This document shows, piece after piece, positions 1 through 29,401 of a stretch of DNA of 29,401 nt. Both the position numbers and the translations under genes were made by a program. The notes beneath the pieces are model-generated. The model saw only the letters and a program-made list of their open reading frames with translations, did no database searches and had not been told where the DNA came from. Source of the DNA: a virus. Each line of letters begins with the position of its first letter. Within the stretch, counting starts at the first letter, position 1. The stretch lies in the IMG/VR virus record IMGVR_UViG_3300028840_005045, positions 1 through 29,401 of that record, one strand, 5' to 3'.

Positions 1-66
1 TACGGGGATTTTGTTTAGCCTTCCGTTGGTAGCGGGTTCGGTTTTAACAGGAATAAACTTTCGCAT
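1..66 (-). CDS. Partial unknown phage gene (5' end only)
   Basis: An ATG at 66-64 overlaps the stop of the VRR-NUC gene as TAATG, the same coupling seen at many junctions here. Twenty-two codons are open to the window edge, starting MRKFIPVKTEP. No domain can be recognised in so short a piece. It is the next gene of the replication operon; a primase or replicative helicase would be expected nearby, but nothing in the sequence shows that this is one. Confidence 0.5.
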   Translation of the reverse strand, partial: MRKFIPVKTEPATNGRLNKIPV

Positions 67-506
67 TATCTTAAGTCCTCTAAACAAGTGACAAACCGGC
101 CAATGCCGCCGGCCAGATTTACCGCGTGCAGCCAACGCGCTTGGGCCCGCTCATGCTCATTAATGGGTTTTGTCCAGCCTTTTTTCTTACATTCGATCGA
201 CGCAAATATGGGTTTGCCGTCCACAATCCTAAACCCTATAAAATCACTGCTTTTCATTCTCTTGCAGGATCTTGCTGAGCGGTTGCCCAAACCAAACCGT
301 ACAAGACGGCCGGTTGCATCTTTAAAGGCCCCGCTGTTATTGCGGAATAATCGGTAACCCAGCTCTGCGTGCCCCGCTTCAATTTCTTGTATTACCAAAC
401 TTTCTGAGCCGACAACTTGAGAGTCGCCGGCTTGCGGAAAACATTGCGCAAAAAGTTCGTCGCTTAGTCGTTGCAAATCCCGTAAAGTAGCGCCATCTTC
501 AGCCAC
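66..506 (-). CDS. VRR-NUC domain nuclease
   Basis: A 146-aa protein that is almost entirely one VRR-NUC domain, a PD-(D/E)XK fold found in phage and FAN1-type nucleases and linked to branched-DNA or Holliday-junction processing. The visible core is SSDFIGF (residues 86-92, Asp88), then IECKKK (104-109, Glu105 and Lys107), then a conserved Gln122 in the following helix. A Glu-rich N-terminal helix (QEIEAG, 40-45) may add a metal ligand. The start is GTG at 506, chosen because AAAGGGGG lies about 5 nt upstream; no ATG exists before residue 84. It begins inside the upstream ORF (43-bp overlap). Its likely role is resolving recombination or replication intermediates alongside the helicase; the exact substrate is inferred. 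Confidence 0.85.
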   Translation of the reverse strand: MAEDGATLRDLQRLSDELFAQCFPQAGDSQVVGSESLVIQEIEAGHAELGYRLFRNNSGAFKDATGRLVRFGLGNRSARSCKRMKSSDFIGFRIVDGKPIFASIECKKKGWTKPINEHERAQARWLHAVNLAGGIGRFVTCLEDLR

Positions 507-736
507 GTGTACCCCCTTTCTCGGTCGAATTCAAAGTAGATCTGCATGGTGTCTAAAACCTCCTCGATAAATTCGTGGCGTTGTTGCTGTTTTAGTCGTT
601 TAAAGTACCGACGCGCAACAGTAAACCCCAATATCGAGAAAATTCCAAAATCCACGTGGCAGCTCTCTTCGTCTTTTAAGGACATTTCGAGCACGTCTGC
701 GGTTTCTTTGGTTTTAAAGGTCAATATCTGTCCCAT
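464..736 (-). CDS. Hypothetical protein (90 aa)
   Basis: I do not recognise this family. The protein has an acidic N-terminal half and a helical, aromatic C-terminal half (a YFKRLKQQQ stretch, then RGYTWLKMALLYGI). It has no signal peptide and no clear membrane segment. The ATG at 736 has GAGGG about 7 nt upstream. It overlaps the helicase end by 23 bp and the GTG start of the nuclease by 43 bp, so it sits as a coupled link between them. This position, and a start decided by a good ribosome-binding site, argue for a real gene. Function is unknown. Confidence 0.7.
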   Translation of the reverse strand: MGQILTFKTKETADVLEMSLKDEESCHVDFGIFSILGFTVARRYFKRLKQQQRHEFIEEVLDTMQIYFEFDRERGYTWLKMALLYGICND

Positions 737-2369
737 TAGCTACCCTCGTCTGCAAGTCGGTCATCTGGTTGGCGGTGAGTGTTTGTGCAGTCATTATGTC
801 ATAACCATACGATTTAAAAAACCGTCGCATTACTTCAGATCGGGTAAGCCCTTGATGTCGTTGAACTCCTGCCCATTTTGCTATGGCGTCTCGCAGCCCC
901 TGCTGCGCCTCTTGGCGTTTTATGTGTCTAGATCGGGCCCCCATTATTGCCGCGGGCTTTGCGCCGGCGTATCTCAATTTATTGGCCACCTCTTCGGCCG
1001 GGCTTTGAATGTGCTTGATTTTCTCGCGCAAGGAATTAAGTTCGTCTATGTCTAAAAGAACAAGGTCGCCCTCTATGTATTCGGGATCGGAACGCTTGTC
1101 TTTAGGTATGTCTGGCGTGCCGGCCCCGCATGAAGGGCAAATTTTGTCTTGAATCGGGTACCGTCGGAAACATGCCTCACAATCAACCAAGTCGGTTAAG
1201 TAAACAGTATCAGTTTTTTTGCTGGTTTTTTCTCGTCGGTCGAGCGTAGCGCGCCCCGTCTTTAAAGGGAACCCCAACCGACTATTGTTTACGTGGTCGC
1301 TAATAATTGCTTTTGTTTTGCCCTCAAACAACCGCACCGCCCGCCCGATTTGCTGAGCGTGAAGGGGAAAGCTGGCCGTGCGGCGAGCAAGTGCCACGTA
1401 ATCAATGGCAGGAATGTCCACGCCTTCGCCAAACAGATCTACATTTACAAGTTGTTTAATTTGTCCGTTTTTTAGCTGCTCGATGGCCTCGAAGCGTTCC
1501 ACGTCGCCCGTGGTCCCGTCTACAAACAACGCGGGCACCCCCGCAGCGTTAAACTGCTCTGCTATAGTGCGGCCGTTTTCTCGGTTCTGCGCGAAGGTGA
1601 TTCCCCGCTTTCCGTCCGCAAGCCTCTTATAGTGTTTAACGATGTCTCCCACAAGTTGGCGAGACTCGTTAGTGACTTCGGTTAGCTTTTTCTTTGAGTA
1701 GTCGCCATTGGCACTTATGGGCACTGCATCAAAATGTAAATCTCGTGCAATGGGGATCCCATACACCTCAAAAGGCGTCAAAAACCCCATCTGTATTAGG
1801 TCCCCCATGCTTACTTCTTCGGTAAACGCTTCAAAAACTCCATCTGTGTGCGCCCCGAGCCCGTACCCGTCTGACCGCTCTAGCGTGGCGGTGACCCCCA
1901 GGCCCCGCGCGTTGGGAAACAGCTCGACGGCTTTGCCCCATTTGTTTTCGCGCAGTACGTGGTGACACTCGTCTATGATCCATAAGTTTACTGTCGGCAA
2001 CCATTTGGCAAGTTTGTCTGCACGTCGCAACAAAGTGTCGACGCTGGCCACCGCCAGACTCGCACCCGGATCGTAAAACACTTTGCCTAGCGCCATCATG
2101 TGGATTCTACAGACATTTTTAACGGTTTTTGTGCTGCCGATGATCCGATGCGTTAAGCCGTTCTTAGCCAGCGCCAGCGATATGTTGCCAACTAGCTCTT
2201 GCCTGTGGGCTATTGCACACGTAGGCACAGACAAACTTTTTATGATTCCCGAAATCATGACGGTCTTGCCCGCGCCAGTCGGGGCTACGAGTGCGTGACG
2301 CCTAACGCCGGCGTTAAACGATCGCAAAACACTGTCATGCAAGCTTTGTTGGTAGGGCCTATAGTGCAT
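714..2369 (-). CDS. Superfamily 2 DEAD/DEAH-type helicase with zinc ribbon
   Basis: A 551-aa SF2 helicase of the phage type related to UvrB/RecG/SSL2-like ATPases. Motifs in order are Walker A APTGAGKT (29-36), Walker B IIDECHH (131-137), motif III VTATLER (159-165) and motif VI QQIGRAVR (339-346). A four-cysteine zinc ribbon follows (C397, C400, C411, C414), then a helical C-terminal part of about 130 residues without a known domain. The ATG at 2369 has AAAAGG 7 nt upstream and overlaps the kinase gene by 11 bp. It lies with polymerase, SSB and nuclease, so it likely remodels or unwinds DNA in phage replication or recombination. It is not a DnaB-type replicative helicase. Confidence 0.92.
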   Translation of the reverse strand: MHYRPYQQSLHDSVLRSFNAGVRRHALVAPTGAGKTVMISGIIKSLSVPTCAIAHRQELVGNISLALAKNGLTHRIIGSTKTVKNVCRIHMMALGKVFYDPGASLAVASVDTLLRRADKLAKWLPTVNLWIIDECHHVLRENKWGKAVELFPNARGLGVTATLERSDGYGLGAHTDGVFEAFTEEVSMGDLIQMGFLTPFEVYGIPIARDLHFDAVPISANGDYSKKKLTEVTNESRQLVGDIVKHYKRLADGKRGITFAQNRENGRTIAEQFNAAGVPALFVDGTTGDVERFEAIEQLKNGQIKQLVNVDLFGEGVDIPAIDYVALARRTASFPLHAQQIGRAVRLFEGKTKAIISDHVNNSRLGFPLKTGRATLDRREKTSKKTDTVYLTDLVDCEACFRRYPIQDKICPSCGAGTPDIPKDKRSDPEYIEGDLVLLDIDELNSLREKIKHIQSPAEEVANKLRYAGAKPAAIMGARSRHIKRQEAQQGLRDAIAKWAGVQRHQGLTRSEVMRRFFKSYGYDIMTAQTLTANQMTDLQTRVANGTDIDL

Positions 2370-2823
2370 ACAACTGCCTTTTTAAATAGTCTAGACCTCG
2401 AACATTAGAAATATACCGCATACACGTTGGGTTATACGCAATATTAAAAGTGGCGTCCCGGTAGGTAACCCTAGGCCATGCTGACACGTATAAAATCTTG
2501 TCAAAGAGAGGTTTCGCAGCAGTAAATTCTGTAAACGCGCGCATTCCTACGTACACGTCCGATTCTTGCAATATCTCTTTTGCTAAGCGCGCCGGGCTCG
2601 GGGCGTTGTAGTTTGCTATAATATCCCGCCACATCTCGCGAGCGTTGTGGCGGTCAGCAAAGCATTCTTCTGCGGTTCGGTACCGGTCAGAAAGCCAAGG
2701 GAAGACTATTTGTTCGGCGCAGAATCTACTGGACGATCTAAAACGCAGTCCGTGCATTTCTTGTAGCAGTTCCGCTACTGTGTCTTTGCCGTGGCGCCCG
2801 TGGCCAATTATTAGCACCTTCAT
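2359..2823 (-). CDS. Deoxynucleoside monophosphate kinase-like P-loop protein
   Basis: A 154-aa nucleotide kinase of the phage dNMP kinase/adenylate kinase group. The P-loop GHGRHGKDT (7-15) carries the KDT ending typical of T4 gp1-like kinases. The DVYVGMRAFTE stretch near residue 90 corresponds to the strand and Arg that shape the NMP site. It would phosphorylate dNMPs to dNDPs to supply phage replication. It is shorter than T4 gp1, and the lid region is reduced or not obvious, so substrate range cannot be read from sequence. The ATG at 2823 has AAAGGA about 10 nt upstream. A 60-bp spacer before it shows no convincing promoter. Confidence 0.8.
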   Translation of the reverse strand: MKVLIIGHGRHGKDTVAELLQEMHGLRFRSSSRFCAEQIVFPWLSDRYRTAEECFADRHNAREMWRDIIANYNAPSPARLAKEILQESDVYVGMRAFTEFTAAKPLFDKILYVSAWPRVTYRDATFNIAYNPTCMRYISNVRGLDYLKRQLYAL

Positions 2824-2883
2824 GGTTTATTTTTCCTTTGGTTTGTATATTGTGACTACTCAAATATCGTAATAATTAAACCG

Positions 2884-3222
2884 CTATTGCTTTTTCCTAC
2901 GTAATTTTTGGGCGAAGTCAATTACCTGTGTTTGCAAGGATTTTTTAAACATGAGCAGCGCAAAAGGCGTAAGCACACCGTACTTGGCCCAGACCGACAG
3001 CCACGCTATTTGCTCTAAAAAATCCTCGCTTTCTAAAAAATGGTCGGGGTGATCCGAAGTATAAATGCGAGCCCCCACAACCATAGATCCCCCGGCGACC
3101 CATTTGCAATAATGTACGACTATAGGCTTTGTTTGAAAACCTAATTGAGAAAACGTCAATACTATGCGCTCACTTTTTGTCGGCCAATAAACCGCTCTTG
3201 CGAACATGTTAAAAAGATTCAT
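2884..3222 (-). CDS. Hypothetical protein (112 aa)
   Basis: Unrecognised family. I start it at the ATG at 3222-3220, which overlaps the polymerase stop as ATGA and has AAAGG about 9 nt upstream; the longer reading from 3246 would begin within the polymerase without such a site. The protein is mixed in character: a basic C-terminus (KLRRKKQ), a central His/Asp stretch (TSDHPDHFLESEDF) and a hydrophobic segment around YGVLTPFALLMF that is short for a membrane helix. Translational coupling to the polymerase suggests a replication-linked or early function, but none can be named. Confidence 0.7.
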   Translation of the reverse strand: MNLFNMFARAVYWPTKSERIVLTFSQLGFQTKPIVVHYCKWVAGGSMVVGARIYTSDHPDHFLESEDFLEQIAWLSVWAKYGVLTPFALLMFKKSLQTQVIDFAQKLRRKKQ

Positions 3223-5189
3223 TTGCGATACCTTTCCCCAATCCACCCACCGCTGGCTTGAATTGGCCAGCCCTCACACCATTGCGGCAACGCGCACATT
3301 AGTGACTCGTACTCCGCGAGATTTGACGATCCCGCTACAGGTTCTGCGGTAATCTGATCGTGCACGTGCAGCACGATTGGATACTTGCCGGTTTCTTCTA
3401 TTGTGGTCAGCGCGTTCATTAGTATGTCGGCGCTCACCGCCTGCACGACGTTTTCGGTAAGCGTACCTCCCCAAGTATCTACCCGAATCCACCCGATCCC
3501 ACCCTTTTTAGGGTTTGTGTTCGAAAACATGTACGTTAAGCATGGCGCCCCCCAGCGGTTCGATCCTATTTTTGGGTCGTGGTATTTGAGCGTGCGCCCA
3601 CTAGGTAGCCGGCAGTACAAAACCGCGTCATGCACTTTGTACGATATGCCGTTATGCTCAAAGACTCGGCCCGGCCTTTCGGTTGCTTGCATTGCCGCGT
3701 CTTGCAGGCCGTACCAAAACCTTACTATGTTTGGATTTTTAGCCCGCCAAGCGCCCACGCCGGCTTTAATTTCCTCTTCGGTCATAAAATCATCGGCGCC
3801 AAAGTTTTTCCACGCGCCGAAACTCCCACCGTATCCAGACCCCAGTTCTGCCACTTTTCCGACGCTTTTGCGCAAAGGGTGGTCGCTGTGAAACTCTTCG
3901 ATTGGCACACCAGTCAGCGCCGAAGCAGTTAACGAATAAATGCATTGTTTATTTTTAAACGCGTCTATGCGCCAAGTCTCGTTTGCAAGACACGACAAAA
4001 CTACGGACTCGATACTACTATAGTCGCTGTCGATTAACTCGCGCCCTGGGCTGGCTTTAAACAACCCACGCATGCATGATTTTATTCTGTCAACACAGTC
4101 ATTGGGGTGTTCGTCAAACAAACGGCACTCCCGAGCTAGTTTTAAAGTTTCGTCCACGTCGATCCCTTTGACAAGACCTCGGGAAGGGAAGTTCTGCGGT
4201 TGCGGGCCGCTTCCGCTAAAACGCCCCGTGTGCGCACCGTGAAATCGAAACATGCTTCTTATGCGACCGTCGCTATTAGTCATGTTTTTTAAAGCGTACA
4301 GCTTTTTGACGGCCGCGCTTGTTGATTGCTGTCGTGTGCGCAATATGTGTTCACAATCTGTGGGGAGGTCCCCTCGGTTTAAGATTTCGTTTACCGCATC
4401 TTGTGATATAGAATCGATATCGACGCCGCGTCCCCTAACATATTCAACGATTTGCCGGTTTTTCTCGATAGTTTCAATTTTGCCGTTAGTTAGTTTTTGG
4501 ATCTTTTGGTTTGCCGCGTCAAGAGCTTTTTCATACTCGACAATGCACGCGTTCACAGAATCAACGTCGACGGGTGCGCCGCGAAAGTTTATGGTTTCTG
4601 CCGTGCGCCACACTTTTTCAATGAACGGGCGGAGCATAGGAAGGTTTTTCGCTATGGATTTTTGCGTTTGCACGTCAACTCTGTTGTAGTGATCAAGCGT
4701 CGCGTGATCTGCGTTTGTAAGCGGGGGCTGTCCAGGCACAGAGGCTTTCTTTAATATCTGCCCGGCTTTTTTGTCTTTTTGAACGTTCGACCCAAGCGCC
4801 GCCCCGGCTTTTTCCAAACTGGGAGGTAGGCAAAAACTCATTGCCTGGGCTTGACGGTCGTACCACTGACTTAACGACACCGGCGGCCACCCCAATCTTT
4901 TTACACAAACGTAATGCCAAACAAAGTATTCGAAGCTTAGATTCCACGTTCCCAGCACTGCCCCGTTTTTGATCGCGTTAAACAAATCTGTGGGCGGAGG
5001 TTCCCCCTCGCGCCACAGGGTATCGTCATAACACAACCGCAACACGCGGGTGCTGTCGTGCTCAGCATATCGAGGAGCCCCTACGCACGCGATGCCAGGC
5101 TTGCCTTTTTGTATCGTGTGCCACTTCCCTGCGGCGTCTTGATACATCCCGGCTTCAGAGTAGGTTTCGAAGTCGATATCAATTATCAT
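3219..5189 (-). CDS. Phage family A DNA polymerase with 3'-5' exonuclease domain
   Basis: A 656-aa replicative polymerase of Pol I type without a 5' nuclease. The exonuclease domain shows DIDFET (4-9, Exo I), NLSFE (83-87, Exo II) and YNRVD (168-172, Exo III). The polymerase domain has TGRFSGSG (321-328), motif A IDSDYSSIE (386-394, metal ligand Asp389), motif B from R440 to Y453 (RKSVGKVAELGSGYG) and motif C HVHDQI (608-613). Motif C carries Gln612 where most family members have Glu (HDE). It starts at ATG 5189, 3 bp after the SSB stop. It is the probable replicative polymerase of the phage, with the SSB encoded just upstream as partner. Confidence 0.95.
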   Translation of the reverse strand: MIIDIDFETYSEAGMYQDAAGKWHTIQKGKPGIACVGAPRYAEHDSTRVLRLCYDDTLWREGEPPPTDLFNAIKNGAVLGTWNLSFEYFVWHYVCVKRLGWPPVSLSQWYDRQAQAMSFCLPPSLEKAGAALGSNVQKDKKAGQILKKASVPGQPPLTNADHATLDHYNRVDVQTQKSIAKNLPMLRPFIEKVWRTAETINFRGAPVDVDSVNACIVEYEKALDAANQKIQKLTNGKIETIEKNRQIVEYVRGRGVDIDSISQDAVNEILNRGDLPTDCEHILRTRQQSTSAAVKKLYALKNMTNSDGRIRSMFRFHGAHTGRFSGSGPQPQNFPSRGLVKGIDVDETLKLARECRLFDEHPNDCVDRIKSCMRGLFKASPGRELIDSDYSSIESVVLSCLANETWRIDAFKNKQCIYSLTASALTGVPIEEFHSDHPLRKSVGKVAELGSGYGGSFGAWKNFGADDFMTEEEIKAGVGAWRAKNPNIVRFWYGLQDAAMQATERPGRVFEHNGISYKVHDAVLYCRLPSGRTLKYHDPKIGSNRWGAPCLTYMFSNTNPKKGGIGWIRVDTWGGTLTENVVQAVSADILMNALTTIEETGKYPIVLHVHDQITAEPVAGSSNLAEYESLMCALPQWCEGWPIQASGGWIGERYRK

Positions 5190-5192
5190 GAG

Positions 5193-5843
5193 CTACAGTC
5201 CAAAAGGATCGTCTAAAATGCCGTAGTCCGGGGTAGCACCGGCGGCGCTAGGCGTTTTACTGGCGCCTTCTGGCAAGTGTACGGGAGAACTGCTCAAAAT
5301 CGATTCTGCATCGGGACCAGACGAAAGAGCGTCGCCAAACGCTACCCATTCCACAATAATTAAATTTAAAAACAGACCCAACCCGCCTTGAGGGTTCGTT
5401 TCTTTGTTTGGGCTTACTTTACAGTACACTCGCGCGTAGTCGCCTGCCTTAAGTGCTTCGCGCAATACTGAAGTTCTGCCCGCGTCTTTAACAATTTGTG
5501 GAGCGTAACCGCTGCTAAATTTAAAAACCAAGCAACCTGCAGAATGGCTTTTGATTTCGCGGCCTTCTTTTGGTTTGTCGCCGTCCTCGAATTTCCACGA
5601 AAATCCAGGGTGCTTTGGGGCGTCTTCACCTAGCTCGTTACGCGCGTACTCTTTTAGCGCGGCGGCAAATTCCTTTAACCCAGGCGCGGTTTTTTCGACA
5701 GCCAGTTTAAGCACGTATTCCTTACGTGGGCTGCCGTCCCTAGCGGTTAGCGGCTTCCCTTTCATATCTTTTGTGTTGGGTTCGAATATGCTTTCGTAAA
5801 CTATCCGGCCCACGGGAGTTAACAAGTTAACGCTATCACTCAT
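5193..5843 (-). CDS. DUF2815-family single-stranded DNA-binding protein
   Basis: A 216-aa protein matching the DUF2815 family, a T7 gp2.5-like ssDNA-binding OB fold found beside DUF2800 and Pol I genes in many phages. The OB-fold region ends near GLGLFLNLIIVEWVAFGD (about 153-170). A disordered linker follows, then an acidic, aromatic tail (DYGILDDPFGL) of the kind SSBs use to contact polymerase and other partners. The ATG at 5843 overlaps the nuclease stop as ATGA, with AAAAGG 9-10 nt upstream. It would coat ssDNA during replication and recombination. The assignment rests on gene order and overall pattern as well as the acidic tail. Confidence 0.85.
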   Translation of the reverse strand: MSDSVNLLTPVGRIVYESIFEPNTKDMKGKPLTARDGSPRKEYVLKLAVEKTAPGLKEFAAALKEYARNELGEDAPKHPGFSWKFEDGDKPKEGREIKSHSAGCLVFKFSSGYAPQIVKDAGRTSVLREALKAGDYARVYCKVSPNKETNPQGGLGLFLNLIIVEWVAFGDALSSGPDAESILSSSPVHLPEGASKTPSAAGATPDYGILDDPFGL

Positions 5844-6862
5844 AATTTAGCACCTTTTGACAATAGTTGTGCGGCTGTTGGTTCCGGCGCCAATTTAGTG
5901 CGCCCCGGAATTGATTCGACGTGCTCCTTAAGTATAGATTTTTTTATTTCCTTTTCCACTTCTGCCGGGCTTTTCATTTCCGATTTGTACGGATCTACCC
6001 CCTGAGATTTGATAAATTCTGCTGCGGCTTGCGCATCTTTAAAAACTCGGCGGCCACGGCTCCTTTGCATGCCCCAGCCCGGCACTGCCCCGCCTTCCCT
6101 TAACTTGTGTTCGGCAATAGCAGTCAGGGCAGATTTCCGGGCTGTGACTATGTCCATTAATTCGTGGACAATTGTAAGCTCTTGGCCTAGCTCAAAGTCT
6201 GTCAAATCAAGCTCAGCGCGTTTGGCTTCTACGTAGTCTGTCAGCCCTTTTTGAGCGTCGTTAATCGCTCCGCACCGGTGCCTCGCGGGGCACAGCATGC
6301 AGTGACGCCCCACGTTATACTGAGGTTGCGGTGCGCGCGCGTTGTTTACTATCGTTTTTAGTTCCGCCCAACGGGCTCGGACGTATTCCGCGTTAACTTT
6401 TATTGTTTTAACCGGGCTTTCAACGCGCGGTTGAATGATGACAAAAGTAGTAGGCACATGTGGGTCAAATCCAAGCGCCTGCATGCCTGCAAGTAATTGC
6501 ATGTTGCCATCTACCTCTACTTCTTGGTAGCCAAATTTAAAATCAATAATTATCTTATTTTTGCGGTCTACCGCATCCACAATGACATTGGAGCCTAGAA
6601 ATTCGGATTTTACCTTTACTTCGGCTTCCAAATTTTTTACGTCCGTAATTGTTTTTAAATGCTCAACGGCCTGCAGTACTAAAGAATCCTCGGGTACGTA
6701 CGTGCCGCCTGACTTTATGTATTGCTCTATTTCGGCATGTCTTTCAGTGCCCGCTACCGCGTCCTCTGTAGAGGGTATGCGGTCGGGCAGTTCGTGCTGT
6801 AGTTTAGCGCTGGCGGAGCATTTGGATATCCGCGGCAGAGCCGAAGCGTAAATTGGAATCAC
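5840..6862 (-). CDS. DUF2800 family Cas4/AddB-like Fe-S exonuclease
   Basis: A 340-aa RecB-type PD-(D/E)XK nuclease. Visible are GTERH (38-42), the catalytic VDAVD (95-99) and DFKFG (107-111) and a Gln at 122. Cys15 plus C188, C191 and C197 (HCMLCPARHRC) form the one-plus-three cysteine pattern that binds a 4Fe-4S cluster in AddB and Cas4. A helical C-terminal region of about 130 residues follows. It likely resects DNA ends for recombination-linked replication, paired with the downstream SSB. The start is GTG at 6862: the first residues (IYASALPRISKCSAS) match the family N-terminus and AGAGG lies upstream. It overlaps the previous gene by 59 bp. Confidence 0.88.
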   Translation of the reverse strand: MIPIYASALPRISKCSASAKLQHELPDRIPSTEDAVAGTERHAEIEQYIKSGGTYVPEDSLVLQAVEHLKTITDVKNLEAEVKVKSEFLGSNVIVDAVDRKNKIIIDFKFGYQEVEVDGNMQLLAGMQALGFDPHVPTTFVIIQPRVESPVKTIKVNAEYVRARWAELKTIVNNARAPQPQYNVGRHCMLCPARHRCGAINDAQKGLTDYVEAKRAELDLTDFELGQELTIVHELMDIVTARKSALTAIAEHKLREGGAVPGWGMQRSRGRRVFKDAQAAAEFIKSQGVDPYKSEMKSPAEVEKEIKKSILKEHVESIPGRTKLAPEPTAAQLLSKGAKL

Positions 6863-7202
6863 CTAAAAACACCTCTCGTTTTAACGTTTTTACTGCTTCT
6901 TCCGATCGTAGCAAATAGTCCAAAGTTCGCCCCAATACTAGCCCGGTTCCCAAGTCTCCATCTTCAGCATCAAAAGGCCGTCCCACTGCGCAAATTATAT
7001 ATTCTCCGTCATTAACAAATACCCGATTATCTTGAATATCTAAGTCAATGCTTAGGCGCATAGTTCTTCGAACGCACAGCCGACTAGATAAACCATTTTC
7101 GCCTTCTAAAAGATATGCTAAAAGTGGGCGGTTGTCGAGGAATTCGCTATAAATTTTGCTAATTCGGTACGCTGTCTTGTTTTGCACTGGAATCAGTAGC
7201 AT
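6804..7202 (-). CDS. Hypothetical protein (132 aa)
   Basis: Unrecognised. It has a beta-rich central part (LSIDLDIQDNRVFVNDGEYIICAVG) and an acidic character, with no membrane segment or signal peptide. The ATG at 7202 has GAGGAG 8 nt upstream, inside the preceding ORF (44-bp overlap). Its C-terminus overlaps the nuclease start by 59 bp in another frame, so the last 20 residues are constrained by two genes. It is second in the replication operon, a usual place for small early proteins; function is unknown. Confidence 0.7.
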   Translation of the reverse strand: MLLIPVQNKTAYRISKIYSEFLDNRPLLAYLLEGENGLSSRLCVRRTMRLSIDLDIQDNRVFVNDGEYIICAVGRPFDAEDGDLGTGLVLGRTLDYLLRSEEAVKTLKREVFLGDSNLRFGSAADIQMLRQR

Positions 7203-7344
7203 TTTGCAACTCCTCGCTAACCTGGTGGATTTTTACGCCTAAGTTGTGAACGAAAGTTAGTTCTTTAAATCCCCCTGCCAGGCCTTGTTTAACCATTTGT
7301 TCTAAAGCAATCGACAGGTAGTGCAATTCTTGTTTTGTAAACAT
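7159..7344 (-). CDS. Small hypothetical protein, first gene of the replication operon
   Basis: A 61-aa protein, mostly helical, with heptad-like hydrophobic spacing (LSIALEQMVKQGL) and a polar tail. The start is well fixed: a full AGGAGG at 7353-7358 sits 8 nt before the ATG, the strongest ribosome-binding site in the left part. It is directly downstream of the promoter and operator at 7360-7407 and should be the most highly translated early gene. A small regulator or host-interaction protein would suit this place, but no helix-turn-helix is evident and no function is claimed. Confidence 0.72.
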   Translation of the reverse strand: MFTKQELHYLSIALEQMVKQGLAGGFKELTFVHNLGVKIHQVSEELQNATDSSAKQDSVPN

Positions 7345-7352
7345 GCGCGAAG

Positions 7353-7358
7353 CCTCCT
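7353..7358 (-). promoter_or_regulatory. Strong Shine-Dalgarno site (AGGAGG)
   Basis: A perfect AGGAGG, 8 nt before the ATG at 7344, fixes the first start of the replication operon. Confidence 0.85.
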
Positions 7359-7359
7359 C

Positions 7360-7378
7360 AGTAATTGTTTACATTACT
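7360..7378. promoter_or_regulatory. Operator-like inverted repeat at the replication promoter
   Basis: AGTAAT and ATTACT form a perfect 6-bp inverted repeat around a 7-nt centre (TGTTTAC). It lies just downstream of the -10 box, over the expected transcription start, where a bound repressor would block initiation. No regulator gene is visible in the window, so its role is inferred. Confidence 0.45.
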
Positions 7379-7379
7379 A

Positions 7380-7407
7380 ATGATAGCGCATAGGGAAGAG
7401 CTGTAAA
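7380..7407 (-). promoter_or_regulatory. Sigma70-like promoter of the replication operon
   Basis: On the minus strand, TTTACA (7407-7402) and TATCAT (7385-7380) are separated by 16 nt, each one mismatch from consensus. Transcription would start near 7373, inside the inverted repeat, and lead into the 61-aa gene. The promoter lies immediately downstream of the terminator that closes the virion operon, which separates the two transcription units. Confidence 0.7.
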
Positions 7408-7420
7408 GTAAAAAAGCGTA

Positions 7421-7455
7421 AAAAAATGCGCCGAATAGGGTGGGGGTTCGGCGCA
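7421..7455 (-). terminator. Rho-independent terminator of the virion operon
   Basis: On the minus strand TGCGCCGAA (7455-7447) pairs with TTCGGCGCA (7435-7427), a perfect 9-bp stem with an 11-nt loop. Six T follow at once (7426-7421), and another T-tract comes soon after. It sits 14 nt beyond the tail-fiber stop and ends the long virion/lysis operon. Confidence 0.88.
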
Positions 7456-7468
7456 AAACTTGCAGTAA

Positions 7469-9802
7469 TTATTTTTTAGTTTCGTTTTCTAACGCAGACA
7501 GCCTTGCTTCAAGCTCTTGATTGTGTTTAACCAACGCGGCAATTATTGCCCGGTCGTGGTAGTTGCGTCGTTTTTCTTCCACGGGGACACTGTCATCTCC
7601 TGGCGCCGCTTCTGGTATTACTTTTGCTACCTCTTGCGCAATAAACCCCAGCTCACGTAGTCCCGAGGAGTATTTAGTTCCCTCTTTCCATTCGTACCAC
7701 GTGGGGGACAACGCTAAAATGGCGTCACGTCCAGGCACATTGTCCGCCAGTTTATTTTTTAGCCGGGCGTCTGAGGCACTGACCACCCCATTAGCATCTG
7801 TGCTAAGAGTCCCTGCGCCGTACGCGTTAAACGTTAGCGTACCGTCGTCGTCAATTTCAAGGTTGTCGGTGCCGTCTCCCGCAGCACTTGCGGAAGTCCT
7901 AAAAATTAGCCGGGAGCTGAAATTGTTGGCAGTGTCGGTAGCCGTATACTGAGCCACCATGCCGCAGCGAGTGCCGTCAGAAGAGTCGCCGCTCCTGCTA
8001 AACATAACTTTGCCGATATAATTGCCCGACGTGTATGACGCCGTTGTGTTCGTTACATTTACACAAGGGACGCTGTCCGCGGTGGTAGACGAAGACGCTG
8101 TGTCACGAGCAGTCACGATAGACGAAGCGTAAGAAGTGTTTGTGTCGCTTACGGACAACCGGCCCCCGTCGGAGCTATCTTCAAACACGGCTGCTACTCC
8201 GCCCCCTGACGCAATCCCGACTCTGCCGGCTGCCACCAAGTATATGCCGGTGTCTGTGTCTCCATCAAAAGACCAAGCGGGGGTAGACACGCTTCCAAAA
8301 TCGCCAACACGCGCCCACGTAGCCGACAACTGTAAGGCGCTTACGCCGCCGCAAGCAAAACCCAGCTGGTTTATGGCGTTTCGGTACATCCCTGTGTCGG
8401 CGTCCGAGCTAAACGTAAAGTCGGGAGTGCTGACCCCGCCATCGCTGCCCTTAAATTGGTCGCCGGAATTTAGCATTGATATCCCAGTGGTGTCTAACCG
8501 AATAATACCAGAGCCGCCAACAGCAAAATCAAGGGCCCCAACTCCAGCTAAATACATACCGGTGTCGATATCGCCAACAAATGAGTACGCCGGAACCGCT
8601 GCCGTCCCGTTGAACTGTGTTCTTACCCAACTAGAAGACATTAGGAGCGCTTCGGACCCGCCGCAAGCAAAACCCAGCTGGTTTATAGCGTACCGGAACA
8701 TCCCCGTGTCGGCGTCCGAGCTAAACGTAAAGTCGGGAGTGCTGACCCCGCCATCGCTGCCCTTAAATTGGTCGCCGGAATTTAGCATTGATATCCCAGT
8801 GGTGTCTAACCGAATAATGCCGGAGCCACTGACAGAAAAATCAAGGGCCCCAACTCCAGCTAAATACATACCGGTGTCAACGTCGCCACCAAACGAGTAC
8901 GCCGGAGCCGCTGCCGTTCCAGTGTACCCTGTCCGCAGAGAGGAGTTAGTAACAATTAAACCCTGCACCGATCCTGCTACCAAACTTAGCTCGTTTGCCG
9001 CAGATCTATACATGCCGGTATCTGTGTCGCCAGTAAACGTGTAAGAAGGCGCGCCGGACGATCCGCCCGACAACAACAGCACGTCGTCGAACGTGCCGCT
9101 TCCCGCATGCATATCGGCGTAATCCGCAATCGTCACGTTGCCCGACGTTGTGCCCGTTTCCGTCGTGTCAATAAAAGCAAATTCGTCAGCAGATTCGTCC
9201 CAAATAACGCCTTGATTGTTACTTGATCGTTCGACAATAAAACCTAGATCAATGCTGTCGGTGGCGTTTCCCTCGCCAAGCACAATGAGCGGGTCTTCTA
9301 CCGTCAAGTTAGTCGTGTCTAACGTGGTGGCGCTGCCGGTGACTATTATGTTGGGCACGGTAAGCGTATCGGTGCCTGGGTCGTAGTTAAAATTAACGTC
9401 TTCAGCCAACTGCTCCGATGCGATATAGGGGACGCTGTTGTTAGTAAGACCCGACAAACCTGAGCCGGATATAACTACATCTGTCCACACAGATCCCGTA
9501 TATGCGACCAGGGCATCTTCGTCGTTAACCCAAACTCGCATGCCCTCTATTGCAGTAATATTAAACCAGCTGCCGCCGACGCTAAACGCCACATCGTTTA
9601 CGGTAAACGCCGACCAATCGCCGGTAGCCGAATCCACAATGTAGGCATCGCCTTGCGACGGGGATACTGGCGGGCCGGAATTCGTCCGGCTTATTACGCC
9701 CATTGAACCCGCCTCTAGCCGGCGTAGGTTTTGGTTGTACGTAACAAATTTGTTTGCGTCCGCTGACGCTAGTTCCGTAAAGCCGTATTTTTCAGTTGTC
9801 AT
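7469..9802 (-). CDS. Tail fiber with C-terminal S74 intramolecular chaperone
   Basis: A 777-aa receptor-binding fiber. Residues 1 to about 105 resemble the DUF2793 tail-attachment domain found in phage fibers (GDAYIV, WVNDEDALVAYTGSVW). Residues of about 255-525 hold six copies of a FxGDxDTGMY motif spaced near 52 residues, giving a repeated beta shaft. The last 101 residues are a peptidase S74 chaperone beginning at SDARLKN. In this family the chaperone helps trimerise the fiber and then cuts itself off before the Ser (here Ser677). It ends in a coiled coil (HNQELEARLSALENE). The ATG at 9802 overlaps the hub stop as ATGA with AGGGTGA upstream. It is the last gene before the terminator. Confidence 0.9.
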   Translation of the reverse strand: MTTEKYGFTELASADANKFVTYNQNLRRLEAGSMGVISRTNSGPPVSPSQGDAYIVDSATGDWSAFTVNDVAFSVGGSWFNITAIEGMRVWVNDEDALVAYTGSVWTDVVISGSGLSGLTNNSVPYIASEQLAEDVNFNYDPGTDTLTVPNIIVTGSATTLDTTNLTVEDPLIVLGEGNATDSIDLGFIVERSSNNQGVIWDESADEFAFIDTTETGTTSGNVTIADYADMHAGSGTFDDVLLLSGGSSGAPSYTFTGDTDTGMYRSAANELSLVAGSVQGLIVTNSSLRTGYTGTAAAPAYSFGGDVDTGMYLAGVGALDFSVSGSGIIRLDTTGISMLNSGDQFKGSDGGVSTPDFTFSSDADTGMFRYAINQLGFACGGSEALLMSSSWVRTQFNGTAAVPAYSFVGDIDTGMYLAGVGALDFAVGGSGIIRLDTTGISMLNSGDQFKGSDGGVSTPDFTFSSDADTGMYRNAINQLGFACGGVSALQLSATWARVGDFGSVSTPAWSFDGDTDTGIYLVAAGRVGIASGGGVAAVFEDSSDGGRLSVSDTNTSYASSIVTARDTASSSTTADSVPCVNVTNTTASYTSGNYIGKVMFSRSGDSSDGTRCGMVAQYTATDTANNFSSRLIFRTSASAAGDGTDNLEIDDDGTLTFNAYGAGTLSTDANGVVSASDARLKNKLADNVPGRDAILALSPTWYEWKEGTKYSSGLRELGFIAQEVAKVIPEAAPGDDSVPVEEKRRNYHDRAIIAALVKHNQELEARLSALENETKK
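8346..8969 (-). repeat. Tandem 312-bp repeat inside the tail fiber gene
   Basis: Two adjacent copies with a 312-bp (104-codon) period. Bases 8394-8506 are identical to 8706-8818 (113 bp), and 8525-8566 match 8837-8878. Other parts have diverged by scattered substitutions. The period keeps the reading frame and contains two of the FxGDxDTGMY units, pointing to recent duplication of a shaft segment. Confidence 0.9.
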
Positions 9803-12800
9803 AAACTCACCCTTGTTATATCTCCGGCGCCGTAAAGCGCGCTGTTTTTAGCTATCGCAAACTCTAAAGTGCCTTGAGTAGCCCCAAAATCTGTAACTTG
9901 CAACGCATCGGTGTACGTGTACGTAGTATCGTTTGTTACAGTGATAGTACGCAAAACAATGTTGTCCGCACTCGTATCTAGTATATAGATTAGATACTCC
10001 TCTATGCTATCGTCCTGGATAACGTCAAATCGGTTTTTCCACTCAATGCCGTAGCGCGCTTTTCTGTTCCACGACAACACCCAGTCCCCATTGTCCGCTT
10101 TGTACCCGGTTACCGCCGTGGGGGGCAACGGTAGCGCGCCGTTACCTGTGACCGGCGCGTAAGTGTCAACTACGTCACGCAGGCCCGAGTTGCCGTAGCC
10201 CGCCATGCGAATCAAAGCCGTTTCCTCAAATCTATCGGCAGGCGGTATATACCTCACCATCAACGACCGGTCAAACTTTATAAGCATGTCGCCTATTTCG
10301 TGCTGGCCCATAAAATGGTCGGTACCTTTGTACCCGCGTAAAAAGTCTGTTGCTTCATATGTGCCGTCTCCGTTATCCGTAAACGTTTGGATTTTGACCA
10401 TTTCCCAACGACCCGGCGCGCCATAGAAAAACGTGTTTGTTTCCTGATCGCTTAACAGTTGTGCCCGCGTAACTGTGACCGGCGTGCCGTCTAAGACATG
10501 TATAGTCATGGACTCTCGGCCGTCGACAAACCCCGGTTCGCCGTCTCCAAGAGCGTCCACACATCGACAAGCCAAGACGTTTGCCCGACGGTTAACGAGG
10601 TCTAAAAACGTGTTGCCGTCGTCGTAACTGACTTGTATACCTACGCCGCCGGGGTCTTGGTCTCCCGCCGTGTAGGCCCCAATCCAAAACCCAGGCCCGT
10701 CCTCCGATGCAGTAAACCCTAGCGAGTCAACGATTATTGGGACTACTGACGAAAAACTTGGGTTGACTGTTGTCGTCGACAGCCCGGTGTAGGCAATTGA
10801 CGCGGCGCCGTAATTTTCGAGAATATCCGGGCGAATGGTAAACTTGACGATTCCCGGCCGCCCTGCTTCCTTGTTTACTATGCGCCCTGTGTACGAAGTA
10901 CCGTCTTCTGCGGTGGCGGTCACAAATTGACCTACTTCCAAATCCGAATGCTTGAACGTGGTTTGAAAACTAATGTCTCCTTGTTCCGCGTTATGCGTGG
11001 CCCGCGAAATACGTTCTAAAGCCGTATATGCTTCGCCGGTTGTTAGTGCTACGGGAAATTGCATATCAACGCGGGCAGAATTTTCTCCAAACGGCGATTC
11101 AATTTGCACCGTCCCAGGCTGGTAGTCGCTTTCGATGTCCCGGAATGTTGCAGAAAACACGCTTGGCGACTTGTAATTGGCCGGAGTCGTCGTCTGTATT
11201 TCAAACGGCTTTTGTCCAACCTCGTGCGCTTGTAGGTCTGCCGCCGGGATACTGCGCGTAATGCTTGCATTCTCGCGCAAAACAAACTTAATTTTATAGT
11301 CCTCTTCAATCATGTCAAAGAGATAGACCTTGGCCAGCGCCATAATTGAGTTGATCGCGGGGGCTTGTTCGGCCACAACCATGCCGTTTACGGTAATGCC
11401 GGACAAGTCAGTAACGTCTATGTCGCTAGCGGTTAGTACGCCGGTACGCTGGCACAACGTGCTCACGACCTCGTCCAAAGTCGTGGTGGTGCCGGCTTTA
11501 ATAGCCACTGTGTTCGGTCCGTGGTAGTACCGGTGTTGTTCAACAGCCGTCCGAATGTCCTGGCTAATTGTGGAATCAAACAAAAGAGTAAGCGCGCCCC
11601 CGGTAGCAATTAATGCGTCCGTAAAGACGCCCGCTTTATATTGAGGGTACGCCACAACCTCTAAACTTTCGTATCCCGTAGACGGCAAAGTGTCTAGCAC
11701 ATCTGCAATACTGCTCGTAGTTTGTACGACACTTGTGGTGTCGCGGTCTATTTCTATCATGCGGCCAGGAAAAATTACATATTTGCCCCCGCTCACAAAG
11801 CCGTTGCCGTCATAGTCTTCACCTTCCGGTGTGATTGTTCCATATGATGCAATGGTTGAAAAATCCCCGCGATCGATTTCATAAAAACCGTTGGCCGCCA
11901 CGCCGGACATTTCAGGAAATTCGGCGGTCATGTTCGTGTCGGCCTCGTCATACCCTCCGTTAACGTAGGCATACAGCCGTTCATTTTCGTAGTCCGGGAT
12001 CAGTCGGTTAAAAGTTCGGCCCAGCACTTTGTACGAGTCGCTAAAGTTTCGAGGAATCCCGCTGACTACGTAATTCTCGTCGCTCCGATAGTAAAAAAAT
12101 GTTCTCCAATCAAAGAGGCCTTTCTTTTTATAAAATTCAATAGGCCGGGGAAATCTTATGTTAGCGTCAATGGCGATAGTCCCTACAAACCCCTCGTTTG
12201 GCGGGGATCCCCCTGAATTTGCGGAACCAATCCAAATATAAATTTTGTCGAAGTATTTTTCGCATTTTAAAGCTTTGCCGTTGTTAATAATTGACCCGGT
12301 GTCATAGGTGGCGGCATCTGTAGATAGTTGATAATCCGCCGGATTAAAACCGTTTAAGCACACCACGGACATGCGGTCACCAATCGCTTTGCCGATTGCA
12401 AAACGAACGTTAAAAGTGTTTCCGACCGCATAGCGGATAAAATACAGGTCTTGAGTGTTGCGAATTGCCTTAATAAACACGTTAAACTTCCGGGCCGTGA
12501 AGCTTCCGCCCACATCGTACAGAGCTTTGTCCCCGTCAACCGGTAAATCAAAAGGGTAAAGCCACGTTTCTCGCTCTACGCGAGGAGGCAGCCCGCTTGC
12601 GCTACCGACATCGACACGGCTGATCGCATCGATGTCGTATTCCTGGCGAGATATCCTATATGCTAGGAATGTTTTTGTGCCGGGAATAACTGCCGACACT
12701 TGGTTTGAAAACAGGTAGCGCACTTCTTTTACGGAGGACGACGGGATTTTTACAGACTCCCACGGTTTTGAGTTGTGATACGAACTGGCCCAAATACGTG

Positions 12801-13635
12801 TGCCTTCTACGTGGTGAACGCCATACATCCCGTTATCAGAGGTGTAATTAGGCGACGCCGGCAAAAAATCGTAAACGGTATTGCCCGCATAGCTAGGGTC
12901 GTATTTATAACTGTCTGGAACTTGTAAAAATATAGTGGCGATGCTTTGCCCGCCGGGAAAAAGTTTCTCTGCATCAACCACGGTGGCGGAGGATCCCGGA
13001 ACGTAGTCGATGCTTCTGCGAGTGGCAAGCACGCGAAAAGTGGGCAAAGTGTTGAAAAACGATTCGCTAAGGTTCATATTTTCGATCATGAGCGTAGATC
13101 GGTTTCGAAACGGTATTGCGTTTGTCGACTGCTCGGCCACGATCGCTTCTGCGGGCAAAGCGTCAACCTCTCCCCGGTGCAGCGTTATTTTAAACTCGTC
13201 CTCGCTTTCTTTGTCCGCGATCAAATTCGGCTGCGATCGGTCGTAGTACAGAACATTATTACACCAGACTTTGTCTATGGTCTCGAACTCGGCTTCGCCC
13301 AGATCTAAGAGAACGGTGGCTTTATAAGTGTACGACGTTTGATATTGATTTTTGGATACTTCGTTGCGCGATGATTGTTCGATGTACTTGTTGCCCTGCA
13401 TCCACGCGATGGAAACAGGCACAACGTCTTGGCCAAACAGAAGCGGAATGGTGGAGCCGTAATCTGCGTCGTTAAATTCGCGATTTTCGACGCGCGGCCC
13501 GGGCGGAAGGTCCACCTCGGTAAAGGCGGTTCCAATGGAGTACCCGACCTGAGCGCCAGTAAGTGGCGAGCCAAAGAAGGCCCCAACAACAGCACCTAGC
13601 GCGGTCCCTACGATCTGCTCAGTGCTCTTACCCAT
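9799..13635 (-). CDS. Tail-tip hub protein, GTA gp15/Phage-tail_3 type
   Basis: A 1278-aa protein that would form the central tail-tip hub carrying the fiber. The N-terminus is a glycine-zipper-like hydrophobic segment (GTALGAVVGAFFGSPLTG). The region of about 700-950 matches the Phage-tail_3 hub family (DIDVTDLSGITVNG near 735, then KIKFVLREN near 782). The FLRGYKGTDHFMGQHEIGD stretch near 1110 is the typical late hub motif. A fibronectin III-like domain closes the protein (about 1170-1278). The middle part of about 200-650 is long and not assigned; it has beta-rich, WD-like stretches. It overlaps the NlpC/P60 gene by 8 bp, as expected for an assembly partner. Confidence 0.88.
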   Translation of the reverse strand: MGKSTEQIVGTALGAVVGAFFGSPLTGAQVGYSIGTAFTEVDLPPGPRVENREFNDADYGSTIPLLFGQDVVPVSIAWMQGNKYIEQSSRNEVSKNQYQTSYTYKATVLLDLGEAEFETIDKVWCNNVLYYDRSQPNLIADKESEDEFKITLHRGEVDALPAEAIVAEQSTNAIPFRNRSTLMIENMNLSESFFNTLPTFRVLATRRSIDYVPGSSATVVDAEKLFPGGQSIATIFLQVPDSYKYDPSYAGNTVYDFLPASPNYTSDNGMYGVHHVEGTRIWASSYHNSKPWESVKIPSSSVKEVRYLFSNQVSAVIPGTKTFLAYRISRQEYDIDAISRVDVGSASGLPPRVERETWLYPFDLPVDGDKALYDVGGSFTARKFNVFIKAIRNTQDLYFIRYAVGNTFNVRFAIGKAIGDRMSVVCLNGFNPADYQLSTDAATYDTGSIINNGKALKCEKYFDKIYIWIGSANSGGSPPNEGFVGTIAIDANIRFPRPIEFYKKKGLFDWRTFFYYRSDENYVVSGIPRNFSDSYKVLGRTFNRLIPDYENERLYAYVNGGYDEADTNMTAEFPEMSGVAANGFYEIDRGDFSTIASYGTITPEGEDYDGNGFVSGGKYVIFPGRMIEIDRDTTSVVQTTSSIADVLDTLPSTGYESLEVVAYPQYKAGVFTDALIATGGALTLLFDSTISQDIRTAVEQHRYYHGPNTVAIKAGTTTTLDEVVSTLCQRTGVLTASDIDVTDLSGITVNGMVVAEQAPAINSIMALAKVYLFDMIEEDYKIKFVLRENASITRSIPAADLQAHEVGQKPFEIQTTTPANYKSPSVFSATFRDIESDYQPGTVQIESPFGENSARVDMQFPVALTTGEAYTALERISRATHNAEQGDISFQTTFKHSDLEVGQFVTATAEDGTSYTGRIVNKEAGRPGIVKFTIRPDILENYGAASIAYTGLSTTTVNPSFSSVVPIIVDSLGFTASEDGPGFWIGAYTAGDQDPGGVGIQVSYDDGNTFLDLVNRRANVLACRCVDALGDGEPGFVDGRESMTIHVLDGTPVTVTRAQLLSDQETNTFFYGAPGRWEMVKIQTFTDNGDGTYEATDFLRGYKGTDHFMGQHEIGDMLIKFDRSLMVRYIPPADRFEETALIRMAGYGNSGLRDVVDTYAPVTGNGALPLPPTAVTGYKADNGDWVLSWNRKARYGIEWKNRFDVIQDDSIEEYLIYILDTSADNIVLRTITVTNDTTYTYTDALQVTDFGATQGTLEFAIAKNSALYGAGDITRVSL

Positions 13636-14044
13636 CGAACTTTATCCTATAATAAGTGCAGCGGGAGGGCTTAAAATATACGCTGTTTGTTATGCAAGTA
13701 AGCGCAACTTTGCCCACGCGTGGGTGGCAGTGTATTGCATAGCCTTCCCCGGCGTACACTAACAAATGCGTGACCGGGTAGCGGTTGCAAACAATAATGT
13801 CTCCCGGGTGCTCGGCGGAGGGAATTTCAACGCAATGCTCAAGTATGTGCGGCTTTGGGTCTGTGCGCGACAGGATGCTGTAGCTGGGAATGCTTAGGTC
13901 TCTCCCCATTTCGCTTAGAGACGCCAATATAACCCCGGCACAATCGTACCCAACGCTGCCCCGTCCCCCTTCAACAAACTTGGCGCCCAGTTTGGCCCGC
14001 ACCAGGTCCATAAATTTACTTTGTTCCGCCGACAACTTTGACAT
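13628..14044 (-). CDS. NlpC/P60 tail-tip peptidoglycan endopeptidase
   Basis: A 138-aa NlpC/P60 cysteine peptidase, about one domain long. The catalytic Cys35 is in YDCAGVI and His93 is in VTHLLVYAGEG, with His105 as the likely third residue. It matches the GTA gp14 position, between the DUF2163 adaptor and the hub, and lacks a signal peptide, which fits a virion-carried enzyme cutting cell-wall peptides during DNA entry rather than an endolysin. It starts at ATG 14044, 29 bp inside the DUF2163 gene. Confidence 0.9.
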   Translation of the reverse strand: MSKLSAEQSKFMDLVRAKLGAKFVEGGRGSVGYDCAGVILASLSEMGRDLSIPSYSILSRTDPKPHILEHCVEIPSAEHPGDIIVCNRYPVTHLLVYAGEGYAIHCHPRVGKVALTCITNSVYFKPSRCTYYRIKFDG

Positions 14045-15104
14045 TTAATGCCCCTGGTTTGTATGGGTCGCCTTGGTAGTTGTAGGTGTTTAAAAAGCGA
14101 GAATTGCAATCTGCCGCCAAAAGTTTTGTGCACCCGGCCACAAAGGTCAAACTGTTGCCGACGGTGGGCGTTGTCAAAAACGCGCGGTCGACGACAAACG
14201 TGGAGCCGCTGCCCGAAACTATGCGCCTTCGCTCTCCAACGCCGGGCCCGCTGCCTACAGTAATGTACCCGTTAGTATAATGGTCGTCTAAATACGCCGG
14301 AACCGTCTCGGTTATATTGACCGTGGTGCCCGCAACCGAAGCCACAGTGAGCGCTAGTCTGTGCGGGCGGACCGCGACCCAAGTAACGGTATTGTCGCTT
14401 GTAGTGGCGTTAAGCGACGTAGTCCAAGTGGGCTCTGTTGCGTCGCTAGTCCCGGCCGTGCTACACCGGAACCAATAAAAATTTTGTGTAGAGGGCTTGA
14501 CTACATCTCCTATTTTGGCATCTGTTATACTCGTGGCCGCGTACGCCGTGGCCGCTTGCCACTCGCTGGCGTTAAGGTTAACACCGCAACGTTCGTCCCC
14601 GAGTTTTGCACGGCAAAGTCGAGTCCGCTTTTCGCCCAAATTAATGTTAAGAACGTCGATAAGAGAAGAAAACTTGAGTACGTAGCGGCCGTCTTCAATA
14701 GTTGCTTCGCCAAAGTAGCCGCTGAAAATTGCTTCATCATCCTCAACAGGCGCTGTGTAATCGGTTTGGAAAATATAAACGCGAGCCTTATCGAAAAATC
14801 CTGATAAGATTGCATTTCTGGTTACCCCCGTTGAGCTGGCTATGCCTTCTATGTCAATTGAGCCGGCTTGATTTTCGTCCATCCCCACCGCGCTTAAAAC
14901 AAACCCTTGGTCGCTCTGATAAGTCACGGGTGCGGCCAGCGAGGTAGCAGTGCCTGCGTTATTGTATGTGGTCATCGTCAGGTTAGAAACGGCGTTTGTA
15001 AACCGGTACACTGTGCCGTCAGTCCGCACAATTCGCACGCATTCACAATCTTGCATTAAATTGGTGTCTTTTGCCGTTCGGCGGGCCGCCGTGAGTACTG
15101 CCAT
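14016..15104 (-). CDS. DUF2163/phage BR0599-type hub adaptor (GTA gp13-like)
   Basis: A 362-aa tail-tip protein. DUF2163 occupies residues of about 1-175 and ends with the cysteine pair C163/C172 (LCRAKLGDERCG). The family C-terminal part includes C324/C332 and NTYNYQGDPYKPG (338-350). Between them, residues of about 181-244 form an extra module with a WQAATAY start, GDVV, FRCSTAGTSD and EPTWTTSL...TVTWVAV, the pattern of carbohydrate-binding-like modules in phage tail proteins. The cysteines likely bind iron or a metal, as in GTA gp13. It sits between holin and NlpC/P60, with a TAATG overlap to the holin. It would link distal tail and hub and may contact host glycans. Confidence 0.87.
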   Translation of the reverse strand: MAVLTAARRTAKDTNLMQDCECVRIVRTDGTVYRFTNAVSNLTMTTYNNAGTATSLAAPVTYQSDQGFVLSAVGMDENQAGSIDIEGIASSTGVTRNAILSGFFDKARVYIFQTDYTAPVEDDEAIFSGYFGEATIEDGRYVLKFSSLIDVLNINLGEKRTRLCRAKLGDERCGVNLNASEWQAATAYAATSITDAKIGDVVKPSTQNFYWFRCSTAGTSDATEPTWTTSLNATTSDNTVTWVAVRPHRLALTVASVAGTTVNITETVPAYLDDHYTNGYITVGSGPGVGERRRIVSGSGSTFVVDRAFLTTPTVGNSLTFVAGCTKLLAADCNSRFLNTYNYQGDPYKPGALNVKVVGGTK

Positions 15105-15508
15105 TATAGTTTTTCCGTACTGACATTTTTTACTTTGTCGAACGAGCGCATGCCCGCAATGCCCAGCATAGCTGTGATTAATGGGTAAAGCTGACTAGTG
15201 TCGACGTTTGGCGGAGGAGTAAGCTCAGGCGCAAAAGCGGCAAACGCCCACATTAGTAATGGGTATATCATAAACTGGTATAAAAGCCCGAGCGCTCCCA
15301 CCCAGCCAATTGCGGGGCGCCACCCCGCTACCCACACGGACTTATGCTTGGCCGCTATTTGATTAATCTGTTGTTGCCCTAGGACAAGAGACGCATCAAG
15401 TTGTTTTTCGGCTAGTGCTAGCTCTAGCCGTTCCTTGTCGCTGGTGTGAAAGTTGTCTGCAATTTTGCCCACACCCGAGATAATCCCACCAATATCTAAG
15501 AATTTCAT
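15104..15508 (-). CDS. Holin, GTA-type 3TM family
   Basis: A 134-aa protein matching the 3TM holin family used for GTA release. The key signature is HKSVWVAGWRPAIGW (about 55-69). Hydrophobic helices cover about 64-80, 81-94 and 108-121; the N-terminal 50 residues are amphipathic and charged. It would form pores in the inner membrane and time lysis, letting the neighbouring muramidase reach peptidoglycan. It overlaps the GH108 stop as TAATG and the next gene start by the same signal, so the lysis pair is translationally coupled to tail-tip genes. Confidence 0.9.
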   Translation of the reverse strand: MKFLDIGGIISGVGKIADNFHTSDKERLELALAEKQLDASLVLGQQQINQIAAKHKSVWVAGWRPAIGWVGALGLLYQFMIYPLLMWAFAAFAPELTPPPNVDTSQLYPLITAMLGIAGMRSFDKVKNVSTEKL

Positions 15509-16020
15509 TATTTCGCCTCAAAAACTCGGTTTATCCATCCTAACAAAAATTTCCGCTGGCTTGGGTCTGCTGCCGCAATCCTACGATATCGGTCTATTTT
15601 AGCAAGCATAAAGCCGGCTTGAAAGGTGTGCGGATCTGTGGAGTTTAGAGCTTCTAAAGTTTTAGGGCCCATAACGCCGTCTGGATGCGCGCCCACAACG
15701 ATTTGGGCTAGCCTAACCGCGCGAGGCACCCCCGTATTGACCGCAAAATCAAATAACGAGTTGGCAACTTGTTGATGTTTAATGTAGTTCCCTTGTATGG
15801 GCTTCCAGAACTTATTAAGATACAGCGATTGGGTTAGCACTTCTAGCGCACGCTGGTCTTGGGTTTTTTCGGCCAGTATTTTCCAGCCCGCCCAATCTGG
15901 AAAAGATCGCTCAGAGATGCCTGCGTAAGTGCGGCCCCCGCGATCCCCGGGCACGTGGTGCAGCTGGTAACCCCCTTCATTTTCCAGCATTTTTTCAAAA
16001 GCGGGTTGGAATCTAGTCAT
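15508..16020 (-). CDS. GH108 endolysin (N-acetylmuramidase)
   Basis: A 170-aa glycoside hydrolase family 108 enzyme with a C-terminal peptidoglycan-binding part. The catalytic Glu15 lies in ENEGGY (13-18); GDRGGRTYAGI follows as in the family. A conserved NSLFDFAVNTG helix (near 87-97) and the DGVMGPKT binding motif (near 113-121) complete the pattern. There is no signal peptide, so release depends on the holin encoded next. It cleaves the glycan backbone of peptidoglycan. It starts at ATG 16020, one base beyond the DUF2460 stop. Confidence 0.92.
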   Translation of the reverse strand: MTRFQPAFEKMLENEGGYQLHHVPGDRGGRTYAGISERSFPDWAGWKILAEKTQDQRALEVLTQSLYLNKFWKPIQGNYIKHQQVANSLFDFAVNTGVPRAVRLAQIVVGAHPDGVMGPKTLEALNSTDPHTFQAGFMLAKIDRYRRIAAADPSQRKFLLGWINRVFEAK

Positions 16021-16021
16021 T

Positions 16022-16672
16022 TTAAGCGTTCCTTATCTCTATAAGCGGTATGTTCGGAATGCTTACTAAATCTGAAGCACTATTATCGTTATAGTAAAGA
16101 AATTCGATAATGTCCAACTCATCGGTGTCAAACCTGCACGGCACATCAAACTCGCAGCCCGCTGTAACAGTTTCCCCAACTCCTGGCGCTACCGAAAACG
16201 TTACAATTCCCGTAGTGGTGTCTACTGAGAACGCTTCGGCGCTGCCGTTATAGCCCGCCACAGTGGTGCTAGCTACTGGCTTAGTTATGGTGCGCGTGTA
16301 TGTGTTGGCGCCTTTGGTGTATGTTTTGACGAGCTGAAAAGAAGTTGTGTTGCCGTCGCCTGTGCCGATTGTTACATCATCAAACGCCGGGCTTCCCGTG
16401 CCGTTTGATCCGGTGCTAAAATCAAAGAGGTCTTTGACGCGGAATCCATCAAATCGGCCGCCCGACGCCAAAAAAAAGTTATGAACGTTAATAACGTCGC
16501 TGTACCGGCGCACGCTGTAGCGCACGTTGTACTTGTGCAGCGCCAGAGACCAACGCTGGTTGCGGTACTCAGCGCCGTTGGCGTATTTAACAACGTCGGT
16601 CATAAACGTAGGGCCGCCTTGCGACCCGTATTGAATGTTTACCGGAAATCTTGGGGTTTCTAAAAATGCCAT
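16022..16672 (-). CDS. DUF2460 distal tail protein (GTA gp12-like)
   Basis: A 216-aa protein of the DUF2460 family, which forms the distal tail ring above the hub. It shows the FPVNIQYGSQGG opening (about 9-20), the RRYSDV and FFLASGGRFDGFRVKD stretch (about 56-82) and the closing CRFDTDELDI. It overlaps the tape-measure stop by TAATG. In GTA order it would be followed directly by the DUF2163 gene; here the two lysis genes lie between. It acts in tail assembly after the tape measure. Confidence 0.9.
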   Translation of the reverse strand: MAFLETPRFPVNIQYGSQGGPTFMTDVVKYANGAEYRNQRWSLALHKYNVRYSVRRYSDVINVHNFFLASGGRFDGFRVKDLFDFSTGSNGTGSPAFDDVTIGTGDGNTTSFQLVKTYTKGANTYTRTITKPVASTTVAGYNGSAEAFSVDTTTGIVTFSVAPGVGETVTAGCEFDVPCRFDTDELDIIEFLYYNDNSASDLVSIPNIPLIEIRNA

Positions 16673-18387
16673 TACGCCATGTTCCCCCGTTGCATTTCTT
16701 GAAAAATCCTAGCCCGACTGGGCGTAAATGACGCCGCGTTGGGCGTGGTTATGTTGATCGCATTGTTGATGACGTTTCCTGCGCCGCCGCTACCGCTGCC
16801 GCCGCCAAAGCCGCCAAACGCTCCGGACACCACGTTACTTAGCGTACCAAAAAAGTCGTTGCCGCCGCTAAACTGACCGGAGTTGTCCCCCCCTAAACCA
16901 AAAGCCGACGATAGATTGGCCGCTAATGCGTCTGCCGCCATGCGCCGCAACAAGTTTTTCCACATGTCGCTTATTGATTGGAAGTCGCCTTCAAGTGCAG
17001 ACTCAACAGAACCCTTTAGCGTAACGTTGACTTCTCGTTTGAACGCCTTTGAAAACTCCCTTCCCTTTTCGGCGCCTGTTTCTGCCGACGACATGCCTTG
17101 TCGCGCGCCTTCTCCTCGAATAACAACGTCGTCGGTAGCTTCGGACAAAGCACGCTCGAGTTTTTTGGAAGGGAGGTCTTCGCTTAACGTGGCTCGCAAT
17201 TTAGACACTGACTTATTTAACGCTTCGGCATTGGCAATGACGGCGTCGTCTAATATTTGAGGCGACCCAACCTCTACAGCCGCAATCTCTCTAAGGCTGG
17301 CCGCTAGGCTAGCCATCATGTCGTTAAACGGGGCTAGTTTTTCTGCAAGCTTTAATAAATTGTCTACGATAAGGTTTTTTAACCCTGTGGCCACTGCCCC
17401 AATACCGTCCAAAACCGCTTGAAAGCCCTTTAGCAGCCCGGTTGCAAACGCGTTGGCTGCCGTCACCGCAGATTGAAACAGGATTTTTACCCCGTGCAGC
17501 CCGTCGGCAAACACTGCTACCGCTCTTGTCACTGCAGTAAACGCACTTTTCATTTTGTTTTCAAAATCCGGCCCTAAACGCACATTGTCGCGGAGGTAGT
17601 TTGCAAACGCTTCCATATACGGGGATAAGGCCACAAATGCTTTAGTTAGCCCCAGCTTCACGACGCTTGTAAGTTTGTTAAACGCCTCATTTGCGCGTTG
17701 TGATTTGTCAATTAGCTCCTGAGACATGAGGACGCCCGAGGCTTGCATTTCTTCTTGCAAATCCCTAAAACCTTGCGATCCCCGCATTAACGCCGGGCCC
17801 AACTTGCGTCCGAGGTCGTCGCCAAGGATACGCACAAGCGCTGCTTGGCGTGAAATGGGGTCTTGGGTGTTTTTTATGGCGTCGGCGAAAGTATCAAAAA
17901 GTTGATTTGGGTTTTTGTTCTTGAGTTCGTCGACCTCTATGCCAATTAGGGCAAAGTCGTCAACAAATGATTGCATGCCGTCTTGGGCATCTTTTGCGCG
18001 GTCCACAATAGTGTTCATTGCGTCGCCCACGTCGTTGGACTCTAGCCCCTGGCCGGCAAATGCCGCTGTGAGCGCTTGCGCCCGCTCAACGCTGATGTCT
18101 AAGCTTTTGGACAAGTCGTCAAATTGCCGGGCCGAGTCTTGGGCAGCTTTCTGTGACGCAACAAAAGCGGTTGTTAACCCTGCTATGGCAAGAGCCGGCC
18201 CTTTTACGCTAGCGGCAAAAGTTTTTAGGCTTTTTTCTGCTTCTTTAAACGAACGTTTAAACTGCTTAGTTACGCGTTTGTATTTGGCCTTAAACGAATC
18301 TAGGTTTTTTTCGGCTTTGTTTAGGTTTGCCTTAAACTTTGCAGTATTTAGGCCCAACGTGCCGTAAAGGTTAAATGCTTGTGCCAT
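16672..18387 (-). CDS. Tape measure protein
   Basis: A 571-aa protein. Residues of about 15-75 are basic coiled coil (LNKAEKNLDSFKAKYK), followed by helical stretches, hydrophobic segments around 65-80 and 305-345, and a glycine-rich part of about 495-545. It ends with the FTPSRARIFQEMQ motif typical of tape-measure C-termini. At about 1.5 angstrom per residue the tail would be near 85 nm, an estimate from the family rule. It follows the tail chaperones, as in other siphophages, and fixes tail length and likely passes into the host envelope during DNA delivery. Confidence 0.93.
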   Translation of the reverse strand: MAQAFNLYGTLGLNTAKFKANLNKAEKNLDSFKAKYKRVTKQFKRSFKEAEKSLKTFAASVKGPALAIAGLTTAFVASQKAAQDSARQFDDLSKSLDISVERAQALTAAFAGQGLESNDVGDAMNTIVDRAKDAQDGMQSFVDDFALIGIEVDELKNKNPNQLFDTFADAIKNTQDPISRQAALVRILGDDLGRKLGPALMRGSQGFRDLQEEMQASGVLMSQELIDKSQRANEAFNKLTSVVKLGLTKAFVALSPYMEAFANYLRDNVRLGPDFENKMKSAFTAVTRAVAVFADGLHGVKILFQSAVTAANAFATGLLKGFQAVLDGIGAVATGLKNLIVDNLLKLAEKLAPFNDMMASLAASLREIAAVEVGSPQILDDAVIANAEALNKSVSKLRATLSEDLPSKKLERALSEATDDVVIRGEGARQGMSSAETGAEKGREFSKAFKREVNVTLKGSVESALEGDFQSISDMWKNLLRRMAADALAANLSSAFGLGGDNSGQFSGGNDFFGTLSNVVSGAFGGFGGGSGSGGAGNVINNAINITTPNAASFTPSRARIFQEMQRGNMA

Positions 18388-18812
18388 TATTTTGCTAGCC
18401 TCCTGCTAATGCGCACGACCGCCTTGCCAACGCCATCAATCATCGCCCCCTGGGCTTTGTGCTTCGAGGCAATAAAACCCCGGTCAAAAAACCGGTTGGG
18501 TTGCAATTTTACAGTGCCATAGTTAACAAGGTGCGCGTGAGGGACTTTGCGAGAGAGCGTGCCGACCACGTGTTTGCCGGACTGATTTCGACGATTTTTG
18601 CGGCCCTTTCGGACAATGACCCCGTCACGCAAATGGGTACCGCTTTTGCGGCGGGAATCGTAAGGCGCTTGTTTTTTGATCTCTTTTTGAATTTCTTTTG
18701 CCCCGGCGCGCACTGCTTGGTCAATTGCTTTTTTTTCAAGCTCCGGCCCCAGTTTGGTCAGAATTTTTTGCAGTTCTGAGAAATCAAAACTTAGATCTAC
18801 ATCAACCGCCAC
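18387..18812 (-). CDS. HK97 gp10-like tail protein
   Basis: About 141 aa, with the gp10-type pattern: an N-terminal helix (FDFSELQKILTKL), AVRAGAKEIQKEIKKQAPYDS and a C-terminal HAHLVNYGT followed by NRFFDRGF. The ORF is open to 18899, but the first 29 codons lie inside the frameshifted chaperone. GTG at 18812 has AAGGA 9 nt upstream and lets the gene start next to the chaperone stop at 18802, so I use it. In HK97 such genes precede the major tail gene; here it comes after the chaperones and before the tape measure. It is probably a neck or tail-completion protein. Confidence 0.78.
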   Translation of the reverse strand: MAVDVDLSFDFSELQKILTKLGPELEKKAIDQAVRAGAKEIQKEIKKQAPYDSRRKSGTHLRDGVIVRKGRKNRRNQSGKHVVGTLSRKVPHAHLVNYGTVKLQPNRFFDRGFIASKHKAQGAMIDGVGKAVVRISRRLAK

Positions 18813-19340
18813 GCAAAAATTTCCTTTTATTTCGTTCGAATTCGGCTTCGGCTTCGGCTTTGACTGTCTCGTGTTGTATTTCGTCGTGCAAAAGCCCAAA
18901 ATGTGCTATCAAGAGGGCAAGTTGTCTTGGAGAAAACTCTTTCTTGATTTCGCTCGGGAATCGCCCCGTCTCAAGGAACAGCTTGAGGAAAAATCGATCG
19001 CGTGGCGCTTCCCTTAGGGCTTTTTTAGGTCTTCCTCTTCTTTTTCTGCGAGACCAGAATTGGCTTCTACGGCCGCCTCTACAAACGGGGCAAATTGAGG
19101 CCCCCAATATTCTACTAGATCTGGGTACGCTTCTATGCCAAACTCCGGCGTACCTTTTGAATTATAAATGCTTAGCGCCACCAGCGCGGGACGCATTGCA
19201 ACGCCCCCGCCGTGGTTGAACGCTAAAATTTCAAAATGTGCTTCGCTCAATTCCCTTGCTTCAAACTTCTCTCCCTCGACCTCAAACGGCACCACTTTTC
19301 GACTTATCTGGCTCTTTGCTCGGTCAAGAAATTTACTCAT
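18802..19340 (-). CDS. Tail assembly chaperone GT fusion made by -1 frameshift
   Basis: The long product joins the first 107 codons of the upstream frame (19340-19020) to 72 codons of the -1 frame that end at the TGA at 18804-18802, giving about 179 aa. The shift site is A AAA AAG at 19026-19020. The second part (ALREAPRDRFFLKLF, then FPSEIKKEFSPRQLALL and a charged helical tail) has no usable start of its own in a suitable place and lies exactly where gpT-like extensions sit, before the tape measure. By analogy with lambda gpGT it binds the tape measure and recruits tail-tube subunits. It is absent from the virion in known cases. Confidence 0.82.
19014..19340 (-). CDS. Tail assembly chaperone G (short form)
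   Basis: A 108-aa product read without a frameshift; it ends with EKEEEDLKKP and a TAA at 19016-19014, just after the slippery site. The region FEVEGEKFEARELSE and the RPALVALSIYNSKGTPEF stretch fit the phage tail-chaperone N-terminal fold. The start overlaps the tail-tube paralog by TAATG. By analogy with lambda gpG it coats the tape measure during tail assembly. Confidence 0.85.
   Translation of the reverse strand: MSKFLDRAKSQISRKVVPFEVEGEKFEARELSEAHFEILAFNHGGGVAMRPALVALSIYNSKGTPEFGIEAYPDLVEYWGPQFAPFVEAAVEANSGLAEKEEEDLKKP
19020..19026 (-). promoter_or_regulatory. Programmed -1 frameshift slippery heptamer (A AAA AAG)
   Basis: In the zero frame the sequence reads CTA AAA AAG CCC TAA, so the tRNA pair can slip back one base and read on as AAA AAA GCC CTA AGG. 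A AAA AAG is the most efficient bacterial slippery heptamer (as in dnaX). A short CCC-TAA-GGG stem follows directly, and a 6-bp hairpin (18970-18987) lies 32 nt further on; whether either stimulates shifting is unknown. Confidence 0.85.
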
Positions 19341-19747
19341 TACGATGTGGCCCTCGACAGCGTTCCGGCAGACACGATGCTTACAGGAGTGTTAGCAGTC
19401 TCACCTACGGCGTTAGTAAACGGGTTGTAGCTGGCCACCAATCCCGTTCCGGTGTAATTGGGGTTTGTGGCTGACACGCTTCCGGCATCCGCGCGCAATA
19501 TTACGGTTGCGGTAGTTCCGACCAACGGAAAAAGCGTGGCGTCAACGTTACTGGCGGCAAAATCTTGCCTAAAATTTAAATCCATTGACCACGACTTGAG
19601 ACCGCCGGCCATGATTCGAGTTAAGTCCGACATTGCGGTAGTGTCTTGCGACTCCGCTTCGTAGTTTAGGGTGGCGCTTTCGAGGTGATCACTTAAATCA
19701 GTGCCGCCGATTGAAAAAAACGCGTTAGTTAACACAAATTTAGCCAT
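19340..19747 (-). CDS. Tail tube-like protein, paralog 2 (short)
   Basis: A 135-aa protein sharing with its upstream neighbour the opening MAKFV(L/V)T and the block YEAESQDTTAM...TRIMAGGLKSW, a Pfam-unassigned tail-tube-like pattern also seen in other siphophages. It has beta-rich composition and the length of small tube proteins. The start overlaps the neighbour's stop as TAATG. One of the two is likely the major tube subunit and the other a terminator-proximal or distal variant; the sequence does not say which. Confidence 0.7.
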   Translation of the reverse strand: MAKFVLTNAFFSIGGTDLSDHLESATLNYEAESQDTTAMSDLTRIMAGGLKSWSMDLNFRQDFAASNVDATLFPLVGTTATVILRADAGSVSATNPNYTGTGLVASYNPFTNAVGETANTPVSIVSAGTLSRATS

Positions 19748-20469
19748 TATAGTACTCCTAATACTACCGCAAAGTCAAAAGTTGGGCTGCCTGTTCCGCC
19801 CACAGTGTATTCTACTCGAAAATAATCGTCTGCAATAGCCCCGCTAGTGTCAAGAACCTCAAAAGTTGCAGCAGTGGTTGCTTGAGTAAACGTAATACGA
19901 TCGGTGGCGCTTGTAAACCCCGCGTTATCGTCAGATGTGATTTTAACGTCAAGTGTTTGGTCGCCTGACCCGCTGCTGCTAATGACGTGCAGCTGCGCAT
20001 ACAATTTTTGCGACGCGCCAACAGCGCCTAACTGGGCCCCGGTGTTTGTTCCAGAACTAGTTTTTGTTCCGGTTGATCCCAGCACACCGCGAACCAGCCT
20101 TCCGCGAGCAAACGCAGAAAACGAAAACTTGAGCGCCTCCCCGACTCCCGCGCCTGGGTTAAACCCGCCGGCCGTGGCGTTAAAAAAATAGGCAACCGCA
20201 CCCACATCGTTAGAATTCGCAACGCTGATCGGCGTATCATCGACACCGATTTGGTTGAACATGTATGGCTCTGCGCTGCTGTAGTCGACGTAGCCGTTGG
20301 CCTGCAATTGCACGGTTTTAAGGCCCCCCGTCATGACGCGCGTGTCTTCTTCAATGCAAGTCGTGTCTTGGGCCTCGGTGGCGTATTCTAAAACAATGGC
20401 GTCCGTGTCTTGTGACAGTTTATTGGTGCCAAACCAAAGCCTCTGCCCTGTTACTACAAATTTAGCCAT
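19747..20469 (-). CDS. Major tail tube protein, paralog 1
   Basis: A 240-aa protein. Its first part (to about residue 130) parallels the next gene: YATEAQDTTCIEEDTRVMTGGLKTVQ. After a Gly/Ser/Thr-rich linker (GTKTSSGTNTGAQLGA) comes an extra beta-sandwich-like part of about 90 residues (LYAQLHVISSSGSGDQTLDVKI), typical of an added outer domain on tail tubes. It begins 5 nt after the tail terminator stop, and its length suits a major tail protein with a decoration domain. It would polymerise around the tape measure. Confidence 0.8.
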   Translation of the reverse strand: MAKFVVTGQRLWFGTNKLSQDTDAIVLEYATEAQDTTCIEEDTRVMTGGLKTVQLQANGYVDYSSAEPYMFNQIGVDDTPISVANSNDVGAVAYFFNATAGGFNPGAGVGEALKFSFSAFARGRLVRGVLGSTGTKTSSGTNTGAQLGAVGASQKLYAQLHVISSSGSGDQTLDVKITSDDNAGFTSATDRITFTQATTAATFEVLDTSGAIADDYFRVEYTVGGTGSPTFDFAVVLGVL

Positions 20470-20473
20470 AATG

Positions 20474-20860
20474 TCACTCGTTTACAATAAACTCCGCATC
20501 TACGCGTATTCTGTGTTGTTCGGTTTCGTCGTCCCAATCGTCGTTTACGCTGCCTATAAATGTGTCTTGCAGACCAATGCCCGCGTCGCGCCATCTTTGT
20601 ATGGCCGCCAAAAGCTGCTTTTCTATTGCTCGTGCCGCGCTATACGTTGCAGCAACAATGTCGAACTGGTAAGTTTCCCTTACAAATCCAACGTCTACGC
20701 TCATTGTGCTTTCTCGTTCAGAAGCTATGCGCGCGTAGCGGATGGCCGATTGCTGGCGAGTCCCCTGCCGAAATTTGTTGGGATAGATGCGGGTCCCCAC
20801 AAGGGCCGTCAACCCCGCAAACCCCGACAAACGCGTGTATAAGTCTTCTTGAAACGCCAT
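20474..20860 (-). CDS. DUF3168 tail terminator/completion protein
   Basis: A 128-aa protein with the DUF3168 pattern: FQEDLYTRLSGFAGLTALVGTRIYPNKF at the N-terminus, QQSAIRYARIASERE in the middle and YQFDIVAATYSAARAIEKQLLAAI in the helix that follows. Such proteins cap the tail and dock it to the head. It lies between head closure and tail tube, the expected site, and its ATG overlaps the previous stop as TAATG. Confidence 0.88.
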   Translation of the reverse strand: MAFQEDLYTRLSGFAGLTALVGTRIYPNKFRQGTRQQSAIRYARIASERESTMSVDVGFVRETYQFDIVAATYSAARAIEKQLLAAIQRWRDAGIGLQDTFIGSVNDDWDDETEQHRIRVDAEFIVNE

Positions 20861-21183
20861 TAGGCCAATACCGCCTCAGTATGTAACAGCAGCCCCTTTG
20901 CCCGCTCAATTTCTTCTATTCCCACGATATCATAGTAAACCCCGTCGAACAAGACGCGCATTCGGTTAGTGAGGTCTGTGCGGTGCCGTATTTCCCAAAC
21001 AACGTTTTTTGTTCCAACGCGTTGCTCGAATTTAAACGCTTCGGCGGCGCGCTTGATACTGAGCTTTCTCGCCCAAACCGTAGCAAACGTCGAATAAGTC
21101 TCCACAGGTTCGCCCGAAGCATCTTGGGCCACTGCCGGCGACTCAATGACTATTTGTCTGTCTAGGCGTCCGCTAATGGTCAC
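20860..21183 (-). CDS. Head-tail adaptor/head closure protein (SPP1 gp16-like)
   Basis: A 107-aa protein of the phage head-tail adaptor family: GRLDRQIVIESPA near the start, VETYSTFATVWARKLSIKRAAEAF, then the strand YDIVGIEEIERAKGLLLHTEAV. It starts with GTG at 21183, which overlaps the connector stop as GTGA; no ATG is available, and GAGGA lies upstream. It closes the portal channel after packaging and receives the tail. Confidence 0.88.
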   Translation of the reverse strand: MTISGRLDRQIVIESPAVAQDASGEPVETYSTFATVWARKLSIKRAAEAFKFEQRVGTKNVVWEIRHRTDLTNRMRVLFDGVYYDIVGIEEIERAKGLLLHTEAVLA

Positions 21184-21809
21184 GGTGAGAAGTCCTCGCT
21201 TATGCCGAACCAGCGCACACGGTAGGGCGCTATAAGAAATTCTACGGCCATCGGGAGCACGGCCATAGAAACCGGCGTTACGGCTTCCCGGTTTTCGTAC
21301 ATGTGCTGAAACAATAGCTTAACCGCGTGCAACAGTTCTTGCGGCACGTCCGTGGAGGCGTCGCCGTAGCCGGCATCGTATGTGATAGTGACGCAGTTGG
21401 GCTCTGTGCGAACAGTTGGCCAAGTAGAATTATACGCCGGGTATAGGCGCGAGTAATCGCCGTTTGTGTCTACGCTATACTCGGCAGACGACCAGGTCTG
21501 AGTGGCGCCAAGCGTGTTGATGTACTGGACAGAAGCAACGGACTGTGCGGGGCCGCGCGGCAAGATAATTGCAGAGTAATCGGAGTAGGGCAATCGGTCT
21601 AGCCGCAGCTCGTAAGTACGAGTAATTAGCGACCGCCCGGTAATCTCTTCGATCATCCGCCGCGCCGCTAGCTGATAGGAGTCAATTAGCGTGTCTTCAG
21701 CGCTCGTGCTGATGCGACCGTGGCTTTTAGCCTCCGCCGTCGTAACCGGCTCGACCGCTGGCGCAGCCGTCTCAGTTAGCGACCAGGTAATGTGAGGGTG
21801 CTTAGTCAT
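21180..21809 (-). CDS. Head-tail connector protein (phiE125 gp8/HK97 gp6-like)
   Basis: A 209-aa protein with the connector pattern: helices around EAKSHGRISTSAEDTLIDSYQLAARRMIEEITG, a beta insertion (LPYSDYSAIILPRGPAQSVASVQY) and a C-terminal helical part (ELLHAVKLLFQHMYENREAV). It would form the first ring below the portal. It overlaps the putative fiber gene by 8 bp and the next gene by GTGA. A segment after residue about 80 is long compared with the smallest HK97-type connectors. Confidence 0.85.
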   Translation of the reverse strand: MTKHPHITWSLTETAAPAVEPVTTAEAKSHGRISTSAEDTLIDSYQLAARRMIEEITGRSLITRTYELRLDRLPYSDYSAIILPRGPAQSVASVQYINTLGATQTWSSAEYSVDTNGDYSRLYPAYNSTWPTVRTEPNCVTITYDAGYGDASTDVPQELLHAVKLLFQHMYENREAVTPVSMAVLPMAVEFLIAPYRVRWFGISEDFSP

Positions 21810-22371
21810 GAGCTTTAAACGTCCGCGCTATAACGTAGCGTATATTGTAGATGTCTACCGGGCCGTTTGACCTTACATATACTTCTGCGCCATTGGCCTC
21901 CCACGTGTCTAGGGTATACACCAAAGTAGTGTTGACGATATTTCTTACGACGCCCGCGCCTTTTGGGAACGTGGTAATCCTGCGGTAAAGCTCGCCAACC
22001 GATCCGCCAATGTCAAACCAAATTTCTAAATTAGTGGCTGTTTGGTTAGTCGGCTCGGATTTAAACTCTACGGTTATTGTAAGGGCGTCGCCCTCTTTTC
22101 CTCGGATTTTGCCGCTCGAATACAGCGTAAACCCGGGCGGCTCATATGTTTTTGGGCCGTTAACGCCGTCATTTGGTAGCAACGTGTCAGTGTTTGCAGA
22201 CAAAGAAAAAGGCGACCCTGACGTGTAGGTAGAATCTGCATAATCGGCCCGGCCGCCACCTAGAAGTTGGCGCGGGTCAACTTTAAACGTCGTGGACCCG
22301 ACCGTTATAGGAATCCAATTGTCGTTGTGGTCTGGGGCTGTCGTTTCTGTAAGCGCACTAATCGCAACCAT
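21802..22371 (-). CDS. Putative head fiber/jelly-roll structural protein
   Basis: A 189-aa protein. After a short N-terminal part (TETTAPDHNDNWIPITVGSTTFKVDP), residues of about 45-189 have alternating beta pattern (FSLSANTDTLLPNDGV, LYSSGKIRGKEGDALTI, GPVDIYNIRYVIARTF), like the C1q/TNF-like jelly rolls at tips of phage fibers. It follows the spike-base gene and precedes the connector, so a capsid spike or fiber is a reasonable reading. The fold and role are inferred; I see no diagnostic motif. Confidence 0.55.
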   Translation of the reverse strand: MVAISALTETTAPDHNDNWIPITVGSTTFKVDPRQLLGGGRADYADSTYTSGSPFSLSANTDTLLPNDGVNGPKTYEPPGFTLYSSGKIRGKEGDALTITVEFKSEPTNQTATNLEIWFDIGGSVGELYRRITTFPKGAGVVRNIVNTTLVYTLDTWEANGAEVYVRSNGPVDIYNIRYVIARTFKAHD

Positions 22372-22374
22372 TGG

Positions 22375-22509
22375 CTACCCCGTTTCGAGATTTTGAGCGC
22401 TCTCGGTTTCTAAATTAACGAGCGCCTCCGTTTGTAGTGTTTGCGCTGCTATGGCTACTGCAGCGTATTTAAGGATTACCGACACAACAGCCAGACCGTA
22501 CGAATACAT
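22375..22509 (-). CDS. 44-aa membrane-segment ORF
   Basis: Reads MYSYGLAVVSVILKY, then AAVAIAAQT and a polar Glu/Thr/Asn-rich tail of about 20 residues. The hydrophobic stretch of about 18 residues (5-22) fits one membrane helix. The ATG at 22509 overlaps the spike-base stop as TAATG, the coupling used through the operon, and the stop (22377-22375) lies 3 bp before the next gene. There is no strong ribosome-binding site of its own. It is real on position but otherwise unknown; a small virion or membrane component is possible. Confidence 0.6.
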   Translation of the reverse strand: MYSYGLAVVSVILKYAAVAIAAQTLQTEALVNLETESAQNLETG

Positions 22510-22769
22510 TAGTCGTATAACGCTATCATGTTAGTTGCGGTAGTTGAAGACGAATTTACCACAGTAGCGCGTATAGGAATTATCTCGCCGGCTGCCGCAG
22601 ACGAAAAAGTTACCGTGTCCCCGTAAGCAGTAGTCAGGTTGATGTTCCCTGCGCCGCCCACATAGATCGCTTTGCACGTGTTAGTAAACGGGGTGCCTGG
22701 CGTTACCGCTTCGGCACCTTGCGCGGGGTCAGAGATGCTCGGTGTATATCCGCTAAATGTATCGGCCAC
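22509..22769 (-). CDS. Head spike base protein (RcGTA rcc01079-like)
   Basis: An 86-aa protein with the pattern of the GTA spike base: AVTPGTPFTNTCKAIYVGGAGNINL, then the TVTFSSAAAGEIIPIRATVV stretch and a C-terminal SSTTATNMIALYD. In the RcGTA such a protein sits at capsid vertices and anchors spike fibers for host capsule binding. The start is GTG at 22769, with GGAG about 10 nt upstream; no ATG is near. Family membership is by pattern recognition, not a search. Confidence 0.72.
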   Translation of the reverse strand: MADTFSGYTPSISDPAQGAEAVTPGTPFTNTCKAIYVGGAGNINLTTAYGDTVTFSSAAAGEIIPIRATVVNSSSTTATNMIALYD

Positions 22770-22800
22770 AGTTTTAAACTCCGTGGGTTCTGGTACTTAA

Positions 22801-23247
22801 TTAGGCGGCAAACGTGATTGCGTCGGAGACCACTTGTGACCCGTCCGGCAACACGGTAACTAAATACCACGTGTCTGCGCCCGTTTCTGTGATAACAATG
22901 TCTATGTCGCCGTCAGACTCGCTTTGGGCGGTCCACACTAGATCAGCTGTGTGCTCAACGATCAGTGCGCCGTCTGTTCCGGCAGCCACGCTAGTGTCTG
23001 GAGCAGTGCCCGAAACGCCCACGCCGCCAGAATCGTCTGACAAAAACATTAAGACGCATGCGCTAAAATCAATATCGCTAGCTGCACTGTCTGCTTTTTG
23101 TAACTGCACGTTGACCGTGATTGCGTTAGTGTCTTCGGCGCCTATGGTATACGAGACACCGCCAATTTTACCGGCCTTTGCAGAAGACTCGACGACGAGG
23201 TTGTCGCCGCCTTGCTCCCTATAGATATTAGTGTTGTGAACCGTCAT
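22801..23247 (-). CDS. Hypothetical structural protein, Ig-like/beta-rich
   Basis: A 148-aa acidic, Thr/Ser/Ala-rich protein with alternating strand pattern (NAITVNVQLQKADSA, then DIDIVITETGADTWYLVTVLPDG). No motif names a family. It lies in the head block between the decoration candidate and spike base. GAGGGGAG lies 7-8 nt before ATG 23247, the best ribosome-binding site among the head accessory genes, which fits high production of a capsid surface or decoration protein. Ig-like accessory domains are common there, but this is inference. Confidence 0.65.
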   Translation of the reverse strand: MTVHNTNIYREQGGDNLVVESSAKAGKIGGVSYTIGAEDTNAITVNVQLQKADSAASDIDFSACVLMFLSDDSGGVGVSGTAPDTSVAAGTDGALIVEHTADLVWTAQSESDGDIDIVITETGADTWYLVTVLPDGSQVVSDAITFAA

Positions 23248-23272
23248 TGCGGGCTCCCCTCTAAGCTATTGA

Positions 23273-23710
23273 TTAGGCTTCCGCTGGACTATAGACTACA
23301 TCGGTGCCGCCCACAGTAGAGGGCTGAGTAGCCGGAAGTTTTCTCAAACCGCCTTTGATAGCGACAATACTTTCGATTACTGCGTTTTGCGTGCCTCTAT
23401 CAACAGTTACGCGCACGTAACGCTCGCGAGGGCGCTCGACCTCAAGCACAAATACTTTGTTGTCGTCCGTGTCTGCAATGGTAACGGAGCTGCCCGAGAG
23501 GGCGGCAAACGTGTCGGCAGCGCCGTCGTCGCTTGATTGCTCAATCGCCGCACTAGTTACCGCACCGGATGTGATGGCGCCCATGGTGATCAAAAAAGCC
23601 ACTGACTCACAATTGGCCGTGTCAACACTAGCGGAGTTAACGTTTGAGGTGCCCGCTGCAACTGCGTTGGACACTACAGAAAACTCGTGGTTATTAACAA
23701 TATCTTTCAT
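23273..23710 (-). CDS. Head accessory/decoration protein candidate
   Basis: A 145-aa protein directly after the major capsid gene, Ala/Ser/Thr-rich, with the SVAFLITMGAITSGAVTSAAIEQSSDDG region and ERYVRVTVDRGTQNAVIESIVAIKGG. Such proteins are common immediately downstream of HK97-type capsid genes, and I read it as a virion head component. GGAG lies 9 nt before ATG 23710. No catalytic motif is visible, and the precise role (decoration or head completion) is not shown. Confidence 0.65.
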   Translation of the reverse strand: MKDIVNNHEFSVVSNAVAAGTSNVNSASVDTANCESVAFLITMGAITSGAVTSAAIEQSSDDGAADTFAALSGSSVTIADTDDNKVFVLEVERPRERYVRVTVDRGTQNAVIESIVAIKGGLRKLPATQPSTVGGTDVVYSPAEA

Positions 23711-23740
23711 TTATTCTACTCCAGTTTTTGGATGTCAGGA

Positions 23741-24967
23741 TTACGCCAAAGTAACGCGAGCAATTGCTTCCGCAAGGGTCGGCATGCCGTCGGTTTCTTT
23801 GCGAGCAATGTAACCAATTTGATCAGTTTCAGCATACAGCTCAACAAGTCGCTTAATCTGCATGTTCATTGCGTCGGCAATCCAGTAAGTACTAAAGTCA
23901 CCGTATGCGCCAACAACCAAACCAGTCGTAAACGTGTTAGGGGCGTACTCGCTTAAATATACCGGACTGTTAAGAAGTCGGTCGGGAGTGCCGGCCACAA
24001 CGCTTGGCTGCCACAAGTATTGGCCATTGCCGTCTTTAAGTTTTGCAATTTGTTTGACGGCGTCGCGGTGGAAAATCCAAGCTGCGCGCGGATGGTAGTT
24101 ACTCTTAAGCGCATATTTAACTTCAAATAGATTATCCATCTTGATCTGGGTAGTGGTGTTACCCGTAGAGATGTTTTGCGAAGTGGGGATGCCGTCAGCA
24201 CTAGCCGTAAAGATCCCAAGCGGTTGATTTGAGCCATTACCAGTCAAAAACGCTTTTTCTTCGGTTACGGCAAACTTATAAGCAAGACGTTGTTGCACAA
24301 GCGATTCGGGAGCCATCATAGCGCGACGCAAAAGAGACTCAGAAACCTTGATGCGCTTGGCTAATGGACGAGGGGTCAAGCTACGCTTGCCGAAAGCCAT
24401 AGTGCTGTCTTCGTTGCCTGTGGCCAGTTCGGTCGTCCAATCGGCGTCGGCCGGGTCTTGGTCGAGCGACACGGCGCCCAGGCTCTCAGCGTTAGGAACT
24501 TGAAACGAGGTGCCTAGCTGACGCATAAAGACTTGATCATCAACAAATTTGATCAGTTCTTGAGCAAAGATCTCAGGCATTACTAAGTAGCCAGCTTGAG
24601 TGTCGCTGCCAACTTGCAGGTTACGAAATTCTCCGCTTTGTGGGCGACTACCTGTCAACAACCAGCTGCGTACTTCTTCGCGTACGTTTGCGTGTTTTTT
24701 CTCCGCGCGGGTGCCGGCCTGGTCCATTTCTTCGGCAGTGCGCTCGGCTACTTTGCGCTCAAGCTCGCGCTGACGCTCTTCGCGCTCAATGCGGCCCTCT
24801 AAATTGCTAATATCGCTGTAAATTGTGTCGTATTTCGCTTGATCTTCCGCGTTAATGTTCGCGCTTCCTGCATCTTTTGCCCGCAGTTCAGCGGCATCAA
24901 TGTGCGAACGGGCTTCTTGAATAAGTCGAGCACGTTCTTGTTTCAGTTCGGTTATTTTATCCGCCAT
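23741..24967 (-). CDS. Major capsid protein, HK97 fold
   Basis: A 408-aa capsid subunit of the HK97 family. Residues 1 to about 105 are a charged coiled-coil delta (scaffold) domain (ELKQERARLIQEARSH; REERQRELERKVAERTAEEM). The mature part follows from about 105, with the hallmark QVFMRQLGTSFQVPNA, RPLAKRIKVSESLLRR and RIVELYAETDQIGYI-like C-terminal stretches (here RLVELYAETDQIGYIARKETDG). No separate scaffold gene is seen, so the delta domain scaffolds assembly and is cut by the protease encoded just upstream. ATG at 24967 has GAGG 8 nt before it. Confidence 0.97.
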   Translation of the reverse strand: MADKITELKQERARLIQEARSHIDAAELRAKDAGSANINAEDQAKYDTIYSDISNLEGRIEREERQRELERKVAERTAEEMDQAGTRAEKKHANVREEVRSWLLTGSRPQSGEFRNLQVGSDTQAGYLVMPEIFAQELIKFVDDQVFMRQLGTSFQVPNAESLGAVSLDQDPADADWTTELATGNEDSTMAFGKRSLTPRPLAKRIKVSESLLRRAMMAPESLVQQRLAYKFAVTEEKAFLTGNGSNQPLGIFTASADGIPTSQNISTGNTTTQIKMDNLFEVKYALKSNYHPRAAWIFHRDAVKQIAKLKDGNGQYLWQPSVVAGTPDRLLNSPVYLSEYAPNTFTTGLVVGAYGDFSTYWIADAMNMQIKRLVELYAETDQIGYIARKETDGMPTLAEAIARVTLA

Positions 24968-24989
24968 TACTACAGCCTCATTTTAGTGA

Positions 24990-25568
24990 TTACAGGGTTT
25001 TACGTAACAACTCGCATCTTAACCTCAAGGCTTGCTCGGTGTCAAATTGCGAAATTTTCTTTTCTTCTAACGATCTTTTGGCTACCGTGGTGTCCACAAA
25101 GGCGGGAAATGTCACGGGAGACACGTCAAGTAGCCGCTCAAATTTAGTGATCGTGCGTAAAGGCAGCGATTTGTCTAAATCAGAATAGGTTTCGTCTTTT
25201 ACGACAAAGCCAAAAGATGATTGCGAAATGTCGCCCCGCCTTACCAATTCCGCTAGACTGCGGCCAAGCTCGGTGTCTGGCAGTTCGACGCGGTAATAAA
25301 GCCCACGGCTGTCTTGACTTAGGGTAAGCGTGCCAGATTTGGTTCTGCCGAGGATTTGGTCCACGTTGTGGTTAAAAAGCGCGCGAACGTCATCCGCCAA
25401 AACCTCTGAAAAAGCGTCGGGAGCAATTTGCTCGCGGAACATGCCGCCAATTTCCGCTTCGCTGTTAAATACGGCTGCGTAGCCCTCGATAAAACCCGGT
25501 CCCTGGGCACTTTCTTCCTTCCGTAGCTCAAAAACTGTTTGAAACGAGCGCGTTTCTTTATTCGTCAT
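24990..25568 (-). CDS. Prohead protease, HK97 S78 family
   Basis: A 192-aa serine protease. Conserved elements are GYAAVFNSEAEI (29-40), the catalytic His67 in ALFNHN, a GTLTLSQDSRGLYY turn (79-92) and the catalytic Ser118 in SQSSFGF, with SPVTFPAF later (about 155). It would remove the delta domain of the capsid protein and itself during head maturation. Its ATG overlaps the portal stop as ATGA, so portal, protease and capsid are made in order. Confidence 0.95.
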   Translation of the reverse strand: MTNKETRSFQTVFELRKEESAQGPGFIEGYAAVFNSEAEIGGMFREQIAPDAFSEVLADDVRALFNHNVDQILGRTKSGTLTLSQDSRGLYYRVELPDTELGRSLAELVRRGDISQSSFGFVVKDETYSDLDKSLPLRTITKFERLLDVSPVTFPAFVDTTVAKRSLEEKKISQFDTEQALRLRCELLRKTL

Positions 25569-26848
25569 GCGTCCGGTGTCCCTGGTTCAATGCTTTCGGT
25601 TTCGCCGCTGCTTTGCGCTATGCCCGCAGGGCCTTTAAGCAAGATGTCATCTGCTAAATCCGCCGGAATCATATTCGCGGGGGTGTAATAGCGGTCGCCT
25701 CCCTCGCGTGCAGGCAATGCCCGGCGCTGGCGGATTTCGTTGGGAGACAAGGCGCCCATACTCCACAGTTTCCGGTCACTCTCTGTGCGCGCTGCGCTGT
25801 CCCCGCGTAATAATTCAGTTTCGTCAAGATTTATCTTATACCGTTTTTGCTGGGCCGTTGTCAAGAGGGATGCGTTGAGCACGTTTTCAAAACGGATAAC
25901 TTTAGGCGTAATCGCGTCGGAGATAAAGTCAATAGCGTCTTGTTCGCTGCTCGCACGTGTTTTCGCCTCGGTGTCGCCCAGTTTGCTGACCGGGACGCGA
26001 AACATCGCCGCGATTTCAGACTTAGAAAACTTACGCGACTCGAGTAGCTGCGTGTCTTCTGCATTGAGCGACAGGTTACGGAACTTTAGCCCCTCTTCCA
26101 AAATCATTGTGCTGTGGGCTTGGTCCAGCCCTTGCTTGCTGCGCATAAACCGTTGTAAACGCTGGTAAGCTTTGTCGGTAAGCTTTTCCGACGTCTCAAT
26201 TGCGCTGGCCACATTGGCGCCGGAACCAAAATACTTGCCTGCAAAGCTGTCGGTGGCCGCCGCAATCCCCAGCGCCTCGCGGTTGAGCTGGATCGTTGTC
26301 ATGCACTCGACGCCATCTAGCGACGGGCCGCGCAAGTCCAAAACCTCGCTTGCCAGCAGCACGTATTTGGGGATGTGCGGCAAATTAACCTCATACGCAA
26401 CGCTACCGTCCGGCGCGCGGAATGCCGTCACGCAATCATACGGCAAGGGCACAATCTCGGTAATCCGACCGCTGCCGTTTGTAAAAATTTGTGACACAGA
26501 CCGGCCGCCTAGCAAGTAGTTCCACATTACGCTTTCGCGCCATTCGAAAGAATTCTGGAACCGATTGGGGTTGTGAGACAGCAGGTTGCTAATGGGCAGG
26601 TCTACCGGTTGTTTGTCATTGATATTTATGGTATTTATAGAAATCTGCGCCACAGTCTCGGCAATAATAGACACGCAGGTATATACCGCGGATATTCGCA
26701 TCGCGGTTTTAGGGGTAACCGATACGCCCGAACTCGTGTTAGAAAACAAGCCGCCAAAAAGCTCTGCTAACGCCGGGTCTTTGGGGTGAACCGGGTCGTA
26801 TTTATCGGCGCGGCTTTCTTGACTGAACAAGTTTCGTATGAACGACAT
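25565..26848 (-). CDS. Portal protein, HK97 type
   Basis: A 427-aa HK97-family portal with family stretches KTAMRISAVYTCVSIIAETVA (about 46-66), the MWNYLLGG segment and the later KFSKSEIAAMFRVPVSKLGD. The portal forms the dodecameric ring through which the terminase packages DNA. Two upstream TTG codons (26854, 26851) could also serve; I choose the ATG at 26848, which keeps the family N-terminus (SFIRNLF). It overlaps the end of the small membrane gene by 47 bp. Confidence 0.95.
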   Translation of the reverse strand: MSFIRNLFSQESRADKYDPVHPKDPALAELFGGLFSNTSSGVSVTPKTAMRISAVYTCVSIIAETVAQISINTININDKQPVDLPISNLLSHNPNRFQNSFEWRESVMWNYLLGGRSVSQIFTNGSGRITEIVPLPYDCVTAFRAPDGSVAYEVNLPHIPKYVLLASEVLDLRGPSLDGVECMTTIQLNREALGIAAATDSFAGKYFGSGANVASAIETSEKLTDKAYQRLQRFMRSKQGLDQAHSTMILEEGLKFRNLSLNAEDTQLLESRKFSKSEIAAMFRVPVSKLGDTEAKTRASSEQDAIDFISDAITPKVIRFENVLNASLLTTAQQKRYKINLDETELLRGDSAARTESDRKLWSMGALSPNEIRQRRALPAREGGDRYYTPANMIPADLADDILLKGPAGIAQSSGETESIEPGTPDA

Positions 26849-26975
26849 CAACAATACTCATAAGTGTGTAGAGGCCTCCTATTATAATGAGGCCATACGG
26901 ATGTATCAAGAACTCCATGCCCACCCCTAGGATAAGGGTTCCTGCCAGAAAAAGCAAAAGTGTTATGTAGTTCAT
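26802..26975 (-). CDS. Small two-TM protein between terminase and portal
   Basis: A 57-aa protein starting MNYITLLLFLAGTLILGVGM, with a second hydrophobic stretch (LIIIGGLYTLMSIVDVV, about 29-45) and a basic C-terminus (KLVQSRKPRR). The start overlaps the terminase stop as ATGA, with AAGGA just upstream; the longer reading from 27038 lies within the terminase gene and has no such signal. Two TM helices and a positive tail fit an inner-membrane protein. Its function is unknown; a pinholin, superinfection exclusion factor or packaging accessory are possibilities only. Confidence 0.75.
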   Translation of the reverse strand: MNYITLLLFLAGTLILGVGMEFLIHPYGLIIIGGLYTLMSIVDVVHTKLVQSRKPRR

Positions 26976-28672
26976 AAGGTCCTTATTCCGTAGCGCTCTA
27001 CGTTGGATTCTCCTTCCGGTTCTTCTGCAACCATGCATCTGTGCACGGCCATTAGGGAGGCAATGGCGCCGTCTATTTTGGAACTAGCATTCGTCTTTCT
27101 TGGAAAAAGCTGCCCACCGGCGTCCTCAGTGGTAATTACGTTGAACACGTTCCACATGAGGATGGGGTGCCCGTCGTGGTGAATGCGCCCATCTGCTAAC
27201 GCTGATTCAAACTCTTTCATTGCCGGGCTCATCGTTTTGACTCGCTGTGCAAACTCAAAAACGTTGTGCTCTTCTAGCTCTCGAAAAAGCTCGTCGGCTT
27301 TCCATGGGTCGACGGCAACCTCTTTTATACGGGGGTGCGCGGCTTTTAGGTCTTTTATTTTACTTATAATATGGCCGTTGTCAATCGAGTGCCCTTCTAT
27401 GGCTTGCAGGTCTCCGGACGCCTCCCACGCGCTATATGCTTGATTGGGCGACTTAATTATGGTTTCGCTCGGCAACCAAAACGTGGGGAACAGGTAATAG
27501 TGCCGGCGCTCGTCGATTATGCGAGTAAAACACACAACTAGCGCGCACAGATCCAGTTTTCGCGCCAAATCTACCGCGATCACCCCTTCGTCGGCACGAA
27601 AATCTTCGATGCGCAATTCGGGGTCGCGCATGCGCTCCCAGTCGGCCATAGACAGCCAGCTTACCGCCGAGTTAACCCAGCGGTTCATGTGCTTGGTTAA
27701 GATGCCGTTTTGCTTCTGTGGTTGGTTTTTGGCCGTGCGCAGCGCGTCAAGCAGAAAGTCCTCGGTCACACTGACCCCTAGGTTGGGGTTTACCCTGCGT
27801 ATAACCGCCGGATCCTGCCAATCCTCGTCGGGGTCCATAGCGTACATTAGGGCAAAAGCGCGGTCATTCATGGGCTTAGACCCTCGCAACATTTGCGACA
27901 GTTCGTGCATGTGCGTGTAACAGGGGCTGCTGAGGTTCCGGCCCGCGGTTGTTATAATTAGCAGTAGCGGGGAGTCGCGAGAGCCCATCCCCGTGCGGGC
28001 GGTTTCTACCTGGTCGTCGTCCGCGTGTTCGTGGTATTCGTCCACGATCCACACTAGGGGGCTGGAGCCGTCGCCCGGTTTGCCGATGACCGGTTCGAAC
28101 TTGCCGCCGCTGTCGTCTTGCGTCAACGTGCGAGCATTGACCGAGATGTTGAACCGCTTGCAAAGGCTGGGCCGTTTTAGGCACATGTACCGCGCGGGCT
28201 TAAACACCTCTAGCGCCTGCTTCTCCGTTGTTGCGCCGCTAAAAATTTCTGGCGCGTAGTCCGGCGTAAGGCAAAACTCCGCCAGGGCGATCGCTGCCGC
28301 CAGGAGCGACTTACCGTTTTTGCGAGGCACGAAAAGCGTGGCCTCGCGAAACCGCCGGTGACCTGTATCCTCCTGGTGCCAGCCGAATATCTGGCTTACA
28401 AAAAAACACTGCCACGGCTCTAGCTTGATGCACTTGCGGGAGTCGCGCGCCCAGCGGCCACGGGTGTGCGGCAGTGTCTGGATGAACCGCAAGTAGCGCT
28501 CTGCTACGTCCGGGTCAAAATAATACGGGAAGTCATCGCGCTCAAGGTCTGAAAGGTAGCGCCGGCAGGCTAGCACCACGTCCGTGGGAGCCGACAGCGT
28601 ACCCGACTCTACGTCCACGGCGTACTGATGTGCCGCGGCGCAATATGGGTACCCTTCCAGCTCGGCCAGCAT
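26972..28672 (-). CDS. Terminase large subunit (HK97-type, Terminase_1)
   Basis: A 566-aa packaging motor. The ATPase has Walker A VPRKNGKS (115-122), Walker B VWIVDEYHE (207-215) with catalytic Glu212 and coupling motif TTAG (241-244). The RNase H-like nuclease starts at GVIAVDLARKLD (about 363-374, first metal Asp) and continues past VAVDPWK and SKIDGAIASLMA, which hold the other acidic residues. It powers DNA entry through the portal and cuts concatemers. It begins 2 bp from the small-subunit stop; gene order matches HK97-type phages. Confidence 0.97.
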   Translation of the reverse strand: MLAELEGYPYCAAAHQYAVDVESGTLSAPTDVVLACRRYLSDLERDDFPYYFDPDVAERYLRFIQTLPHTRGRWARDSRKCIKLEPWQCFFVSQIFGWHQEDTGHRRFREATLFVPRKNGKSLLAAAIALAEFCLTPDYAPEIFSGATTEKQALEVFKPARYMCLKRPSLCKRFNISVNARTLTQDDSGGKFEPVIGKPGDGSSPLVWIVDEYHEHADDDQVETARTGMGSRDSPLLLIITTAGRNLSSPCYTHMHELSQMLRGSKPMNDRAFALMYAMDPDEDWQDPAVIRRVNPNLGVSVTEDFLLDALRTAKNQPQKQNGILTKHMNRWVNSAVSWLSMADWERMRDPELRIEDFRADEGVIAVDLARKLDLCALVVCFTRIIDERRHYYLFPTFWLPSETIIKSPNQAYSAWEASGDLQAIEGHSIDNGHIISKIKDLKAAHPRIKEVAVDPWKADELFRELEEHNVFEFAQRVKTMSPAMKEFESALADGRIHHDGHPILMWNVFNVITTEDAGGQLFPRKTNASSKIDGAIASLMAVHRCMVAEEPEGESNVERYGIRTL

Positions 28673-28674
28673 GA

Positions 28675-29088
28675 TCAGAAATCCGCGTAGGGGTCAGCGC
28701 TAGACGGGCGGACGTCTTTGCCGTCATTTTTAAGCTTTGCGCGGCTAACCGGGGTTAGCCCCAACTCTTGGCTAAGCTGGCGAAACTGGGTGATCCAGGC
28801 GGGAGTCATCAGGCCGTCCACGTCTCCGTTGGTCAGCGCGTGGCGCATCTTGCTGAACATGTGGCAGTAGAGCGTGACTACCCCGAAATCCGTGGCGCGC
28901 AACACGTTCTTGTCGGCAAATATCTTTACAATGCGGGACCACTCGTCCGCGGCCACCGGGTCGAGGTAGTCGGGGCACGGGGGCAGCTTCTGGTCGATGA
29001 TCACTTCTGATGCCTGGTCGCCGTGGCGGTCCCGGCGGTACGTGCCGTTGGCCACGTGTTCGCTTATGGATTTTTTAAAGTTGGGCAT
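28675..29088 (-). CDS. Terminase small subunit, P27 family
   Basis: A 137-aa protein of the P27/Terminase_4 family: PPCPDYLDPVAADEWSRIVK (36-55), a helical ATDFGVVTLYCHMFSKMRHA stretch and a C-terminal helix around FRQLSQELGLTPVSRAKLK. It recognises the packaging site and regulates the large subunit. The ATG at 29088 lies 24 bp inside the preceding ORF. The packaging site itself is not visible here. Confidence 0.92.
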   Translation of the reverse strand: MPNFKKSISEHVANGTYRRDRHGDQASEVIIDQKLPPCPDYLDPVAADEWSRIVKIFADKNVLRATDFGVVTLYCHMFSKMRHALTNGDVDGLMTPAWITQFRQLSQELGLTPVSRAKLKNDGKDVRPSSADPYADF

Positions 29089-29318
29089 ACCGGCACCCCT
29101 AGTCTGGCAGCAAGATCGCTCATGAGTTTGTCGACGTGTTGCACCGCCCGCGCCTTGCGAGTCCGGGAGATGCGGGGCGACTCCAGGTCAAAGAGCAGCT
29201 TGTGCACCACGGCGTTCTGACGCGTCACCCCGAGCCACATAAGGTACGCCCGAGCGGCGGCCAGGTACTCCTCGGGGTCGAGGTAAAAGTCTTCCACAGT
29301 GGGGGCACGTCGGCTCAT
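29064..29318 (-). CDS. Hypothetical protein, first gene of the virion operon
   Basis: An 84-aa helical protein, acidic N-terminus (PTVEDFYLDPEEYLAAARAY) and basic middle (SPRISRTRKARAVQHVDKL). I do not recognise it; the HNH endonuclease often found here is absent. CAGG lies 8 nt before ATG 29318, and the promoter at 29353-29380 points into it. It overlaps the small terminase by 25 bp. A packaging-linked or regulatory role is suggested only by place. Confidence 0.65.
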   Translation of the reverse strand: MSRRAPTVEDFYLDPEEYLAAARAYLMWLGVTRQNAVVHKLLFDLESPRISRTRKARAVQHVDKLMSDLAARLGVPVCPTLKNP

Positions 29319-29352
29319 GTTGGAAACCTGCTAGTTAGTTGGTCTTATGCCC

Positions 29353-29380
29353 AGTATAGTGCGCTCTCGCAAACTTTCAA
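29353..29380 (-). promoter_or_regulatory. Sigma70-like promoter of the virion operon
   Basis: On the minus strand, TTGAAA (29380-29375) and TATACT (29358-29353) are 16 nt apart, close to consensus. The expected start near 29346 gives a leader of about 28 nt before the ATG at 29318. This promoter would drive packaging, head, tail and lysis genes down to the terminator near 7.43 kb. Confidence 0.65.
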
Positions 29381-29390
29381 CTGACACTAT
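29356..29390. repeat. Inverted repeat flanking the virion promoter -35
   Basis: ATAGTG (29356-29361) and CACTAT (29385-29390) form a 6-bp dyad with a 23-nt centre that holds the -35 box; the left arm overlaps the -10 box. Partial further matches (GCATA) lie outside. An activator or repressor site is possible but not shown. Confidence 0.3.
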
Positions 29391-29401
29391 GCATAAAAAA
29401 C

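Follow-up and report, generated by a model that had tools for sequence, protein, structure and literature searches.

The tail assembly chaperones G and GT of phage lambda were described by Xu, Hendrix and Duda (2004) and have since been reviewed (PMC5009743). The two products are made at a ratio of about 30:1, and G binds the tape measure protein while T binds the tail tube (PMC5009743). In the SEA-PHAGES genomes alone, 2,397 annotated frameshifted tail chaperones were counted by the authors of PRFect (PMC10274946). A similar arrangement is present in the window, that is, the whole stretch of 29,401 nucleotides analyzed here (IMG/VR virus record IMGVR_UViG_3300028840_005045). As in lambda G/GT, a short chaperone ORF is located between the genes for the major tail protein and the tape measure protein, a -1 slip heptamer occurs near the 3' end of G, and a T-like C-terminal domain is encoded in the -1 frame. 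The lambda heptamer, G GGA AAG, is replaced by A AAA AAG in the window. Based on the sequence comparisons below, this locus very probably encodes the two tail assembly chaperones, G and GT, of a phage with a long tail (siphovirus-type), GT being produced by a -1 slip at A AAA AAG.

The zero-frame product G, a tail assembly chaperone of 108 aa, is encoded on the minus strand at positions 19014..19340, an assignment drawing on the ORF itself, a PHROG match, profile searches and the AF2 fold. On this strand, the 3' end of the gene reads GAC CTA AAA AAG CCC TAA, with the stop codon TAA at 19014..19016. The sequence AAAAAAG occurs only once within G, at 19026..19020, and its first base is the third base of a codon, which is the phase that tandem -1 slippage needs. 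The slip heptamer A AAA AAG (19020..19026, minus strand) is therefore in phase, and a single sense codon (CCC) separates it from the TAA. Within the 29 other genes of the window, an in-phase A AAA AAG occurs at none of 8,931 codon positions, and X XXY YYZ heptamers of any kind occupy 0.7% of these positions; accordingly, the slip site is not a chance occurrence. After the shift, the reading frame continues as AAA AAA GCC CTA AGG and encodes the peptide ALREAPRDRFFLKLFLETGRFPSEIKKEFSPRQLALL...FLRGG, 72 residues past the slip. This extension, T, occupies 18802..19020 on the minus strand including its stop codon TGA (18804..18802), and together with G it would form a GT fusion of 179 residues. 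The first-pass annotation had described a short chaperone ORF ending in CTA AAA AAG CCC TAA, a slip site A AAA AAG and a -1 frame running for 72 residues to a stop at 18802; its sequences, coordinates and peptides proved right, and the heptamer was confirmed in phase near the 3' end of G.

A T-domain profile was built from relatives only, with the window left out, and was used to scan every stop-to-stop segment of 30 codons or more in the six frames of the window (537 in total). The -1 extension was the top match with an E-value of 9.7e-9 (runner-up 6.7) and the only significant one among the 537 frames. As the best match of a profile built from relatives only, the T extension is not due to chance. 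With an earlier T profile, T of the window scored 17.4-17.6 bits compared to a best score of 7.2 bits when this peptide was shuffled 1,000 times. The G profile also ranked the G ORF first among the window frames, although this match was weaker than that of T (E 0.007).

G matched PHROG 344 (tail assembly chaperone) with an E-value of 0.0012, and the GT fusion gave a better value of 5e-4. No Pfam match was obtained for the window's own G, and its likeness to named families is weak, as reflected in the PHROG E-value. The profile of the G family matched the HK97 tail assembly chaperone 2OB9 (E 3e-4), and 2OB9 was also the best PDB match of an AlphaFold2 model of G with a pLDDT of 78 (Foldseek E 4e-4, prob 1.00, TM 0.62). 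G is thus predicted to have the tail assembly chaperone fold. The AF2 model of T is all-helical with a pLDDT of 89, and a fold search with this model found nothing. Weak PDB profile matches of T to designed repeat proteins were dismissed as low-complexity helix matches. Phage_tail_T (PF06223, 'Minor tail protein T') was matched by 13 of the 26 members of the T family alignment, and the window's own T gave no direct match to PF06223 or to other named families; its kinship with PF06223 runs via a chain of relatives.

Relatives were gathered through the neighbouring gene for the major tail protein, which gave 70 loci, and from known phages matching the GT of a relative. When the window's own G was itself the query, only a near-identical contig was recovered in IMG/VR and nothing in phage records. 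A scan of genome contigs with one T found no relative, and scans with the GT of L004, with the tape measure protein and with the second tail protein returned only the query's own or a near-identical contig. In all 30 loci holding homologues of both proteins, several of them known phages and one (L003) a near-identical contig of the window, T is encoded in the -1 frame of G. The junction is annotated as a joined CDS in three phage records (Dubu, phiSASD1 and Jflix2). After removal of close copies, an X XXY YYZ heptamer occurred within about one codon of the start of T in 21 of 25 non-redundant loci, with A AAA AAC in 14, G GGA AAC in 4 and A AAA AAG in 3, whereas canonical heptamers elsewhere in the same G genes were found at 6 of 3,086 positions (0.19%). 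The first-pass annotation had proposed comparing related phages for a conserved AAAAAAG; among the 25 loci, it is the X XXY YYZ pattern that is widespread, and A AAA AAG itself occurs in the three. It had also named a lost slip site with an intact downstream frame as evidence against frameshifting. A strict heptamer is indeed missing from four of the 25 loci (L031, L073, L075 and L085), where T nevertheless stays in the -1 frame, but their junction columns read G GAT TTY or A TCT TTC. The TTT-Y A-site codon is kept, and judging from these codons the A-site tRNA could still re-pair, although only the A site would do so well. Since these junctions still permit a slip, the four loci weaken the claim little. 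A different chaperone family was observed 3' of the tail protein in L040, L046, L052, L059 and similar loci; there, C CCT TTA or C CCT TTC is followed by a -1 extension (RRDSLTY...) in many loci.

The run of six A at the site might suggest that RNA polymerase and not the ribosome generates the fusion, slippage during transcription giving rise to a mixed mRNA pool. For slippage of this kind, a stretch of six A is short. In relatives, G GGA AAC occupies the same aligned codon, so that the tandem tRNA slip pattern is kept and the homopolymer is not, and we regard slippage during transcription as very unlikely. As the heptamer changes from A AAA AAG to G GGA AAC among relatives with the pattern retained, tandem slippage of the ribosome fits best. 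Alternatively, T could be an independent gene initiated at TTG 19107 or TTG 18912, requiring no frameshift. The ORF caller does list the T frame as 19107..18802 with the start codon TTG, as the first-pass annotation had anticipated in warning of a false start at 19107 in any annotation by ORF alone. However, neither ATG nor GTG occurs anywhere in the T frame, and the TTG 19107 call is therefore almost certainly a false start. Initiation there would extend T by a leader of 29 residues, encoded out of frame within G and without equivalent in relatives. Initiation at TTG 18912 would remove the conserved first half of T, and the homology of T sets in no more than about one residue from the slip site; an independent T gene is thus extremely improbable. 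Equally hard to credit, error-prone as homopolymers are, is an indel introduced into the A run during sequencing or assembly that split one ordinary gene, since the region is identical in a second contig (IMGVR_UViG_3300017963_000515, though this stems from the same virus or one very close to it) and the -1 break lies at the same aligned position in all other loci.

The in-phase heptamer, the homology of T, the -1 relation conserved in 30 of 30 loci, the X XXY YYZ pattern retained as the heptamer type changes, the chaperone fold predicted for G and the lack of a usable start codon for T support the original reading of this locus as a -1 frameshift of the lambda G/GT type. The site, the two frames, the homology of G and of T and the conserved -1 relation are seen in the sequences; ribosomal slippage, its rate and the roles of the products are inferred. 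Most ribosomes would read G to the TAA, and a minority would move one base back at A AAA AAG, where two lysine tRNAs would re-pair with AAA AAA. The shifted ribosomes would then continue into T, yielding the 179-aa GT fusion. By analogy to lambda, G would form a coat on the tape measure protein, GT would recruit the tail tube protein through its T part, and both G and GT would leave before the tail is completed. No clear stimulators of the shift were evident in the window. RNA structure 3' of the site was no better than in shuffles over 61 nt (z 0.5) and 91 nt (z 0.0); over 121 nt, z was -1.9, and downstream folding in the relatives was mixed with a mean z of -1.6. A purine-rich GAGGA is located about 6 nt 5' of the slip site, compared to the 9-14 nt reported for stimulation of -1 shifts. 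Several relatives are also purine-rich a few nucleotides 5' of the site, slightly above synonymous shuffles, but a Shine-Dalgarno-like stimulator was rejected because the distance is wrong and the purines are tied to acidic codons.

The surrounding genes follow the order terminase, portal, protease, capsid, connectors, tail terminator, two tail tube genes and G/GT, followed by an HK97-gp10-like gene, the tape measure gene, DUF2460 and a gene-transfer-agent-like tail tip. Immediately upstream of the chaperone ORF, the major tail protein gene (19340..19747, minus strand; PHROG 4574, E 7.9e-27) abuts G directly with a stop/start overlap, TAATG. The tape measure gene (16672..18387, minus strand; 571 aa; PHROG 9483, E 4.7e-34) is one gene downstream. 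The extension had been placed before the tape measure gene; the side is right, but the two are not adjacent, as a tail completion/neck gene similar to HK97 gp10 (18387..18812, minus strand; PF04883, E 4.8e-14; TIGR01725, E 7.5e-11) lies between them. L004, the closest other relative, has a gene comparable in size and location, as apparently does L005; in most relatives checked, T leads straight to the tape measure gene. The HK97-gp10-like gene starts with GTG at 18812 and overlaps the end of T. Because of this overlap, its translation in the window's subgroup may depend partly on frame-shifted ribosomes, which would tie the supply of neck protein to that of GT, but we consider such coupling unlikely. 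The HK97-gp10-like gene is found downstream of GT and not upstream of the tail terminator gene. Within it, eight consecutive A (18729-18736, minus strand) precede a G, and the in-phase A AAA AAA there could slip. The two tandem tail tube genes (19340-20469, minus strand; 135 and 240 aa) are paralogous and both match PHROGs 4574 and 9522, the longer one (240 aa) with an additional weak C-terminal Bbp16-like match. Elsewhere, the gene at 7469..9802, which has DUF2793 and endosialidase-chaperone domains, contains 1.8 copies of a 312-bp unit (93%) at 8346-8917.

For annotation, the locus is corrected to one gene with two products in place of two unrelated genes and a false TTG start. In contrast to lambda G/GT, the window has T and the tape measure gene set apart by an additional HK97-gp10-like gene, and its T is short (72 aa). 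G shares its predicted fold with the HK97 chaperone 2OB9, although sequence identity is only 16-18%. The Streptomyces phages Dubu and phiSASD1 and the Rhodococcus phage Jflix2 possess a homologous G and a homologous T in the -1 frame; they differ from the window by the site, G GGA AAC or G GGT TTC, by a longer T and by lacking an HK97-gp10-like gene after T and ahead of the tape measure gene. Frameshifting of this kind is already well known and ordinary. The window leaves the understanding of this well-studied and widely conserved recoding system unchanged and adds a divergent member to the lambda-type G/GT pairs.
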